In this document: positions 1-64,000 of the stretch, one piece after another
Layout: every line of letters begins with the position of its first letter
How positions within the stretch are numbered: the first letter of the stretch is position 1
Assembly: GCA_937864265.1 (NCBI GenBank)
Contig: CALMIR010000012.1
Location: forward strand, 1-64,000
Reading direction: 5' to 3'
DNA length: 64,000 nt
DNA from: an uncultured Saprospirales bacterium
GTDB lineage: Bacteria; Bacteroidota; Bacteroidia; Chitinophagales; Saprospiraceae
The notes under the pieces: generated by a model
The model's input: the letters and a program-made list of their open reading frames with translations, nothing else
Told to the model about the DNA's origin: nothing
Database searches by the model: none
Translations under genes and position numbers: made by a program

Positions 1-15
1 GTCCTGCCTCCGCTA
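1..15 (+). tRNA. possible 3' end of a tRNA gene (truncated by the window edge)
   Basis: The first bases read as the end of a T arm (GT then CCTGC) followed by a seven-base acceptor strand CTCCGCT and an A discriminator. A hairpin terminator follows directly, as is common after tRNA genes. The body of the gene lies outside the window, so the amino acid cannot be named and the call rests on a short match. Confidence 0.3.
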
Positions 16-22
16 CAAAGTG

Positions 23-58
23 AAAGCCAATCAGTTTAAGTGCTGATTGGCTTTTCTT
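23..58 (+). terminator. intrinsic terminator
   Basis: Perfect 12-bp stem (arms 23-34 and 43-54) around an 8-base loop, followed by a T-rich run. It ends whatever transcript enters from the left edge and separates it from dnaB. Confidence 0.75.
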
Positions 59-91
59 ATTTCGCCTCTTTCAAATCCACTCAAAATCCCT

Positions 92-99
92 TAGCTTTG
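92..99 (+). promoter_or_regulatory. possible -7 box upstream of dnaB
   Basis: TAGCTTTG matches the Bacteroidota -7 consensus TAnnTTTG and lies between the upstream terminator and dnaB, about 100 bp before the ATG. No clear TTG -33 box is seen at the expected distance, so the call is weak. Confidence 0.3.
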
Positions 100-201
100 C
101 CAGCGCACTATTTACGATGATCCAGCGGTCGGTTCAAATCTGATCTTTGCCTACTTCCCGGAGCGAAAATTGCATTTACAACCAGTATTTATCAGCGGCT
201 T

Positions 202-2331
202 ATGTCTGACCCAAAAGATACTTCCAAAAAACTGCCCAGCCTGCGCAGCAATAAACCGGGCAAGCGGGCAGAAGACCTTTCCAATTATGTTTTTGGGAAG
301 GTACAGCCGCAGGCTGTGCCTTTGGAAGAGGCCGTATTGGGTGCCTTAATGCTGGACAAAGAAGCGCTGCCCAAAGTATTGGATTCTCTCCGCTCCGATA
401 GTTTTTACTTGGAAGCGCACAAGCTCATCTATCAGGCCATGATCCGGCTGTTTGAAAAATCGCAGCCCATCGACCTGCTGACGGTAACAGAGGAGTTGAA
501 AAAATCGACTGATCTGGAAGCCGTAGGCGGCCCTTTTTATCTGGTAGAACTAACCAATAAAATTGCCTCTGCGGCCAATATTGAGTTTCATGCCCGCATC
601 ATCGCCCAGAAATACATCCAGCGCGAACTGATCCGCGTATCCACCAAAATTATCAACGACTCCTACGAGGACTCGACCGATGTATTCGACTTGCTGGATA
701 GCGCCGAGCAAGGCTTGTTTGCCATAGCCCAACAAAATATGAGTCGGGGTTTTGAAAGCATGTCCTCGCTGGCGGCCAAGGCCCAAAAGCAACTAGAAGA
801 ATTGCGCACCAAAGAAGACGGTCTGACTGGTGTCCCCACCGGATTTACCGAACTCGACCGGCTCACCTCCGGTTTTCAGCGCTCCGACCTCATCATCATC
901 GCAGCACGCCCCGGTATGGGTAAAACAGCCTTTACCCTCTCCCTGGCTAAAAACGCCGCCGCTGATTTTGGCAAGCCCGTTGCTTTGTTTTCCCTGGAAA
1001 TGTCTTCCCTGCAATTGGCACAGCGGGTCATCAGCATGGAAGCAGAAATATCGAGCATGAAGCTGCGCAACGGCCAACTAGAGGAATACGAATGGGCCCA
1101 GCTCAACCAGGCGCTGGAACGGGTCAGTGAGATTCCAATTTTTATCGACGATACTCCGGGCATCAATATATTCGAATTGCGAGCCAAAGCGCGCCGCTTG
1201 AAGATGCAGTACAACATCGACCTCATCATCATTGATTACCTGCAATTGATGAGTGGCGGCTCCGACAACCAAAAGGGCAATCGCGAACAAGAAGTAAGCG
1301 CCATTTCTCGAGCGCTAAAAAGCCTGGCCAAAGAACTCAATGTACCCGTCATCGCCCTATCGCAGCTCAGCCGAGCTGTGGAGGTAAGGGGCGGATCAAA
1401 GCGCCCGCAATTGTCGGACTTGAGGGAATCGGGGTGCCTCACAGGCGATACCTTACTGCAAGATGCAAGAACTGGCAAACGGATAACAATCAAAGAATTG
1501 GCAGAGCGAGACAACCAAGTGCCTTTAGAGGTACTGGCCATGGACGAAAGTTATCAACTATCCGGACACAGGTTGATCAAAGCTTTTTATTCCGGTCGAA
1601 AGCAAGTTTTTGAATTAAAAACCCGATCCGGCAAAAGGATCAAAGCCAGCGCCAATCATCCTTTTTTTAAACTGGAAGGCTGGACTGCATTAGAAAATTT
1701 GAATTTGGGTGATAAGATAGCTACGCCTAGGCAGATTAAAATAAGTCATCCTGACAATCCACTTTCAGATAACGAACTTATTTTACTGGCACACCTGATT
1801 GGAGATGGTTGTATTTTACCCAAGCAACCTTACCATTATACAAGTTCGGATACTGCAAATACAGCAATCGTCAAAGATGTCGCTGAAAACTTATTTGGCA
1901 TTAAAAGCAGAATAGCGCACTCAGACCTATTTTGGGACGAAATCACTCAAATCACTGCCCTTGGAGAAGAAGATGTTTACGATGCCACTGTAGAAAGTGT
2001 GCACAACTTTGTCGCTAACGACATCATTGTACATAACTCGATAGAACAGGATGCCGATATGGTGGCTTTCATCTATCGCCCCGAATACTACGACATCATG
2101 GAGGACGAAGAAGGGCAATCGCTCAAAGGTATAGCCGAAATCATCGTCGCCAAACACCGACATGGCGCATTGAAAAATGTGCGCCTGCGCTTCATGGCCG
2201 ATTATGCCCGTTTTTCCGATTTGGATGATCCCGACTTTGGTTTACTGCCCAGCAACACTTTCGATAATCCACAAAACAACATCATCACCCGTCCGTCGCG
2301 CATGAACGACGATGAGGATATACCATTCTAA
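202..2331 (+). CDS. dnaB: replicative DNA helicase DnaB, intein-containing precursor
   Basis: Hexameric 5'-3' helicase that unwinds DNA ahead of the replisome. The N-terminal DnaB domain covers roughly residues 35-140. The RecA-like motor follows, with Walker A GMGKT at residues 238-242, the Walker B segment DLIIIDYLQLM, and motif H3 ALSQLSRAVE. Motif H4 (LRESG then SIEQDADMV) is split by a 201-residue intein at residues 412-612. The 709-residue precursor would give a 508-residue helicase after splicing, a normal DnaB length. The frame is intact across both junctions, so this is an intein and not a disrupted gene. rluB follows 12 bp downstream and may be co-transcribed. Confidence 0.97.
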   Translation: MSDPKDTSKKLPSLRSNKPGKRAEDLSNYVFGKVQPQAVPLEEAVLGALMLDKEALPKVLDSLRSDSFYLEAHKLIYQAMIRLFEKSQPIDLLTVTEELKKSTDLEAVGGPFYLVELTNKIASAANIEFHARIIAQKYIQRELIRVSTKIINDSYEDSTDVFDLLDSAEQGLFAIAQQNMSRGFESMSSLAAKAQKQLEELRTKEDGLTGVPTGFTELDRLTSGFQRSDLIIIAARPGMGKTAFTLSLAKNAAADFGKPVALFSLEMSSLQLAQRVISMEAEISSMKLRNGQLEEYEWAQLNQALERVSEIPIFIDDTPGINIFELRAKARRLKMQYNIDLIIIDYLQLMSGGSDNQKGNREQEVSAISRALKSLAKELNVPVIALSQLSRAVEVRGGSKRPQLSDLRESGCLTGDTLLQDARTGKRITIKELAERDNQVPLEVLAMDESYQLSGHRLIKAFYSGRKQVFELKTRSGKRIKASANHPFFKLEGWTALENLNLGDKIATPRQIKISHPDNPLSDNELILLAHLIGDGCILPKQPYHYTSSDTANTAIVKDVAENLFGIKSRIAHSDLFWDEITQITALGEEDVYDATVESVHNFVANDIIVHNSIEQDADMVAFIYRPEYYDIMEDEEGQSLKGIAEIIVAKHRHGALKNVRLRFMADYARFSDLDDPDFGLLPSNTFDNPQNNIITRPSRMNDDEDIPF
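1435..2037 (+). mobile_element. DnaB intein (DnaB-b insertion site) with a shortened homing endonuclease
   Basis: The element starts with Cys412 (CLTGDT, block A). Block B has SANH in place of the usual TxxH, and a block F segment (VYDATVESVHNFVAND) precedes the terminal His-Asn, followed by Ser613 as the +1 residue. All residues needed for Cys1/Ser+1 splicing are present. The site, between RESG and SIEQDAD in motif H4, is the one used by the cyanobacterial Ssp DnaB intein. At 201 residues it lies between mini-inteins (about 150) and full inteins (about 400). One LAGLIDADG-type helix remains (LLAHLIGDG, residues 528-536), but the second copy and the sequence between are missing, so the endonuclease should be inactive. 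The DNA looks more AT-rich than the flanking dnaB. Confidence 0.95.
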
Positions 2332-2343
2332 CTCAATCCGGAT

Positions 2344-3177
2344 ATGCCGCCACCAAAACGCAACGACCGCCGCAAACCCACTGAACCGAAAAAAAGAGCT
2401 GCCCGCCCGGCATCTAAACCTAAAACAGGTAAAACAGGCAAACCAGGCCAAGTGGTGCAGAATCAACCCATGCGCCTAAACAAATATGTAGCCCATGCGG
2501 GGGTTTGCTCCCGTCGGCAGGCCGTGGAATACATCAAAGATGGGCTGGTAACCGTCAATGAACAAAAAATCCTGGAACCGGGATACGAAATACAAGCCAA
2601 CGACGTGGTGCGCTTCAAGGGCAACATCATCCAGCCAGAAGAACGCAAGGTCTATATTCTGATGAATAAGCCCAAAGGCGTCATCACCACGATGAACGAT
2701 GAAAAAGGCCGCAAAACGGTATTTGACCTGATCAAAGGCAAGATTCCTGAGCGGGTTTACCCTGTTGGTCGTTTGGATCGCGAGACTGTTGGACTTTTAC
2801 TGCTGACCAATGATGGCGACTTGGCCAAACGGCTGTCGCACCCCAGCCATAAAGCCCCAAAAGTTTATTACGTCACCCTGGAAAAAAACCTGAAGCCCTC
2901 CGACCTGGACAAGATTATGCGCGGGATAGAACTAGAAGACGGCCTGGCGGAAGTGGACAAAGCCTTTTACTTGTACAAAGATAAAAAGGACGAAGTGGCC
3001 ATAGAAATACACATTGGCCGCAACCGGATCGTCCGGCGTATCTTCCAATCCCTGGGCTACGAAGTCAAAAAGCTGGATCGGGTATATTATGCCGGTTTAA
3101 CCAAAAAAGATTTACCACGCGGCTTTTGGCGACACCTGACGGATCAAGAGGTGATTATGCTGAAGCATTTTGTGTAA
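2344..3177 (+). CDS. rluB: ribosomal large-subunit pseudouridine synthase, RluB/RsuA family
   Basis: Converts a specific uridine in 23S rRNA to pseudouridine. A Lys/Arg/Pro-rich N-terminal tail of about 40 residues precedes an S4 RNA-binding domain (MRLNKYVAHAGVCSRRQAVEYI). The catalytic domain has the motif VGRLDRETVGLLLLTNDG with the nucleophile Asp145. The C-terminal RNRIVRRIFQSLGYEVKKLDR segment is typical of the family. RluB, RluE, RluF and RsuA are close relatives; RluB is the usual housekeeping member in Bacteroidota, and the basic extension also occurs there. The start lies 12 bp after the dnaB stop. The gene converges on the cytochrome peroxidase gene with only 20 bp between stops. 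Confidence 0.9.
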   Translation: MPPPKRNDRRKPTEPKKRAARPASKPKTGKTGKPGQVVQNQPMRLNKYVAHAGVCSRRQAVEYIKDGLVTVNEQKILEPGYEIQANDVVRFKGNIIQPEERKVYILMNKPKGVITTMNDEKGRKTVFDLIKGKIPERVYPVGRLDRETVGLLLLTNDGDLAKRLSHPSHKAPKVYYVTLEKNLKPSDLDKIMRGIELEDGLAEVDKAFYLYKDKKDEVAIEIHIGRNRIVRRIFQSLGYEVKKLDRVYYAGLTKKDLPRGFWRHLTDQEVIMLKHFV

Positions 3178-3197
3178 AGCAAGTATTTTCACCATAA

Positions 3198-4217
3198 TCA
3201 CTCCATCCGGTGCGCCGGATTTTCTACAAAAGTCCGATCTGTCAAGCTTTCCAAAAAGCGGATCAGTCGCTGGCGTTCTTGCTCGCTCAGGGTAAAAGGC
3301 TGGATCAAGTCGCTTTTATTGGGATGCTGACTGCCGCCCGAGGTGTAATGATCTAGCACAGCCGACAAATCGGGCAAGCTGCCGTCGTGCATATAAGGCG
3401 CCGTAAGGGCAATATTGCGCAGGCTGGGTACGCGAAATTTGCCCTCATCCTCCGGCAGGCTGGTCACTCGCTTTCTGCCCTGATCCTGATAGTTATCGTA
3501 AAGGCCGTTGTTTTGAAAACTGTTATCAGTAAGGTTAAAGCCGGAATGGCAGTTGCTGCAATGGGTTTCAAAGAGCGCAAGCCCTGCTAATTGCTCGGCA
3601 TCGAGCGCATCGGTTTGGCCATTTTTGTAGCGATCATAAGGCGCACCGCCGCTAACGAGGGTACGCATAAAAGCGCCCAGCGCACGGGTGAGGTAAAAGG
3701 CAGAAGCGGCATCGCCATAAGCCAATTGGAAGTCGGCGCGGTACGAAGCGTCGGCATTGAGGCGATCTACCACTTTCAGCAAGGATAAATCCATTTCGTT
3801 TTCATCTTCAATGGGCACAACAGGCTGGAGGTCGAGCTTAGCCACCCCGCCATCCTTGTTGAATTGACTGACCCAGGCAAGATTGGCCAAGCTGGGGGCG
3901 TTGCGAAACCCCAAGCGACCTTCCACACCAGGTGTAATGGGCAGACTATCAGCAAAGGCCAAATCGGCCTTATGGCAAGTGGCACAGGAGATGGACGAGT
4001 CGCGGGATAAAATCGGATCATAAAACAAGCGTTTGCCCAGAGCGACCCTGCCGACGGTTAGGGCGTTGTCTTCCGGAACCAGGGGCACAGGGAAGCCAGG
4101 GGGCAGGATCAATTCATAAGGCTGATCTTCCGCTGGCGGAGCACTGTCTTTCGTGCAGTAGAGAACTGTGAACACCAGGGCTAGCAAAGTATATCGGGGA
4201 AAATGTTTTTTTGCCAT
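3198..4217 (-). CDS. diheme cytochrome c peroxidase-family lipoprotein, MbnH-like (MauG family)
   Basis: Periplasmic diheme c-type protein of 339 residues. Residues 1-21 form a lipoprotein signal with Cys21. Two heme sites are seen: CATCH at 78-82 and CSNCH at 220-224. The FRNAPSLANL and FRVPSLRNIALTAPYMHDGSLPDL segments are typical of the CCP/MauG family. In the known MbnP/MbnH pair, MbnH is a MauG-like enzyme that oxidises a Trp of its partner to kynurenine. The gene lies 68 bp downstream of an MbnP homologue in the same direction, which favours an MbnH-like role over a classical peroxide-detoxifying peroxidase. Activity on the partner is inference. Confidence 0.85.
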   Translation of the reverse strand: MAKKHFPRYTLLALVFTVLYCTKDSAPPAEDQPYELILPPGFPVPLVPEDNALTVGRVALGKRLFYDPILSRDSSISCATCHKADLAFADSLPITPGVEGRLGFRNAPSLANLAWVSQFNKDGGVAKLDLQPVVPIEDENEMDLSLLKVVDRLNADASYRADFQLAYGDAASAFYLTRALGAFMRTLVSGGAPYDRYKNGQTDALDAEQLAGLALFETHCSNCHSGFNLTDNSFQNNGLYDNYQDQGRKRVTSLPEDEGKFRVPSLRNIALTAPYMHDGSLPDLSAVLDHYTSGGSQHPNKSDLIQPFTLSEQERQRLIRFLESLTDRTFVENPAHRME

Positions 4218-4240
4218 CGTCCAACTCTTGATGAAAAGCG

Positions 4241-4273
4241 ATCCCGCTTTCTGTTTTTTATAGAAAGCGGGAT
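4241..4273 (-). promoter_or_regulatory. intercistronic hairpin between the mbnP-like and mbnH-like genes
   Basis: Perfect 12-bp inverted repeat (ATCCCGCTTTCT at 4241-4252 and its complement at 4262-4273) with a 9-base AT loop. It lies just after the MbnP-like stop and 23 bp before the MbnH-like start. No proper U-tract follows on the minus strand. It could act as a partial terminator or an mRNA 3'-end stabiliser that lowers peroxidase output relative to its partner. Confidence 0.55.
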
Positions 4274-4285
4274 GCGCAGCGCTAA

Positions 4286-5032
4286 TTATTCCAGTCCCAA
4301 TGCTTTGGACAAGTTGTCGCGCAACTTGGTCGCCAAAGGCAGATTATCGCCTGTATGCGTGGAATAGTCTGTACTCAAATCAATGCCATCCAACAATTCA
4401 TTGATGTTGAAGTGAAAGTGCAGGTGGGTATGATCCCCTTCGATGTCGTGGTGAGCCGGGAATTCCAGGTTCTTCAACATATCGTCATTGCCCAGGTGCA
4501 TAGCCATAGGCGTTTCTGGTGTACCATCGCCATCTGTATCCACCTTACCATCTATACGAAGAAATTTATAGCCAGAATTCCAGCTCCAGTGCATGGTAGG
4601 ATCCTGGATCGCCAATGGATCGTCTGCATTCCGGCTGGTAAAATCCTCTTCGGTTTGGCTGTTTTCTTCAGGAGCAACACCTACGAAGAACTTGATCTCG
4701 TGGTAGTGGCCGGATTTCACTTCGGTTACTTCATATTCATCCACATCAGGCTTAACCAGCAGGTATTTGCCTTCTACATGGGTGTGCTCCCCTTCTTCCG
4801 GGTGCAATTCAATACCACCAACATAGAAATTAAGCACATCTATCTGGACGGCTGTTCCACCAATGGTATAAACCTGCCCAACCTGGAAATCTCCGTCATT
4901 AACGGTATAACCAAATTCAAAGCTCACTTCCGTATTGGTTTCGGATGGCGTATCGTCCTCGTTTTTACATCCGGTAATGACCAGTGCAGGAAGCGCTAAA
5001 AATGCCAGGAATAAAAATTTGAAGTTTTTCAT
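4286..5032 (-). CDS. MbnP-family copper-binding lipoprotein
   Basis: Protein of 248 residues with a lipoprotein signal (VITGC, Cys22). It matches the MbnP family: a beta-rich core starting VSFEFGYTVNDGDFQVGQVY, the conserved HWSWNSGYKFLRIDG segment with Trp149 and Trp151, and many His clusters (EHTHVEG, SGHYHE, HHDIEGDHTHLHFHF near residues 194-208). Family members bind copper in the periplasm and carry a Trp-derived kynurenine made by MbnH. One of the two Trp residues is the likely modification site here, by inference. It is followed by the diheme peroxidase gene and preceded by the DUF4625 lipoprotein gene at 50 bp. Confidence 0.85.
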   Translation of the reverse strand: MKNFKFLFLAFLALPALVITGCKNEDDTPSETNTEVSFEFGYTVNDGDFQVGQVYTIGGTAVQIDVLNFYVGGIELHPEEGEHTHVEGKYLLVKPDVDEYEVTEVKSGHYHEIKFFVGVAPEENSQTEEDFTSRNADDPLAIQDPTMHWSWNSGYKFLRIDGKVDTDGDGTPETPMAMHLGNDDMLKNLEFPAHHDIEGDHTHLHFHFNINELLDGIDLSTDYSTHTGDNLPLATKLRDNLSKALGLE

Positions 5033-5081
5033 GTTTTTTAAAAAATTTAAACGGTGATTTTATTAAACAATTAGGTTTCAC

Positions 5082-5474
5082 TTAACGAGTTTTGATCGGC
5101 AACGCTGTTTTGGTGACGTTGTCGTCGTGATCGATGGCTTCTACATCAATCAAAAAAGTCTGCCCGCTTTCTTTAGGAAGCACAAAACTGGTATCTACTC
5201 TAACGTTGGTACCGTGAATGTGATTCTTTGCGATCAAACTAAGAGGTATATTGGTAGTGCCGTTGACCAAAATGATGTGGTAGGTGTGCAGACCCAGGTT
5301 TTCAGAAATATCAACCACCAGCGATACTTCATCGCCCGGATTGAACACTTGGTCGCGCTGAGGTTGCACAAAAACAACATCGGGGCCAGCCACATCAAAT
5401 TCAGGTGCTGTACGTTTGCTGCAAGCCCCCATTGCCAGGGTCAATAGCAGCAAACTTGAAAGCCTGTATATCAT
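5082..5474 (-). CDS. DUF4625-like lipoprotein
   Basis: Small lipoprotein of 130 residues with a lipobox ending MGAC (Cys17). The rest is predicted as a single Ig-like beta-sandwich: PDVVFVQPQRDQVFNPGDEV, then SENLGLHTYHIILVNG and a final DVEAIDHDDNVTKTALPI strand. This resembles the DUF4625 family of Bacteroidota, whose function is unknown. Its place between the barrel gene (12 bp) and the MbnP-like gene (49 bp) makes it part of the same transcription unit. His residues in HTYH and KNHIHG could bind metal. Confidence 0.7.
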   Translation of the reverse strand: MIYRLSSLLLLTLAMGACSKRTAPEFDVAGPDVVFVQPQRDQVFNPGDEVSLVVDISENLGLHTYHIILVNGTTNIPLSLIAKNHIHGTNVRVDTSFVLPKESGQTFLIDVEAIDHDDNVTKTALPIKTR

Positions 5475-5486
5475 GTGAATTGATTT

Positions 5487-6371
5487 TTAAAAAAAGACAT
5501 TCATTCTAGCCGTAAGCCTCGGTTGGGCTTCCACCAATGCATTATTCCATTGTTCGCTGATCGGCAAATTGACGTTGAACCCCACGTGATAGCGATTCCA
5601 GTACAGCTCACAGCCGAGGTTGGCAAAAAGGGCTTCACCTCCGGTGTCGGTTCTGAAGTACCCGCGTTCGACATCCCGATGGGCATGGTCGTACAATACA
5701 CCCACGCTGGGCATCACATCTGTACGGCCCATTGGAAAACTGCGGAATACATTGACTGCTGCATTAAGCCGATTGCCAAAATGGTAATCTGCTGAACTGT
5801 AACCGTTTTTGCGCCAACTGGCATCTGCATTCAAGCCCATGTCGCGCCAGCGCAGGGTATAAGACAGGTTGAACAATAAGTCCCAACTGCCCGTTCCCAC
5901 TTGAAAGCCCGGATAAACGATGGCATCGCTGGCCGGCTGCTCAAATTCGCCCGTGGGCATTTTCAATCCTAAGCCTAGGCTCAGGCGGTGTTTAAATACA
6001 CGCAACAAGCTATCGCTTTGATCAATAGGCGCATAGCTAGCCATAGCAAAAGCATCGCCTATGCCCTGCAAAGTACCCGACTGACGCTGATTGATGGCGT
6101 AGGGTAAAATGCCCAGCAACTGCACGCGGCGGTGCAGGCTATAACGCCCCCTCAATTCAAAGACCTGAAACTGCTCGCGGGTCATGGACTGCTCGCCATT
6201 CGCCAAATTGCGATAACCTTGTTGCTGCCACCATAGGCCAACAAAGTTTTGATTGCCCGATTGCAGCCCCCAGAATAGTTGGGTCATGCTGCACCCGCAT
6301 ACATCGCAGGCCAGCCCTTTGTTGCCCACCAGCAACAGCAGCAGGGCAACGAAAAGTATTTTGAGATTCAT
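5487..6371 (-). CDS. outer-membrane beta-barrel protein with N-terminal CxxCxC motif
   Basis: Signal peptide (residues 1-21) followed at once by CDVCGC (Cys22, 25, 27) in the mature N-terminus. The remainder alternates short hydrophobic and polar stretches with many aromatic residues and ends in Phe (MNVFF), as outer-membrane barrels do. It resembles porin-like transporter families, such as those near phenol-degradation MetA proteins, but no exact family is certain. The ATG at 6371 is preferred to an upstream ATG at 6431 because it begins a clean signal peptide. The Cys cluster and the MbnP/MbnH neighbours suggest metal (copper) contact at the outer membrane. Confidence 0.7.
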   Translation of the reverse strand: MNLKILFVALLLLLVGNKGLACDVCGCSMTQLFWGLQSGNQNFVGLWWQQQGYRNLANGEQSMTREQFQVFELRGRYSLHRRVQLLGILPYAINQRQSGTLQGIGDAFAMASYAPIDQSDSLLRVFKHRLSLGLGLKMPTGEFEQPASDAIVYPGFQVGTGSWDLLFNLSYTLRWRDMGLNADASWRKNGYSSADYHFGNRLNAAVNVFRSFPMGRTDVMPSVGVLYDHAHRDVERGYFRTDTGGEALFANLGCELYWNRYHVGFNVNLPISEQWNNALVEAQPRLTARMNVFF

Positions 6372-6461
6372 TGTTTCCGAAAAGGTACAGCTATAAAATG
6401 CCTGCAAAACCAGGCTTTTTGATGGCTGCAAAATGAAAAATGGAATAATCTTGACTTGGAA

Positions 6462-6851
6462 CTAAACGGAACGCGGGCTTTCCGGTGGGTGGAAAATGCT
6501 GTTTAAGAAGGCGTGGGGAGAATACGTAGCTTCTAGCATAGGAATCAACTCTTCAATCACTGCATCGCAAACAATTGGAGCTAATGCAACGTTGGGCATC
6601 ATCCAGTTGAAAGCAGGGTACTCAACCGGCGTAGCAGGCATTTCGTCCTGCCCATGATTTTCCATGGCGTTTTTGATCATCTTCCCGATGTAGCAACTGC
6701 CATTGCATTGCAACAAAGGATTGTCCCGGTTGATGCAGTAATTTTTGGAAATGAAGCCCCTGTTCCATTCCAGCCAAGAGATGGATGCTGGTAGATAGAT
6801 TACCTGCCAGAGTACCAGGACAAGCCACAACATATTGAGGCAAAGCTTCAT
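6462..6851 (-). CDS. small membrane protein with a CNGSCY cysteine motif
   Basis: Protein of about 129 residues with one N-terminal hydrophobic helix (residues 4-22). A motif YCINRDNPLLQCNGSCYIGK follows, with Cys39, Cys49 and Cys53. Similar small proteins with an NxxxPxLxCxGxC pattern are found in Bacteroidota near metal-uptake genes; that link is from memory of the family. A start at 6851 is chosen over 6866 because it begins the signal-like helix and because a TAnnTTTG box lies at 6856-6863, inside the longer version. It is the first gene of the copper-type cluster. Confidence 0.6.
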   Translation of the reverse strand: MKLCLNMLWLVLVLWQVIYLPASISWLEWNRGFISKNYCINRDNPLLQCNGSCYIGKMIKNAMENHGQDEMPATPVEYPAFNWMMPNVALAPIVCDAVIEELIPMLEATYSPHAFLNSIFHPPESPRSV

Positions 6852-6855
6852 GCTG

Positions 6856-6863
6856 CAAAAGTA
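6856..6863 (-). promoter_or_regulatory. -7 box for the copper-type cluster
   Basis: On the minus strand this reads TACTTTTG, a full match to TAnnTTTG, with the ATG at 6851 only 4 bp away. Transcription would begin at or next to the start codon. No clear -33 TTG is visible. Confidence 0.4.
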
Positions 6864-6965
6864 CACTATTTTCCACTAGCAGAAAGTGATTAAAATCATT
6901 TTGACTTGGGGATGGCAGAATGGGGTAAGAAAGCTTGTACTTTTTAGTAGGTATGCTTCTTATTG

Positions 6966-7322
6966 CTACAAAAGCACCTCAATGGCTTTCGCTACGGAAT
7001 CCACAAAGTTAATATGTCGGGTTTGGTTACTTTCATGCATAAATGCTTGGATGCTTTTGCCCGTATAGGGCAAAAAATCGCCGACAATGGCCAGGCGAAC
7101 CCGATAGTTGGAGAACTTTTGCAAGACTTCACCCGCCATCCCGTTTTTTAGGTCAAAAAATTCAGGTGTGATGCTTTTTTCTTGCAGGATGATTTTGTCA
7201 AAGCCCTGATAGTATAAGTTTCCCAGTATTTCCACCCCATCTTGAGCTGTTTGCAGGATAATGCCTTCCGAGTGAATTTCGGCAATGTATGTGCCATTGA
7301 TTTGATGTGTTTCAATTTGCAT
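6966..7322 (-). CDS. DUF4180 domain protein
   Basis: Soluble protein of 118 residues covering one DUF4180 domain: an N-terminal beta hairpin (YIAEIHSEGIILQTAQDGVEILGN), an LQEKSITPEFFDLKNGMAGEVLQKFSNYRVRLAIVGDF-type core and a C-terminal helix. The fold is related to STAS-like domains by general appearance. No catalytic residue is recognised and the function of the family is unknown. It sits between alkB and the copper-type cluster in the same direction, but the gaps (35 and 114 bp) and flanking -7 boxes suggest separate transcription. Confidence 0.8.
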   Translation of the reverse strand: MQIETHQINGTYIAEIHSEGIILQTAQDGVEILGNLYYQGFDKIILQEKSITPEFFDLKNGMAGEVLQKFSNYRVRLAIVGDFLPYTGKSIQAFMHESNQTRHINFVDSVAKAIEVLL

Positions 7323-7348
7323 GGGTGGTGTGCGATAAGAGGGAATAA

Positions 7349-7356
7349 CAAACTTA
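7349..7356 (-). promoter_or_regulatory. -7 box upstream of the DUF4180 gene
   Basis: Minus-strand TAAGTTTG is a full TAnnTTTG match, placed 26 bp before the ATG at 7322 in the short gap after alkB. No -33 box is obvious. Confidence 0.4.
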
Positions 7357-7357
7357 T

Positions 7358-8392
7358 CTATTTCATTTCCAGTCTTTTATCCATCACCCGAAACCACAGC
7401 GGCGGCAGCAAGGCCAATACCATAGCAGCCGGATAACCTACTGGCAATTGAGGAGCTACTTCGTGGTGATCCAAAATGGGATATTTTTTGCTGGCCAGGT
7501 AGTGGTGGTCGGAATGGCGGGTCAACTCATAGAGGAGAATGCGCCCCAACTCGAAATCGGCATTCCAGGAGTGGCGAGGACTGACCCTTTCATAGCGGCC
7601 ATTGGGCAGGAGTTCGCGGCGCAGACCATAGTGCTCGATGTAATTGATGGTTTCGAGCAACAACACTGCAATAAGCGCTACACCAAGCACTGTCAAAAGG
7701 GCATACCAGCCTAGCAGGCTGACCAACACCAAATAAGCCAATTGAGCTATCTGAAAGCGGAGCATTTCGTTGTGGATGCTCCAAAAGGGTCGCCCTTCTT
7801 GCTGCAAGCGCTTGCTTTCCAGTCGCCAAGCACTGCGATAACTGCCCCATAGCGAATGCCCCCAAAAGACATAGAGTGTTTGTCCCCTTTTTGCGGAAGC
7901 GGGGTCTTCCGGGGTAGCCACATGCTTGTGATGCCCACGGTTGTGTTCTATAAAAAAATGCAGGTACAACACCGGAAGGAGCAGGATTTTGGCCATCAAC
8001 TGCTCGTATTGGGCAGCGCGGTGCCCCAGTTCGTGCGCAACATTAATGCCACAGGCGCCCGCTACGATCCCTGTGGAAAGCACCAACCCGCCCCATTCTG
8101 ACCACGTCAGTTCCTGAGTAGCACCTATCCACAGCAACGCAGCAATAGCGCCATATAGAACAGGAATATTGAGGTAAAGCAGCAGATCGAAAAAGCGGCT
8201 TTTAAGCCGACTTTCTACTTCCGACGCGGACAGGTTGTCGGTACTGCGGGGCAGAACAAGTTCCAAAACGGGAATCAACCCAAACACAAATACTATGGTA
8301 AAATAAGACCATACTCCCTGCCAAAAAAGGCCAGGCAGCAGGCTCAAGGGTACTACATACGCGAGTAAATATTTCAGGTCTTTAGCTTTCAT
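7358..8392 (-). CDS. alkB: AlkB-type alkane 1-monooxygenase (membrane di-iron hydroxylase)
   Basis: Integral-membrane non-heme di-iron enzyme that hydroxylates the terminal carbon of alkanes or related substrates, using rubredoxin as electron donor. All histidine boxes are present: HELGHR, EHNRGHHKHVATPEDPASA, NYIEHYGL and LTRHSDHH. Several membrane helices precede and separate them. The start at 8392 is preferred over an upstream in-frame ATG at 8482 because it begins directly before the first helix (YLLAYVVPLSLLPGLFW). At 344 residues it is slightly shorter than Pseudomonas AlkB. No rubredoxin gene is seen nearby. A related fatty-acid or xylene hydroxylase is the main alternative. Confidence 0.88.
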   Translation of the reverse strand: MKAKDLKYLLAYVVPLSLLPGLFWQGVWSYFTIVFVFGLIPVLELVLPRSTDNLSASEVESRLKSRFFDLLLYLNIPVLYGAIAALLWIGATQELTWSEWGGLVLSTGIVAGACGINVAHELGHRAAQYEQLMAKILLLPVLYLHFFIEHNRGHHKHVATPEDPASAKRGQTLYVFWGHSLWGSYRSAWRLESKRLQQEGRPFWSIHNEMLRFQIAQLAYLVLVSLLGWYALLTVLGVALIAVLLLETINYIEHYGLRRELLPNGRYERVSPRHSWNADFELGRILLYELTRHSDHHYLASKKYPILDHHEVAPQLPVGYPAAMVLALLPPLWFRVMDKRLEMK

Positions 8393-8635
8393 GGTAAGTT
8401 GATCGCTTGTTCCTGCGAAAGTTAATAAAAATCCTGCTTTGATCTTTCGATTTAAGTCTAATGCCTGACAATTTTGGAGCATATTTACGAGCTAAATCCG
8501 GTCGAATAAAAACTAAGTAGCACAAAATCAATTTTTTGTACCCAAATGATAGCGCCTGCCTCCATTTTCAAAAAATGCGATTAGTTGGTATATACCTGCA
8601 ATTTGATTACTTTAGATGCTCCAATTCAAGCCCTT

Positions 8636-9301
8636 ATGATGAGATATTTCTTTTTAGCCCTAATTTTCCTAGCTACTGGTTTTAAAACACTTCAGGCTCA
8701 GCAATTCAGCTTTTCGCCCGATACGGTTTTAACCGCTCAGGCTCAACTGGAACAGTACAACATTTTCAACATTTACATTCAAAACGAAACTTCGGATTCG
8801 CTCCAATTGACGTGGCGCATCGTCGAGAATACCCTCCCAGAGGCATGGGAAACCACCCTTTGCGACAACAACGAATGCTACGGCATATTGCCTGCCTATG
8901 GCAATATGATCCCATTTAGTGCCAACGAGCCGGCATTCATCAAGCTCGACATCAATCCTCATCAACACCAGGCCGAGGGACTGATTCGGTTCAGAATTTT
9001 TCCGACCGATGATCCCTCCGACTATGAGGTGATTACATTTTATATCAGTTCTCTGCTTTCTGGAACGGACGAGCCGATTGTTGTTTTCCCCACATTTGGC
9101 CCCAATCCGGTGAAAGATGCCCTTTGGCTCTCTGGTACGGATGAAAAACAAACCTTACAGCTGTGGAATGGACAAGGGCAGTTGCTCAGAACCCTTTCCT
9201 TAGAAGCCAACCTACCTTACCGCTTGGATCTATCCGATTTGCCGAAAGGCGCTTACTGGTTAAGCAATTCTTTTCAACAACATATTTTAATCAAGCAATA
9301 A
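8636..9301 (+). CDS. secreted protein with T9SS type A sorting domain
   Basis: Signal peptide after a double ATG (FFLALIFLATGFKTLQAQ), then an Ig-like beta domain of about 120 residues (QFSFSPDTVLTAQAQLEQY onward). The end is a type IX sorting domain starting FPTFGPNPVKDALWL and ending LPKGAYWLSNSFQQHILIKQ. The central part has no catalytic motif I recognise. An in-frame codon at 8585 would place 17 residues before the signal peptide and is disfavoured. The protease gene begins 4 bp after its stop, so the two are probably co-transcribed and co-secreted. Confidence 0.8.
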   Translation: MMRYFFLALIFLATGFKTLQAQQFSFSPDTVLTAQAQLEQYNIFNIYIQNETSDSLQLTWRIVENTLPEAWETTLCDNNECYGILPAYGNMIPFSANEPAFIKLDINPHQHQAEGLIRFRIFPTDDPSDYEVITFYISSLLSGTDEPIVVFPTFGPNPVKDALWLSGTDEKQTLQLWNGQGQLLRTLSLEANLPYRLDLSDLPKGAYWLSNSFQQHILIKQ

Positions 9302-9305
9302 CGCC

Positions 9306-12300
9306 ATGCAAAAAAAATTAACGCTTTCCCTATTACTGGCCAGCCTATTCGCGCTCTCGTATGGCCAACAAATAGAACTGCTGGATCAGGATGCGCATTC
9401 CATCCGGCTCAAATGCAAGCTGACCGATTTTGAATTGACCAATGTGGAAACAGCACAGGGTCAGGCTGTTTTGGTCACTATCCCTGAGGGAACGCCCTTG
9501 CTCCGCGCAAGTGCTCCCGAAGTTCCCAAATTGACGACTTCTTTTGTTTTGGGCGACCAATCGGGCAGCCAAATCCGTATAGAGTCTGCTCAATACACCG
9601 ATTATCCCAATATGCTTATGGCGCCGTCCAAGGGCAACTTGTACCGGGATGTCAATCCGGCAGATGTGCCTTATACTTTTGGCTCGACCTACGAAGAAGA
9701 CAACTTTTATCCCGGCAAAGTAGCTGAATTGAAAACACCGTATTTGTTTCGCGACTATCGGGGACAGAGCATCTGGTTTTACCCGGTGCAATACAATCCG
9801 GTGCAGCAGGTGATGCGGGTGTATGACGAAGTTATTTTGAGCATCGCCTTTGAAGGGGAAGTGGGTGAAAATAGCCGCCAAGCTGCCGGAGATCGGGTTG
9901 TCAGCGAGCCTTTCGATCAATTGTACCGCCAGCGTTTCATTAATTATGCTGCAGTGCAAGATCGCTACGATCCCGTCAGCGAAATGGGGAATATGCTCAT
10001 TATTGCCGCCGCGGAATTCATTCCCCTAATCGAACCTTTGGTCGATTGGAAAAAACAAAAAGGTATCCCCACAGCAGTGGTAAGTATGTCCGAAGTTGGA
10101 ACAACAGCAGCGGATATTACCAATTATGTGCGGGAGTATTACAATACGCATGGCCTGACCTACCTCTTGTTGGTAGGTGATGAAAACAGGGTACCAACGG
10201 CTCAAACCAGCCAAAATAACGCTTGCGACCACTGTTATGGTTACCTGGAAGGCACCGACCATTACCCCGATTTGCTGGTTGGTCGCTTCAATGCCGAAAC
10301 CGCCGCAGAAGTAGAACGCATGGTGTTGCGCAATATGATTTACGAGAAAACCCCCAGCATGGAAAACCCCGATTGGTTCGGCACGGCGCTGGGATTTGGC
10401 TCTGACCAAGGCCCTGGAGATGATGGAGAATTTGATTTTGAACACCTCAACGTCATTAAGAGCGATTTGCTGAATTTTGGCTATGCTGCTGTGTATGAAT
10501 TTTACGATGGCTCGCAAGCCGCTTCCTCTCCTACCCCTGGCGATGTCACTGCCGATGCCAACGGCAGTCCCAATGCCAATGCCATCAACGCGGTTATCAA
10601 CGCTGGCGCCAGTTTGATGAACTATACCGGACATGGAGATCATGGGGTACTGGCTAGCGGCAACTTCAACAATGCTGCTATCAACCAATTGACCAACACC
10701 GTGGGTTATCCCCTGTTGGTAGCGGTGGCTTGTTGTGTGGGTGATTTTCAAAATGATTTTGGCAGCGGCCCTTGTTTGGGTGATACCTGGGTTCGGGCAG
10801 TGGATGCCAATACGGGTTTGCCCACCGGTGGTATTGCTGGTTATTTTTCCAGTATCCTGCAAAGTTGGTCGCCGCCGATGGAAGCTCAGGACGAAATCAG
10901 CAAATTGATTGTGGGTTCTGGCGCTTATACGGTACGCCAAACGATTGGCGGCTTGCTGGCTCACGGCGGCAGTTCTATGATCGATGCTTATGGCCCCGGA
11001 GGGGATGAAATGATGGATACCTGGAATATTTTTGGCGATCCTTCGGTAGTACTTTGGTCGCAAACACCTACTGATTTAAGCGCCAATCACGATCAGCAGG
11101 TTTTTATTGGCACCAGCGAATTGACCGTCGCTTGTGATGTGGAAAACGCCCTGGTAGGCTTGTACTACGAAGGCGAAACCCTGGCGTATGGCTTGGTAGA
11201 AAATGGCTTTGCTGTGCTGAATTTTGATCCTGTCACCTATCCCAGCCCGATAATGGTAACGGTTACGGCAGCCAACCACTTGCCCTATCAAGGTGAGGTG
11301 GTAGTTGTGCCGGCAGAAGGCCCATTCGTGGTAGTAGAAGCTTATAACATCAACGATGAAGCAGGCAACAGCAATGCTCAAATCGACTACGCGGAAACCA
11401 TTACTGTGGATATTACGCTGAACAACGTGGGCCTGGAAATGGCCGAGGCAGTCAGCACGACTATCGTGGAAGCCCCTGCCGAAATCACTTTACTGAGCGA
11501 CACTTATACCTGGGGCGATGTGGCCGTGGACGAGTCCATTACCCAATATGCGACCTTTAGCTTTGCCGTACCTGCCTTGATTGAGGATGAAATGTCGCTG
11601 CCGTTTCTGCTGGAAATCACAGACGCTAACGACCATACCTGGAACAAATGGATTTTGCTGAAAGCGTACGCGCCAGAATTGAATATCCAAAGCATTCAAT
11701 TGGACGACAGCAGCTTAGGCAACGGCAACGGCCGCTTGGATGCTGGCGAAACAGCCACCATTTATATCGAAAATAAAAATACAGGCCACAGCGCTTCACC
11801 TACAGCCCTGGCTCAGTTGCTGACGAGCAGTCCATACGTCGAGCTGTTGGTTTCGGAAATAGCGCTGGGCGCTATTGAAAATACAGCTTTGGCTGGATTT
11901 GACATCAAAGTTAGCGAGGATGTACCTTTAGGCGAAACCGCGCAATTTGACTACAACCTGGCCGCCGATCCTTATGGCATTGGCAGTTCTTTCACTTTAT
12001 ACATGAACCAGATTGCCGAAGATTTTGAAACGAATGACTCTACTTTTGAATGGCAGTCATCCTCCGCTAGCCCTTGGTTCATCAGCAATTTATTTGCCTA
12101 CGATGGCCAACAAAGCATGCAATCGGGTGCCATCAACAACAACCAATCCACCGAACTAAGCCTGGAAGTGAATGTCCTAGAGGCCGGGCCACTTAGCTTT
12201 TTCCGCAAGGTTTCCACCGAAGAAGGCTGGGATTTTCTGCGCTTTTACATCGACAATACTGAGGTAGCTTCCTGGTCGGGAGAATCGGATTGGGAAGAAA

Positions 12301-12719
12301 TTGCTTTTGACATCAACCCAGGTGTGCATACCTTCAGTTGGGTGTATTATAAAGATGAGATTATCCAAGCTGGTTTGGATGCTTGCTGGGTGGACGCGGT
12401 CATTTTCCCCCCCATCGAGCTGCCCGAAGTAGTCAACAGCCTGAATCCACTGGAAAGCGCAGCTATCAGCCTGAACGTAGCGCCGAATCCGGCGAGCGAC
12501 CGTGTGGTGGTAAGCTACGACTTGCCCAAGGAACAACTGGTAGAACTCGTTCTGGTGAATAGCCAGGGCTTGGTGTTGCGGCAATTGCAACCTTATGAGA
12601 ACCGTTCGGCTGCCCGCCATCAGGTTTTGCTGGATGTCAGCGATCTACCTGCCGGGATGTATTTTGTGGTATGCCGTGGCGAAAATGGGCATATCGTTCG
12701 CCCTGTGGTGAAGGAGTAG
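9306..12719 (+). CDS. gingipain-type cysteine protease (peptidase C25) with T9SS sorting domain
   Basis: Secreted protease of 1137 residues. The order is: signal peptide (1-20), propeptide-like N-terminal region, C25 catalytic domain (about 230-600), three or so beta-sandwich modules including CARDB-like stretches (VDITLNNVGLEMAEAV; ATIYIENKNTGHS), a lectin/MAM-like module, and a T9SS type A domain (VAPNPASDRVVVSYDL to the C-terminus). Catalytic His443 lies in YTGHGDH and Cys476 or Cys477 in AVACCVGDF; the spacing of 33 matches gingipain R. Substrate preference cannot be read from the sequence. It follows a smaller T9SS cargo gene at 4 bp and ends at a strong terminator. Confidence 0.93.
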   Translation: MQKKLTLSLLLASLFALSYGQQIELLDQDAHSIRLKCKLTDFELTNVETAQGQAVLVTIPEGTPLLRASAPEVPKLTTSFVLGDQSGSQIRIESAQYTDYPNMLMAPSKGNLYRDVNPADVPYTFGSTYEEDNFYPGKVAELKTPYLFRDYRGQSIWFYPVQYNPVQQVMRVYDEVILSIAFEGEVGENSRQAAGDRVVSEPFDQLYRQRFINYAAVQDRYDPVSEMGNMLIIAAAEFIPLIEPLVDWKKQKGIPTAVVSMSEVGTTAADITNYVREYYNTHGLTYLLLVGDENRVPTAQTSQNNACDHCYGYLEGTDHYPDLLVGRFNAETAAEVERMVLRNMIYEKTPSMENPDWFGTALGFGSDQGPGDDGEFDFEHLNVIKSDLLNFGYAAVYEFYDGSQAASSPTPGDVTADANGSPNANAINAVINAGASLMNYTGHGDHGVLASGNFNNAAINQLTNTVGYPLLVAVACCVGDFQNDFGSGPCLGDTWVRAVDANTGLPTGGIAGYFSSILQSWSPPMEAQDEISKLIVGSGAYTVRQTIGGLLAHGGSSMIDAYGPGGDEMMDTWNIFGDPSVVLWSQTPTDLSANHDQQVFIGTSELTVACDVENALVGLYYEGETLAYGLVENGFAVLNFDPVTYPSPIMVTVTAANHLPYQGEVVVVPAEGPFVVVEAYNINDEAGNSNAQIDYAETITVDITLNNVGLEMAEAVSTTIVEAPAEITLLSDTYTWGDVAVDESITQYATFSFAVPALIEDEMSLPFLLEITDANDHTWNKWILLKAYAPELNIQSIQLDDSSLGNGNGRLDAGETATIYIENKNTGHSASPTALAQLLTSSPYVELLVSEIALGAIENTALAGFDIKVSEDVPLGETAQFDYNLAADPYGIGSSFTLYMNQIAEDFETNDSTFEWQSSSASPWFISNLFAYDGQQSMQSGAINNNQSTELSLEVNVLEAGPLSFFRKVSTEEGWDFLRFYIDNTEVASWSGESDWEEIAFDINPGVHTFSWVYYKDEIIQAGLDACWVDAVIFPPIELPEVVNSLNPLESAAISLNVAPNPASDRVVVSYDLPKEQLVELVLVNSQGLVLRQLQPYENRSAARHQVLLDVSDLPAGMYFVVCRGENGHIVRPVVKE

Positions 12720-12740
12720 TTTCTACAAGATAAGATATGA

Positions 12741-12782
12741 AAACGGGAAGACACTGGGTTCAGGGTCTTCCCGTTTTTTTTG
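12741..12782 (+). terminator. intrinsic terminator after the C25 protease gene
   Basis: An 11-bp GC-rich stem (AACGGGAAGAC at 12742-12752 and its complement at 12765-12775) is followed by eight or more T. It begins 21 bp after the protease stop codon. Confidence 0.93.
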
Positions 12783-12978
12783 TCGTACTGCCATTTTTTA
12801 TAAGTTTACGTTTTGCTTCCTCGGCAGAATGAATGGAATCAATACCCTTTGATTACCACCTTAGAAGTCTCGTTTCGCATTTCTTTAAGTAAACCCAAGT
12901 CTGGTAATCAGCGACAAACCGCCCCATAACTTCTCCCTTTGCCACGATGAATACCCCTGTGGCGAAGTAAATACTCCA

Positions 12979-13076
12979 TATAATTGGCTATAACTCGGTT
13001 TTTTTAGGCGTTATAGCCAATTATACACCACATAGTTGGCTGTAACTCGCTTTTTATTGTAGTTATAGCCAACTAT
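12979..13076. repeat. pair of related palindromes in a 440-bp intergenic gap
   Basis: Two long inverted repeats lie side by side. The first has perfect 15-bp arms at 12979-12993 and 13011-13025; the second has 16-bp arms with one G-T pair at 13032-13047 and 13061-13076. The arms are variants of one sequence (ATARTTGGCTRTAACT), and both loops begin CG followed by a T-run. A third half-copy (ATAATTGGTCG) starts near 13097. The pattern suggests a small REP-like or structured-RNA element. The rest of the gap, 12783-13223, shows no gene. Confidence 0.85.
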
Positions 13077-13223
13077 ACTGCTCGTGATACAAAACATAAT
13101 TGGTCGAAAAGAGGAAATAAAGGTTTTAGTATAGCTCAAAAAAGCCCCAAACCCGTGCTTAATACAGACCGCTTTGACCATGGACGCGCTATTTGAGCGA
13201 CTCGAAGCGCCAAAAGGATGGTT

Positions 13224-14111
13224 TTAGCCCAACTTCCACCCAAAAAAATCAATTGTGCGTTGCCAGGCCAACTGGGCGGCTGGGTAATCGTAGCGTCCCG
13301 TCGAATCGTTGTGGAAGCCGTGCTGTACATCGGGATAGAGGTGGGCACTGTATTCCTTATTGTTGTCTTGTAGTGCTGCGGCGTAGGCAGGCCAGCCTTC
13401 GTTAACGCGCTTGTCCATAGCTGCAAAATGCAGGAGGAGTGGCGCTTTGATATTCGGTACTTCCTCAGCAGCAGGTTGCCCACCATAAAAGGGTACAGCA
13501 GCCATCAAATCGGGCAAGCGCACGGCCATCATATTGGATACCCATCCGCCAAAACAAAAACCGACCACACCTACTTTACCCGTACATTCCGGGTGAGATT
13601 TCAGGTATTCAAAGGCGGCGATAAAATCCTGTAGCATTTCCTCCCGATCGCGTTTAGCTTGCAATTCCCTGCCTGCATCGTCGTTGCCGGGGTAGCCTCC
13701 CAGCGGGCTGAGTGCATCCGGGCCTATGGCGATGAAGCCTGCCAGGGCTGCCCGCCGGGTTACGTCCTCGATATGGGGATTGAGGCCCCTGTTTTCGTGT
13801 ACCACTACGATGCCGGGCAGTGCCTGCTTATTGCCCACCGGACGGGAAAGCAAGCCCTTGATCTTGCCGCCGCCATTGGGCGAATCGTATTCGACGAATT
13901 CGGAATTTAAGCGCGGATCATTTTGCTGTACCTGGATTTTAGTTTCATAATCCGGCATAACAGCTTGGAGCAAGGCAGGTACGGTAAGCCCGCCAATGGC
14001 ATATACAGATAATTTATCCATAAAGCTACGCCGATCAATCCGGTTGTGGGCATAATCGTCGTAGAGGTCAAAAACTTCTTGCTGGATGGCTTCTTTGTTG
14101 GTATTTTTCAT
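13224..14111 (-). CDS. dienelactone hydrolase-family protein with Tat-like N-terminus
   Basis: Alpha/beta hydrolase of 295 residues. The N-terminus has a short charged region with DRRSF followed by a hydrophobic stretch, resembling a Tat signal. The DLH core includes PGIVVVHENRGLNPHIEDVTRRAALAGF, the nucleophile Cys in GFCFGG, Asp in AMDKRVNEGW and His in VQHGFHND. The family hydrolyses dienelactones and other small esters or lactones; the real substrate is unknown. The gene starts 24 bp after the response regulator stop, so it may be the last gene of the LytTR operon. Confidence 0.88.
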   Translation of the reverse strand: MKNTNKEAIQQEVFDLYDDYAHNRIDRRSFMDKLSVYAIGGLTVPALLQAVMPDYETKIQVQQNDPRLNSEFVEYDSPNGGGKIKGLLSRPVGNKQALPGIVVVHENRGLNPHIEDVTRRAALAGFIAIGPDALSPLGGYPGNDDAGRELQAKRDREEMLQDFIAAFEYLKSHPECTGKVGVVGFCFGGWVSNMMAVRLPDLMAAVPFYGGQPAAEEVPNIKAPLLLHFAAMDKRVNEGWPAYAAALQDNNKEYSAHLYPDVQHGFHNDSTGRYDYPAAQLAWQRTIDFFGWKLG

Positions 14112-14134
14112 GATGGTGCAGATTTTATTCTCGA

Positions 14135-14830
14135 TTATTTGACAAATTGTTGAATGAACTCCTCTTTATATGCCCTTCCGATCGGAATCACGGTTCCATC
14201 GCTTAGGTATAGTTGGTTGCCTACTATTTTCTCAATTTTGGAAATGTTGACAATATACGATTTATGGATGCGGGCAAATTGATGGGTATCCAGATTTTCC
14301 AGCCAATACCGCAGTGGTTCCGCAGATAAATGCTTCTTTTGGGGAAGAAATAGTTCGGTATAATCGGCATCTGACTTGACATACAGGATATCGTCGATTG
14401 TAATTTTAATGTGCTCATAGCCCGACTTGATGAACATTTCTTTGCGCACGTTATCAATGCTACTGATTGTTGGCTCTGCCATTTTTTTCGCCGGCACTTT
14501 TGATACTGCTTTCACAAAGCGCTGAAAAGCAAAGGGTTTTAATAAATAATCCACTACATTGAACTCATAACTTTCCAAGGCGTAATCGGGAAAAGCAGTG
14601 GTCAGGATGACATGGGGCGGATTGGGCATGGTTTTTAAAAAATCGATGCCGGAAATTTTGGGTAAATGAATGTCCAGAAAAATCAAATCGACTTCTTGGG
14701 TTTTCAAAAAATCCATCGCCTGTATCGCATCTGGGAAAGTAGCCAACAGATTCAATGACCCCATGTCTTCGATGTACTTTTTCAAAATGCGCTGGGCTGG
14801 CGGCTGGTCTTCTATGATGATGCAATTCAT
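14135..14830 (-). CDS. LytTR-family response regulator
   Basis: A 231-residue two-domain regulator. The receiver domain (1-120) has acidic residues IIEDQ, the phosphoacceptor Asp in LIFLDIHLPKISG, and the conserved Thr/Lys region TAFPDYALESYEFNVVDYLLKPF. The LytTR DNA-binding domain covers about 135-231 (KITIDDILYVKSDADYTELFL through FARIHKSYIVNISKIEKI). It is paired with the adjacent sensor kinase, whose stop lies two bases upstream of its start. An inverted repeat at 15922-15972, in front of the operon, is a candidate site for it. Confidence 0.93.
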   Translation of the reverse strand: MNCIIIEDQPPAQRILKKYIEDMGSLNLLATFPDAIQAMDFLKTQEVDLIFLDIHLPKISGIDFLKTMPNPPHVILTTAFPDYALESYEFNVVDYLLKPFAFQRFVKAVSKVPAKKMAEPTISSIDNVRKEMFIKSGYEHIKITIDDILYVKSDADYTELFLPQKKHLSAEPLRYWLENLDTHQFARIHKSYIVNISKIEKIVGNQLYLSDGTVIPIGRAYKEEFIQQFVK

Positions 14831-14832
14831 GT

Positions 14833-15858
14833 CTAAATGATTTTGTTCAAATCCATTTTCAGATAAACCTCGTACTGATTTATCGATGTTTGAATGCGCA
14901 GTTCGTGGGCATCCTGATACAGCAGTTGTAGCCTTTTTTTGACGTTTTCCAGGCCAATCCCTTTAGAAAGACTGTCTGTGTTGGACTGGGGCTGAAAGGA
15001 GTTTTTACAAATAAAATCGAGTTCTCCAGCCACTGATAAGCTCACCTGCACTTCTATTGAAATCTGATCTGACTGGCTGGCGGTGCTGTGTTTGAAAGCA
15101 TTTTCTACAAACACGACCAATATCAGCGGTGCAATCCGATAGTCTGCCCGAATATTTTGCGCATCAAAACGAACTTTACCCCGTTCTTCAATTTGCAGCT
15201 CGCTGATTTTCATGAAATTTTGCAACTGCTCTACTTCCTTGGTTAGCAACACGTATTTTTCCTTGCATTCATAGAGCATATAGCGCAGTATGCCTGAAAG
15301 CTCCAGAATAATTTCCGGGGTTTTGGGCGAATTTTCAATGGCGTAAGCGTAAAGGTTGTTGAGATTGTTGAACAGAAAATGCGGGTTGATCTGCGACTTT
15401 AAAAACTGTAACTCGCTCTCCTGCACGGCCGAGCGGAGTTGCTCCACTTCCCGCTGTTTGCCCAAAGCATCCCAAGCAAACTTGAATCCCGACAAAATGG
15501 TGATCACAGGCAATACCTGAGACAAGGTAAACAGCACGCCTGGAAAGCCCTTGGCCCTTGTATCTGGGAAAAAAATGGGCTCTAGTGCCAATTCTTCTAC
15601 CAGCATAACACCTATTGCGATGACTCCCACACCCAAAAAAAAAGGCACCTGTTTTTTCTTATAATAAAAATGAGGCAGTAAATAGTAATTGATGACAAAA
15701 GCAGCCAAAGCATAATTGAGGAAATAGACCAGTTTTTGGTTGTCGAAATGTGACGCCTCGTGATCAAAAGAATAGAAAATAAAGACCAGGCCATGTAGTA
15801 GCACTTGGAATAGTAACTCTTTGGATGACGGTACAATTGCGCTTAATTTTTTTGCCAT
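14833..15858 (-). CDS. LytS/YehU-type sensor histidine kinase
   Basis: Membrane kinase partner of the LytTR regulator. The N-terminal half holds about four membrane helices (LLFQVLLHGLVFIFY; LAAFVINYYLLPHFY; FFLGVGVIAIGVML; VLFTLSQVLPVITILSG). A coiled linker leads to a His_kinase domain with QINPHFLFNNLNNLYAYAIE, where the His is the phosphorylation site, and a C-terminal ATPase region containing NAFKH and GIGLENVKKRL. There is no large sensing domain, so the signal is probably membrane-borne. The ATG at 15858 is preferred over a TTG at 15864. Confidence 0.92.
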   Translation of the reverse strand: MAKKLSAIVPSSKELLFQVLLHGLVFIFYSFDHEASHFDNQKLVYFLNYALAAFVINYYLLPHFYYKKKQVPFFLGVGVIAIGVMLVEELALEPIFFPDTRAKGFPGVLFTLSQVLPVITILSGFKFAWDALGKQREVEQLRSAVQESELQFLKSQINPHFLFNNLNNLYAYAIENSPKTPEIILELSGILRYMLYECKEKYVLLTKEVEQLQNFMKISELQIEERGKVRFDAQNIRADYRIAPLILVVFVENAFKHSTASQSDQISIEVQVSLSVAGELDFICKNSFQPQSNTDSLSKGIGLENVKKRLQLLYQDAHELRIQTSINQYEVYLKMDLNKII

Positions 15859-15861
15859 ACC

Positions 15862-15869
15862 CAAATATA
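15862..15869 (-). promoter_or_regulatory. -7 box directly in front of the sensor kinase gene
   Basis: Minus-strand TATATTTG fully matches TAnnTTTG and ends 3 bp before the ATG at 15858, so the transcript would be leaderless or nearly so. Confidence 0.45.
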
Positions 15870-15921
15870 GCCCTTAATATTTGGATTGCTAAAAACCAAA
15901 CCCATCAACAGCTTGTTTAGC

Positions 15922-15972
15922 CCCCTGAACGGCGTTTTTGGGGTGCTTTTGCAAATCTATGTCGTTCAGGGG
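15922..15972. promoter_or_regulatory. inverted repeat between divergent operons
   Basis: CCCCTGAACG (15922-15931) and its exact complement (15963-15972) are separated by 31 bp, in the 195-bp gap between the two-component operon and the TonB receptor gene. The wide spacing suits a looped or two-dimer operator better than a terminator. It could serve both directions. Confidence 0.5.
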
Positions 15973-16053
15973 TTAAGTCTTACCGTTCAAAGAAACAATT
16001 TTCATATCTGCTAAAAGCCCTGTTGCTTTGTGGCATAAAAATCATTCTCTAGC

Positions 16054-18438
16054 ATGAAAGTCCAATTACATCTCGTAGCCTGCCTGATCGCTTTGATCGC
16101 AACATCTGGCAACCTTTTCGCTCAACAGAACAGCATCGACATTAGCGGTAAATTGGTGGACAGCCAAAGCCGCCAGCCCATTGAATTTGCTACCGTTATG
16201 GTACTCGATCCCAATACCGGGCAAGCCATCACCGGCACCACTTCCGAAATGGATGGCAGCTTTATGGTACAAAGCGAATCCAGCAATTTCTACCTCGAAA
16301 TCAGCTTTATTGGATTCAGCACCCAAACCATTCGCGAAATAAACATCATGGCGGGCAAAGTCGATTTGGGCACCATTGGCCTTTCCCCCGACAGCAAAGT
16401 ATTGGAGGAGGTAGTGGTACAGGCCGAAAAGTCCACCACCGAATTCAAGCTGGACAAACGGGTGTTCAATGTCGGCAAAGACCTGAGCACCACCGGAGCA
16501 AGTGCTTTGGAAGTATTGAACAACGTCCCCTCTGTCAATGTCAATATAGAAGGGCAGGTGAGCTTGCGCGGCAGCACGGGGGTGCAAATTCTCATCAACG
16601 GAAAGCCTTCCGTCATTGCCAGCGAGAGCGGCAACGCCTTGGGCACTATCACAGCGGATATGATCGAAAAAATAGAGGTAATCACCAATCCATCGGCCAA
16701 GCACGATGCCGAAGGCACTTCGGGCATCATCAATATTGTGATCAAAAAGGAAGAAAGGAAGGGGCTTAATGGTTCGGTGTCGGTCAATACAGGTGTTCCC
16801 CACAACCACAGTGTGGGTCTGAGTATGAACCGCCGCACGGAGAAATTCAACCTGTTCACACAGTTGGGTGCCGGATACCGGGAACTGCCCCAAGAATCAC
16901 GAAATACCAATAGCGACCTCCTCAACAATACCACCATCTTCAGCGAGGGCACGGAATACCGCAACGAGGCTTTTTACAATTTGATTTTAGGTACCGATTA
17001 CCACATCAACCCCTACAACATCCTGACCCTCTCCGGGAATGTTGCCTACGAAGTGGAAGACCAGCCCTCTGAGATTTTTTTCAGCATACCCGACGAAACG
17101 GGCGCCATCGTTTCCGAATGGTACCGCACAGAAAACACGGAAGCAACCAACCCCAAGTACCAATACGAATTGCAATACAAGAAGGAGTTTCCTGATAACA
17201 AAGACCATACCCTGCTCTTTAGCGCCGTGGGCAATTTCTTTGGCAAGGATCAGTCCTCTGAATTCAAAAATGTCAACATTCTGGGCGACAACGCGACCAA
17301 TGACCAACAAACCCGCACCAATTTTAAAGAAGAACGGCATACTTTCAATCTGGACTATACGCATCCCTTTTCAGAAAAATGGACGCTGGAAACTGGCGCT
17401 CAATACGTATTGAATAATGTGAGCAACGACTTTGCGGTAAGCGATCTGTTCAATGGCGAATGGATACAAAATGACAACTTGACTAACGTTTTTGAATACG
17501 AACAAAATGTACTGGGTGTTTATACGACAGGCGCATATGAAGATAAAAAATGGGGCATCAAGCTGGGGCTTAGAATGGAGAATACAGACCTAAGCACGCT
17601 GCTCGTCAACACCAATGAGGTCAATGACCAAAATTTCACCAACTTGTTTCCAACGCTGCACACCTCGTACAAACTCACGGAGAAATTTTCCCTCCAGGCA
17701 GGTTATTCCAAGCGCATTTTCCGACCCCGCCTTTGGGATTTGAATCCTTTTTTCAATATCCGCAACAACTTCAGCATACGCACGGGCAACCCGAATTTGC
17801 TACCTGAATTTACAGACTCTTACGAAATGGCGGGTATTTATATTTTTGGGAAAACTTCCCTCAATTTCGGTGTTTATTATCGCTACACCACCGATGTGGT
17901 CGAACGGGTGTCCACCTTCCAGGATAATGTCAGCATCACAACGCCAGTGAACATCGGCACCAACCGCTCGACGGGCATCGAAGTAAATGGCAAATACAAC
18001 GCCAACGACTGGCTGACATTTAACGGCGATTTCAATTACAACTACTTCAATCGGGAAGGCACGCTGGAAGCCACCTCATTCGACTTTAATGCCGACCAAT
18101 GGTCGTCCAAGCTGACTGCCAAAGTAAAATTGCCTTTGGATTTTGACTTTGAAGTGACGGGCCAGTACCAGTCCAAGTTTCAGACGGTACAAAGCGAAGT
18201 CTCTGAGAATTTGTTTGCCGACCTGGGCTTGCGCAAAAAAATCCTCAAAGGCAAAGGCGTTTTCAACTTTAGCGTACGGGACATTTTTGCATCGCGCATT
18301 CAGGAAACGATTACCAATCAACCCGGCTTTTATTTGTACAACTGGGGTCGTCGCGGACGCTTTACCACCCTGGGATTCAGCTATGGTTTTGGCAAAGGCG
18401 AGGCGATGGAGTACTCTGGTCAGCGCAGGCATTTTTAA
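16054..18438 (+). CDS. TonB-dependent receptor-like outer-membrane beta-barrel protein
   Basis: Outer-membrane protein of 794 residues. The signal peptide (about 1-23) is followed by a carboxypeptidase-regulatory-like domain (ISGKLVDSQSRQPIEFATVMV, residues 28-110), then a plug domain (GASALEVLNNVPSVNVNIEG; SLRGSTGVQILINGKP) and a C-terminal barrel ending in Phe. It belongs to the Bacteroidota group with an OMP_b-brl_3-type barrel. The ligand is unknown. A PepSY membrane protein follows in the same direction, an arrangement often linked with iron or siderophore uptake; that reading is inference. The gene is divergent from the LytTR system. Confidence 0.88.
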   Translation: MKVQLHLVACLIALIATSGNLFAQQNSIDISGKLVDSQSRQPIEFATVMVLDPNTGQAITGTTSEMDGSFMVQSESSNFYLEISFIGFSTQTIREINIMAGKVDLGTIGLSPDSKVLEEVVVQAEKSTTEFKLDKRVFNVGKDLSTTGASALEVLNNVPSVNVNIEGQVSLRGSTGVQILINGKPSVIASESGNALGTITADMIEKIEVITNPSAKHDAEGTSGIINIVIKKEERKGLNGSVSVNTGVPHNHSVGLSMNRRTEKFNLFTQLGAGYRELPQESRNTNSDLLNNTTIFSEGTEYRNEAFYNLILGTDYHINPYNILTLSGNVAYEVEDQPSEIFFSIPDETGAIVSEWYRTENTEATNPKYQYELQYKKEFPDNKDHTLLFSAVGNFFGKDQSSEFKNVNILGDNATNDQQTRTNFKEERHTFNLDYTHPFSEKWTLETGAQYVLNNVSNDFAVSDLFNGEWIQNDNLTNVFEYEQNVLGVYTTGAYEDKKWGIKLGLRMENTDLSTLLVNTNEVNDQNFTNLFPTLHTSYKLTEKFSLQAGYSKRIFRPRLWDLNPFFNIRNNFSIRTGNPNLLPEFTDSYEMAGIYIFGKTSLNFGVYYRYTTDVVERVSTFQDNVSITTPVNIGTNRSTGIEVNGKYNANDWLTFNGDFNYNYFNREGTLEATSFDFNADQWSSKLTAKVKLPLDFDFEVTGQYQSKFQTVQSEVSENLFADLGLRKKILKGKGVFNFSVRDIFASRIQETITNQPGFYLYNWGRRGRFTTLGFSYGFGKGEAMEYSGQRRHF

Positions 18439-18495
18439 AAGCACCAACTAATAAAAAAGCTGCGCTTCTTCATCAAACAAAAAACATAAACTAAA

Positions 18496-19005
18496 ATGGC
18501 AACTAACTCCAAATTAAGCATGCGGATCATCCACCGCTATCTGGGCTTTTTCCTGGCCGGCATCATGGCCGTCTATGCCCTGAGTGGGATGGTGTTGATT
18601 TTCCGCGACACCGACTTTTTGAAAAAAGAAGTACTGGTTGAAAAACAAGTAAAACCCCAGGCCAGTCAAGAAGAACTCGGACAATTGCTCGACCTTCGAC
18701 GACTGGAAGTAGAAAAAGAGGAAGGCGGATTTTACTTTTTCAAGGATGGCACCTATAATATCCAAACAGGTGAGGCGCAATATACTTTGAAAGAATTGCC
18801 CTATGTTTTGGATAAAATGACGCATTTGCACAAGGCGAAAACAGCCGACCCACTGTTTTACTTGAATATTTTTTTCGGGCTTTCCCTGCTGTTTTTTGTG
18901 CTTTCCTCTTTTTGGATGTTTATGCCGCAGACTAGCGTTTTCCGAAAGGGGCTTTATTTTACCCTGGCGGGCGTCGTGCTGGCCTTAGCCCTACTTTTTT
19001 TGTAA
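18496..19005 (+). CDS. short PepSY-associated membrane protein
   Basis: A 169-residue protein. The N-terminal IIHRYLGFFLAGIMAVYALSG segment is the typical PepSY-TM start, with His in the first helix. A small soluble loop (residues 40-110) is followed by two more helices (LFYLNIFFGLSLLFFVLSSFWMF and FTLAGVVLALALLFL). Full PepSY-TM proteins are two to three times longer, so this is a reduced version. It lies 57 bp after the TonB receptor stop and is probably co-transcribed. Related proteins accompany ferric-siderophore reduction. Confidence 0.78.
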   Translation: MATNSKLSMRIIHRYLGFFLAGIMAVYALSGMVLIFRDTDFLKKEVLVEKQVKPQASQEELGQLLDLRRLEVEKEEGGFYFFKDGTYNIQTGEAQYTLKELPYVLDKMTHLHKAKTADPLFYLNIFFGLSLLFFVLSSFWMFMPQTSVFRKGLYFTLAGVVLALALLFL

Positions 19006-19060
19006 AAAGATAACGAGCTGGACAACGGCTAACCTTTTCCGCAGCATCAACAATCGATAA

Positions 19061-19182
19061 GTAGTGTGCAAAAAATTACTTCCCAATTTAGCAAAGTCCT
19101 TACCCTAGCGAACACACTTAAAATGAACCGTTTAGCCCGCTAGGGTAAGGACAAAATCGGGAACTTAATTTTTCTGCGTTAC
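19061..19182. repeat. 122-bp palindromic element, copy 1 (MITE-like)
   Basis: The ends are imperfect inverted repeats (GTAGTGTGCAAAAAAT... and complement of ...ATTTTTCTGCGTTAC). A perfect inner pair, GTCCTTACCCTAGCG at 19096-19110 and its complement at 19138-19152, surrounds a 27-bp centre. A second copy of the same length, in the opposite orientation, lies at 50947-51068; by hand alignment about 115 of 122 positions agree. No coding capacity. This copy sits between the PepSY gene and what looks like that operon's terminator. Confidence 0.9.
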
Positions 19183-19213
19183 TAAACTATTTTTTTCATA
19201 CATCACTTTTATA

Positions 19214-19254
19214 CGAGCCAGGGGTAAGAACTTTACTGCCTGGCTTGGTTTTTT
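19214..19254 (+). terminator. intrinsic terminator downstream of the TonB/PepSY operon
   Basis: Stem AGCCAGG (19216-19222) with CCTGGCT (19239-19245), extended by one or two weaker pairs, then GGTTTTTT. The distance from the PepSY stop (about 210 bp) is explained by the palindromic element lying in between. The remainder of 19006-19426 holds no gene. Confidence 0.65.
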
Positions 19255-19426
19255 CACAAGCTGCTAAGCTTTTTAAAGTCCCATTTTCCTTTTCCAAATT
19301 AGTTTCCACAAAATGGCTCGATTGCGCGCTTTTTGTAAATTGCAAAAAACCCCCTTCTATTTTGCCGCTATATTGATTCCTTTCTTTACTTTTAGGCGCC
19401 CCGACAAAAGCACAACAACAAACAAA

Positions 19427-21352
19427 ATGAACCAACAGAAGTCTATACCGCTACCGGGCGATCCTTCCCTTCCCAGTTCTGATGCCATCATTCAGGAACT
19501 GATCCAGGCAGGAGAAGGCCACTTCAAGTACAGCGTAGAAGATTTTTTTAAAAATCCCGAGAAAACAGCTTTCCGGCTTTCGCCCAAAGGCGATTTTGTG
19601 GCTTTCCTGAGTCCCTACGAGCGGCGTAGAAATATTTTTGTACAAAAAATGGGCGAGGAAAACGCCCTGCGCATCACCAGTGAAACCGAAAGGGACATTA
19701 ACGGCTTCTTTTGGGCCAACAACCAACGACTGGTATATGTCAAAGACAGCGGAGGCGACGAAAACTTTCAACTGTTTGCCGTTGACCGTGACGGACTGAA
19801 TGCAAAAGACCTTACCCCATTTGATGGGGTTAAAATTCAACTGATAGACGATCTGGAGGACAATGAGGACGAACTGATCATCGGGATGAATAAAAACAAC
19901 CCGATGTTGTTCGAACCTTACCGCATCAATATCCATACGGCTGAATACCAACTACTGGCACACAACGACAACCTGGAAGCACCCATTACAGCTTGGATGA
20001 CCGATCACGGGGGGCGGCTCTTATTAGCCGTTCAAACAATTGGAGGTGTCAATCACAGCCTACTTTATCGAGAAGATGAAAGCCAGGAATTTAGATCGAT
20101 AATGGTCACCAACTTTAAAGAAAGGGTGGATCCTCTTTTTTTTAGTTTTGACGCCCCCCATCACGTGTTTGCCACCAGCAATATGGGCCGCGACCGGGCA
20201 GAAATCGTATTGTTTGATTTGAAAAAAGGAGCAGAAACTGGCTCTGTAATTTTTGCTCATCCCGAGGTAGATGTGGATAGCCTGATGTACTCCAAAAAGC
20301 GCAAAGTCATCACAGGAGCCGTTTTTACCACATGGAAGCGATACATCCATTTCTTTGACGAAACGCGCAAAAACATCCAATCAAAACTAGAAGCGGCTTT
20401 GCCAGGCTATGAAGTAGTGGTAGTCAACTCCAACCGAGAAGAAGACAAGTTCATGGTGCGAACTTATAGCGACCGTTCGCTGGGGGCCTATTATTTTTAT
20501 GATGTGGCAGAAGACCACCTGCAAAAAATAGCCGAAGTAAGCCCTTGGCTGAATGAAGATGATATGGCTACTATGCAGGCCGTGAGCTACCCTTCGCGCG
20601 ATGGATTGACCATACATGCCTACCTTAGTTTGCCCAAATCAGCGGAAAAAGGAGTGCCTTTACCCGTTGTCATCAATCCTCATGGCGGCCCCTGGGTGCG
20701 CGACAGTTGGGGTTACAATCCCGAAGTGCAATTGCTTACCAATCGCGGGTTTGCCGTATTGCAAATGAACTATCGAGGCAGCACGGGTTATGGCAACTAC
20801 TTCTGGCAAGCGGGCTTCAAACAATGGGGGCGTGCTATGCAGAATGACATTACCGATGGGGTGCATTGGCTCATCGACCAGGGCATTGCCCTCCCAAATG
20901 GCATCGCTATTTACGGTGCCAGCTACGGCGGTTATGCGACCTTGGCAGGTATCACTTTTACGCCCGACCTATATGCCTGCGGGGTGGACTATGTTGGGGT
21001 TTCCAACCTCTTTACTTTTATGAATACCATTCCGCCTTATTGGAAGCCCTATCTGGAAATGCTCTACGAAATGGTCGGCCACCCAGAACAAGATAAAGAC
21101 ATGATGGTGACCGCTTCTCCCGTATTTCATATTGATCGGATAAAAGCGCCCCTCTTTGTAGTGCAAGGTGCCAACGACCCACGAGTGAATATTGATGAGT
21201 CCGACCAAATTGTGCGCTCACTCCGCCATAGGGGGATAGAGGTGCCGTATATGGTTAAATACAATGAGGGGCACGGCTTTGCCAACGAAGAAAACCGCTT
21301 TGAATTTTATCAGGCCATGCTGGGCTTTTTGAAGAAACACCTGGAAGTATAG
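19427..21352 (+). CDS. S9-family serine peptidase (prolyl oligopeptidase / acylaminoacyl peptidase type)
   Basis: A 641-residue enzyme with an N-terminal seven-bladed propeller-like region (repeats such as RRNIFVQKMGEENALRITSE and NFQLFAVDRDG). The C-terminal alpha/beta hydrolase domain has HGGPWVRDSWGYNPE, the nucleophile Ser in YGASYGGYATL, Asp in GANDPRVN and His in NEGHGFAN. No signal peptide is seen from the chosen ATG at 19427. An upstream ATG at 19313 would add a hydrophobic stretch but also an awkward basic leader, so the start is uncertain. The family cleaves short peptides. Confidence 0.9.
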   Translation: MNQQKSIPLPGDPSLPSSDAIIQELIQAGEGHFKYSVEDFFKNPEKTAFRLSPKGDFVAFLSPYERRRNIFVQKMGEENALRITSETERDINGFFWANNQRLVYVKDSGGDENFQLFAVDRDGLNAKDLTPFDGVKIQLIDDLEDNEDELIIGMNKNNPMLFEPYRINIHTAEYQLLAHNDNLEAPITAWMTDHGGRLLLAVQTIGGVNHSLLYREDESQEFRSIMVTNFKERVDPLFFSFDAPHHVFATSNMGRDRAEIVLFDLKKGAETGSVIFAHPEVDVDSLMYSKKRKVITGAVFTTWKRYIHFFDETRKNIQSKLEAALPGYEVVVVNSNREEDKFMVRTYSDRSLGAYYFYDVAEDHLQKIAEVSPWLNEDDMATMQAVSYPSRDGLTIHAYLSLPKSAEKGVPLPVVINPHGGPWVRDSWGYNPEVQLLTNRGFAVLQMNYRGSTGYGNYFWQAGFKQWGRAMQNDITDGVHWLIDQGIALPNGIAIYGASYGGYATLAGITFTPDLYACGVDYVGVSNLFTFMNTIPPYWKPYLEMLYEMVGHPEQDKDMMVTASPVFHIDRIKAPLFVVQGANDPRVNIDESDQIVRSLRHRGIEVPYMVKYNEGHGFANEENRFEFYQAMLGFLKKHLEV

Positions 21353-21422
21353 GGGCAGCGCTATCCAAACTACGCCGTCAGATCGACATGCCCATGTTTC
21401 TTCGATCTCAGCATGGGTCACA

Positions 21423-21451
21423 TTAGCGGGTCGCTTCAAATGCCCCGCTAA
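21423..21451. terminator. weak hairpin between convergent genes
   Basis: TTAGCGGG (21423-21430) pairs with CCCGCTAA (21444-21451) in the 123-bp gap between the S9 peptidase and the YjbH-like gene. A second short stem (CCCATG with CATGGG) lies just upstream. Neither is followed by a good T-run, so termination is only suggested. Confidence 0.35.
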
Positions 21452-21475
21452 ATTTACGGGGGAATAGCGCGGCAT

Positions 21476-22468
21476 TCATTCCCTCAACCAAAGCTTACCA
21501 TTCTTGCAGGAAATTAAGGACAACTCCCCTTGACCATGCAATTCATCCAATTTTTGTTGTGCAGTTGCCAACGGCAGCTCCGCCACTTCCGCAAATTCAC
21601 GCAGGGTCAAAGTCGGGTATATTTCAAAAAGCTGCTTCCAATCGTGATGATAATCCATTGCGGTAATGGCGGGCTTTATTTTCCTGAGTTTTTCCTCAAA
21701 CTGTTCATAAGGCTTAAAGCCGTAAAGCATCTCTGTAGCGCCCGTACTGTCGCTTAGGAAGAGGGTCGGAAAGCCCCGCACCCCCATGCGTCGCGCCAGT
21801 TGTAAATCTTCTTGAAACAATTCCTTGGCTTTGCCCTCAATTGCAATGCGAAGTTGGGCTGTATCTAAGCCTGTTTTTTCCGCAGCTTGTACGACGTACT
21901 CCCAGCGCGTGATATTTTTTTTCTGTAAAAACAATAGCTCCCGGAGTACCCGCAGAAATGCAACCGCCTTGTGTTTGTCCTGCATCTGTGCGGCCTTGAA
22001 CGCAATGGAAGGCGGATAAGAAGAATCCAGCGGGTCTTCCAGCCAAATATCTCCATCGATGGGCATATTGTAATAGAGGCTCACCTCGTCCCAATGGGAT
22101 GCCACATCGGAAGGTTTGCTGATGCCTCCGCTGTTGTAGCTCCAGTCGGGCAGTAAACCTCCCATACGGTACTCTATTTCTACATCACCGCCGTATTCCA
22201 ACTTCAGTTTTCGGAGTTGGGGTTCTATGCCCCAGCAGGACGAGCAAATAGGATCGGTGAAATACACTATTTTGATGGGCTTTTGGCGGGCTGAAACAGC
22301 ATCGGCCTGAGCCAAAGCTGTATTACTTGAGGGCACTTCACAAATGCCGATTTGTGGGTCACACAACAAAGGATTTTTTTTCTCCTGCATAATATGGTCA
22401 TTTTGAGCTTGGCAACTGATCGCGCCAATCGCGATCATCGTCCATAAAATTAGTCTAATGTTTTTCAT
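21476..22468 (-). CDS. DsbA-family lipoprotein of the YjbH/FrnE type
   Basis: A 330-residue protein with lipoprotein signal ending AISC (Cys19). The thioredoxin-like domain starts KIVYFTDPICSSCWGIEPQLRKL, with a CSSC active site, followed by a helical insertion and the cis-Pro region GVRGFPTLFLSDS. A C-terminal extension of about 80 residues contains a small winged-helix-like part (TLRELAEVAELPLATAQQKLDEL in form). YjbH in Firmicutes is a cytosolic ClpXP adaptor for Spx, but the lipobox here points to an envelope thiol oxidoreductase. It is divergent from an HxlR regulator with an 80-bp shared promoter region. Confidence 0.82.
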   Translation of the reverse strand: MKNIRLILWTMIAIGAISCQAQNDHIMQEKKNPLLCDPQIGICEVPSSNTALAQADAVSARQKPIKIVYFTDPICSSCWGIEPQLRKLKLEYGGDVEIEYRMGGLLPDWSYNSGGISKPSDVASHWDEVSLYYNMPIDGDIWLEDPLDSSYPPSIAFKAAQMQDKHKAVAFLRVLRELLFLQKKNITRWEYVVQAAEKTGLDTAQLRIAIEGKAKELFQEDLQLARRMGVRGFPTLFLSDSTGATEMLYGFKPYEQFEEKLRKIKPAITAMDYHHDWKQLFEIYPTLTLREFAEVAELPLATAQQKLDELHGQGELSLISCKNGKLWLRE

Positions 22469-22548
22469 GCTGCCTGATGCTTGAAGAATTTAGTATCTTC
22501 ACACAAAGTTCAGGATTAAAACAATACCACACAATTAGTCAGGTTTTT

Positions 22549-22860
22549 ATGACTACCAACAACGAATCAGAAAATAAGGAAACTTGCCCGGCTCAGGCGC
22601 TTTTGAAATTGCTCTCTGGAAAAATGAAACCTGAGATATTTCTCTTGGCAATGGATCGCCCGGTGCGTTTCAATAGTTTGCTGCGGCAAATAGATGGTGC
22701 CAACAAACAAACACTGTCTTTGGCGTTGAAGGAATTGGAAGACGCCACCCTCTTGAAGAAGGTTGTTGTCAGGCAAAAGCCGCTGCATATAGAATATCAC
22801 CTTACGGAAAGAGGGCAGTCTTTAGTGCCTGTTTTTAGACAATTAGAGCACTTGGTATAG
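22549..22860 (+). CDS. HxlR-family transcriptional regulator
   Basis: A 103-residue winged-helix protein. The HxlR pattern is clear: CPAQALLKLLSGKMKPEIFLLAM, then RFNSLLRQIDGANKQTLSLALKELEDATLLKKVV and a wing EYHLTERGQSLVPVF. The N-terminal Cys-Pro resembles the redox-sensing Cys of YodB/HypR relatives. The ATG at 22549 is preferred to one at 22477 because it matches normal family length and leaves room for a promoter. The divergent thiol oxidoreductase gene is its most likely target, by context. Confidence 0.88.
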   Translation: MTTNNESENKETCPAQALLKLLSGKMKPEIFLLAMDRPVRFNSLLRQIDGANKQTLSLALKELEDATLLKKVVVRQKPLHIEYHLTERGQSLVPVFRQLEHLV

Positions 22861-22886
22861 TCCGATATGGCCGCTTTATACCCATA

Positions 22887-22924
22887 AAAAAAGCCGGAGT
22901 TACAGCTGCAACTCCGGCTTTTAT
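22887..22924. terminator. bidirectional terminator between hxlR-type gene and porV
   Basis: A 13-bp stem (AAAAGCCGGAGTT with its complement) around ACAGCTGC, with A-rich sequence before it and T after it. It can serve both the HxlR gene and porV, which converge here. Confidence 0.85.
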
Positions 22925-23024
22925 GTTGGAAACATGCGTTTATATCTATTTTCCCCTACCTCATCCTGTTTCAGCGAGGGCTTGCGAATCCGTCAAAGAC
23001 GGAGGCTTCGGGGAAAAACTTGAT

Positions 23025-24254
23025 TTATCCTTCCCCTTTCAGTGCTCCAAAATCAAACAACAAAGAGAAACGCAAGGTATTATCCAAGGGGTTGCGTTGG
23101 TTGGTTGTTGGCACTAGATAAGAGAAGTTGATGCCAAACACATTGTATTTGATGCCTAAACCAACGGTGAAAAACTTGCGGCCACCCTTTTGTATGTGTT
23201 CGTTGAAATACCCAGCGCGAACGGCAAATTGCTTGTCATACCAGTATTCTATACCGACAGAATACATCAATTCTTTCATCTCTTCGCTGAAACCATCCGG
23301 GGCATCGCCAAAAGAGGAGAACAACGCAGAAATTGGAGAATCTTCGCGGTAATCCAAAACACCGTTGCCGTCCAAGTCTTCACAATCTTCTCCCTGACAA
23401 GGCGTTGGCGCCATCAACTTGTTGATGTCTGTAGTGATGGTCAGTGAGTTGTATTCATCCAGATTCATTTCGTAGGCAGCACCCAGGGCAAAGTTAGCTG
23501 GAAGGAAATCGCGGAATAGCGAATTGGTATAGGAAATTTTAGAGCCGATATTGGTCAACGCCAAACCTACGGTCAGGTTGTTATCTCCTTTGCGGGTTTC
23601 GATCGGTGTCTGATAGGTAAAAGAAATATCCGCAGCGCCTGCTACGCCAGCCTGAATGGTTTCGCCCCCCTCCACTTCCTGACCAGAAGCGAGGTTGGAG
23701 TAAATGAATTTACCCGTCAAGGCAGCGGAGAATTTTTCAGAAAGTTTTCTGGAATAAGCCAGCGATACTTCAAATTCGTTGGGCTGACCTACATTCAGGT
23801 TTTCACCATTGATGTCGGTAAACTGAATGCTTCCCAGCGAGAAATAGCGCAGGCCAAAACCCAATGCTTGCTGCTCGCCCATTTTAGTATAACCGGTCAA
23901 ATACGCCAGATAAACATCATTCAGCCCCAAAGCGCGCAGCCAGGGGGTATAAGTAACGGCCACACCCATATCCTCTTCAGCCAAAACCAACTTAGAGGCA
24001 TTGAAGTGCATCGCATTGGCATCGGGTGAGATGGCTACACCAGCATCGCCTAATGCCCCCGAACGGGCGTCGCCGACAATACGCAGAAAAGGAACGGCTG
24101 TGACAACCGTATTGGTACAAGGTGTTCCATCTGTATTAACCAATTCTCCAGTGTCCGGATCCCTGAAGCACTGTGCTGCTGCAGTAGAAATAGAAGCAGC
24201 CAAAAGAGCTAAAACCAGGGTAGATTGTAGAAACAAATTCCTCATGAGATTCAA
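23025..24254 (-). CDS. porV: type IX secretion outer-membrane protein PorV (LptO)
   Basis: A 14-strand FadL-like barrel that receives cargo from the T9SS translocon and brings it to the PorU sortase. Length 409. The signal peptide ends TAAAQ; the motif VPFLRIVGDARSGALGDAGVAISPDANAMHFN is the hallmark N-terminal segment of PorV. Later landmarks include TYTPWLRALGLNDVYLAYL, the acidic insertion CQGEDCEDLDGNGVLDY, and the ending FGINFSYLVPTTNQRNPLDNTLRFSLLFDF. It lies downstream of porU in the same direction with a 118-bp gap that carries its own promoter. An alternative start is the ATG at 24245. Confidence 0.95.
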   Translation of the reverse strand: MNLMRNLFLQSTLVLALLAASISTAAAQCFRDPDTGELVNTDGTPCTNTVVTAVPFLRIVGDARSGALGDAGVAISPDANAMHFNASKLVLAEEDMGVAVTYTPWLRALGLNDVYLAYLTGYTKMGEQQALGFGLRYFSLGSIQFTDINGENLNVGQPNEFEVSLAYSRKLSEKFSAALTGKFIYSNLASGQEVEGGETIQAGVAGAADISFTYQTPIETRKGDNNLTVGLALTNIGSKISYTNSLFRDFLPANFALGAAYEMNLDEYNSLTITTDINKLMAPTPCQGEDCEDLDGNGVLDYREDSPISALFSSFGDAPDGFSEEMKELMYSVGIEYWYDKQFAVRAGYFNEHIQKGGRKFFTVGLGIKYNVFGINFSYLVPTTNQRNPLDNTLRFSLLFDFGALKGEG

Positions 24255-24274
24255 ACTATTTTTGAAAAGTCTTG

Positions 24275-24309
24275 CAAAGATAAAATTAGTTCACGTTTAT
24301 GAAAGCAAA
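24275..24309 (-). promoter_or_regulatory. promoter of porV
   Basis: Minus-strand TATCTTTG (24282-24275) is a full -7 match, with TTTG at 24309-24306, a spacing of 23 bp. The predicted start of transcription lies about 14 bp before the ATG. porV can therefore be made independently of porU. Confidence 0.5.
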
Positions 24310-24372
24310 GATTATGCCGCATTCCCGACGACCTTTGTCTTTGTCCTATATGAATACGAAAAAAACGCCCAC

Positions 24373-27300
24373 TTATTTTAGGATAACCAATTTTTCAAAA
24401 TCACTTTCTCCATTCAGGGTAGTCAGACCCGTATTGGCCGTGCGTACCTTCACTTTGTACAAATAAACACCTTTTGCGAGTTGGTCACCAAAATCATCGC
24501 GGCCATCCCATTCGATGCAATCGTCTTGCCGGATAGCGCCATCGGAAAATAGCGTTACCTCCAGCGTTTTAACCAAGCGGCCGGAAACGGTAAAAACCTG
24601 GATCAATACATCCAGTTCCTGATTAGCCAGGTTGTGGTCAAACTGAAAACAGGTGCGGTCGGTGAATGGATTGGGGTAGTTCAATACATGTTCCAGGGCA
24701 ATTTCTTCAGAACTGGCTACTACAAATTCGGTATATCCCGTTGCAGAATTATTGGCCACATCCCAGGCTTTTACACTGATATTATGTCGGCCTTCCGGCA
24801 AGCTGGATAAAGGATAACGGACTTTGCCTTTGGTATAATTATCCAATTCGGATTCGTAAAAGTCATTGAGCAGGTAAGTGTTTTGCGTATCTTCGTTGAG
24901 AATGCCTTCCAGGTCGTGGCCAATGCTATTGCCCGCCACATTGATGCCATTATCATCTTCCAAAACAACCAGCAGGGTCGGGCTAGGATCTGTAATGCCG
25001 CCAAATACAAAGTCCTCCGTATTCATATAGACCTCTACCTGTGGCCCCCGATCATCTGCCAAGCCATCGGGATCGGTACCGCCAATGACGAAGCCTTCAA
25101 AGCTACCCGCTGCATCGGCGCCGCTATTGTCGTCTGCTGCGTAATAGCTGACTTTTCCGTAGCCATAGGTGTAATTGATGTCTTTGGGTACAACAAAAGT
25201 AAAACTAAAGCGACCATTGGTCACCGAAGCCCTTCCTTTGAAGATGACATTCTTCTGGATGCGGTAGTTGTACACCGGATTGGCACCTTGCCCCAAAGTG
25301 GATACGATTTGTGCCTTATCAAAAACGGTCGGATAAATGATGCCGTTAAAACCAGAAAGCATTTGACCATTCAAATCGGTGACCATACCTTCTATGGTTA
25401 CTTTTTGCAAAGCGCGGATGGTATCTACCGCTGTATTTACGTCTTGTGAATTGATGCTCGTAGTAGCGACCTGATAATCCGGGAGGGCAATTACCGTGGA
25501 GGGGTCGCCAATCAGAGAAAATTTGCGGGAATTGTTGATATCAAAAATACCGCTCACATCATTTTTACCCCTTTGGAATGCCTCGCCAATGGTAGGGATA
25601 CGCCCGCTTTCCCGGTTGAACATGTATTGCAAAGCATTCTCCGTCATTTCCACATTTGAATTGGCGTAAACGGCCCTTACGGTGGTCATCAGGGCAATAG
25701 CACCGCCCCTGCTGTTGAGGAGTACCTCTTCGCCAGCGCTGGTAAAAGCTGGATCGTCATAGCCCGTAAAAGAACAAGTGGCTGTCAGGAAAATGGGCAA
25801 ACGATCGTAATTGGTCCAGGATAGAATGTCTGATATATTCAGAACGCGCTCTTGAGCCCAACCTTTGGGGCCGCCGTGTCCTAAGTAGGTAATGGCCAAA
25901 GCGCCTTTGAAAGTGGATTTATTCAATTGTTCGGTTGCCAGTGGAAAGCGTTCGCCTCCGGAGGTGGATTCTTGGGGAAAAGCATCCAGGTAAATTTTCT
26001 CATAATTCAACTGCGGGTTGGATACTTGAAGGGCTTCCGCAATTTCATCGCAATCTTTGAAATGGGTCAAATCGCCAGAACCGTCGTTGTCGTCGCCGAC
26101 AAAAACCATGCGGTTGCGCCAATCTCCTTGTGTGTTTTCACCAATATCATAATGGATGATCTTGTCCACTACTGCTGCGGCTTCTTCCAAGCTTTTTACC
26201 GTAAGGCGACCAACGGCGATATTCAGCATTCCTGTCAGGGGCTCATTGGGATCGGTACCCGTCAATAGTCCAAAGTAATCATCCGTTGGATAGGCTTCAA
26301 CAGGGTGCAGCGATTCTTTTTGATAGACCGGGATGAACTCATTGCCCAAGCCGTAATAATCGCGGGCATCGAAAGAGCCATCACCAAATAGCAATAAGTA
26401 GCTGAATCGACTACTGCGCTCGTACAACATCTTAGCCAGGTCGCGGATGGCGGTCGGATCTTTTTTTCCGGATGAAAATTCGTTATAAACTTGGCCAACT
26501 TCTACCAGTTCGATGCTCAAATCGTCGTGGTTGGCTCGATGCTGAGCCAGGCGCAACGCTTCCGATTCAAATTCGGAAGGATAGACGATGAGCATATCAG
26601 TTTGTTCTATGCCGTGCACATTTTGCAAAGCCAACTCGCCGACAATCTCTGGTTCGGGTAATTCAGGGCTATCTGTGAAAGCGACGAACTCCCGGAGTTG
26701 GTCGCTGTTGACCGCAAAAGATAATTGTGATCCGAAAAGGGAATAGGTTTGCTGGCGCGCTTTTAGCGGATCGGTAATGTCCCACACCATTATTCCTGCA
26801 TTAACGTCTAAAAGTTGAAAGGTAGTGCTGGGGTAATTTGTGCTGCGGGTATCGCGGAAACGCATTTGCAAACCGACCATACGCAATTGACGGCGCACAT
26901 TGAATTGTACATAATCGAGCCAGCCTTCGCTGTCATCTCCTGATCCCTGTGGGTAGGGATACCGAATGTTGAAATTGATCACCGATCCTCCCAGATAAAC
27001 GGAATCCTGTAGCAAAGCTCTGTTGGCGTAACGGCGTGTATTGTCGTTGGCGCTGCCTATAGAGGATACCCCATCGGCATTGCCGCTTTTAATACTTTCG
27101 CCAGCTATATCCAGGTAAAAATTGGACGACACAGCGGCCCTCAGCGCCATTACTGCCCGTATGTGGGTCGCTTCTGTGGTAATCAGATTAGGAAAATTAA
27201 AACGCCCGTTGTAGCTATATTCCCTGGCTACCTTGAAGTGGTCGCCGTACCAGAACTGTCCCGAACCTTGTGTTTTATTCCAATCGTGCATCAGATTGGA

Positions 27301-28242
27301 TTTGTCTTCTTCCAGCCGGGTATAATCGTCGAAGGAAGTGCTGGTATATGCCCCGCTGCCCAGGGAGGCCTGCTCACTAACCCGCAGCCCATTTTCCGAA
27401 TCGATTTTCAGGAAATAGTAATTGCGGGTATCGTAAATGTTTTTTTCCATCACAAACTGGCGCAGTGTCTCATCATAGCTCCATTTATCGGGTCCTTCGG
27501 CGTAAAATAAAATATAGTCGCCTGCATCAAAACTGCCATCCGATTCGCCCATGACCAAAATGGCGTTTTCCTCCAAATCATCTACCCTGTCGGCACTGAC
27601 AAAGGTGGGTAACATCCCGCTGCCGTTGCCATATAGCCTTATTTTGCGTGGGTCAATATTGTCCACATCCACGCCCAAGGCATCTTTGAGGAAAGTATAA
27701 GACAAGCGATGTATGCCGGTTTCCACAATGGCCAATTTGTATGTGGTACCACTGCTCAATACAGAGATGGTGGTATTACCCGGGCCGCGGAAAGCGATGG
27801 GTTCAGATTCTAATTCAATACGAAGTTCTATCTCTTTCAAGCGTTCGAAACGGCTGCCTTTTTTGATGATGGGAATAAATGCCAACCTACCATAATACTG
27901 TTGGCGATCCTGTTCGACCTGGGTTTCAAAATTCAGGCGCTCACCGAGGAGGGCATCTTCTTCACCTTCCGTTTTATCAAAAGATTCGAAAGTAGCACGT
28001 ATAATCTGTACTTTCAAACGACCATTGCCTTCTATCGGAAATCGACTGATGTACCAGGGCAAATGAGGATACTGGGAATGACTTATGCTGCCTTCAAAGG
28101 TCAGGCGCTGTACCATCTGCCCATCAAAAGCCATCTCTTCTGGCGCATCCCAGTTGAACTGATGCCTTATGATCACTGGATTGGCCGCAAAAATACTCCC
28201 TAGCAAGAGGATAAAAACAGGAATCGTAAAGAGCTTCTTCAT
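24373..28242 (-). CDS. porU: type IX secretion sortase PorU (C25 family)
   Basis: Surface sortase that removes the C-terminal signal of T9SS cargo and attaches cargo to A-LPS. About 1289 residues from the ATG at 28242, which starts a clean signal peptide (LFTIPVFILLLGSIFAANP); an in-frame ATG at 28302 is disfavoured. The N-terminal half is beta-rich. The C25 domain has His789 in YLGHGGPKGW and Cys823 in LTATCSFTGYDD, 34 residues apart. Beta-sandwich modules follow, ending in a FlgD-like sorting segment (VLNYPNPFTDRTCFQFDH to FEKLVILK). PorU, unlike ordinary cargo, keeps this domain in known cases. porV follows on the same strand. Confidence 0.95.
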   Translation of the reverse strand: MKKLFTIPVFILLLGSIFAANPVIIRHQFNWDAPEEMAFDGQMVQRLTFEGSISHSQYPHLPWYISRFPIEGNGRLKVQIIRATFESFDKTEGEEDALLGERLNFETQVEQDRQQYYGRLAFIPIIKKGSRFERLKEIELRIELESEPIAFRGPGNTTISVLSSGTTYKLAIVETGIHRLSYTFLKDALGVDVDNIDPRKIRLYGNGSGMLPTFVSADRVDDLEENAILVMGESDGSFDAGDYILFYAEGPDKWSYDETLRQFVMEKNIYDTRNYYFLKIDSENGLRVSEQASLGSGAYTSTSFDDYTRLEEDKSNLMHDWNKTQGSGQFWYGDHFKVAREYSYNGRFNFPNLITTEATHIRAVMALRAAVSSNFYLDIAGESIKSGNADGVSSIGSANDNTRRYANRALLQDSVYLGGSVINFNIRYPYPQGSGDDSEGWLDYVQFNVRRQLRMVGLQMRFRDTRSTNYPSTTFQLLDVNAGIMVWDITDPLKARQQTYSLFGSQLSFAVNSDQLREFVAFTDSPELPEPEIVGELALQNVHGIEQTDMLIVYPSEFESEALRLAQHRANHDDLSIELVEVGQVYNEFSSGKKDPTAIRDLAKMLYERSSRFSYLLLFGDGSFDARDYYGLGNEFIPVYQKESLHPVEAYPTDDYFGLLTGTDPNEPLTGMLNIAVGRLTVKSLEEAAAVVDKIIHYDIGENTQGDWRNRMVFVGDDNDGSGDLTHFKDCDEIAEALQVSNPQLNYEKIYLDAFPQESTSGGERFPLATEQLNKSTFKGALAITYLGHGGPKGWAQERVLNISDILSWTNYDRLPIFLTATCSFTGYDDPAFTSAGEEVLLNSRGGAIALMTTVRAVYANSNVEMTENALQYMFNRESGRIPTIGEAFQRGKNDVSGIFDINNSRKFSLIGDPSTVIALPDYQVATTSINSQDVNTAVDTIRALQKVTIEGMVTDLNGQMLSGFNGIIYPTVFDKAQIVSTLGQGANPVYNYRIQKNVIFKGRASVTNGRFSFTFVVPKDINYTYGYGKVSYYAADDNSGADAAGSFEGFVIGGTDPDGLADDRGPQVEVYMNTEDFVFGGITDPSPTLLVVLEDDNGINVAGNSIGHDLEGILNEDTQNTYLLNDFYESELDNYTKGKVRYPLSSLPEGRHNISVKAWDVANNSATGYTEFVVASSEEIALEHVLNYPNPFTDRTCFQFDHNLANQELDVLIQVFTVSGRLVKTLEVTLFSDGAIRQDDCIEWDGRDDFGDQLAKGVYLYKVKVRTANTGLTTLNGESDFEKLVILK

Positions 28243-28491
28243 ACTGCTGTGTGTTTGACACTGATTTTGAAACGTCCCTAGTAAAAACTGTATTGTCAGC
28301 ACGTTTATTTGTTAAGAAAGCGAAGTTACCGATTCTTTAAACACCATAAGGTATTTACAGCTTTTAAAGTAAGGCCACATTAAAGGGGAAATGTCGGCAA
28401 TTGGACAGGAGGCAGAGGGGGAGAGGTTTCTAGTTTCAGGTTTCAGGTTTTTTACCCGGCTGATCCCGCGAAAAACGCGGGAGAAGACGGG

Positions 28492-28593
28492 CTGGTTTTC
28501 CTGCCCCCGTCCGATCCGGAGTCGTCCCGCCCGGATTGATCCGGCCGGGCGGGCCGGGCGGGCGAATTCCGCTGAAAGCGGGAGGCGGGTGGT
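28492..28593 (-). repeat. GC-rich dispersed repeat, copy A
   Basis: A 102-bp block that shares its two ends with the block at 57321-57418 in reverse orientation: a 26-bp identical stretch (28492-28517) and a closing segment GCGGGAGGCGGGTGGTTT. The middle differs and contains its own short inverted repeats. A partial third copy of the first end lies at 28630-28650. The surrounding gap (28243-28698) is far more GC-rich than its neighbours and has no credible gene, only open frames caused by base composition. Confidence 0.8.
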
Positions 28594-28698
28594 TTTTCTG
28601 CCTGAACCGAGGTACGAGGGCGGTTGGTTTTCCTGCCCTCGTCCGACCGGGGCCATACAGGCGGCCACGCCTAAGGCTTGTGCTTGCCGGATTCCATC

Positions 28699-29664
28699 TT
28701 ACCCCACCATATGATGCAATTCTGCCGCCGTTCGACCTGTTAAAACAGCAATCTCTTCTATTGTTTTGCCGGATTGGAGCAAAAGCTCGACCATTTTGAT
28801 GAAATCTTGCTGGATTTTTTCATTTTTCTGGCGTTCTTCTTCCGCTTTGGCTTCAGCAGCTTCTTTGCTTTTGCGTTCTTCTTCTGCTTTGGCTTCAGCA
28901 GCTTCCTTTTGAACTTCTAATTGTTTAATTCTTGTTTCCTGGCTGACGAATAGGTCTTCCATCGCCTGTTCTGCCTGGAGTTTTTTGCGCATTTCGTCGT
29001 TCAACAAGGGCAATTGCAGGTACTCCGCGATGTCTTTGAACTCCTCTGGCACATCTTCCAAATCCAAGATATAGTTTGCTTCTTTGACCCAAGCTTGGTT
29101 AAACAAGGTCATAAAGCGTTCGATCCGGGTACGGCGCTCGCCAGGAAGGCGACGGACTTGGAGAATATAACAATCGTGTGTTAGCAAAGCGATGAAGTCG
29201 CTTTCCAATTCTAGTAATTGACGGCTGGATAAGTCGGTAATACGCTGGTCAACCTTGACCGCCATAGCAGGAATATCGGGCAAGTTATAGCCCATGATGT
29301 AGATGGATATGATAGGCCAAGCAATCTCATACTCAATACCATCAGCACTCATTTGTTTGTTGCGATGCAAATAGGCGTGCCCCAAGTAGCTCCTGAAACG
29401 CAATTCATTGGTTGGCAATTTGGATTTTTGTAGTTCCACGAGTACGGTTTCCACTTTACCCGATTGGTCACGTATTTGCGCCTTAAAGTCAAGCCTATAC
29501 ATGGTAAATTGCCGCTCTTCGTCTTCTAGAATGATTTCCTGTTGGGACAACTCCACTGATATGACCTCCTTGTCTAAAATGACAGACAATACCTTTCTGG
29601 CTAGTCGCTCATTCGACATCAGGTACTTGAAGGCATGATCGTAAAGCGGATTGGCAATTCTCAT
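28699..29664 (-). CDS. Rpn/PDDEXK_2-family nuclease (transposase-like) with coiled-coil repeat
   Basis: A 321-residue protein. The N-terminus NPLYDHAFKYLMSNERLARKVLSVIL and the PD-(D/E)xK core (YRLDFKAQIRD, then VLVELQKSK) place it in the Rpn recombination-promoting nuclease family, often labelled putative transposase. No terminal inverted repeats were found next to it, so it is not seen as an active insertion sequence. Residues near 240-290 form a charged coiled coil with two copies of KEAAEAKAEEER, matching a 42-bp direct repeat in the DNA. The C-terminal 30 residues (SGKTIEEIAVLTGRTAAEL) resemble the short helical tail seen in many family members. Confidence 0.87.
   Translation of the reverse strand: MRIANPLYDHAFKYLMSNERLARKVLSVILDKEVISVELSQQEIILEDEERQFTMYRLDFKAQIRDQSGKVETVLVELQKSKLPTNELRFRSYLGHAYLHRNKQMSADGIEYEIAWPIISIYIMGYNLPDIPAMAVKVDQRITDLSSRQLLELESDFIALLTHDCYILQVRRLPGERRTRIERFMTLFNQAWVKEANYILDLEDVPEEFKDIAEYLQLPLLNDEMRKKLQAEQAMEDLFVSQETRIKQLEVQKEAAEAKAEEERKSKEAAEAKAEEERQKNEKIQQDFIKMVELLLQSGKTIEEIAVLTGRTAAELHHMVG
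28836..28919 (-). repeat. 42-bp tandem repeat inside the Rpn-type gene
   Basis: Two nearly identical 42-bp units encode a 14-residue coiled-coil unit (KEAAEAKAEEERKS and KEAAEAKAEEERQK). Because the unit is a multiple of three, copy-number change would lengthen or shorten the coil without breaking the frame. Confidence 0.75.
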
Positions 29665-29668
29665 TTGG

Positions 29669-29676
29669 CAAATATA
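29669..29676 (-). promoter_or_regulatory. -7 box directly in front of the Rpn-type gene
   Basis: Minus-strand TATATTTG fully matches TAnnTTTG and ends 4 bp before the ATG at 29664, which points to a leaderless or nearly leaderless transcript. Confidence 0.4.
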
Positions 29677-29848
29677 CGCGTTTTAATGGATAAAAGTGTG
29701 GTTTGAGCGGAACAAGAATGCCGTATTTTAGGTATAGAACCGATCACCAATTATCGTTGGTTTAAATGGTCAAAAAGGCTTATTGCTTTCATTGAATTAT
29801 ACGCTTTGCTTCTACAACTTTTCTACTGCTTCTCCTGTTCCATCGTTC

Positions 29849-30679
29849 ATGACAAATATCCAACAGATAGCTATACTCGGCTGCGGCTGGCTAGGTTTTC
29901 CATTGGGGAAAAAACTGGTACAAGAAGGCTATTCAGTTAAGGGTAGTACGACCCGCGAAGCAAAGCTGCCTTTGATCGAGGCCGTCGGTATTCAGCCTTT
30001 CCTGATTCGAGTAGAAACGAGCTTGATGGGCAATGATTTGCCCGATTTTTTTGAAGCAGATATACTGGTGTTGAATCTGCCTCCTGGAGGGCGCAAAAAC
30101 CCTGAAGCGGTTCGACAACATCCTGCACAAATAGCAGCCATTTTAGCAGAAGCAGCTAAAAGTCAGCGACTGAAAAAAGTGTTGTTCATCAGTTCAACCG
30201 GAGTTTATGGAAGCGCCATTGGGAAAGTAACAGAAACAACCCCCTTGCAGCCAGATACGACTTCGGGCAGGGCATTAGTTGAGGCAGAAAACTTATTGAG
30301 TACCCAAAAAAAATGGGACCTCACCATACTCCGTATGGCCGGGTTGGTAGGTGGCGAACGGCATCCGGGGCGTTTTTTGGCTGGTAAAAAAGATGTTCTC
30401 GGCGCTCAGGCACCGATTAATTTGGTGCATTTGGACGATTGTATCGCGGTGATACAGCAAATTTTTCATCAAGAAATTTGGGGCGAAGTATTCAATGTAT
30501 GCGCAGATGAACACCCAAATAAAAAAACGTTTTATACCCTACAAACGAACAAACTTGGCCTGGAAGCTCCAGTTTTTTCACACGACCAGGAGGGAAAGGA
30601 TGAAAAATGGGTCTCAAATGAAAAGCTCAAAGCCATGCTCCACTATACTTTTTTGCATCCCGATCCAATGCAGTTTTGA
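29849..30679 (+). CDS. SDR-family NAD(P)-binding protein, YeeZ-like
   Basis: A 276-residue Rossmann-fold protein with the dinucleotide motif GCGWLGFPLG at residues 10-19. The active-site region has SSTGVYG, where the usual YxxxK Tyr lies in VYGSA. The pattern, including LNLPPGGRKNPE and INLVHLDDCIAVIQQI, is that of the YeeZ group of atypical SDR epimerase/dehydratase-like proteins, whose substrate is unknown. The ATG at 29849 gives the Rossmann motif its normal place near the N-terminus. It converges on the serine hydrolase gene, with stops 2 bp apart. Confidence 0.85.
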   Translation: MTNIQQIAILGCGWLGFPLGKKLVQEGYSVKGSTTREAKLPLIEAVGIQPFLIRVETSLMGNDLPDFFEADILVLNLPPGGRKNPEAVRQHPAQIAAILAEAAKSQRLKKVLFISSTGVYGSAIGKVTETTPLQPDTTSGRALVEAENLLSTQKKWDLTILRMAGLVGGERHPGRFLAGKKDVLGAQAPINLVHLDDCIAVIQQIFHQEIWGEVFNVCADEHPNKKTFYTLQTNKLGLEAPVFSHDQEGKDEKWVSNEKLKAMLHYTFLHPDPMQF

Positions 30680-30681
30680 GC

Positions 30682-31995
30682 TTATTGATGGGCTATCTTT
30701 TTATGCTCCTGCAGGCCGTTTTCATAATGGATACTCAGCAAGTAAAGGCCGGATGCCAAATCGTTTAATTCCAAATTAAATGCGTTGGCATTGATGGTGG
30801 ACTGTTCTTTCATTAGTCGTCCTCGCAAGTCGTAAAGACGGATATTTTTCAAGGGGTTTTCGGCACGGATGTACAGAACATCCCGAACCGGATTTGGAAA
30901 AATGCTGCTAGCAATAGCCTCCTCCTCATCCACCGCAGTTGGGCAAGGTAAATCCATAATTCGACCCCACAATTCATTATCAAAGACAGTTAAGCTGGGA
31001 GCATCGCCATAGGCGCCTTCTCCTTGCCGCACCACCACCATATTTTCGCTAGGCACAACGTATATTTTCTGGTCGTTTCGGCCCAATGCCGCAAATAAGT
31101 CGCTTGGTGCATCGGGAATCATGCTGCCGTCGAAAAGAAACTGTAGGCCAGGAATCATATATCCCAACTGACCGTTCAGCCACCACAAATAACCATAAGA
31201 GGGGTTCAGTTGCTGCGAAGGGTGTATCATGGCTTGGTAATAATCCATATCGGTCATAATGAGGTCGCCATTCCAGTTGCCCTGAGCAAGCATGAAAAGC
31301 CCAAAGCGAGCCATGTCCCTGGCCGTACTGTAATAGACATAATCGAACCAAAAGCCGCTCATACCGATTCGACTGCCCAAGCGTTGATACGTATATAAGG
31401 TTCGATTGATACCCGTAGCGTTTTCCATCACATTTTGAACCAAGCGATAGGGTGCGTTGTGATAAGCCCATCGATTACCAGGACTTGTAAGGCACTGCAA
31501 GCATTCCGGATCATAGCAATATTCGCTATTGGGAACGCCCAAATCTTCTAGGCTATCATCCAATCCTGTTGTCATCGTAATTTGATGGCGAATTTTGATC
31601 AAACGCTCCTCTTCCTCGGTACAAGTCGTCCAACCTTCCCCCAGATAATCGGCGGTTACATCGTCCAATGCCAAATACCCATCTTCCTGAGCCAAACCAA
31701 CCATAACAGCCATTAGGCTTTTCCCCGCAGAGGCCCAATACCAGATGGATTCATCCGTGAAGTTATCGAAATAGGTTTCGAGAACGATTTTACCGTCTTT
31801 GAGAACAATAAATGACTTGGTATTCCTTTCATCTAGAAAATTCAAAAGCGCCTCGATTTTTTCGGGACACCAGTGGAGGGCTGTTGGATCTAAGGTATCC
31901 CAGGTTTCACCTGATAGGGGCGGAAAATAAAGGCTTTGAGCTTTGGAAAAAGATAGCGCCAATAAAAGCAAAAGAGAGCATAAAAGTCTATTCAT
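30682..31995 (-). CDS. secreted serine hydrolase (beta-lactamase class C family) with T9SS sorting domain
   Basis: A 437-residue protein with signal peptide (about 1-19). The class C/esterase fold has the SxxK motif in YWASAGKSLMAVM, a second motif region around YSTARDMARFG, and a conserved PSYGYLWWLNGQ segment. The last 75 residues (SSIFPNPVRDVLYI to the end) form a T9SS type A sorting domain, so it should be exported to the cell surface or medium. Such proteins can be esterases, amidases or peptidases; no beta-lactam role is implied. Confidence 0.88.
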   Translation of the reverse strand: MNRLLCSLLLLLALSFSKAQSLYFPPLSGETWDTLDPTALHWCPEKIEALLNFLDERNTKSFIVLKDGKIVLETYFDNFTDESIWYWASAGKSLMAVMVGLAQEDGYLALDDVTADYLGEGWTTCTEEEERLIKIRHQITMTTGLDDSLEDLGVPNSEYCYDPECLQCLTSPGNRWAYHNAPYRLVQNVMENATGINRTLYTYQRLGSRIGMSGFWFDYVYYSTARDMARFGLFMLAQGNWNGDLIMTDMDYYQAMIHPSQQLNPSYGYLWWLNGQLGYMIPGLQFLFDGSMIPDAPSDLFAALGRNDQKIYVVPSENMVVVRQGEGAYGDAPSLTVFDNELWGRIMDLPCPTAVDEEEAIASSIFPNPVRDVLYIRAENPLKNIRLYDLRGRLMKEQSTINANAFNLELNDLASGLYLLSIHYENGLQEHKKIAHQ

Positions 31996-32046
31996 GGCTT
32001 TTCTTCTTAGGACACCAAGTTGGGGTTTAGGTTTAAACCGCAGGTA

Positions 32047-32688
32047 TTAACATTTCTCCAATACCTCAAATAATTCATCCAATTCGTCAAAAGATTTCAA
32101 GCCTACTTTTTCTTCACTGCCTCCCGTTAGTTGGATGCCCATAGGCTGTAGTAGCGTTATTATTTCTTGTAGCTCATTCGGTGTTACTTCCATAGACAAC
32201 AGACAAGGGAAGTTTTCGCAAAGATGCGCCAAACTTTCTTTTTGAGCGCCGTTCAGTGCCCGCCAGTTGATGCCATTCTTTTGAAAATCTAGCACAAAGC
32301 CCTGAACATAAGGTTGAAAAAGAGCCAATTGCTCGGCTAGCCCTTCCAGCGTTTCGGCCTTTTCAATGACCCATTCTTTGAAAATGGGGATACTCTTGTC
32401 GGCCAATGGCTTTAGTGCATCCAAAACGGTAAAATGCCCCACCTGTACAACATCCAATTCTAATTCCTGCCAGGCTTTTTCTATGGCTAAGGCATCCAAC
32501 ATATCCAATTCACCCAAAATTTTTACACCATCCACCCATTCTTTGATGGCCTTCATCTGGTTGGGTTCCATGTAATGTGCTGATCCTGAAACCAAATTAA
32601 AACCCAGCCATTCCACTTCTCGGGCTGCAAAATAACGCGCATCTGTTAGGTTGGTGATGCCTCCTGCTTTGATTTTTATGGTCTTCAT
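32047..32688 (-). CDS. TrpF-like TIM-barrel protein lacking the catalytic cysteine
   Basis: A 213-residue protein resembling phosphoribosylanthranilate isomerase. The start IKAGGITNLTDARYFA aligns with the TrpF motif KICGIT, but the catalytic Cys is Gly9. A candidate for the second catalytic residue remains (Asp in GFVLDFQ), as does a C-terminal phosphate-loop-like stretch (LTGGSEEKVGLKSFDELDEL). No other trp genes lie nearby. Without the general base, isomerase activity in tryptophan synthesis is unlikely; it may bind a related sugar phosphate or have a regulatory role. Such divergent paralogues occur in Bacteroidota, but the function is not known to me. Confidence 0.7.
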   Translation of the reverse strand: MKTIKIKAGGITNLTDARYFAAREVEWLGFNLVSGSAHYMEPNQMKAIKEWVDGVKILGELDMLDALAIEKAWQELELDVVQVGHFTVLDALKPLADKSIPIFKEWVIEKAETLEGLAEQLALFQPYVQGFVLDFQKNGINWRALNGAQKESLAHLCENFPCLLSMEVTPNELQEIITLLQPMGIQLTGGSEEKVGLKSFDELDELFEVLEKC

Positions 32689-32706
32689 CGTGTGTCATTA
32701 AACGCA

Positions 32707-32714
32707 CAAAGATA
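32707..32714 (-). promoter_or_regulatory. -7 box upstream of the TrpF-like gene
   Basis: Minus-strand TATCTTTG fully matches TAnnTTTG, 18 bp before the ATG at 32688. No -33 box is found at the standard spacing. Confidence 0.4.
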
Positions 32715-33399
32715 AAACAGCGGATAAAAAAAGTACCTACCCGACAAATCGTATAGGAAAATACTTAGTGAAGACTGCTTATCGCAAAGTACTTTACTCG
32801 GATCATGCGATGAGCCAAGGCATTTACAAAATCGCAAATAAAAAACAATGCTCAATAATTTGTACCCTTTTTATAGCACTCCCGTTAATAGGGATATATG
32901 GCAAAAATCGTCAAGTAAAAACCAACACCCCCATTTAACAAAACGTTAAAATTTTCTTAATTAACGATTTCTGCCAAAGTCATTACAGATATTTGCAACT
33001 TTAGCACCGATTTCCTCCTTACAAATTGTGCAAAAAGAGTTTCTAAAACGATTTAGACGCTCCTAAAAAACCAACCCTTGACACCCTCAGTTATAACAAA
33101 CGTTCTACTACCTCAAAAACGGAAAAGCGAATAAAGCACAGGAAATAGCATTTTTTTGGTGTCGTTTTCTTGTTTGTAACTATTTTGTTTATATACTTGT
33201 CTAAAAAAAGAAACTTTATTTTGGAAATCTGATTTTACCTGTTATTTTTGATCGCCAAGTTGACAAAAAAGAGCATTATCGGGGGGGAGAGAAAAGCTAA
33301 ATTCTCAGCACTATCTTGTTGATTTATCTTCATTTTTCTGACAAAACACACTAAGCAAACAGCTGACTATTTAGTTTATTGAAGGCAAAGTAAACACTT
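32715..33399. other. long AT-rich intergenic region before the M23 gene
   Basis: About 685 bp with no credible gene on either strand. It contains an AT-rich stretch with a short palindrome (CGTTAA...TTAACG near 32950) and a possible plus-strand promoter, TTG at 33170-33172 and TATACTTG at 33192-33199 (one mismatch to TAnnTTTG, 19 bp apart). That would give an mRNA leader of about 195 bases for the M23 gene. I could not identify a known riboswitch. Confidence 0.5.
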
Positions 33400-34377
33400 A
33401 TGGGAAAAGAGAAATTTATTTACAACACCCATACACTCCGTTATGAAAAAGTCGAAGAATCTTTTCGACAAAAAACGATGAGGTTTTTGGGCTTTGTTTG
33501 TATGGCTGTTTTTACAGCATTTTTACTCCTTTTAGCGGTTCACCGCTGGCTTCCATCTCCTGAAGAGAAATTGCTTCAGAAAGAAATTTCCAAGTTGGAA
33601 ACCAAAATCCAAGAATACAACACAGAAGTAGATCGCCTCAGCGAAGTGCTTCAAAAAATACAGGAACGCGACGCTTACACGCATCGTATGGTATTCGGTA
33701 TGGATCCTATAGACCAAGGTGTGTGGGAAGGGGGCGTGGGTGGCCACGACCAATTCGAAAACCTGCGTCAGTACCAAACCGGCGATCTGCTGATAGCGAC
33801 CAATGAGAAAATGGAGAAGCTAAAGCGCCAGATGGACATTCAGTCTAGGTCATTGGATACGATCATGGCGTTGGCAGGCGAAAAAGAGAAGATGCTCGCC
33901 TCTATTCCATCCATCAAGCCAGTGCGTTCGGATAAGTTGGCCAGAAATGTCAAGTTATTGTCTGGCTTTGGCTATCGCATCCATCCTATTTTCAAAGTGC
34001 CTAAAATGCACTACGGCATTGATTTTACAGCTCCTGCTGGCACGCCCATCCAAGCAACCGGAGCAGGTCGGGTGTCTAAAACAGGCCCATCTTCTGGCTA
34101 TGGCAACCAAGTGATCATCGACCACGGTTATGGTTATCAAACTATTTATGCCCACATGAAAACCATAGATGTAAAGGTAGGCCAGGAAGTGAAACGTGGC
34201 CAGAAAATAGGAACAGTTGGCAGTACAGGTACTTCCACAGCTCCGCACTGTCACTATGAAGTTGTTTTCAAAGGCGAAAAAGTTAATCCAATCAATTATT
34301 GTATGGATGGGCTGACCCCGGAAGAATACCAGGAAATGGTAAAGGCCGCCGAAACAGCCAATCAATCATTTGACTAA
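33400..34377 (+). CDS. M23-family peptidoglycan endopeptidase with coiled-coil stalk
   Basis: A 325-residue membrane-anchored protein. One helix (FLGFVCMAVFTAFLLLLAVH, about 28-47) is followed by a coiled coil (EKLLQKEISKLETKIQEYN and SEVLQKIQER) and the LytM/M23 domain. The zinc ligands are present: His204 and Asp208 in HYGID, and His283 and His285 in HCHYE, so it should be catalytically active against peptide cross-links. Proteins of this layout are common in Bacteroidota as cell-wall hydrolases. The next gene, CapA-like, starts 9 bp after its stop. Confidence 0.92.
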   Translation: MGKEKFIYNTHTLRYEKVEESFRQKTMRFLGFVCMAVFTAFLLLLAVHRWLPSPEEKLLQKEISKLETKIQEYNTEVDRLSEVLQKIQERDAYTHRMVFGMDPIDQGVWEGGVGGHDQFENLRQYQTGDLLIATNEKMEKLKRQMDIQSRSLDTIMALAGEKEKMLASIPSIKPVRSDKLARNVKLLSGFGYRIHPIFKVPKMHYGIDFTAPAGTPIQATGAGRVSKTGPSSGYGNQVIIDHGYGYQTIYAHMKTIDVKVGQEVKRGQKIGTVGSTGTSTAPHCHYEVVFKGEKVNPINYCMDGLTPEEYQEMVKAAETANQSFD

Positions 34378-34386
34378 AAGCATAAA

Positions 34387-35565
34387 ATGAATTCTATAAA
34401 CTTCAAGAAAGACTTCCATTTCGGAGGTCTTTTTTTCATTATGGTCTTAGTAGCAATAATTGCTGTTGCTTGCCAACCAGAAAAGTCTGTCAAAAAAGAA
34501 CATTTAGCTACCGCCATTTTGGTGAGCGCTGACACAGTCATACCACAAGCGCCCGTCAAAGACAGCCATTCAACAGTAGCACCCACTACCTTTACCATAG
34601 TCGGGGTTGGCGATATGATGCTGGGTACCAATTACCCCTCTACGGCCTACCTGCCGCCTAATGGGGGTCGCGACTTGTTAGCGGAGGTAAGCGCCTTGCT
34701 TTCAGAAGCCGATGTAACCTTTGGCAACTTGGAAGGTACCATCCTCGACAAGGGCGGTACAGCCAAAACTTGCCGAAACCCAGATGCTTGCTATGTTTTC
34801 CGCTCTCCAGAAAGCTATGCAAAGCATTTTGTAGATGCCGGTTTTGACTTCCTGAGCATCGCCAACAACCATTCCGGTGATTTTGGCGCTACGGGTCGAA
34901 CCCGCACCAAAGAAGTACTGAAAGAAGCAGGCATCGCTTATGCCGGCTTGGCCGGAACGGACGAGTATGCGGTGATCGAACGGAATGGCCTGCGCTTTGG
35001 GCTATGTGCTTTTGCTCCCAATTCTGGTACTTGTAGCTTGAACAACATCGCCCGAGCAAAGGAAATTGTCGAGGAACTCAATAGCAAATGCGATATCCTC
35101 CTGGTTTCTTTTCACGGCGGAGCAGAAGGTGCCAGCCACCAGCATGTACCTAAAAAAACGGAGCTGTTTCTGGGGGAAAATCGAGGCAATGTCTATGAGT
35201 TTGCCCATACCATGATCGATGCCGGCGCGGATATTATCTTCGGACATGGCCCACACGTTACCAGAGCGATGGAATTGTACAAAGATCGCCTGATTTGCTA
35301 TAGCTTGGGCAATTTCTGCACCTATGGCAGGTTTAGTCTGTCCGGTCCGGCAGGCTTAGCGCCGCTGGTGAGCGTGGAGGTGGACAGTACTGGCGCTTTT
35401 CTGAGCGGACAAATTACGGCTACTTATCAGCAAAAAACGCATGGCCCTAAAATAGATGCCCAAAAGCGGGTGATCAGTAGCATCAGAGAACTCACAAAGG
35501 CAGATTTTCCACAAACACCGCTGTTGATCGATGCGGACGGCAAGTTAGCCCGCAAAGAAGATTAA
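34387..35565 (+). CDS. CapA-family lipoprotein (metallophosphatase fold)
   Basis: A 392-residue protein with a lipoprotein signal (IIAVACQPE). The CapA/PGA_cap domain begins IVGVGDMMLGTNYPS and includes VTFGNLEGTI, SIANNHSGDFG, LLVSFHGGAEG, IIFGHGPHVTRAMELYKD and ICYSLGNF, which are the metal-binding blocks of this calcineurin-like family. Family members take part in poly-gamma-glutamate or other capsule synthesis, but many are of unknown role. It is probably co-transcribed with the M23 peptidase (9-bp gap), suggesting a cell-envelope job. Confidence 0.9.
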   Translation: MNSINFKKDFHFGGLFFIMVLVAIIAVACQPEKSVKKEHLATAILVSADTVIPQAPVKDSHSTVAPTTFTIVGVGDMMLGTNYPSTAYLPPNGGRDLLAEVSALLSEADVTFGNLEGTILDKGGTAKTCRNPDACYVFRSPESYAKHFVDAGFDFLSIANNHSGDFGATGRTRTKEVLKEAGIAYAGLAGTDEYAVIERNGLRFGLCAFAPNSGTCSLNNIARAKEIVEELNSKCDILLVSFHGGAEGASHQHVPKKTELFLGENRGNVYEFAHTMIDAGADIIFGHGPHVTRAMELYKDRLICYSLGNFCTYGRFSLSGPAGLAPLVSVEVDSTGAFLSGQITATYQQKTHGPKIDAQKRVISSIRELTKADFPQTPLLIDADGKLARKED

Positions 35566-35785
35566 AACCTGAGACTATGCACATGCCTCTGGTGTGGCAC
35601 GGCCTTCGCCGTAGCACCGCTTGAGACATGAGACTCGAAACCATGCCATTAGCGTGGCGCGGCCAGAAACCTAAAAATCCGTCCCAAATCATCATTTGAT
35701 TCGCCTCAAATCCTGATTTGGAGCGCTCCGCCTCGCTGGAAACCGGAAGTTTGCGTCATTCTTTCATCGATCAAACCACGAAATT
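35566..35785. repeat. degenerate direct repeat and hairpin between CapA and DoxX genes
   Basis: Two related segments, each running from TGAGACT through CATGCC and GTGGC to CGGCC, begin near 35571 and 35627. Further on, CCAAATCA near 35682 pairs with TGATTTGG near 35713. Nothing resembles a gene. The segment is more GC-rich than its surroundings and may be decayed repeat sequence. Confidence 0.45.
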
Positions 35786-36991
35786 ATGACACAAGCTATC
35801 AAAGCCCTGTTAATCGGCGGAACTGGTACTGGAACCACCCTGTTTGAAATCACCTATGCCCTGTTTCGGTTTTATTGCGGCATCTCCATAGCCATTGGAG
35901 CTGGATGGTCCAAAGTATTTCACAAAATCAATGAAGAAGGTAGTGACGACTGGAGCAACAAAGCCTTTGGCGTGCCTGATTGGTTCGTCGAGCAGGTTGG
36001 AGACATCGGTTTTACCTTTATTTCACCAAAATTTTGGGCCCATTTGGCGGTGTATGGCGAATTCATCGGCGGCTTGTTGATAGCCCTGGGTTTGTTGACC
36101 CGAATTTCAGCCATTCAGCTGGCTTTCCAGTTTTTTGTAGTCGCCTTTATCTGGTACGAGGCCCCGGAATTGTTCGGTATGTATTACCAACAACTCATAT
36201 TCTGGTCTTTCGTTTTGATTGCGGTGCATAGCGGCGGACGCTTTTCCTTCGATCAATGGATCAAAAAGGGCAGTTGGGCTTGGCCTACGGCGAAAAAGGC
36301 AGCAACCATAGTTAGTTTGCTGTTGCTACCCACTTGTTTTTTTGCTCAAAATAGCGATACCCCGACGGAAAGGATCAGTTTTACCCTCAACAACCCTTCC
36401 CTAAAAACACAGCATATCGACATCCGCTACTTCAACCAACAAACACAAACTTCCTCGGGTTATGGTTACGATTTAGGTGCTTTTCAATCTCACGCGGTAA
36501 ATATGCCCATTGGCACCCGCGTGTATAAAAAAGAAGGACAAAGTTGGGCTTTGCACTTCGTGCTGACCGCAAAAGACCAAGGCAGGGGCTTCGATGTAAC
36601 CGCCGCCTATGCCATCACCGAAGCCCAGCGCACAGCCGCCGAACAGGATGAGGCTGCTGCTGCCTTGGCCAAACAAGAAGAGGAAAACGAAGAGGCCAGC
36701 ATCCTGGAAAAGGCTCGGGAAAACGACCTTCCTGTCGTGTCTTTTTACCTCAGCGGCAAAACCTGGTGGAGTCGCCAAATATATGTTCGTATTGCTTATC
36801 CTTTTGAAGAGCCTTCCCCCAACAGCGGATTCAGCCGAAAATTGAACCGATTCAGCCGTTTTCCGGTTAGTTACCCGGCAGGAACAAAGCTATATCTTTG
36901 CGATGGCATATATTGGAACGGCCAGCCAGTAGAGGAAAAACTGCTCTTAACCGTGACTGCCGAAATGACAAACGATACGATCCGAATCTAA
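35786..36991 (+). CDS. DoxX-family membrane protein fused to a periplasmic beta domain
   Basis: A 401-residue protein with two parts. Residues 1-160 are a four-helix DoxX-like domain (ALFRFYCGISIAIGAGWSKVFHK; HLAVYGEFIGGLLIALGLLTRI; YQQLIFWSFVLIAVHSGGR). Residues 170-188 are a hydrophobic stretch ending FFAQ, like a signal peptide inside the protein. Residues 190-401 are a soluble, mostly beta domain with an Ala/Glu-rich helix (about 275-315). The second part matches no family I recognise. It may once have been a separate exported protein. The AraC regulator gene starts 2 bp after its stop. Confidence 0.72.
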   Translation: MTQAIKALLIGGTGTGTTLFEITYALFRFYCGISIAIGAGWSKVFHKINEEGSDDWSNKAFGVPDWFVEQVGDIGFTFISPKFWAHLAVYGEFIGGLLIALGLLTRISAIQLAFQFFVVAFIWYEAPELFGMYYQQLIFWSFVLIAVHSGGRFSFDQWIKKGSWAWPTAKKAATIVSLLLLPTCFFAQNSDTPTERISFTLNNPSLKTQHIDIRYFNQQTQTSSGYGYDLGAFQSHAVNMPIGTRVYKKEGQSWALHFVLTAKDQGRGFDVTAAYAITEAQRTAAEQDEAAAALAKQEEENEEASILEKARENDLPVVSFYLSGKTWWSRQIYVRIAYPFEEPSPNSGFSRKLNRFSRFPVSYPAGTKLYLCDGIYWNGQPVEEKLLLTVTAEMTNDTIRI

Positions 36992-36993
36992 GC

Positions 36994-38139
36994 ATGAATT
37001 TCGAGTTCAACATTTATTCTACACCGCTGTTGTTTGCATTTCTGCAAGGCTGGATCTATGCCATTTTGTTTTGGATCAGAGCATCGCGGTATGAACGTCT
37101 TTCAGATGGCTTATTCGGCTGCGTATTGGCTGCCCTGACTTTTGAAATTTGGGAATACCTACTTGGTTTTGGCGGTATAGAAATCCTGTGGCAGGAGTTG
37201 GAGTTCTTTCCGCGCAATTTCGGATTCCTATTGCCTCCTTTGGTGTGGTTTTACCTGAAAAGCCAGTTCAATCCAAATTTTGCGTTCCGCTGGGCCGACC
37301 TCCGGCATGCCTTGCCGTTTTTATTGTATTTGGGGTATCACATCCTTGTTTTTGCACAAGGCCGCACATTTGTGGAACACTGGAAGGAAAACGTCCACTA
37401 CCCTTTTGGCTTCCACCTATTGGAATTGGCGCTTAGTTTTATATTGGAGGTCATTTATTTTTACCTGGCCTGGCGCTTATATCGTGACTACCGGAAATGG
37501 ATACCCTCCCAATTTTCTAATGTTGAAACCGTAAGTTTTAGCTGGTTTCGCAATTTTTTACTGGCTTTTGTATCGGCCAGTATTGTAGGCTGGGGAATGA
37601 CTTTGATCGATTTTTGGCTCGACCTCGATTTTTGGCACGACTGGTGGGATGAACTCTTTAAAGCCGGGTTGATTTACTACTTGTCCATCGCTGGCTACGC
37701 CCAGTTGCAGGTCAGAAAACTGCGGTTTATCGGTGCAACAGCGGATAGTGCCGTCATTTCTGAAGAAAGAGCGGCGCGCCTGAGCGGGAGCGAGTTGGCT
37801 CTTTGGAAAAACAACATCGAAAACTTGATGGAAAGAGAAAAAGTATTCCTCATTCCGGAGCTCACCTTAAACGATCTGGCCCAAAAACTGAACACCAACA
37901 GCTCTATTTTATCCGCCGTAATCAATGCAGCCTTTGAAAAAAACTTCAACGATTTCGTCAACACTTACCGGGTTGAAGCGGTGAAAGAAGCCCTATACGA
38001 TCCCCAAAAGACCCATTTATCGCTACTCGGTATCGGCTTGGAATGCGGTTTCAATTCCAAATCTACGTTCAACCGGGCTTTCAAAAAGACAACGGGGCTA
38101 TCACCCAGCGAATTCTACCGATCCATTCGACCGAAATGA
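36994..38139 (+). CDS. membrane-anchored AraC-family transcriptional regulator
   Basis: A 381-residue protein with about seven N-terminal membrane helices (first: STPLLFAFLQGWIYAILFWIR) and a C-terminal AraC HTH domain (about 285-380; LTLNDLAQKLNTNSSILSAVINAAF and GIGLECGFNSKSTFNRAFKKTTG). This 7TM-HTH layout is common in Bacteroidota and places a DNA-binding domain at the inner membrane. The ATG at 36994 is used; an in-frame codon at 36898 lies inside the preceding gene. Its position suggests control of the DoxX-fusion gene or its own operon. Confidence 0.88.
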   Translation: MNFEFNIYSTPLLFAFLQGWIYAILFWIRASRYERLSDGLFGCVLAALTFEIWEYLLGFGGIEILWQELEFFPRNFGFLLPPLVWFYLKSQFNPNFAFRWADLRHALPFLLYLGYHILVFAQGRTFVEHWKENVHYPFGFHLLELALSFILEVIYFYLAWRLYRDYRKWIPSQFSNVETVSFSWFRNFLLAFVSASIVGWGMTLIDFWLDLDFWHDWWDELFKAGLIYYLSIAGYAQLQVRKLRFIGATADSAVISEERAARLSGSELALWKNNIENLMEREKVFLIPELTLNDLAQKLNTNSSILSAVINAAFEKNFNDFVNTYRVEAVKEALYDPQKTHLSLLGIGLECGFNSKSTFNRAFKKTTGLSPSEFYRSIRPK

Positions 38140-38223
38140 GTCTAATTTAGGTCGGTTTTCCAACCTTTTTGTCAAAATGTACCTCTTTAAAAGCGGATGG
38201 CCACAAGAGCAGCTAAAATATTG

Positions 38224-38231
38224 TATTTTTG
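38224..38231 (+). promoter_or_regulatory. -7 box upstream of gldA
   Basis: TATTTTTG matches TAnnTTTG exactly and lies 32 bp before the gldA ATG, in the short gap after the AraC regulator gene. A -33 TTG is not obvious. Confidence 0.45.
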
Positions 38232-38263
38232 CACTCTGTTTTTGAAAAAGCCTGTTTTCCGAT

Positions 38264-39181
38264 ATGTCTGTTAAGGTAGAAGCATTGACCAAAATATATG
38301 GCGTACAAAAAGCCGTGAATGACATTAGCTTCGAGGCGCGCCCCGGAGAAGTGTTGGGCTTTTTGGGCCCCAATGGCGCTGGCAAGACGACCACCATGAA
38401 AATCATCACTTGCTTTCTGCCCCAAAGCAGCGGCCAAGTCGCCGTATGTGGGTACGATGTTGAAAAGGAGTCGATGGAAGTGCGTCGGCAAATTGGCTAC
38501 CTCCCAGAACACAATCCGCTGTACAAAGACCTATACGTCAAGGAGTACCTGAGTTTTGTCGCCAAGCTACACCATATCGCCAACATCCCCCAACGGGTAG
38601 CGGAAATGATTGAAATGACAGGGCTGGGGCGGGAGCAACACAAGCAGATCGGCGCCTTGTCCAAAGGGTATCGCCAGCGGGTTGGTTTGGCACAGGCCAT
38701 GCTCCACGACCCCCAGGTGCTCATCCTGGACGAACCTACTTCAGGGTTGGATCCCAATCAATTGGCCGACATCCGCAAACTCATCAAAGACTTAGGTAAG
38801 AAAAAAACGGTCATCTTTTCCACACATATCATGCAGGAGGTAAAGGCCATTTGCGATCGCGCCATCATCATCAACAAAGGCAAACTGGTAGCCGACGATT
38901 CGATCGAAAACCTGCAAACAAAAAGCTCTGGTGAAGCAATGGTTGCGGTGACCTTTCTGAATGATGTATCAGAAGGCGATTTAAAAAAGCTGCCCCACAT
39001 CAAAGCCATTAAAAACCTCGGCGAGCGGCATTTTCAAATTATTTCGGATAAGCAATACGATTTGCGCCCGGATGTTTTTGATTTTGCTGTCGAAAAAGGC
39101 AATAAGATACTAGAAATGCGGCTCGAAACCTATGATATAGATGAGGTGTTCCAATTATTGACCAAAGCAGAAGCGTCGTGA
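38264..39181 (+). CDS. gldA: gliding-type ABC transporter ATP-binding protein GldA
   Basis: ATPase subunit of the GldAFG ABC transporter, first defined by gliding mutants of Flavobacterium johnsoniae. Residues 35-43 form the Walker A GPNGAGKTT; the signature region is LSKGYRQRVGLAQAM, Walker B is VLILDEPTSGLDP, and the H-loop His is in FSTHIMQEV. The length (305) and C-terminal extension (EGDLKKLPHIKAIKNLGE) fit GldA. The next gene overlaps its stop by one base (TGATG). Gliding itself cannot be concluded, since gldAFG occurs in non-gliding Bacteroidota. Confidence 0.9.
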   Translation: MSVKVEALTKIYGVQKAVNDISFEARPGEVLGFLGPNGAGKTTTMKIITCFLPQSSGQVAVCGYDVEKESMEVRRQIGYLPEHNPLYKDLYVKEYLSFVAKLHHIANIPQRVAEMIEMTGLGREQHKQIGALSKGYRQRVGLAQAMLHDPQVLILDEPTSGLDPNQLADIRKLIKDLGKKKTVIFSTHIMQEVKAICDRAIIINKGKLVADDSIENLQTKSSGEAMVAVTFLNDVSEGDLKKLPHIKAIKNLGERHFQIISDKQYDLRPDVFDFAVEKGNKILEMRLETYDIDEVFQLLTKAEAS

Positions 39182-39855
39182 TGGCGAGATTAATCACCGG
39201 CTTTTTCCTGGTTTGCTTTTCGCAAGGATGCTTGCAAGCGCAAAGTGACAGCATACTCCTGGACAACACGCTGAAATTCAAGGACGGCATTTACCTGAGT
39301 TTTGCTTCCTTCCGCAGCAACCAGCCGGACTATGCGTGGGAAGAATTGGGCGGACGCCTGGTTTTTAACCCCGATGCATACTCTGCACAGGTCGAATTTC
39401 TAAGTTTGGAAGAAGGGCGACCTGTGGCCATGGACTCTATTTGGGGGCTTTGCTTTGAAGGCCTGCCTTATGTTTTGGTCAAATCTAAAAGCACAGAAAG
39501 CAACGCCTGGTTTTTTGCTGGGTTAAGAGTAAGGGGGCGTATTTCCTATTTTGAATACGAAATGGAAGAAGAACAAGTAGTAGAAATCACCGCTTACAAT
39601 CCATTAACGGGTCGGGCTTTTCGCAAGGGACAAGTTTCAAAAACCCTAACGGTCGTCAATAAATATATGTTGAGGATGCTGGATGGTGAAATCGCCGTTT
39701 TTAACAAAGCCAATTTGATGGAATGGGTCAAAGACGATGAACAAATGTATGAAACAGTGAATGCACTCACTAAGGAGGAGGCAAGTACCCGCCTGTACAA
39801 ATGCCTGCTGATCTACGATGATAGGAATCCGATCTTCATTCAACAAAAACCTTGA
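39181..39855 (+). CDS. secreted protein of unknown function between gldA and gldF
   Basis: A 224-residue protein with an N-terminal signal (ARLITGFFLVCFSQGCLQAQ; a Cys at position 17 could make it a lipoprotein). The mature part is beta-rich, with no motif I recognise. Landmarks are FKDGIYLSFASFRSNQPDYAW, GLCFEGLPYVLVKS and an ending YDDRNPIFIQQKP. The ATG overlaps the gldA stop, and gldF begins near its own stop, so it is translationally tied to the transporter operon. In other Bacteroidota gldA is usually separate from or directly beside gldFG, so this gene is an unusual insertion. Confidence 0.6.
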   Translation: MARLITGFFLVCFSQGCLQAQSDSILLDNTLKFKDGIYLSFASFRSNQPDYAWEELGGRLVFNPDAYSAQVEFLSLEEGRPVAMDSIWGLCFEGLPYVLVKSKSTESNAWFFAGLRVRGRISYFEYEMEEEQVVEITAYNPLTGRAFRKGQVSKTLTVVNKYMLRMLDGEIAVFNKANLMEWVKDDEQMYETVNALTKEEASTRLYKCLLIYDDRNPIFIQQKP

Positions 39856-39863
39856 CAAAGGCT

Positions 39864-40595
39864 ATGCTGGGCATTTTCCAAAAAGAAATCAATACTTTTT
39901 TCAGTTCTCTAATCGGCTATATCGTCATTGGCGTATTTTTGATCATCCTGGGTCTGGTCATGTTCGTTTTCCCAGATACCAGCCTGCTCAATTACAATTA
40001 TGCCACGCTGGATCAGTTGTTTGAAATAGCGCCGCTGATTTTCATTTTTCTCATTCCAGCCATTTGCATGCGCTCTTTTGCAGAAGAACAGCAAAATGGC
40101 ACACTGGAACTATTGACAACGAAACCGGTGAGCGACCTGCAAATTGTATTGGGTAAATACCTGGCTTGTTTGGCACTCGTGGTTTTTGCTTTGTTGCCTA
40201 CACTATTGTACTATTATACGGTGTATCAATTGGGTTCGCCCAAAGGCAACCTCGATGCTGGCGCCATCGGTGGTTCATACATTGGCCTGTTTTTTTTGGC
40301 AGCCTGTTTTGTATCCATCGGGCTATTTGCCTCCTCGCTGACGAACAATCAGATCGTCGCCTTTTTATTAGCCACCTTTTTGTGTTTTTTCATTTATTGG
40401 GGCTTCGATTTTATGAGCCGATTACCTGTTTTTGTCGGAAAGGTGGACGATGTGGTGCAAATGATTGGTTTGGATTACCATTATCAATCCATCAGCCGAG
40501 GGGTATTGGATACGCGGGATGTAGTTTACTTCTTATCGCTGATCGCCTTTTTTGTGGCGGCGTGTTTGGTATCGCTGGGCAGGAGAAAATGGTAG
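39864..40595 (+). CDS. gldF: gliding-type ABC transporter permease GldF
   Basis: Membrane subunit with six helices (IGYIVIGVFLIILGLVMFVF; LFEIAPLIFIFLIPAICM; LALVVFALLPTLLYYYTV; GLFFLAACFVSIGLFASSL; IVAFLLATFLCFFIYWGFDF; YFLSLIAFFVAACLVSL). The segment CMRSFAEEQQNGTLELLTTKPVS is a typical landmark of GldF and related ABC-2 permeases. An upstream TTG at 39852 is possible; ATG at 39864 is chosen. It is followed by gldG after 176 bp that shows no gene. Confidence 0.9.
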   Translation: MLGIFQKEINTFFSSLIGYIVIGVFLIILGLVMFVFPDTSLLNYNYATLDQLFEIAPLIFIFLIPAICMRSFAEEQQNGTLELLTTKPVSDLQIVLGKYLACLALVVFALLPTLLYYYTVYQLGSPKGNLDAGAIGGSYIGLFFLAACFVSIGLFASSLTNNQIVAFLLATFLCFFIYWGFDFMSRLPVFVGKVDDVVQMIGLDYHYQSISRGVLDTRDVVYFLSLIAFFVAACLVSLGRRKW

Positions 40596-40771
40596 TTGTT
40601 TTGATTTTTGGTGTCGAACCGATTGGATTTGATCCGCCATCAAAAATTAACAATCGATCAAATGTAGCATTCAATCAACCATAATGCCCATTCAATCAAT
40701 TGGTTTGAAAAAGGGCAGTAAAAAGGCTGATGTTTCAGCTGGAATGTGGGTAAAAAGTTTAGAACAAAGGA

Positions 40772-42496
40772 ATGATAAAAAAGCGCAATAGCAAAAAAGC
40801 GCAGTCTTTACTGCAATTGGTGTTGTTTCTCGGCATATTGGTATTTGTCAATATATTGGCCAATGCCCGACTGGGAGGGCGTGCTTTTTATTCGAGCATA
40901 GATATGACGGAAGAGAACCGTTTCACCCTCACACCAGCAACCAAAGGCTTGCTAAAAGACTTGGAAAATACCGTTTTTGTGCGGGTGCTGTTGGATGGAG
41001 AATTTCCGGCAGGATTCAAGCGTCTGCAATCGGCTACCCAGGAAATGCTCGACGATTTTCGCTCAGAAAGCGGTTTGATCGAGTATGAATTCATGGATCC
41101 CAGTGCGGGTACAACTGAAGAGGTGAATGCTTTGCGCAAAGAGCTGGCCAAAGACAACATCGTTCCTGTAAATTTGAGGCTAAAAGATGTAGATGGCACC
41201 TCCGAAAAACTCATTTACCCTTACGCAATTGTTACCATCAAAAACAAGGACGTTGTTATCAATTTATTGGAAAATGAAGTGCCTGGTGTTTCCCCTGAGG
41301 TAGCGCTCAATAATTCCATTAGCCTCTTGGAGTATAAATTTGCCAACGCCATCCAAAAAGCCAATACCCTCCGCAAACCTGCCCTGCTCTTCACATCCGG
41401 GCACGGCGAGCTAGAGCCTTTGGAAACGGCCGATCTGGAAAAAAACTTGCGTGCCTTTTACGAAACAGGCCGCATCAACCTGGATAGCGTTGTCGCTATT
41501 GGTCAGAATGCCGCAGCGCTCATTGTAGCCAAGCCCCGCGCCCCTTTTTCCGACAAGGATAAGTTCAAAATGGACCAATATGTGATGAACGGCGGCAAAG
41601 TCTTGTGGCTGATTGATCCGGTGCGGATGGACTTGGATAGCCTGCGGGGACGGGAAAAGTATTATCCATCGGAGTACGATTTGAACCTGGATGACCTGTT
41701 TTTCCGCTATGGCTTTCGCCTTCAGTCCGATTTGGTACTCGACATTCAGTGCAGCCGCATCCCTCTGGCGACGGGATACGTGGGCAATGCCCCGCAGTTT
41801 GACTATTTCCCCTACCCTTACCACTTGGTGGTCACTACTTCTTCCCAGCATCCAGTGGTAAAAAGCCTGGCCGCTACCAATTTGCTGTACGCCAGTAGCA
41901 TCGATACTTCGGTTCAGATAAAAACAGGGGTAGAAAAAACCGTTTTGTTGCACTCTTCGCCCAACAGTCGATTACAACTCTTACCGGTAGAAATGGATTT
42001 TGAGTTTTTGCGCTACGACCTGGATCCTTCCAAATTCAATAAACCCAGCCAGCCTCTGGCCTTGTTGCTGGAAGGTCAATTTCCCTCTTTATTTGAAAAT
42101 AGAGTTAGCAGCGAAATGTTGGCTAGCCTGGAAGGCCTGGGTATGAGCTTTAAAAGCCAAAGTGACCCCACGCGCATGATCGTCGTGTCGGACGGCGACA
42201 TGGCCAAAAACAAGGTGAATATGGCCGCTCAATCGTATAGCCCGCTGGGATTCAATGAGTTTGAAAAACACCTTTTTTCCAATAAAGATTTCATCATCAA
42301 TGCGCTAGAATACCTCATCGATTACCGAGGAACCATTGAAGCGCGGGGCAAGGAAGTCAAGCTTCGCTTACTGGACTCCGTCAAAGCATCGGAGGAAAGC
42401 GCGAAGTGGCAGACGATCAACATCGTTTTGCCGCTGGTTTTCCTGACCGCATTTGGATTTATTTATAATTGGGTGCGCCGCAGGCGCTTTGCTTAA
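40772..42496 (+). CDS. gldG: gliding-type ABC transporter component GldG
   Basis: A 574-residue protein anchored at both ends: an N-terminal helix (LQLVLFLGILVFVNILANARL) and a C-terminal helix (NIVLPLVFLTAFGFIYNWV) followed by a basic tail RRRRFA. The large periplasmic part contains SIDMTEENRFTLTPATKGLLKDLE, a hallmark of GldG, and FTSGHGELEPLE with VLWLIDPVRMDLD. It works with GldA and GldF. The DUF4340 gene starts immediately after its stop codon. Confidence 0.92.
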   Translation: MIKKRNSKKAQSLLQLVLFLGILVFVNILANARLGGRAFYSSIDMTEENRFTLTPATKGLLKDLENTVFVRVLLDGEFPAGFKRLQSATQEMLDDFRSESGLIEYEFMDPSAGTTEEVNALRKELAKDNIVPVNLRLKDVDGTSEKLIYPYAIVTIKNKDVVINLLENEVPGVSPEVALNNSISLLEYKFANAIQKANTLRKPALLFTSGHGELEPLETADLEKNLRAFYETGRINLDSVVAIGQNAAALIVAKPRAPFSDKDKFKMDQYVMNGGKVLWLIDPVRMDLDSLRGREKYYPSEYDLNLDDLFFRYGFRLQSDLVLDIQCSRIPLATGYVGNAPQFDYFPYPYHLVVTTSSQHPVVKSLAATNLLYASSIDTSVQIKTGVEKTVLLHSSPNSRLQLLPVEMDFEFLRYDLDPSKFNKPSQPLALLLEGQFPSLFENRVSSEMLASLEGLGMSFKSQSDPTRMIVVSDGDMAKNKVNMAAQSYSPLGFNEFEKHLFSNKDFIINALEYLIDYRGTIEARGKEVKLRLLDSVKASEESAKWQTINIVLPLVFLTAFGFIYNWVRRRRFA

Positions 42497-43528
42497 ATGA
42501 CTCGACACATGAATCGTACCATTTTATTGTTGCTCCTTTTTGTTTGCCTAGGAGGTGGAACCTATTATTATCTAGGACAGAAAAAAGTTGAAAAAAAAAC
42601 GACTCTGGCAGGCGCTGACCGGGACTTTGCTGTAGAGGATATTGACCAGGTTTATAAGATATTTATTGCCGACCGCAAACAAGAAAAAGCAACCCTGACC
42701 CGCAACGGCGACCACTGGATTTATAACGGTGAATACAAAGCCCGCAAAGTCATCATGGAATCCATCCTTTCTACCCTTCAGCATATCGAAATCAAATACA
42801 AACCCGATGATGCAGCCGTGCCCAATATGGTGAAAGCCCTGGCTACAGAGGGTAAAAAAATTGAATTGTACGACAAAAACGACCAATTGATCAAGGCCTA
42901 CTACATCGGTGGCGCAACCAATGATGAGCGCGGGGCTTTTGCTATCATGGATGGAGCTGAGCAACCTTATGTCGTCTATATGCCCTTTTTTGACGGCAAT
43001 ATCAGTGCGCGCTTTATAGCGAAAGGTGACGAATGGCGCGATAAAGATTTGTTCAATGAACGCTTGGAAAACATCCGATCGGTGTCCATCGAATACCCTA
43101 AACTGCGCAACAAATCTTTTAGGTTAGAAAAAACGAAAGATGGCTATGCTGTCGCTCCTTTTTACGATATTGTGCCAGAAACGAACCGACCTTACCGGAA
43201 AGGAAGCGCCGAGCAATTCCTCATTCATTTCGAGCGCATTAGCTCTGAAGATTTTCGGAATTGGCACCCTCAGAAAGATTCGATTCTGCAATTGACGCCC
43301 TTTAGTATCATTACGCTGGTCAACGAGCAGAATGATACCACGCAAGTCAAATTATATCCGGTTGATCGGGAAAGTTTCATCACCCAAGTACCAGAAACAG
43401 GCGAATTTCAGCGGGTTAACCCTACGATTGAACGCTATTATACCGATCTGAACGGCAAAGATTTTTTATTGTCACAGCAAGTAGTCGTGGGTAAGGTGCT
43501 TTGGGAATATGCCGCCTTTTTTGAGTAG
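42497..43528 (+). CDS. DUF4340 domain protein
   Basis: A 343-residue protein with an N-terminal anchor helix (TILLLLLFVCLGGGTYYYLG). The mature part is made of repeated beta modules of the DUF4340 type, beginning FAVEDIDQVYKIFIADRKQEKATLTRNGDHWIYN and repeated near residue 195 (LENIRSVSIEYPKLRNKSFRLEKTKDGYAVAPF). The ATG directly follows the gldG stop with no gap, so it is co-translated with the ABC transporter. DUF4340 genes often accompany GldG-like ABC subunits; the molecular function is not known. Confidence 0.88.
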   Translation: MTRHMNRTILLLLLFVCLGGGTYYYLGQKKVEKKTTLAGADRDFAVEDIDQVYKIFIADRKQEKATLTRNGDHWIYNGEYKARKVIMESILSTLQHIEIKYKPDDAAVPNMVKALATEGKKIELYDKNDQLIKAYYIGGATNDERGAFAIMDGAEQPYVVYMPFFDGNISARFIAKGDEWRDKDLFNERLENIRSVSIEYPKLRNKSFRLEKTKDGYAVAPFYDIVPETNRPYRKGSAEQFLIHFERISSEDFRNWHPQKDSILQLTPFSIITLVNEQNDTTQVKLYPVDRESFITQVPETGEFQRVNPTIERYYTDLNGKDFLLSQQVVVGKVLWEYAAFFE

Positions 43529-43581
43529 TCGTACCAATACCGGAAAGCATTTCGCTGGCCGGAAAGCATAAACCAATACCA

Positions 43582-44829
43582 ATGAAACCTTCCTATCAGC
43601 GGAAATTTCTGATGGCTGGGCTTTTTGTGGGCCTGCTGTTTTTTTCCAGCACTTCTCCAGAATGGGGCTTTTTTGGCCATCGGCGCATCAATCGCATGGC
43701 TGTTTTCACCCTGCCACCGGAGATGATCCTTTTTTATAAAAGAAACATCGAATACGTCACGGAGCACGCTGTTGACCCGGACAAACGCCGTTATGCGACC
43801 AAGCACGAGGCCGTCCGGCATTACATCGATATAGACCATTGGGGGACCTTCCCTTTCGATAACATCCCACGTGAATGGAGCGAGGCGCTGGCCAAGTTTT
43901 TGCAAGTCAGTATCATCAACCAGGCCGGTGATACCCTATTGATGGATTGGGAGCGGATAGCTGTCCCTGAAAGGCTGACCTTGCCCGGAGCGGATGAGGC
44001 ATTCAGCATTGATTTCAAACGGGAATTTCTGCCCTTTTTTCGGGAAAACATTCTACCCCAATATTACGAAGAGGAGTGGAAACTGTCTTGCGATTCTCTG
44101 GCCAGCCTGTTTGGTTTATCTGCGGGCGTTTGGGATTGCCAGAAAGTGATCGTGCAAGATGGTTTTTCGGGATACGGAATCGTGCCTTATCACCTGGAAG
44201 CCATGCAAAACAGGCTAACAGAGGCTTTTCGACGGCAGGATGTAGGCCGAATCCTTCAGCTTTCTGCCGAAATGGGGCATTATATCGGCGATGCCCACGT
44301 ACCCCTGCACACCACCGAAAACTACAATGGCCAGTTGACCGATCAAATCGGCATCCATGCATTCTGGGAAAGCCGTTTACCTGAATTATATGCCGACAAC
44401 AGCTATGATTATTTTGTGGGCAAAGCAGAATACATCGAAAAACCCCGCGAATATTTCTGGAACATGGTATTGGAAAGCCATCAATTGTTGGATAGCGTGC
44501 TGGCCGTTGAAAAAGCGCTTAGTAAATCTTTCCCCCCTGATAAGCAGTATTGCTTTGAAGAGCGTTTGGGGGTAACGATCAAAACCCAATGCCGCGATTA
44601 TGCCGAAGCCTACCACAAAAGCATGCAAGGGATGGTAGAACGCCGCATGCGCAGTGCTATCCATGCCATTGGTTGTTCCTGGTACACCGCTTGGATTGAT
44701 GCCGGGCAGCCCAATCTTTTCCCCATCAACAAATATGAGCTGACACCTGAAGAACTGGAAGCCCTGGATAACTTGAATACCCAATACCAGTCGGGTGATG
44801 CCAAAGGACGGACACACGAAGATCAGTAG
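43582..44829 (+). CDS. zinc-dependent phospholipase C / S1-P1-nuclease-like protein
   Basis: A 415-residue exported protein. After a signal segment the mature N-terminus is WGFFGHRRINRMAVFTLP, where the N-terminal Trp would bind zinc. Further His-rich motifs are HEAVRHYIDIDHWG and MGHYIGDAHVPLHTTENYNG with HAFWESRLPELY, which is the zinc PLC/S1-P1 pattern. Bacteroidota homologues are annotated as zinc-dependent phospholipase C or nuclease; the substrate is uncertain. A pair of direct repeats (CCGGAAAGCAT) lies just upstream at 43540-43571. Confidence 0.82.
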   Translation: MKPSYQRKFLMAGLFVGLLFFSSTSPEWGFFGHRRINRMAVFTLPPEMILFYKRNIEYVTEHAVDPDKRRYATKHEAVRHYIDIDHWGTFPFDNIPREWSEALAKFLQVSIINQAGDTLLMDWERIAVPERLTLPGADEAFSIDFKREFLPFFRENILPQYYEEEWKLSCDSLASLFGLSAGVWDCQKVIVQDGFSGYGIVPYHLEAMQNRLTEAFRRQDVGRILQLSAEMGHYIGDAHVPLHTTENYNGQLTDQIGIHAFWESRLPELYADNSYDYFVGKAEYIEKPREYFWNMVLESHQLLDSVLAVEKALSKSFPPDKQYCFEERLGVTIKTQCRDYAEAYHKSMQGMVERRMRSAIHAIGCSWYTAWIDAGQPNLFPINKYELTPEELEALDNLNTQYQSGDAKGRTHEDQ

Positions 44830-44931
44830 TTTGCAGGAGGAAAGCTAGGCTTTCGAGGAATTGAGGGCAGAGTGAATGACGGGGCTTTTCCCGCCCGGTC
44901 TGCGCCCGCTAACCACTAACCACTACCACAA

Positions 44932-45615
44932 ATGACTCTTGCAGAAAAAATTCTCCACTTCAACCGCCAATTGCGCCCCGACTGGGTTTTGCCGGAAGGC
45001 ATAGAACTATTATTCCCCTATGATCATCCAGATACTTGGTCGGCGATGGGTCATTTTTACCATAAATACTATGGCGATGAAAAAAAGCGAGCGCTTATTT
45101 TTGGTATCAATCCAGGGCGATTTGGGGCTGGAGTGACGGGAGTTCCTTTTACCGACCCCATTCGCTTGCTTCAGGAATGCCAGATTGAAAACCCTTTTGA
45201 CAAAAAGCCGGAGCTTTCTTCGGAATTTGTCTATGAAGTGGTAAACGCTTGGGGTGGAGTAGCTGCTTTTTATCGATCTTTTTACATCACGTCGTTATGT
45301 CCGCTGGGTTTTACCAAAAAGGGCAAAAATTACAATTATTACGATGACCGCCAATTGGAGCAAGCGGTAGAGCCACACATCATTCAGAATATCGAAGCGC
45401 AATTGGACATGGGCTGTGCCACAGACTATTGCGCTTGCATGGGGCAAGGCCAAAATTTGGCCTATTTTACTAAACTCAATGAAAAAAAAGGCTATTTCAA
45501 GCAGATTTTATCCCTGCCGCACCCGCGTTGGGTCATGCAATATCGGCGCAAACAGAAAGCGGAATGGATCGCATATTATGTAGAAAATTTGGGATTTTTG
45601 GCTTCGGCACTATGA
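44932..45615 (+). CDS. SMUG2-type uracil-DNA glycosylase family protein (DUF4918)
   Basis: A 227-residue protein of the uracil-DNA glycosylase superfamily. The active-site segment FGINPGRFGAGVTGVPFTDP is the SMUG-like motif, and LPHPRWVMQYRRK is the C-terminal motif that inserts into DNA. Length fits the SMUG2 (DUF4918) group. It would remove uracil or related damaged bases. It stands alone between unrelated genes. Confidence 0.85.
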   Translation: MTLAEKILHFNRQLRPDWVLPEGIELLFPYDHPDTWSAMGHFYHKYYGDEKKRALIFGINPGRFGAGVTGVPFTDPIRLLQECQIENPFDKKPELSSEFVYEVVNAWGGVAAFYRSFYITSLCPLGFTKKGKNYNYYDDRQLEQAVEPHIIQNIEAQLDMGCATDYCACMGQGQNLAYFTKLNEKKGYFKQILSLPHPRWVMQYRRKQKAEWIAYYVENLGFLASAL

Positions 45616-45739
45616 ATGGAGGGTGTAAAAGTTGGACAGTAGATAAGGTTTCGATTTTCGATTTCTTAACTTAAACTTCAACTTGGAAATGCCATTTATA
45701 TCCTTGGTATCTATTAATTTCGCCCCAAATGCTAGCGTT

Positions 45740-46855
45740 ATGAAACACCTACTTTGGGCTCTTTTCCTGGTACTTTATCAGACAGCCTTCACCCAATCCA
45801 TAGCACCACATGCGCACAGTCGTGCCATCCATTTCCCCGATGTAGCACCCTATCAAACGATGGTTTGTGATTTCCACCAGCACACCGTCTTTTCTGATGG
45901 CAGCGTTTGGCCTGATATTCGAGTACAAGAGGCTTTGAAGGATAGCGTGGATGCCATCTCTTTAACCGAACACCTGGAATACCAACCTCATTTAGCGGAT
46001 ATTCCTCATTCCGATCGCAATCGGTCTTATGACCTTGCTACGGATTTTGCCAAACCCTACGACCTGATTGTAGTTCGAGGCGCTGAAATTACCCGCAAAA
46101 TGCCTCCAGGGCATATCAACGCCATTTTTATTGAGGATGCTAACCGACTTATGATCGAAGATTCCATTGAAGTATTTCGCGAGGCTAGGCGTCAGGGCGC
46201 ATTCACTTTTTGGAATCATCCCAATTGGATTGCTCAGTATAAAGATGGCGTGGCTAAAGTAACGGGGATGCATCATTTTCTAATGCAGGAGGGATTACTC
46301 AATGGGATAGAGGTGGTGAATGATCTGACTTACTCAGACGAAGCCCTGCGTATTGCGCTGGATTATAACCTGACTATTATGGGAACTTCTGATGTGCATG
46401 GATTGGTGGACTGGCAGTACAAAGTGGCTGATGGAGGGCATCGCCCGGTTACGCTAGTCTTTACTACAGAGCGCAGTCCAGAGGCCATCAAAGAAGGATT
46501 GGAGAATAAACGGACGGTAGTCTGGTACAACAATAACCTGATCGGGAGGGAGTCTGAATTGATCCCCTTGCTTAATGCCTGCTTGAAAGTGACTAAAGTT
46601 TCCTATCAGGGTATCAGCGCTGTGGCTACGGTATCTATTTACAATGATAGTGATGCACTGTTTATCTTGATGAATAATAGTGATTTTCAACTACATGCCG
46701 ATACGGATGTTGTAATGCTTCATCCGAATACAACGACTTCGATAGAAGTGAAAACGAAGGAACAATTAGAAGATTTTGAATTAAAGTTTCAGGTACTAAA
46801 TGCTGTGACAGCACCAGGCGAACATCCTTCTATCAGCTTGGAAATCAATCAATAA
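45740..46855 (+). CDS. PHP-domain phosphodiesterase (Sb-PDE-like)
   Basis: A 371-residue exported protein from the ATG at 45740, which starts a signal peptide (LLWALFLVLYQTAFTQ). The PHP domain shows the metal ligands CDFHQHTVFSDGSVWP, SLTEHLEYQPH, VVRGAEITRK, FWNHPNWIAQ and MGTSDVHG. A beta domain of about 90 residues follows. The pattern matches the Sb-PDE group, first known for hydrolysing organophosphate diesters. Its natural substrate here is unknown. Confidence 0.83.
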   Translation: MKHLLWALFLVLYQTAFTQSIAPHAHSRAIHFPDVAPYQTMVCDFHQHTVFSDGSVWPDIRVQEALKDSVDAISLTEHLEYQPHLADIPHSDRNRSYDLATDFAKPYDLIVVRGAEITRKMPPGHINAIFIEDANRLMIEDSIEVFREARRQGAFTFWNHPNWIAQYKDGVAKVTGMHHFLMQEGLLNGIEVVNDLTYSDEALRIALDYNLTIMGTSDVHGLVDWQYKVADGGHRPVTLVFTTERSPEAIKEGLENKRTVVWYNNNLIGRESELIPLLNACLKVTKVSYQGISAVATVSIYNDSDALFILMNNSDFQLHADTDVVMLHPNTTTSIEVKTKEQLEDFELKFQVLNAVTAPGEHPSISLEINQ

Positions 46856-47180
46856 ATAAGGCTTTTTGTGCTAATCAGCATAACGGGGGCGTAGATTTAT
46901 TTCCCCAAATGCCTGTCACAAAAAGAACACATTGTATTAAAAGTACTTAAAAAGTTTCAAAAAAAATAAGTAATATGGTCACCAATTACCTTCCGAAGAG
47001 ATTAATCCTATGAGATTTTATTAAAGATTAAAACCCAGATTAAAATGTTTCATTCAAACACAAAGAACTACACACCATTTAAAGACATTACTAAGCTAAG
47101 TGATCGACACGCCGTCATTGGGACGGATGATGTCATTACCGGATGATTACAAACACAAGGAACTTCGTGTTGATATCCTG
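46856..47180. other. AT-rich gap with a hairpin at the DinB 3' end
   Basis: The 325 bp hold no gene. Near its right end, GGAACTTCG (47159-47167) pairs with CGAAGTTCC (47187-47195) and overlaps the last bases of the minus-strand DinB gene. No T-run follows on the minus strand, so it may be a stem that protects the mRNA 3' end instead of a classical terminator. Confidence 0.4.
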
Positions 47181-47702
47181 TCAATGCGAAGTTCCGCCCA
47201 AATCCTGCCCGGCATAAAATCCCATATCTTTATTTTTTCTGGTTTTTACAAAATAAACGATTTGCCCAACGTGGTAAGAGAAGTGTTCTACCACATGAAT
47301 TAAGATGCTTAAACCACTTTCTACATAAATCTGCACCGGACGTTCCCGCAACAAATCTTCAGGCGATAATTGAGCCATTACTTGTCGGATATCCTTTTCC
47401 AATACGTCCAGCAAAGCTTCCAAGTCGGCAACAGGAATGGGCCCTTGTTCGTCAAATTCCGCTTGTCTTTTTCGGGTATCGGGCATTCCGCCCAAGCCGG
47501 ATATGATCCACTGCCGGGCGTTGCCGCACAAATGCAGGACCAGGTTGCCTACACTATTGGAGTGTTCATTAGGGCGGTACCAAATTGCTGCTTCGTCCAA
47601 TTCGCCCAGGCATTGCCGCAGGCGCGGGAAGGATTCATCGAATAGTCGGCGAAGGACTTCAGCTTGAATGGCAGAGAGGAATTCTTGAGAGTAATTAGAC
47701 AT
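47181..47702 (-). CDS. DinB/DUF1572-family protein
   Basis: A 173-residue four-helix-bundle protein of the DinB/YfiT superfamily. Possible metal-binding His residues lie in GNLVLHLCGN and ILIHVVEHFSYHVGQIVYF; the trio of His is typical. Superfamily members are metal-dependent thiol transferases or proteins of unknown role. It is transcribed alone on the minus strand. Confidence 0.85.
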   Translation of the reverse strand: MSNYSQEFLSAIQAEVLRRLFDESFPRLRQCLGELDEAAIWYRPNEHSNSVGNLVLHLCGNARQWIISGLGGMPDTRKRQAEFDEQGPIPVADLEALLDVLEKDIRQVMAQLSPEDLLRERPVQIYVESGLSILIHVVEHFSYHVGQIVYFVKTRKNKDMGFYAGQDLGGTSH

Positions 47703-47793
47703 TGTAAATACTGATTAGTGGACAGGCAGCGTTTATTTATTACCTACCAGGTCATTAATCCGAAAGCTAAGCCCTGCTATTAATATACCCTTT

Positions 47794-50472
47794 TTACCGC
47801 AAAAAGCGATAGGTATATTTCACCAAAAAAATATTGTTGGGCTTCGATCCGAATAAATTATCATTCAAGCTGGGCAATAAGCGCTCCGTGGGGTCGCCCG
47901 ACAAGGTATTGCTTTGCGCCCATACGAGAAACACCTCCGACCCCGGCACATATTCCCAGCGCAGTACCAGATTGGATCGGAATTGAATGAAACTAAAGTC
48001 GGGTTCTTCCAAGGAGTAATCTGCAAGGCCATCCCGGTTTTCGTCAAAATCATAGTTGCCTTCCGAGAAAGACAACTCCTCCGGTGTATAAAGGTGAAAA
48101 CGGTCGTGAAAATCGTCCGATTTGGAATTGGTGATGTATTTGAGTTCGCTGTAAATTCCCTTAGAAATAAAAGGCTGACCATAATATTGAATAGTCAAGT
48201 TAGGCGTCAGATTGTAGTTGAGTCGGAAAGTCGTATAAAACGTTTGCTGATCTACAAAACCGGCCAGATAACGGGGCTGGCCATTAAAAGAACGCTCAGC
48301 GATGTACTGCACCTGCCTTTTTTGATTGGAAAAAGCAGGTTCGACGGAAATATTCAGCGCATTGATGGGCTGAAAGGTCAGCTCCATGGAAAAATCATAA
48401 AAACGGACAGCCCGTGGTTCCGTTTTTTCAAAACCGCCAGCATAAATAGCATTGAGCGAGCCAAAAATATTTTTGCGCCGATCGGAGAAAAGGGAGCAAT
48501 AAGTAAAAAAGCCTTTGGATTTTCGGAGGGTTGGCCCCCCTCTTAAATCATTGTTAGAGAAATCACGGTTTTCATACCCGGCTCCTGCAGCCAGCCCCCA
48601 AAAGCTCATCAACATAAATTCCCAGTCGAAGCCCGCAGACTGGTACAGGTTGTTGCCCCCAAAATCCCAACGCGCGCTGTGATTATAGGCAAACTGCATG
48701 TTGCGGAAAGCGGCGAATGGCTCGTTAATGCGATACGCCATCCAGTGGGTATAATTGATCTCATCGGCATTGCGCATAAAACCCAGATCGTTGAACTCCA
48801 ACTCTGGCGAGCGCCAGTTGACACCTGTATCAAAAATGAATTTTCCATTGGATTTGCCCACCCGTAAGGAGCCACCGTATCCGTTTAGAGAGGTGGCGTT
48901 GCTGTCCACCTCCACGTGTTCCGCATCGGGTCGCTGGAATAAGTGTTCAAAACTGGTTTGGGTACTTAAAATGGTGGCTTTGCTACCTTGTACTTCACTG
49001 CCAACTAGGCTAGCCGATACGTAATAGGTACGTTCTTTCCACCAGTGTACCAAATCGAGGCCGCCACTAAAAGCCTGGTGATGCAAGCCCAACAGGTCGG
49101 CGTTTTCTTTTTCCCGCTGAACCGCTGTGAGTATGCCACCAATGACGGTTTGCCCCTGTTTGAAGTCCTGGCTTACCCTGCCCACAAAGTAATTGCTGAG
49201 CGGCTCAACCACCTCTTCGCTTCGATTATTTCCCATGGCGATTTGAGCCATTTCGCGGGAGGTAACTGCTTCGAGAATGCCTAAACCTAGCCCCTTTTTT
49301 GTTTTCCCACTAAATTTCACGGCACCAAGAATGGAGGTATTGCCTGGCACTTGGGCATACGATCTATCTGGTAGATCAGGATAGCCATGAGGTGTGCCGC
49401 CAATACGCCGGGAGTAAAACAGGTTGTCCTGGCCACCGCCGCCTAGCCCTACAGTAGGCGAAAACTGGTAGTTGAACAGATTGCGGTTTTCCACAAAAAA
49501 GGGGCGGCGTTCTTCAAAAAATATTTGAAAACCGTCGAGGGTGAGGGCGGAAGGATCGGCTTCTACCTGGCCAAAATCTGGATTGATGGTAAAGTCCAGT
49601 ACTAAGTTGCCTGTCACCCCGAATTTGCCGTCCAGGCCAATGTCCAGATCGGTGTCGGTACCCGTGGCAAAAGGGTTTCCTTCTTCTTTGGGCGAGCGCA
49701 CGATTTGCCCAAGCAAATAGGGCTGGATTTCAATTTGTTTTTGGGGTCTTATGCCTTTCAATCCCTGCAATGCACCAAAGCTGCTCACCCAATTGGGGCT
49801 ATTTAAGGGTAAAAATTGCCAGACAGATCGGGATGCACCCCGGAAATCGACTCGTGTAAATTGAATGCCCCAGGAAAGTTCTTCGCCCTTTCCATAGCGG
49901 ATTTGGCTTAGTGGGATACGCACTTCTGCTACCCATCCCAGCGAGTCAATGGCCGTTTTGAGAAACCAAATCGGATTCCAACTCGGATCCCAATCGTCGC
50001 CGTTGTTCGATACAAACTCATCGCCTTTTACACCGGAAGCAGAGATCGTAAAGGAGAAGGCGCTGCGATCATCGCCGTAGCTGTCTATATTTATTTCTAC
50101 CAAGTCACCCTCAAATCCGTCTCTTCGCGACATGCGGCGGGCTATTTTATCCGGCTCCGTGTCAAAACACCGAAAAGCGACATATAAGTTTTTGTTGTCG
50201 TAAAGGATTTTAAAGGCAGTTTCCTGGGTTGGGGCTTGTCCTTCAAATGGCATATACTGGATGAAATCCGTGCCCCATGCTACCAAGTCCCATGCCGGGT
50301 CATCTAGAATACCGTCAATAACAGGCACTTGCTGGACAATGGAGGCAGTTGTGTAAGTTTTCTGCATGGCCTGTAGCGCAATATAATCTTTGAATTCAGA
50401 ATTGGGTTGCGCATGAATGGCTAGTATTCCAAAAATAGCCATAGCAATCGAGAGGGTGTAATTTTTTTTCAT
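47794..50472 (-). CDS. DUF5916 outer-membrane protein with CBM9-like N-terminal domain
   Basis: An 892-residue protein. The signal peptide is followed by a carbohydrate-binding-9-like beta domain (VIDGILDDPAWDLVAWGTDFIQYMPF; LYVAFRCFDTEPDKI; SWGIQFTRVDFRG). The DUF5916 region, with DFTINPDFGQVEADPSALTLDGFQIFFEERRPFFVENRN, continues into a large beta-barrel ending KYTYRFLR. The family is common in Bacteroidota outer membranes and its role is unknown. It is transcribed alone; a small membrane protein gene lies upstream on the same strand. Confidence 0.87.
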   Translation of the reverse strand: MKKNYTLSIAMAIFGILAIHAQPNSEFKDYIALQAMQKTYTTASIVQQVPVIDGILDDPAWDLVAWGTDFIQYMPFEGQAPTQETAFKILYDNKNLYVAFRCFDTEPDKIARRMSRRDGFEGDLVEINIDSYGDDRSAFSFTISASGVKGDEFVSNNGDDWDPSWNPIWFLKTAIDSLGWVAEVRIPLSQIRYGKGEELSWGIQFTRVDFRGASRSVWQFLPLNSPNWVSSFGALQGLKGIRPQKQIEIQPYLLGQIVRSPKEEGNPFATGTDTDLDIGLDGKFGVTGNLVLDFTINPDFGQVEADPSALTLDGFQIFFEERRPFFVENRNLFNYQFSPTVGLGGGGQDNLFYSRRIGGTPHGYPDLPDRSYAQVPGNTSILGAVKFSGKTKKGLGLGILEAVTSREMAQIAMGNNRSEEVVEPLSNYFVGRVSQDFKQGQTVIGGILTAVQREKENADLLGLHHQAFSGGLDLVHWWKERTYYVSASLVGSEVQGSKATILSTQTSFEHLFQRPDAEHVEVDSNATSLNGYGGSLRVGKSNGKFIFDTGVNWRSPELEFNDLGFMRNADEINYTHWMAYRINEPFAAFRNMQFAYNHSARWDFGGNNLYQSAGFDWEFMLMSFWGLAAGAGYENRDFSNNDLRGGPTLRKSKGFFTYCSLFSDRRKNIFGSLNAIYAGGFEKTEPRAVRFYDFSMELTFQPINALNISVEPAFSNQKRQVQYIAERSFNGQPRYLAGFVDQQTFYTTFRLNYNLTPNLTIQYYGQPFISKGIYSELKYITNSKSDDFHDRFHLYTPEELSFSEGNYDFDENRDGLADYSLEEPDFSFIQFRSNLVLRWEYVPGSEVFLVWAQSNTLSGDPTERLLPSLNDNLFGSKPNNIFLVKYTYRFLR

Positions 50473-50549
50473 AACAGTCGGTTAGAGTTGTGGTTCTGGA
50501 TGTTTGTTTAACGCCTTACTCATTCAAGCGGACAATCCAGCACCAATAA

Positions 50550-50855
50550 TCATTGATTCCTGTAGTACATTAATATAGCCCCAAATAGCGTAATCAAGGC
50601 AGCCAGCACCGTTGCCATTTTGATGGAATAGCGCATGTGGCTGGTGAATGTTTCAATATCAGCCCTCATGTGTGGGTAGCGCGGAAATACTTCTTCTTCC
50701 ATTTTCTGGCGGTTGAACAGGTGCGTAGCCCCAAATTCAACTCGGTTTTCTACCAGTTTGCGGTATGCCTTTAACACTTTTACCCGGAAATAGACATTCA
50801 AAAAAAGCATGGCCACAAATAGCCCAATAACAATTGAAATGAGTAAAGCAAACAT
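50550..50855 (-). CDS. small two-helix membrane protein, unknown function
   Basis: A 101-residue protein with hydrophobic helices at residues 3-25 (LLISIVIGLFVAMLFLNVYF) and 79-97 (MATVLAALITLFGAILMYY), joined by a charged loop (ENRVEFGATHLFNRQKMEEEVFPRYPHMRADIE). I do not recognise a family. It is upstream of the DUF5916 gene by 77 bp on the same strand and may share its transcript. Confidence 0.55.
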   Translation of the reverse strand: MFALLISIVIGLFVAMLFLNVYFRVKVLKAYRKLVENRVEFGATHLFNRQKMEEEVFPRYPHMRADIETFTSHMRYSIKMATVLAALITLFGAILMYYRNQ

Positions 50856-50946
50856 GCTAGTGATTTTTCAAATGAACCGGAAAATTTGATTTTACTAACA
50901 AAGTAAATACTTTTCCATTATTTTTAGCCGACTCATTTATGATTAC

Positions 50947-51068
50947 GTAACGCAGAAAAATTAACTTCCTGATTTTGTCCTTACCCTAGCGGGCTAAACG
51001 TTTCATTTTAAGTGTGTCCGCTAGGGTAAGGACTTTGATAAATCGGGAAGTCATTTTTTGCACACTAC
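50947..51068. repeat. 122-bp palindromic element, copy 2 (MITE-like)
   Basis: Reverse-oriented copy of the element at 19061-19182, same length and about 115 of 122 positions identical by hand alignment. The perfect inner repeat GTCCTTACCCTAGCG and its complement are conserved. It ends 12 bp before the ATG of the M14 peptidase gene, so that gene's promoter must lie in or beyond the element. In both copies the plus-strand right edge is followed by TAAACT. Confidence 0.9.
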
Positions 51069-51080
51069 TAAACTGCTGCT

Positions 51081-53678
51081 ATGAAATTTTTTTATTCCTT
51101 GCTTATGGGCGTTTTGTTTAGCCCTCAGTTCAATCTATTTGCTCAAAAGCAAACACTCAACTATTATTTACCTGAAATAACTTATGATGCGGCTATTCCC
51201 ACGCCCGAAGCGTGGCTGGGGTATCAAATCGGAGAATGGCACCTCAGCCATGATCAATTGTTGGGCTATGTGCGGCATGTTGCGGCTTTGTCCGATCGGA
51301 TGACCATCACGGAATATGCCCGGACGTATGAAAATAGACCGCTGGTTTACCTGACCATTACTTCGACCGCCAACCATCAAAATCTGGAAAACATTCGCCA
51401 GCAACACCTCAATTTATGCGACCCCGATTTCAAGGGCGAATTGCCTTTGGACGACATGCCCGTCGTGCTGTATCAGGGTTTTAGCATACACGGCAACGAG
51501 CCTAGCGGTGCCAATGCCGTGCCTTTGTTGGTTTATTATTTGGCAGCCGGGCAAAGCCCGGAAGTAGAGCGTCTGTTGAACGAGTCGGTAATTTTGCTCG
51601 ACCCCAGTTTCAATCCCGATGGATTCCAGCGTTTTTCTACCTGGGCAAACATGCATAAGAACGCCAACCTGACGGACGATCCCCACGATAGAGAATACAA
51701 CGAGGTCTGGCCGGGAGGCCGAACCAACCATTATTGGTTCGATCTGAACCGGGATTGGCTGCCTGTGCAACACCCTGAAAGCCGGGGAAGGGTAGCGCTG
51801 TACCACCAGTGGAAGCCCAATGTATTGACGGATCATCATGAAATGGGCACCAATGCTACTTTTTTCTTTATGCCAGGGGTGCCGGTGCGTACTAATCCGA
51901 ATACACCAGAAGAAAACCAGATTTTAACTGGGAAAATAGCTGATTTTCACGGTGAAGCACTTGATAAAATAGGTTCCCTGTACTACACCCGCGAGGGCTA
52001 TGACGATTTTTATTACGGAAAAGGCTCTACCTATCCCGATGCCAATGGGGGAATTGGTATTTTGTTTGAACAAGCCAGTTCGAGAGGTCATCTTCAACGC
52101 AGCGAAAATGGGCCTTTATCATTCCCGTTTACTATCCGCAATCAGTTGACAACGGCGCTTTCCACCCAAAAGGCAGCCATCTCCCTGCGAAAAGACTTGC
52201 TATCGTATCAACAGCGATTTTTTCGGGATGCAATCAAAGAAGCAGCAAAAGACCAGCGCAAAGCTTTCGTATTTGGAGAGTCGTCCGATCCGCAGCGAGT
52301 GGAAGCGTTCGTTGATATTTTGAACCGCCATCAGATAAAAATTTTTCGTTTGGCAGAAAGCGTCAGCGCTGCCGGGCAGTTGTTTGAAAAAGAGCGGGCA
52401 TTTGTTGTGCCAGCTTCTCAGCAGCAGTACAAGGTCATTCGGGCTATTTTTGACACAACAACTTCCTTCAAAGACAGCATTTTTTACGATATATCCAGTT
52501 GGACGCTTCCGCTGGCTTTTAATATCCCTTATGCAGCACTGGAGAGCGGAGCGTTTCGTTCGGCTTTGCTGGGAGAGGAAGTTCAGGCAAATTCGATTTT
52601 GCCCGCTGTAGAACAACCAGCTAAAAGCGAATATGCTTACTTGATGGAATGGCCTGCTTATTACGCTCCGGCTGCTTTGTACCAAATATTAGAAAACGGA
52701 CTGCGCGCCAAAGTAGCAACCCTGCCATTTCAACATGAAGGACGTTCCTATCCATCGGGTACCCTTATCATTGCAGTGCAAAATCAGGGGCAAGGGGCGG
52801 ATCAAATTTGGAACATCATGCGTGAAGTCGCCTCAGAGCACCAGGTGCACATTCATCCTGTAAAGGGTGGAATGACAGTAGAAGGAATTGATTTGGGCAG
52901 CCCCAGCTTTGATCCTGTTGCGCTACCAAAAATTGCTCTGATGGCCGGAAGCGGCGTTTGGTCTTATGAAGCTGGAGAGATATGGCACTTACTTGACCAG
53001 CGCTATGGTATCAAAGTGAGTAAACTAGAGCCGGAAGCCCTGAACTACCGATCGCTGGATAGTTACAATGTGATCATTATGCCAGGTGGGAACTATACCA
53101 CTATTGGCTTGGAAGGGGCGAAAAAGCTAATGGAATGGAGTAAAAATGGCGGTACCATCATTGCTTTGGGTACGGCTATCAATTGGTTGAAGCAGCGCAA
53201 CCTAGTTAACGTTAACCTAAAAGCCAGCGAAGGATCAGGGGATTCCAAGAAGGAACGTCGGCCTTACGGCAAATTGGGCGATGACCGGGGTGCTGAAGAA
53301 ATAGGCGGGGCTATCTTTGAAGTGCAACTGGATTTGACGCATCCGCTTTGCTATGGTTTTACGCGAAACACTATGCCGATTTTCAAAAATAACGAAGTGA
53401 TCTTAGAGCCTGCTAAAAATGCCTATGCGACGCCTTTGCTATACGACAAAACCCCTTTATTGAGTGGGTATCTCAACGATAGCAACCGGAAAAAAATGCA
53501 GGAATCAGCCAGCGTTGTCGTCAGTGGAGTGGGAAATGGCAAAACGATTTGCATTGCCGAAAACCCCAATTTCCGGGCTTTTTGGTACGGCACGAATAAA
53601 CTTTTTGCCAATGCCATCTTCTTTGGTAAAAGCATCAGCAGCGGTGCGGTGGAAAAGGCAAGTGGTATTTCTGAATAA
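51081..53678 (+). CDS. M14-family zinc carboxypeptidase with C-terminal GATase1-like domain
   Basis: An 865-residue exported protein with a signal peptide (1-22). The M14 domain has zinc ligands His and Glu in FSIHGNEPSG and a third His in LTDHHEMG; the FDLNRDW segment is a family landmark, and Glu in LFEQASSRG may be the general base. After a linker region, residues about 620-720 (IALMAGSGVWSYEAGEIWHLL; YNVIIMPGGNYTTIG; WSKNGGTIIALGTAINWL) resemble a class I glutamine-amidotransferase-like fold without an evident catalytic Cys. The agmatine deiminase gene starts 8 bp after its stop. Confidence 0.88.
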   Translation: MKFFYSLLMGVLFSPQFNLFAQKQTLNYYLPEITYDAAIPTPEAWLGYQIGEWHLSHDQLLGYVRHVAALSDRMTITEYARTYENRPLVYLTITSTANHQNLENIRQQHLNLCDPDFKGELPLDDMPVVLYQGFSIHGNEPSGANAVPLLVYYLAAGQSPEVERLLNESVILLDPSFNPDGFQRFSTWANMHKNANLTDDPHDREYNEVWPGGRTNHYWFDLNRDWLPVQHPESRGRVALYHQWKPNVLTDHHEMGTNATFFFMPGVPVRTNPNTPEENQILTGKIADFHGEALDKIGSLYYTREGYDDFYYGKGSTYPDANGGIGILFEQASSRGHLQRSENGPLSFPFTIRNQLTTALSTQKAAISLRKDLLSYQQRFFRDAIKEAAKDQRKAFVFGESSDPQRVEAFVDILNRHQIKIFRLAESVSAAGQLFEKERAFVVPASQQQYKVIRAIFDTTTSFKDSIFYDISSWTLPLAFNIPYAALESGAFRSALLGEEVQANSILPAVEQPAKSEYAYLMEWPAYYAPAALYQILENGLRAKVATLPFQHEGRSYPSGTLIIAVQNQGQGADQIWNIMREVASEHQVHIHPVKGGMTVEGIDLGSPSFDPVALPKIALMAGSGVWSYEAGEIWHLLDQRYGIKVSKLEPEALNYRSLDSYNVIIMPGGNYTTIGLEGAKKLMEWSKNGGTIIALGTAINWLKQRNLVNVNLKASEGSGDSKKERRPYGKLGDDRGAEEIGGAIFEVQLDLTHPLCYGFTRNTMPIFKNNEVILEPAKNAYATPLLYDKTPLLSGYLNDSNRKKMQESASVVVSGVGNGKTICIAENPNFRAFWYGTNKLFANAIFFGKSISSGAVEKASGISE

Positions 53679-53686
53679 TCAATCGT

Positions 53687-54706
53687 ATGATCAACCCTAT
53701 TCGACTCCCTGCTGAATGGGAGCCGCAGCGCGCTGTTCAATTGACTTTCCCGCACCAGGGAACAGATTGGTCGGACATGATGGAGGCGGTATTGCCTTGT
53801 TTTGTAGAAATTGCGATGAATATCAGCCGATTTCAACGGGTGTTGATTGTTTGCACTGATGAGGCCGCCACACGGGCTTTATTTCCTAGTGTAGAAAACC
53901 TGGTTTTTGCCACCTGCCCCAGCAACGATACTTGGGCGCGGGATCACGGCGCGATCACGGTTTTGGAAAATGGGAAACCCAAGCTACTGGATTTTGTGTT
54001 CAACGGCTGGGGGCTAAAATTTCCCGCCGATAAAGACAATTTGATTACCCGGCGTTTACATTCCAAAGGTATTTTTGGGAAAACGCCTATTCAGCATGGC
54101 GGTATGGTGCTGGAAGGTGGCGGCATAGAAAGCAACGGGAAAGGCTGTTTGATGACGACTACCAGTTGTATGCTGTCGCCCAATCGCAATCCGCACATGA
54201 GCCAGCAGCAAACGGAAGACAAGCTCCGACAGCTTTTTGGCGTAAGCCAAATCCTGTGGCTTCAGCACGGCTATCTAGCGGGCGATGATACCGATTCTCA
54301 TATCGATACGCTGGCACGGTTTTGCGACGAAGCGACTATCGCTTATGCGAGTTGCCAGGACATACACGATGAGCATTACGCCGAGCTAAAACTAATGGAA
54401 GCAGAGCTTCAGTCATTCCGCCAAGCGAATGGGCAACCGTTTCGTTTGGTGCCTTTGCCCATGCCAGATGCTTGCCTTGCCGATGACGGGCATAGGCTAC
54501 CGGCTACTTATGCCAATTTTCTCGTGATCAATGGAGCCGTTTTGGTGCCTGTATATGGCGTGGCGCAGGATGAGGAAGCCCTAGCCGTTTTTAACCACTT
54601 GTTTCCCAACCGTGAAATTATCGGGATCAATTGCCGCTCTTTGATTGAGCAACACGGATCACTGCATTGTGTGACGATGCAATTTATTGAGCCCATTCCC
54701 ATTTGA
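53687..54706 (+). CDS. aguA: agmatine deiminase (PPAD/AguA family)
   Basis: Converts agmatine to N-carbamoylputrescine and ammonia. Length 339. Motifs are complete: RLPAEWEPQRAVQLTFPH, SNDTWARDHG with the catalytic Asp, LEGGGIESNGKG, DTDSHIDTLARF with the catalytic His, and the C-terminal QHGSLHCVTMQ with the nucleophile Cys. The related peptidyl-arginine deiminase of Porphyromonas is larger and carries sorting domains, so AguA is the better call. The partner amidase gene lies downstream, separated by the Fic gene. Confidence 0.92.
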   Translation: MINPIRLPAEWEPQRAVQLTFPHQGTDWSDMMEAVLPCFVEIAMNISRFQRVLIVCTDEAATRALFPSVENLVFATCPSNDTWARDHGAITVLENGKPKLLDFVFNGWGLKFPADKDNLITRRLHSKGIFGKTPIQHGGMVLEGGGIESNGKGCLMTTTSCMLSPNRNPHMSQQQTEDKLRQLFGVSQILWLQHGYLAGDDTDSHIDTLARFCDEATIAYASCQDIHDEHYAELKLMEAELQSFRQANGQPFRLVPLPMPDACLADDGHRLPATYANFLVINGAVLVPVYGVAQDEEALAVFNHLFPNREIIGINCRSLIEQHGSLHCVTMQFIEPIPI

Positions 54707-54867
54707 AGATGTTATTGATGTACGTGCTTTGACGGTTTTGGCTAACTTTTGACGAGAATTGCGATGGCGGCATACTGCTATGCTATCCGAGCAAATACAA
54801 CAAGCAGTGGCATTGGATGAAGCCATCAGTTAGAATTGGAAGAAAAATTGGGTGGAGTTATATGGTA

Positions 54868-54985
54868 GTAAAGTACAGTAAGGATTTTCTTATTTTACTT
54901 TAGGAAGGGTAAAGTAAAATAAGGATTTTCTTATTTTACTTTAGGAAGGGTAAAGTAAAATAAAGCAAAGTTTGTTTTACTTTTG
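54868..54985. repeat. 41-bp palindromic tandem repeat in front of the fic gene
   Basis: Two 41-bp units (54868-54908, 54909-54949) and a partial third unit. Each contains a palindrome; in unit 2 AAAGTAAAATAAG pairs with CTTATTTTACTTT perfectly (13 bp). The third, with arms AAAGTAAAA and TTTTACTTT, overlaps the -7 box at 54978-54985. The array looks like a set of operator sites upstream of fic. Confidence 0.85.
54978..54985 (+). promoter_or_regulatory. -7 box of the fic gene
   Basis: TACTTTTG matches TAnnTTTG and lies 13 bp before the ATG at 54999. The right arm of the third palindrome covers it, so a protein bound there would block initiation. Confidence 0.5.
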
Positions 54986-54998
54986 TAAAAAAGACGCT

Positions 54999-56135
54999 AT
55001 GATACAATTAGAAACCTATCAAGCGGGAAGATTTCAAAAACACCATACAGGATATACCTATTTCCTTCCTAATCACATCAATGAGCAATGGACTTGGGAA
55101 GATCAAACCCTGAACCTTTTGCTGGAAAAAGCCGCTATAAAATTGGGCGAGCTGAACGCTTATTCTCGTTTGGTTCCCAATATTGATTTGTTTATCCAAC
55201 TGCACGTAACCAAAGAAGCGGTCATTTCTAGCCGCATTGAGGGCACGCAAACCAAAATGGATGAGGCTCTTTTGGAGGAGGAAGAAGTCAGTCCCGAACG
55301 CAGAAACGATTGGAAAGAAGTCAATAATTATATCAAGGCACTGAATGGGGCCATAGCTGACTTGGAAAAACTGCCCATTTCTTCAAGGTTACTCAGGCAA
55401 ACCCATAAAATGCTGTTAAGTAGCGTGCGTGGCGAGCTCAAACTACCGGGTGAGTACCGCAATAGCCAAAACTGGATTGGTGGAAATACGTTACTAGATG
55501 CCGTGTTTATCCCGCCCCATCAGGATTTAGTACCCGAACTGATGAGCGACCTTGAAAAATTTCTACACAACGACAGCATCAACATGCCGACCTTGATCAA
55601 AATAGGTATTGCTCATTACCAGTTTGAAACAATCCACCCTTTCCTAGACGGCAACGGCAGAATCGGACGCCTGCTAATTACCTTGTTTTTGGTAGATCAA
55701 AAAATATTGCAGAAGCCTTTGTTGTATCTCTCTGCCTGGTTTGAAAAAAACAAGGGGCTTTACTACGACAACCTGACCTTTGTGCGTACCAATAACGATA
55801 TGACACAATGGCTCAAATACTTTTTGGCAGGCATAGTCGAAACAGCCGAAAATGCTACCCAAACACTCAGTGCTATCTTGGATTTAAAAGCCCAATTAGA
55901 AATCACCCTTGCACAAACCTATGGCAAGCGGGCTGTTAATGCTGGTTTATTACTTAATGCATTGTTTAAAAAACCAGTAATACATGTAAACGAAGCACAA
56001 AACTTAATGGGGTTGAGCTACAAAGCTGCCAATGACTTGGTAACTGAATTCGTACAAAGCGGCATACTCAAAGAGATGACCGGGCAAAGCCGCAACCGGG
56101 TATTTGTATTTGAGGAATACTTAAATTTGTTTTAA
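54999..56135 (+). CDS. Fic-family AMPylase-type protein with inhibitory helix
   Basis: A 378-residue protein. The N-terminal Fic_N-type region carries the inhibition motif S-x-x-x-E-G (Ser77 to Gly82, in SSRIEGTQ). The catalytic motif HPFLDGNGRIGR is at 213-224, with all residues of HxFx(D/E)GNGRxxR present. A C-terminal winged-helix-like region (VNEAQNLMGLSYKAANDLVTEFVQSGIL) could bind DNA. It is a class II Fic, expected to transfer AMP to a target and to be kept off by its own helix. The ATG at 54999 is chosen over a TTG at 54972, which lies inside the repeat array. No antitoxin gene is needed in this class. Confidence 0.92.
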   Translation: MIQLETYQAGRFQKHHTGYTYFLPNHINEQWTWEDQTLNLLLEKAAIKLGELNAYSRLVPNIDLFIQLHVTKEAVISSRIEGTQTKMDEALLEEEEVSPERRNDWKEVNNYIKALNGAIADLEKLPISSRLLRQTHKMLLSSVRGELKLPGEYRNSQNWIGGNTLLDAVFIPPHQDLVPELMSDLEKFLHNDSINMPTLIKIGIAHYQFETIHPFLDGNGRIGRLLITLFLVDQKILQKPLLYLSAWFEKNKGLYYDNLTFVRTNNDMTQWLKYFLAGIVETAENATQTLSAILDLKAQLEITLAQTYGKRAVNAGLLLNALFKKPVIHVNEAQNLMGLSYKAANDLVTEFVQSGILKEMTGQSRNRVFVFEEYLNLF

Positions 56136-56204
56136 AGTTGAGTGCTTATATGGGATCAAAGTTGATTCCCATAAAAACAGCAGCATAACAATTACGGACT
56201 AAAA

Positions 56205-57107
56205 ATGCATCCAAACACTTCTTCATTGCTCAAAGTAGGCATCGTTCAGCAACGGTGCAGTACCGATAAAGCCGCCAACATAGAAAAATCTCTGCGGGGC
56301 ATTGCTGCCTGTGCTGCTCAAGGCGCACAATTGGTTGTCCTTCAAGAACTGCATTGCGGCATTTACTTCTGCCAGGTGGAAGATGTCAACCAATTTGAAT
56401 GGGCTAGCCCTATACCTGGTGCAGACACGGCCATTTTTGCGGAAGCAGCTCGTGAAAATGGGGTAGTATTGGTAAGCTCCTTGTTTGAAAAACGGGCACC
56501 CGGCTTGTACCACAATACAGCCGTTGTGTTCGAGCGCGACGGCAGCATCGCAGGCAAGTACCGCAAAATGCACATCCCGGACGATCCGGCCTACTATGAA
56601 AAGTTTTACTTTACGCCAGGCGATATGGGGTTTGCCCCCATCTCTACATCAGTTGGGAAATTGGGCGTGTTGGTCTGTTGGGATCAGTGGTATCCCGAAG
56701 CGGCGCGACTCATGGCCCTGGCCGGCGCTGAAGTGCTGATTTATCCGACGGCTATTGGCTGGGAAAGCACCGATGCCATTGATGAAAAACAGCGGCAGTA
56801 CGATGCATGGTTTACCATTCAAAGGGGGCATGCTGTAGCCAACGGGTTGCCCCTTATTGCAGTCAATCGCACCGGACATGAACCCGACTGGAGCGGCGTG
56901 ACCAATGGCATTGAATTTTGGGGACAGAGTTTTGTGGCTGGCCCTCAAGGGGAGGTATTGTTCAAAGCGCCAGTGGACGAGGAGCTCCATACTGTGATTG
57001 AAATTGATCGCCATCGCACAGAAGCAGTACGCCGCATCTGGCCTTTTTTCCGCGATAGGCGCATTGAAAGTTATGGCGGGTTGATGAAGCGGTATATAGA
57101 TGAAGTT

Positions 57108-57113
<6 letters not shown>
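56205..57113 (+). CDS. aguB: N-carbamoylputrescine amidase (carbon-nitrogen hydrolase)
   Basis: Hydrolyses N-carbamoylputrescine to putrescine, CO2 and ammonia; second step after AguA. Length 302. The catalytic triad of the nitrilase superfamily is visible: Glu in VVLQELHCG, Lys in KYRKMHIPDDP and Cys in LGVLVCWDQWYPEAARL. Other landmarks are NRTGHEPDW and FWGQSFVAGPQGE. Its stop codon (TGA) is part of the first repeat of a hexamer tract that follows. Confidence 0.92.
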
Positions 57114-57162
<49 letters not shown>

Positions 57163-57320
57163 TAGGGTGTGAGTGTGGGCATGGCCAAGCCTTGCCTTTA
57201 AGCCTGTCATCAATTCTTCCTGTCCGACCGGGTTATTCTGCTTGATGGGCCGGGGTAGCCTACCCGACGGGGCTAGCCATCAATTGTTCAAATTGTGTGG
57301 GGGCTTGCCTAGATTGCTTG

Positions 57321-57418
57321 AAACCACCCGCCTCCCGCCGAAAGCGGGATTCGCCCGCCCGTCCGATCCCGCTGAGGCCGATACGCTCAGCGGGATCGGA
57401 CGGGGGCAGGAAAACCAG
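57321..57418 (+). repeat. GC-rich dispersed repeat, copy B
   Basis: Inverted relative of the block at 28492-28593, sharing both ends (about 26 bp and about 20 bp identical or nearly so). Its middle forms a perfect 16-bp hairpin (arms 57361-57376 and 57386-57401). It lies in the 521-bp gap between aguB and rplM; the remaining sequence has no gene. Confidence 0.8.
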
Positions 57419-57530
57419 AAACTTCAAACCTACAAGCCTGCACGCGGCCACAAAGCTAATCCTTGAGCGAAATTTTCACTGTTTTTCAAATAGTTATCTT
57501 TTTTTTTGATCATTTTTTTTTGATCTGGTA

Positions 57531-57561
57531 TTGGTTTTTGTGCAAAAGAAACATACCTTTG
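57531..57561 (+). promoter_or_regulatory. promoter of the rplM-rpsI-rpsB-tsf operon
   Basis: TTG at 57531-57533 and TACCTTTG at 57554-57561 (full TAnnTTTG match) are 20 bp apart, the best promoter in the window. Transcription should start near 57568, giving a leader of about 67 bases. Confidence 0.75.
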
Positions 57562-57567
57562 CACTCG

Positions 57568-57591
57568 CCTTTTTGGAAGCCTCCGAAAAGG
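57568..57591 (+). ncRNA. 5'-leader hairpin of the rplM mRNA
   Basis: A 10-bp stem (arms 57568-57577 and 57582-57591, one G-U pair) with loop AGCC, starting at the predicted first bases of the transcript. It could be a site for feedback control by L13 or a stabilising 5' stem. I could not match it to a named leader family. Confidence 0.5.
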
Positions 57592-57634
57592 AAAGAAATT
57601 TGAAGAAGTTTGATCACATTTTAAATCAGAGAAA

Positions 57635-58078
57635 GTGAATACGCTAAGCTATAAAACGCAATCAGCGAAAAACGAAACAGTGGAGCGCAAGTGGTATGTC
57701 ATCGATGCTGAGGGCGAAACAGTAGGCCGCATGGCAGCTAAGATAGCCCATGTGCTACGTGGCAAGCACAAGCCATCCTTCACCCCTCATGTGGACTGCG
57801 GCGACTTTGTGATCGTCGTAAATGCGGATAAAGTACGCTTTACCGGCACCAAGATGAAAAACAAGGAATACCAAACTTATTCGGGATATCCGGGCGGTCA
57901 GAAAATCAAGACAGCACAAGAAATGCTAGACAAGCATCCCATCCGCATCACGGAAATAGCGGTAAGAGGCATGTTGCCCAAAAATCGCCTGGGTCGCCAG
58001 ATGTTCAAGAAGTTGTTTGTCTATGCAGAAGCGGAACATCCGCACGAAGCACAAAAACCAGAACCATTCAATTTTTAA
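57635..58078 (+). CDS. rplM: 50S ribosomal protein L13
   Basis: A 147-residue early-assembly protein of the large subunit. Motifs [49 protein letters not shown] and [32 protein letters not shown] are diagnostic. The start codon appears to be GTG at 57635; no in-frame ATG is near the conserved N-terminus. First gene of its operon, followed by rpsI at 27 bp. Confidence 0.97.
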
Positions 58079-58105
58079 TTCAACGCCTTTAATTTTTCTT
58101 AGTAT

Positions 58106-58492
58106 ATGGAAATGATTAATGCCACAGGCAGAAGAAAATCAGCAGTCGCCCGGGTCTATCTGACAAAAGGGGATGGTAAAGTAACGGTGAACGGGCGGGA
58201 TTTCAGAGACTATTTCGTTCAGACACACGTTCAGGACAGTGTCATTGCGCCATTTGAGGCCATCGATGCCGAAAGAATCTATGATGTAAAAATCAACGTG
58301 ACAGGTGGTGGATTTAAAGGCCAAGCAGAAGCCATTCGTATGGCCCTCTCCCGCGCCTTAGTTGAGCTGAATGAAGACTTCCGCAAACCACTGAAATCGA
58401 AGAAATACCTTACTCGTGATGCTCGCGTAGTGGAACGTAAAAAATACGGTAAACCAAAGGCGCGCAAGAGCTTCCAGTTCAGCAAGCGTTAA
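58106..58492 (+). CDS. rpsI: 30S ribosomal protein S9
   Basis: A 128-residue protein with the S9 signature GGGFKGQAEAIRMALSRAL and the C-terminal tail KYGKPKARKSFQFSKR, whose final Lys-Arg reaches the P-site tRNA. It follows rplM in the standard bacterial order. Confidence 0.98.
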   Translation: MEMINATGRRKSAVARVYLTKGDGKVTVNGRDFRDYFVQTHVQDSVIAPFEAIDAERIYDVKINVTGGGFKGQAEAIRMALSRALVELNEDFRKPLKSKKYLTRDARVVERKKYGKPKARKSFQFSKR

Positions 58493-58534
58493 TTTCTTCT
58501 ATTTTTCACGACTCATTCTTAATATCCGATTAAA

Positions 58535-59254
58535 ATGGAAAAACCTACCTATAAAGATTTGCTCGACGCTGGCGTTCACTTCGGGCACCTCAAGAAAAAA
58601 TGGAACCCTAAAATGTCTCCTTACATTTTCATGGAGCGCAAGGGCATTCACATCATTGATTTGAACCGCACGCTGGATTCCATGGAACGCGCTGCTAACG
58701 CGATGCGCGCTTTGGCTCGTAGCGGTAAAAAGATTTTGTTCGTCGCCACTAAGAAGCAGGCCCGCGATATTGTTGCACAAGCTGCACTCAGCGTTGGCAT
58801 GCCATTCGTAACTGAGCGTTGGTTGGGTGGTATGATGACCAACTTCTCTACCATCAGAAGGTCGGTCAAGAAAATGAACAACATCGACCGAATGCTGGCC
58901 GATGGTTCTTTGACCAGTGTCACCAAAAAAGAACGCCTCACGTTGACCCGCGAGCGCAACAAACTGGAAAAGGTATTGGGTGGTATCGCCAACCTCAACC
59001 GCCTGCCGTCTGCCATCTTCATTGTGGATATCGAACATGAGCACATTGCCCTGGCCGAAGCACATAAACTGGGGTTGCGCACTTTTGGCATGGTAGATAC
59101 CAACTCTGATCCAAATAAAGTTGACTTCGCCATACCTGCGAATGATGACGCATCTAAATCCATCTCCATCATTACCAACTATATGACGGAGGCGATCCGT
59201 CAGGGTTTGGAAGAACGCAAAAATTCCAAAACGGAGAAGGAAGTGGCTGGTTAA
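58535..59254 (+). CDS. rpsB: 30S ribosomal protein S2
   Basis: A 239-residue protein. Landmarks are LLDAGVHFGHLKKKWNPKM, FMERKGIHIIDLNRTL, RWLGGMMTNFSTIRRSVKKM and GLRTFGMVDTNSDPNKVDFAIPANDDA. Complete length for the family. tsf follows after 131 bp. Confidence 0.98.
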   Translation: MEKPTYKDLLDAGVHFGHLKKKWNPKMSPYIFMERKGIHIIDLNRTLDSMERAANAMRALARSGKKILFVATKKQARDIVAQAALSVGMPFVTERWLGGMMTNFSTIRRSVKKMNNIDRMLADGSLTSVTKKERLTLTRERNKLEKVLGGIANLNRLPSAIFIVDIEHEHIALAEAHKLGLRTFGMVDTNSDPNKVDFAIPANDDASKSISIITNYMTEAIRQGLEERKNSKTEKEVAG

Positions 59255-59385
59255 CTTTCTGCTTTGGCAGGTTTTAACCCAAGAAAAGTATATTTCAAAG
59301 TGGGATAGAAAGCACAGCAAAACATCAACCGTTTACATTCTTTTTCCTTTCATTCCCATTTTATAAAAAATTAAAAAAAGATCTA

Positions 59386-60216
59386 ATGAGTGCAATTGTT
59401 TCTGCGACCGATGTAAAAAAACTGCGCGATATGACTGGTGCAGGTTTCTCGGATTGCAAAAAAGCGCTGGATGAAGCAGCCGGCGATTTTGAAAAGGCCA
59501 TTGAAATACTGAGGAAAAAAGGTCAAAAAGTTTCAGCCAAGCGCGCTGACAACGAAGCCAAAGAAGGGGTAGTTATCGCGTTGGTCAGTGACGACCAAAC
59601 CCGCGGTGTTGTTGTTAAGCTCAGCTCTGAAACCGACTTCGTTGCCAAAAACCAGGAATTCATCGACGGCACTCAGGCTATCGCAGCGGCAGCTCTGGCT
59701 CATTTTCCAGCAGACCTAGAAGCCTTGAAGGCTCTGCCCCTTGATGGCGGTACAGTTACGACAAGACTGGAAGAACTTCTGACTAAATTCTCAGAAAAGA
59801 TCGAGCTGTCTTACGAAAAATTGGAGGCTGCAGTCGTATCTCCATATATTCACATGGGCTTCAAAGCTGGTGTGTTGGTGGGTTTGAATGAAAATGGCGA
59901 TGGGGTTTACGATGCTGGTCGCGATGTAGCCATGCAGGTAGCTGCCATGAAGCCCGTAGCCGTAGATAAAGATGGCGTAGATCAAACCATCATCGCCAAA
60001 GAAATTGAAATCGGTATGGAACAGGCTCGCCAGGATGGCAAGCCAGAACAAATGCTAGAAAAAATTGCTCAGGGCAAATTGCAGAAGTTTTTCAAGGAAA
60101 ACACCCTGCTCAACCAGCAATTTGTGAAAGACAATTCATTGACGATTCAGGATTTCCTGAGGGGGGTAAGTAAGGGCTTAACCGTCACTGAATTCAAGCA
60201 CGTTACGTTAGGATAG
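59386..60216 (+). CDS. tsf: translation elongation factor Ts
   Basis: Nucleotide-exchange factor for EF-Tu. Length 276. The N-terminal UBA-like part has VKKLRDMTGAGFSDCKKALDEA; the TDFVAKNQEF motif (SSETDFVAKN) contacts EF-Tu. The core domains end FLRGVSKGLTVTEFKHVTLG. A terminator follows, ending this operon. Confidence 0.97.
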   Translation: MSAIVSATDVKKLRDMTGAGFSDCKKALDEAAGDFEKAIEILRKKGQKVSAKRADNEAKEGVVIALVSDDQTRGVVVKLSSETDFVAKNQEFIDGTQAIAAAALAHFPADLEALKALPLDGGTVTTRLEELLTKFSEKIELSYEKLEAAVVSPYIHMGFKAGVLVGLNENGDGVYDAGRDVAMQVAAMKPVAVDKDGVDQTIIAKEIEIGMEQARQDGKPEQMLEKIAQGKLQKFFKENTLLNQQFVKDNSLTIQDFLRGVSKGLTVTEFKHVTLG

Positions 60217-60223
60217 AAAATAA

Positions 60224-60259
60224 AAAAAGGCGAGTTTTTAAAAATTCGCCTTTTTTTTT
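60224..60259 (+). terminator. intrinsic terminator after tsf
   Basis: Stem AAAAGGCGA with TCGCCTTTT around an AT-rich middle that can also pair (GTTTTTAAAAAT), then a run of T. Located 8 bp after the tsf stop; it separates tsf from pyrH. Confidence 0.9.
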
Positions 60260-60326
60260 ATATCTTCTTTAAGCATTTATGCGGAAAAAGAACCTTATCT
60301 CATAAAGTCTGATTTCACTTTTCAAC

Positions 60327-61037
60327 ATGATTAAGTACAATAGGATACTTCTTAAACTAAGTGGAGAAGCCCTGATGGGCGAACAAGGTTTCGGCATCGA
60401 TGCCAATATGCTAAAACACTATGCCGATCAAATCAAAGAACTCGTTCATATCGGTGTCGAAGTAGCCGTAGTGATAGGAGGTGGGAATATTTTTAGAGGT
60501 CTCCAGGCAGAAGCATCCGGAATAGAAAGGGTACAGGGCGATTACATGGGTATGATGGCTACCGTGATCAATGGTATGGCCCTGCAAAGCGCATTGGAAA
60601 GCGTGGGCCTTTATACTCGTCTGATTTCTGCCATCGAAATGAAACAAATCGCCGAACCGTATATCCGTCGCCGTGCTATACGCCATTTGGAAAAAGGTCG
60701 GGTTGTTATCTTCTCTTCCGGCACAGGTAGCCCTTATTTTACAACCGACTCCGCCGCCGCTTTACGCGCCAATGAAATCAATGCCGATGTTATTTTAAAA
60801 GGCACCAGAGTGGATGGTATCTATACCGCTGATCCGAAAAAAGATCCGACTGCTACCAAATTTGATCGCATCACCTTTGCCAAAGTCATCAGTTTAGGCC
60901 TGAGTGTGATGGATATGACGGCATTTACACTCTGCAAAGAAAACAACCTCCCTATTATTGTCTTCGACGTCAACCAAAAAGAAAACCTGAAAAGGATCAT
61001 TCAGGGTGAGGCCGTCGGCACCTTGGTAGAGGGATGA
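60327..61037 (+). CDS. pyrH: UMP kinase
   Basis: Phosphorylates UMP to UDP in pyrimidine synthesis. Length 236, amino-acid-kinase fold: [73 protein letters not shown] and [12 protein letters not shown]. Standard neighbour of tsf in bacteria. The ribosome recycling factor gene, which often follows, is not present downstream in this window. Confidence 0.97.
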
Positions 61038-61166
61038 TATCAGGTTTATTCTTCCTAATTATACCTCAACTTTACTAAAGGTTTCTTCTAAAAGCGGTTT
61101 GCAAGACATATCTTGCCAACTTTTTGCTACATTAGCCAATCGTTTAACCAACTAAAATTCAACGAC

Positions 61167-61595
61167 ATGGGAAACAAAACGAATTGGCTGGCCATTATTG
61201 TAGCCGCAGTAGCCGCTATGGCACTAGGCTTTCTTTGGTACGGTGTGCTTTTTCAGGAGCAATGGATGGCCGGTAATGGCATCACCGTGGAGGGCGACAA
61301 GATGTTCAAATACGGAACGGAAATGCCTATCTCTTCTTTGCCGATGATTATCAATACTGTCGCCATGATCATTTATGCGCTGATGATGAACTGGCTGGCG
61401 GTGAAATCCGGCAGTACCACCTTTAAAAAAGGAGCTACTTTAGGCGCGTTTGTTGGATTTATTGTGCTGCTTAGCACGTATGTCAGCAACCGTTTTGCTG
61501 CCAATCCTACGACCCTATCTATGGTCGATGGTGTGTATTCACTGGCGCTGTTTATGATCATTGGCACTATCGTGGGCGGCTGGAGAAAGCAATAA
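61167..61595 (+). CDS. DUF1761 membrane protein
   Basis: A 142-residue protein with four helices (WLAIIVAAVAAMALGFLWYGVLF; MIINTVAMIIYALMMNWLAV; ATLGAFVGFIVLLSTYVSN; VYSLALFMIIGTIVGGW). The GFLWYGVLFQEQWM segment is typical of DUF1761. Function unknown. The ATG at 61167 is used instead of 61113 because it gives the usual short N-terminus. Confidence 0.85.
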   Translation: MGNKTNWLAIIVAAVAAMALGFLWYGVLFQEQWMAGNGITVEGDKMFKYGTEMPISSLPMIINTVAMIIYALMMNWLAVKSGSTTFKKGATLGAFVGFIVLLSTYVSNRFAANPTTLSMVDGVYSLALFMIIGTIVGGWRKQ

Positions 61596-61687
61596 TTTTG
61601 CGATTATAAAGCGAATGGTACAGAAATGCCGGTCGTCTAAGTCTTGAAATCCAATGACCGAAATGGCTGGCATGCCTACTTTTCCTC

Positions 61688-62422
61688 ATGAAAGATCTAT
61701 TCTCACAGGACTCAGCTGCTTACGCCAAATATAGACCGGTATATCCAGACGCTTTGTTTTCCCATTTGGCAGCCCATTTATTAGAATGCCAGAATGCCTG
61801 GGATTGCGGCACAGGCAATGGACAAGTGGCGCAGGCTTTGGTTCCTTTTTTTGATCAAATATTTGCTACCGACATCAGTGAAAAGCAGATCGAGCAAGCA
61901 TTCCAACATCCCAAAATCAATTACTCCCTAGAATCTGCAGAAAAGTCTTCCTTTCCCGATCAATTTTTTGATTTGATTGTGGTTGCTCAAGCCATCCATT
62001 GGTTCGATTTTGATCGTTTCTATCTAGAAGTAAGGCGCACCTTAAAACCCGAAGGCTTACTCCTTGTGTTGGGATATGGCCTTTTTCGTGCTACCCCTAC
62101 CATCGATCAGCTGATTGACCACTTTTATCAAGATACTATCGGAAAGTACTGGGATCCAGAGCGAAAATACATTGACGAAAACTATCAAACGATTCCTTTT
62201 CCCTTCCGGGAAATATCAATCCCTCCTTTTCAAATGGATACAATATGGAATTTGGCTGATTTGATGGGTTATTTGAATACCTGGTCGGCGGTCAAGCACT
62301 TCATCCAAGATAAAGGATTCAACCCCACACTGGCTCTGGCCGAGGAGTTAGAACTCATTTGGCCCGATAAAACACAAGTCGCTATCAACTTTCCATTATT
62401 GATCCGCGTGGGCCGAGTCTAA
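61688..62422 (+). CDS. class I SAM-dependent methyltransferase
   Basis: A 244-residue enzyme. The SAM-binding motif I is WDCGTGNGQVAQAL, followed by FATDISEKQIEQA and FDLIVVAQAIHWFDFDRFYLEVRRTLKPEGLLLVLGYG. This matches the methyltransferase type 11 group that includes yeast Crg1-like proteins and trans-aconitate methyltransferases. Substrate unknown. A near-match -7 box (TACTTTTC, 61677-61684) ends 3 bp before the ATG. Confidence 0.85.
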   Translation: MKDLFSQDSAAYAKYRPVYPDALFSHLAAHLLECQNAWDCGTGNGQVAQALVPFFDQIFATDISEKQIEQAFQHPKINYSLESAEKSSFPDQFFDLIVVAQAIHWFDFDRFYLEVRRTLKPEGLLLVLGYGLFRATPTIDQLIDHFYQDTIGKYWDPERKYIDENYQTIPFPFREISIPPFQMDTIWNLADLMGYLNTWSAVKHFIQDKGFNPTLALAEELELIWPDKTQVAINFPLLIRVGRV

Positions 62423-62455
62423 AAAAAAAGGGCCGACATTTAGTACATGTCGGCC
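62421..62455 (-). terminator. terminator directed at the minus strand
   Basis: A perfect 9-bp stem (GGCCGACAT at 62431-62439 with its complement at 62447-62455). The A-run lies on the left, so the T-run follows only when read on the minus strand. It can stop transcripts from trkH, though that stop codon is about 500 bp upstream. On the plus strand it has no T-run. Confidence 0.6.
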
Positions 62456-62960
62456 ACCAATAATAAACACCTAAAACCCTATTAACTTCTTTTGAATTTC
62501 TTTTTTTAAGTCTCTTTTCAAAATATATAACAACCAAAAGGGCTATTTAATTCACTGGATTTTGTTAGAATTATGTCAAATTTTAACAAAAAGTGTTAAA
62601 GTTTGCTAATAATTGGCTTTTTGGAAATCTTTAACCTGGTTTTGAAATGAAGGTGGTATTTCGGTACTCCAGCCTATTCGCCCCACCCACAATACCTAAG
62701 CCCGCTTACTTTTAATATAATTCCATATAAAAGTCAGCGTAATGAATAATAACATCGCTTAACTCCGTTTTTGTGAACAAATCGAGTTGCTTCCTATATA
62801 AGTTTTTTAAAATGTTAGGTTGGTTTTTTCTACTGTTTTGAGCTGGTCAACTGACAAATGTAAAATGTTACATTTCCAAGAGATAACTAGGTTTAGCGCG
62901 TTTTACCTTTTCTGTTTTGTAAATTAAACGCATTTGCAGCATAAAAGTTGGGTGAGGGTT
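62456..62960. other. AT-rich gap between convergent genes
   Basis: About 500 bp with no gene on either strand. Short inverted repeats occur, such as AATGTAA with TTACATT near 62860, and several TTAAC/GTTAA words. If trkH transcripts run to the minus-strand terminator, they would carry a very long 3' untranslated region. Confidence 0.4.
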
Positions 62961-64000
62961 TCAATTTGATTTCCAAAAATAAGGTGTAAACAACACCAGA
63001 ATGGTGAATATTTCCAAGCGCCCCAATAACATGAGTAGGGAAAGGATTACTTTTATTTCTGAAGGCAACCACGCAAAGTTATCCACAGGACCGACTTTAC
63101 CTATACCCGGGCCGACATTGCCCAGACACGTCGCTACAGCGCCAATGGAAGTCAGCATATCCACTCCCAATCCGGTCACCACAATGGCCCCCAATACAAA
63201 TAGCAGTAAATAAAGCAGTAAAAAAATGATGATGTGGGTAATGATCCGCCCCCGTATGATTTGTCCATTTAATTTCAAAGGCACCAAAGCCCGAGGATGG
63301 ACAATCCTTTTGAATTCAAGGAAGGAGTTTTTAAAAAAAACCAAATTTCGAATGATCTTGATGCCTCCAGCGGTGGATCCTGCGCAAGCACCTACAAACA
63401 TCAACACCAAAAACAAGAGCGTCATACTGTCCGCCCACTTGGTATAATCCACTGATACAAAGCCAGTTGTAGTAATAATAGAGACAATTTGAAACAAGCT
63501 GTCCCGGAAAGTTTTTTCAAAACTCATGTCCGTATGACGGCTGACCACAAAAGTGACCAATACCGTCAGCACCCCTACGATCAGCAAATAGGCCCTGAAC
63601 TCATCAGCTGCCCAAACCTTCCTGAACCGCCCTTTAAGCCCGTAATAAATTACCGTATAGTTGACACCAGCCAAAAACATGAATAAGATGATGGGGTATT
63701 GGATGGCAGGAACATCGTAGTGAGCCATACTGGCATTTTTGGTGGAAAATCCCCCAGTTGCCATCGTGGTAAGGGCATGATTGATAGCATCATAAAAGGT
63801 CATCCCCGCTCCCCAAAGGATAAGGCAAAGCGTGCCGGTCAGCGCCACATAAATCAGCCACAGCCTTTTAGCTGTTTCTCTTATGCGCGGATGCAGTTTA
63901 TCGGAAGTAGGGCCGGGTGCTTCAGCTACAAATAATTCTATCCCGCCAATGCCCAAGAGTGGGAAAATGGCGACAGTGAGCACGATGATACCCATACCGC
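62961..64000 (-). CDS. trkH: TrkH-family potassium uptake protein (N-terminus outside the window)
   Basis: C-terminal portion (about 345 residues) of a Trk/Ktr potassium transporter subunit. Several selectivity-filter-like P-loops are visible: TTMATGGFSTKNAS, IITTTGFVSVDY and CLGNVGPGIG. The GACAGSTAGGIKIIRNLVFFK segment is a TrkH/KtrB hallmark, and LLMLLGRLEIFTILVLF closes the protein. The frame is open to the window edge, so the first part of the transporter lies beyond position 64000. A TrkA partner gene is not visible. Confidence 0.93.
   Translation of the reverse strand, partial: GMGIIVLTVAIFPLLGIGGIELFVAEAPGPTSDKLHPRIRETAKRLWLIYVALTGTLCLILWGAGMTFYDAINHALTTMATGGFSTKNASMAHYDVPAIQYPIILFMFLAGVNYTVIYYGLKGRFRKVWAADEFRAYLLIVGVLTVLVTFVVSRHTDMSFEKTFRDSLFQIVSIITTTGFVSVDYTKWADSMTLLFLVLMFVGACAGSTAGGIKIIRNLVFFKNSFLEFKRIVHPRALVPLKLNGQIIRGRIITHIIIFLLLYLLLFVLGAIVVTGLGVDMLTSIGAVATCLGNVGPGIGKVGPVDNFAWLPSEIKVILSLLMLLGRLEIFTILVLFTPYFWKSN

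Follow-up and report, generated by a model that had tools for sequence, protein, structure and literature searches.

A candidate copper-acquisition operon with MbnP and MbnH in a Saprospiraceae bacterium, probably led by a copper-sensing arrest peptide

Introduction

What does an adjacent MbnP/MbnH gene pair do in a bacterial contig that lacks methanobactin genes, and what are the genes next to it for? This question is raised by a cluster in the window analysed here, i.e. the whole 64,000-nucleotide stretch from an uncultured Saprospirales bacterium. Small exported leaders are known to act on copper operons in other bacteria. In Bordetella pertussis CruR (Bp2923, DUF2946/PF11162) is a copper-responsive upstream regulator (PMC9426467), and its arrest has been demonstrated in vitro (PMC12992588). 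CruR belongs to a CruR-CrtA-PepSY_TM operon, and in Bordetella the receptor together with the PepSY_TM/SCO genes forms a copper-repressed set (PMC9426467, PMC12914433). In published scans copper-related RAPP/RGPP leaders were absent from Bacteroidota.

Results

The initial annotation proposed a five-gene cluster around the MbnP/MbnH pair. Indeed all five open reading frames listed for the window between 6851 and 3198 are complete and co-directional on the minus strand (Table 1), in the order CNG, BAR, LP, MbnP and MbnH, with gaps of 90, 12, 49 and 68 nt. BAR starts with the ATG at 6371, while its longest open reading frame reaches a TTG at 6431. The reported absence of methanobactin genes also holds, as no MbnB-type family member is found on the contig and the single PF05114 match of the genome lies on contig C71.

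Table 1. Features of the cluster and their positions in the window
Feature	Positions	Strand	Basis
CNG, proposed leader protein, 129 aa	6462..6851	-	ORF calls; 121-member family
Codon of invariant Cys39, CNG	6735..6737	-	alignments of 30 and 59 members
CNGSC motif (Cys49, Gly51, Cys53 invariant), proposed copper-sensing site	6693..6707	-	family alignments
FHPP motif, Pro122-Pro123, six residues before stop, proposed ribosome-arrest site	6483..6494	-	conserved C-terminal PP
Leader-to-first-structural-gene gap, 90 nt	6372..6461	-	folding no better than control gaps
BAR, putative outer-membrane beta-barrel	5487..6371	-	family A3; MbnP-linked homologues
LP, DUF4625-related lipoprotein	5082..5474	-	close relatives pass PF15418; follows BAR in same taxonomic family
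MbnP lipoprotein	4286..5032	-	PF20243 E 6.7e-32
M147-H-W149-S-W151, MbnP: Met as candidate Cu ligand, WxW as candidate site of kynurenine formation	4580..4594	-	aligned with GMxWxW of 7l6g
His179, candidate Cu ligand, MbnP	4496..4498	-	no variation among 21 MbnP; aligns with a 7l6g His
MbnH/MauG-like di-heme enzyme	3198..4217	-	profile matches; two CxxCH, Tyr291

The MbnP protein is well above the Pfam PF20243 cut-off (111.4 versus 27 bits) and below that of the NCBIfam WxW equivalog TIGR04052 (54.2 versus 140 bits). A phmmer search of the PDB with the MbnP sequence alone returned no match; an MbnP profile matches 7l6g with an E-value of 1.6e-8. Trp149 is invariant and Trp151 nearly invariant in the MbnP alignment, and the numbering of this pair in the initial annotation is correct. 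Based on the conserved Met/Trp/His site kynurenine formation in MbnP is plausible. MbnH passes the Pfam CCP_MauG profile, its best NCBIfam match is TIGR04039 ‘MbnH family’ (261.6 bits, below the cut-off of 362.85) and its best PDB match is 6e1c, a ‘Di-heme enzyme’. The residues C78-C81-H82, C220-C223-H224 and Tyr291 are invariant in 15 sequences, and from the alignment Tyr takes the place of Met as predicted ligand of the second heme. The MbnH of the window lacks the Trp of an FFWDG segment found in many relatives.

Taken together, the two proteins resemble the adjacent methanotroph MbnP/MbnH pair (PDB 7l6g and 6e1c; Manesis et al. 2021, through PMC9426467). The WxW and the copper-site Met and His are shared with methanotroph MbnP, and the di-heme CCP/MauG fold with Tyr replacing Met is shared with methanotroph MbnH. 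In contrast to the methanotroph pair, the pair in the window has no methanobactin genes, its MbnP is a lipoprotein, both proteins score below the NCBIfam cut-offs, and the partners are CNG, BAR and LP.

We then analysed whether these partners recur, the check that the initial annotation had suggested. Among 102 MbnP loci of the phylum Bacteroidota, 45 carry CNG and 34 carry BAR, and the CNG-MbnP-MbnH-BAR combination is repeated across many families. LP recurs within the family of the window, where the full five-gene order is also seen in three other genomes. Thus the neighbours do recur with MbnP/MbnH, contrary to the outcome that the initial annotation had named as a refutation. In some loci BAR accompanies CNG, at times together with LP, without the MbnP/MbnH pair, so that only part of the system is specific to this pair.

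BAR comprises about 270 residues with CDVCGC at the mature N-terminus (CDxCGC in the family) and no plug, and shows weak PDB similarity to the outer-membrane proteins FapF and 4rl8. In the 395 genomes sampled, 41 of its 45 closest homologues have an MbnP no more than 6 kb away. Where MbnP/MbnH loci have no BAR, the outer-membrane slot is taken by an OprC-like receptor family (c5), with TIGR01778 TonB-copper as the best match in four of five tested; BAR and c5 never co-occur in the 102 MbnP loci. The likeness to OprC/NosA-type TonB-dependent copper receptors (TIGR01778) lies with c5, whereas BAR is a smaller, unrelated barrel with CDxCGC and without plug. In LP, His63 and His85 are nearly invariant. 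Its DUF4625 label is borne out by slot-mates (L277 with 31.9 and L271 with 28.7 bits, PF15418 cut-off 27) but not by the window protein, which has no PF15418 match. A direct sequence search for LP across the phylum gave one match; an iterated profile brought LP back within the family of the window alone, where it repeats directly after BAR. LP matches occur in 10 of the 80 genomes of this family.

CNG consists of a hydrophobic N-terminal anchor (about residues 3-25), Cys39, Cys49-x-Gly-x-Cys53 and a C-terminal FHPP. It had been described as a small membrane protein with a CNGSCY motif; anchor and CNGSC motif are present, but a leader peptide is preferred here over a structural component. Profile searches of Pfam and NCBIfam gave no sensible match for this unnamed family, which is present in 163 of the 395 genomes of the Bacteroidota sample (about 40%), compared to 11 of 395 for DUF2946. 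The family has three invariant Cys in the pattern C..CxGxC, and 120 of 121 distinct members combine C.G.C with a Pro-Pro 1-8 residues before the stop, usually as F[HRK]PP. As background, a PP occurs within the last 15 residues in 36 of 1311 other genes and in 20 of 261 genes of similar size. The spacing from Cys to PP is 66.3 ± 1.9 residues (sd; range 61-73). The linker in between has a mean pairwise identity of only 11% and 3-5 gap runs per sequence, yet its length is near-constant. Deviant members are L285, with a spacing of 81, and L276 and L099, which lack the PP.

In 118 of 119 cases CNG and the gene after it point in the same direction. This next gene encodes MbnP (38), a TonB receptor (32), the c6 lipoprotein (14) or BAR (7), and 13 further open reading frames of 700-800 aa follow CNG, the one tested being a TonB receptor. 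The operons headed by CNG thus encode MbnP/MbnH, TonB receptors, PepSY_TM, SCO or the barrel, and the order CNG-TBDT-PepSY_TM is found in sampled genomes as well as in annotated Hymenobacter plasmids. CNG is hence first gene of copper operons and has an arrest-like C-terminal motif at a fixed distance from the putative sensor. By analogy, a copper-sensing leader peptide (uORF) of many copper operons, with or without MbnP/MbnH, is the better reading of CNG.

The gap following CNG is long (family median 111.5 nt), compared to a median of 3 nt after MbnP. A structured attenuator in this gap looked strong at first, with a mean folding z of -2.54 and 25 terminator-like hairpins, counted in the leader gaps only, versus 6.4 expected. 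As other gaps between co-directional genes fold to a similar degree (z -2.04), this candidate was rejected and no conclusion is drawn on an RNA mechanism.

CNG and CruR have in common that a small exported leader heads copper operons (TBDT, PepSY_TM, SCO, MbnP/MbnH), with an invariant Cys pair, a Pro-Pro that never varies shortly before the stop, a fixed Cys-to-PP spacing and a long downstream gap. They differ in the Cys pattern (three Cys in C..CxGxC versus CXXC), in the spacing (66 versus 45 residues) and in the terminal motif (F[HRK]PP versus RAPP). The FHPP of CNG deviates from the proven RAPP/RGPP sequence, which speaks against an arrest. Distant kinship to DUF2946 was considered and rejected: none of 30 CNG members matches the DUF2946 profile, and hhalign gives a probability of 1.8%. 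Some other Bacteroidota MbnP/MbnH operons are headed, in the slot of CNG, by a DUF2946 leader with a terminal RGPP; of these slot leaders L123 exceeds the Pfam DUF2946 cut-off, while L237/L124, L115 and L112 are weaker or look-alikes. CutF of Rhodobacter capsulatus resembles CNG in that it is an exported leader that contains CxxxC, has a C-terminus rich in proline and precedes a copper gene (PMC9973294). In contrast to CNG, CutF belongs to the DUF2946 family and raises expression with copper; this relative of CruR shows no detectable stalling, works in the opposite direction and acts on a stem-loop shielding the next start site (PMC9973294), while the CNG gaps carry no discriminating sign of one.

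Discussion

We propose, with a probability of roughly 0.7, that the cluster is a copper-acquisition operon led by the copper-sensing arrest peptide CNG. This reading is based on gene content, conservation, the position at the operon head, invariant motifs, constant spacing and slot interchanges, where BAR exchanges with copper-type TonB receptors and CNG with DUF2946/CruR. Points against it are the departure of FHPP from RAPP/RGPP, the behaviour of CutF, the ordinary folding of the leader gap, the lack of kinship between CNG and DUF2946, the few deviant CNG members and the missing FFWDG Trp in the MbnH of the window. The idea of a copper acquisition or storage system put forward in the initial annotation is retained in that the MbnP/MbnH pair is genuine, its neighbours recur and a copper role fits, because an OprC/TonB-copper-like receptor takes the BAR slot elsewhere and SCO and PepSY_TM are common partners. 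CNG, however, is better seen as a regulatory leader than as a structural part.

Homology or analogy would add stalling, copper as the ligand, the sign of regulation, transport and kynurenine formation. Translation of CNG would yield a nascent chain targeted to the membrane. Under copper scarcity a stall of the ribosome at the Pro-Pro near the C-terminus may keep the downstream genes on, while Cu(I) bound to the three Cys of the emerging chain would release the stall and turn down the rest of the operon. The downstream genes would supply the outer-membrane barrel BAR, the His-bearing surface or periplasmic LP and the copper protein MbnP, in which MbnH may oxidise the first Trp of the WxW to kynurenine and thereby complete the copper site. 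In the least certain step, the ruler of about 66 residues, compared to 45 in CruR, would suit a chain passing through ribosome tunnel and translocon, and the Cys of CNG would therefore sense copper on the periplasmic side. A literature search provided no usable figure for the number of residues that span tunnel and translocon together. It likewise yielded no expression, toeprint or copper-response data on Bacteroidota CNG members, with subscription papers largely outside its coverage.

CNG could instead be a stable protein that is anchored in the membrane and binds Cu(I), i.e. a chaperone or reductase partner, with the terminal PP as a structural or docking element, as its three invariant Cys, its hydrophobic anchor and its copper-type operon partners might suggest. 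But past the Cys region nothing else is conserved although the distance to the PP is fixed, CNG almost always stands at the head of the unit with a long gap after it, and DUF2946 leaders with RGPP substitute in its slot; we regard a stable protein as unlikely. It is quite unlikely that CNG is an arrest-type leader through which copper switches the operon on for tolerance or detoxification instead of uptake, in a CutF/CopL-like manner. While CutF works in this direction (PMC9973294) and tight Cu(I) binding by MbnP could make a sink, the usual partners of CNG are receptors and PepSY_TM/SCO, which are copper-repressed in Bordetella (PMC9426467, PMC12914433), and efflux genes are missing from the recurrent neighbours in the neighbourhood survey.

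Other metals can also bind sites of three Cys, and receptors of the TonB-siderophore type are among the genes that follow CNG. Sensing of zinc, iron, thiol redox or another non-copper signal is nevertheless highly unlikely given that MbnP, SCO, OprC-like receptors and PepSY_TM indicate copper across independent operons. A chance or lineage-local neighbourhood of the five genes is scarcely credible: the exact order was seen in the family of the window alone and LP in a minority of its genomes, but CNG-MbnP-MbnH-BAR is present in many families of the phylum.

Beyond the copper-sensing leader in this operon, it is about an even call whether CNG represents a family of copper-sensing arrest peptides that spans the phylum and had escaped notice, unrelated in sequence to CruR, with F[HRK]PP as stall motif and a 66-residue ruler that places the Cys outside the translocon to read periplasmic copper, and whether it is the main copper switch of Bacteroidota uptake operons including those of MbnP/MbnH. 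If true, CNG would be an independent sequence solution to the copper switch and widen the set of known arrest motifs, and the rulers of 66 and 45 residues would offer a way to test directly if metal on the other side of the membrane can be read by a nascent chain. The dedicated barrel BAR and the lipoprotein would be tied to MbnP/MbnH copper chemistry. Copper sensing and import in Bacteroidota are largely uncharted, a gap that the CNG family would fill, giving a function to an unnamed family of many of the sampled genomes: a copper switch by ribosome stalling was thought to be missing from this phylum, and CNG looks like one.

Cluster organization and recurrence

All five open reading frames of the co-directional cluster proposed in the initial annotation were found, on the minus strand and in the order CNG-BAR-LP-MbnP-MbnH. 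An unrelated DUF4180 gene lies 114 nt upstream on the same strand, while the 3' border is formed by convergent genes, an RNA pseudouridine synthase followed by DnaB. The DnaB helicase (202-2331, plus strand) is interrupted in frame by an intein at about residues 424-612 (PF14890 Intein_splicing, E 5.9e-25), in which no homing-endonuclease domain was matched.

Genes of the MbnP/MbnH cluster in the window
Gene	Product	Positions	Strand	Place
CNG	leader protein	6851-6462	-	first of five
BAR	putative outer-membrane barrel	6371-5487	-	second
LP	DUF4625-related lipoprotein	5474-5082	-	third
MbnP	MbnP lipoprotein	5032-4286	-	fourth
MbnH	MauG-like di-heme enzyme	4217-3198	-	fifth

We scanned 395 Bacteroidota genomes for MbnP (97 positive), took about 100 loci and ran iterative profiles made from each window protein over them. 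This gene-neighbourhood check bears out the expected recurrence of the neighbours with MbnP/MbnH: among 102 MbnP loci, 32 contain CNG and BAR, nine CNG and the TonB receptor c5, four CNG only, eight c5 only, two BAR only and 47 none of these, the commonest order being CNG > MbnP > MbnH > BAR. BAR and c5 never share a locus (0/102), and for four of five c5 proteins tested the top NCBIfam model, under cut-off, is TIGR01778 'TonB-dependent copper receptor'. It therefore seems that BAR takes the place in the outer membrane that an OprC-like receptor has in other loci. Of the 45 closest BAR homologues in a genome-wide search, 41 have an MbnP no more than 6 kb away; in genomes G158 and G045 the homologue comes next after a CNG.

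Within the Saprospiraceae the complete five-gene order is also present in L271, L275 and L277; shorter versions are CNG-BAR-LP (L274, L279, L282, L283, L287) and CNG-BAR-MbnP-MbnH (L273, L278, L280, L284). The LP relatives in L277 and L271 score above the DUF4625 cut-off, so the label originally given to LP is right by kinship.

The window's genome holds three more MbnP genes in two further loci (L038 on C54, L039 on C35), both of which lack a CNG leader. One is a tandem MbnP-MbnP-MbnH-MbnH array 3' of ApbE-like and DnaQ-like genes, whose MbnP-MbnP-MbnH part is common to G037, G064 and G158. Elsewhere (L291, C71:61279-61908) lies one MbnB/TglH/ChrH-type PF05114 gene (107 bits), which may be part of a bufferin-like system for copper peptides.

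MbnP and MbnH

In profile searches MbnP exceeds the Pfam PF20243 cut-off, and its profile matches PDB 7l6g (E 1.6e-8), with M147, W149, W151 and H179 aligned onto the GMxWxW...H segment. W149 and H179 are invariant across 21 diverse relatives. In a 2021 PNAS study of MbnP the copper site reportedly consists of His, Met and a kynurenine derived from the first Trp of WxW.

MbnH exceeds the Pfam CCP_MauG cut-off; its top NCBIfam model is TIGR04039 'MbnH family', yet under that model's cut-off. Two CxxCH motifs and an invariant Tyr291 are common to its relatives, Tyr291 standing at the peroxidase Met position and, by alignment, being a putative ligand. Many relatives have, in an FFWDG segment, a Trp that is probably the inter-heme residue of the superfamily; the window MbnH, with QFNKDGG here, is without it, and Flavobacteria versions carry Phe or Tyr at this position.

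A putative leader family with near-constant motif spacing

CNG has no meaningful match in Pfam or NCBIfam and is annotated as 'hypothetical protein' in named genomes. It is present in 163 of 395 Bacteroidota genomes, with three copies in that of the window. All loci are genome sequence with our own gene calls. Of 121 distinct members, 120 combine C.G.C with a Pro-Pro whose end lies 1-8 residues from the stop (FHPP 59, FRPP 24). The members are related and hence not independent trials; most come from loci picked for MbnP or via the CNG profile itself, and PP-less members are somewhat under-sampled because that profile was built from mostly PP-bearing ones. For the first 59 members, the sole grounds for inclusion were proximity to MbnP and similarity to the window protein. 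Among other genes of the first set of loci, only 36 of 1311 have PP within the last 15 residues. The distance from Cys motif to PP is 66.3 +/- 1.9 residues across the 121 members, while the linker shows 11% pairwise identity and 3-5 gap runs; thus its length, not its sequence, is kept.

The gene that follows CNG played no part in selection; it runs in the same direction in 118 of 119 cases and is separated from CNG by a long gap, with a median of 111.5 nt compared with 3 nt after MbnP. At 60 CNG loci remote from MbnP, CNG is usually followed by TonB receptors, the lipoprotein c6 plus receptor, BAR, SCO and PepSY_TM. Plasmids of Hymenobacter tibetensis and H. volaticus carry CNG > TonB-dependent receptor > PepSY protein (CNG tails DHPPAEGLMTTRFS and DHPPAEQLMSTRFS), and Spirosoma oryzicola CNG > hypothetical > SCO > PepSY_TM (tail LLRPPCA). 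In the window's genome, of the further CNG leaders on C169 (L171) and C139 (L172), one is directly 5' of a TonB receptor and the other 5' of two small genes and a PepSY_TM gene.

Comparison with CruR and proposed mechanism

CruR, the DUF2946 (PF11162) leader of Bordetella pertussis, is an exported small protein with a Cys motif and a C-terminal RAPP three residues from its end, with a motif spacing that varies by no more than one or two residues; it stands first, before a long gap, in operons with TBDT, PepSY_TM, SCO or MbnPH genes (PMC9426467), and its arrest was demonstrated in vitro (PMC12992588). CNG shares the small exported Cys-motif protein, terminal PP, fixed spacing, operon head, kinds of partner gene and long gap. 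CNG does not belong to DUF2946, with no match in 30 members and a profile comparison of 1.8%.

DUF2946 is rare in Bacteroidota (11/395 genomes, five over cut-off), and the profile search found none in the window's genome. It precedes MbnP in L123 and L237, with a weak match in L115 and RGPP look-alikes in L112 and L124, exactly the position of CNG elsewhere. Two different leader families thus hold one slot, both combining a terminal xPP with a Cys or CPY motif. The leader slot before MbnP is also taken by other, unrelated Cys-rich small proteins, at L125:6571-7044 (C-terminal VFHPP), L046:8118-8495 (WTPP) and L038:2366-2824 (YKPP), which are possibly further arrest-leader families. That unlike leaders in this slot end in PP is, in our view, the strongest argument that terminal PP, not protein fold, is what is selected.

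Beyond gene content, conservation, position and spacing, which are established here, a mechanism can be proposed. Ribosomes would stall at Pro122-Pro123; copper bound by Cys39, Cys49 and Cys53 would release the stall, and the operon would be repressed by copper, as for CruR. Candidate routes from release to altered expression are Rho, attenuation and start-site masking; RNA folding did not discriminate the leader gap from control gaps. A 66-residue chain would fit the span of tunnel plus translocon, and the CNG ruler, 66 residues compared to 45 in CruR, would bridge both. Owing to this ruler and its N-terminal anchor CNG is predicted to sense copper in the periplasm, whereas cytoplasmic, signal-peptide-independent sensing has been proposed for CruR.
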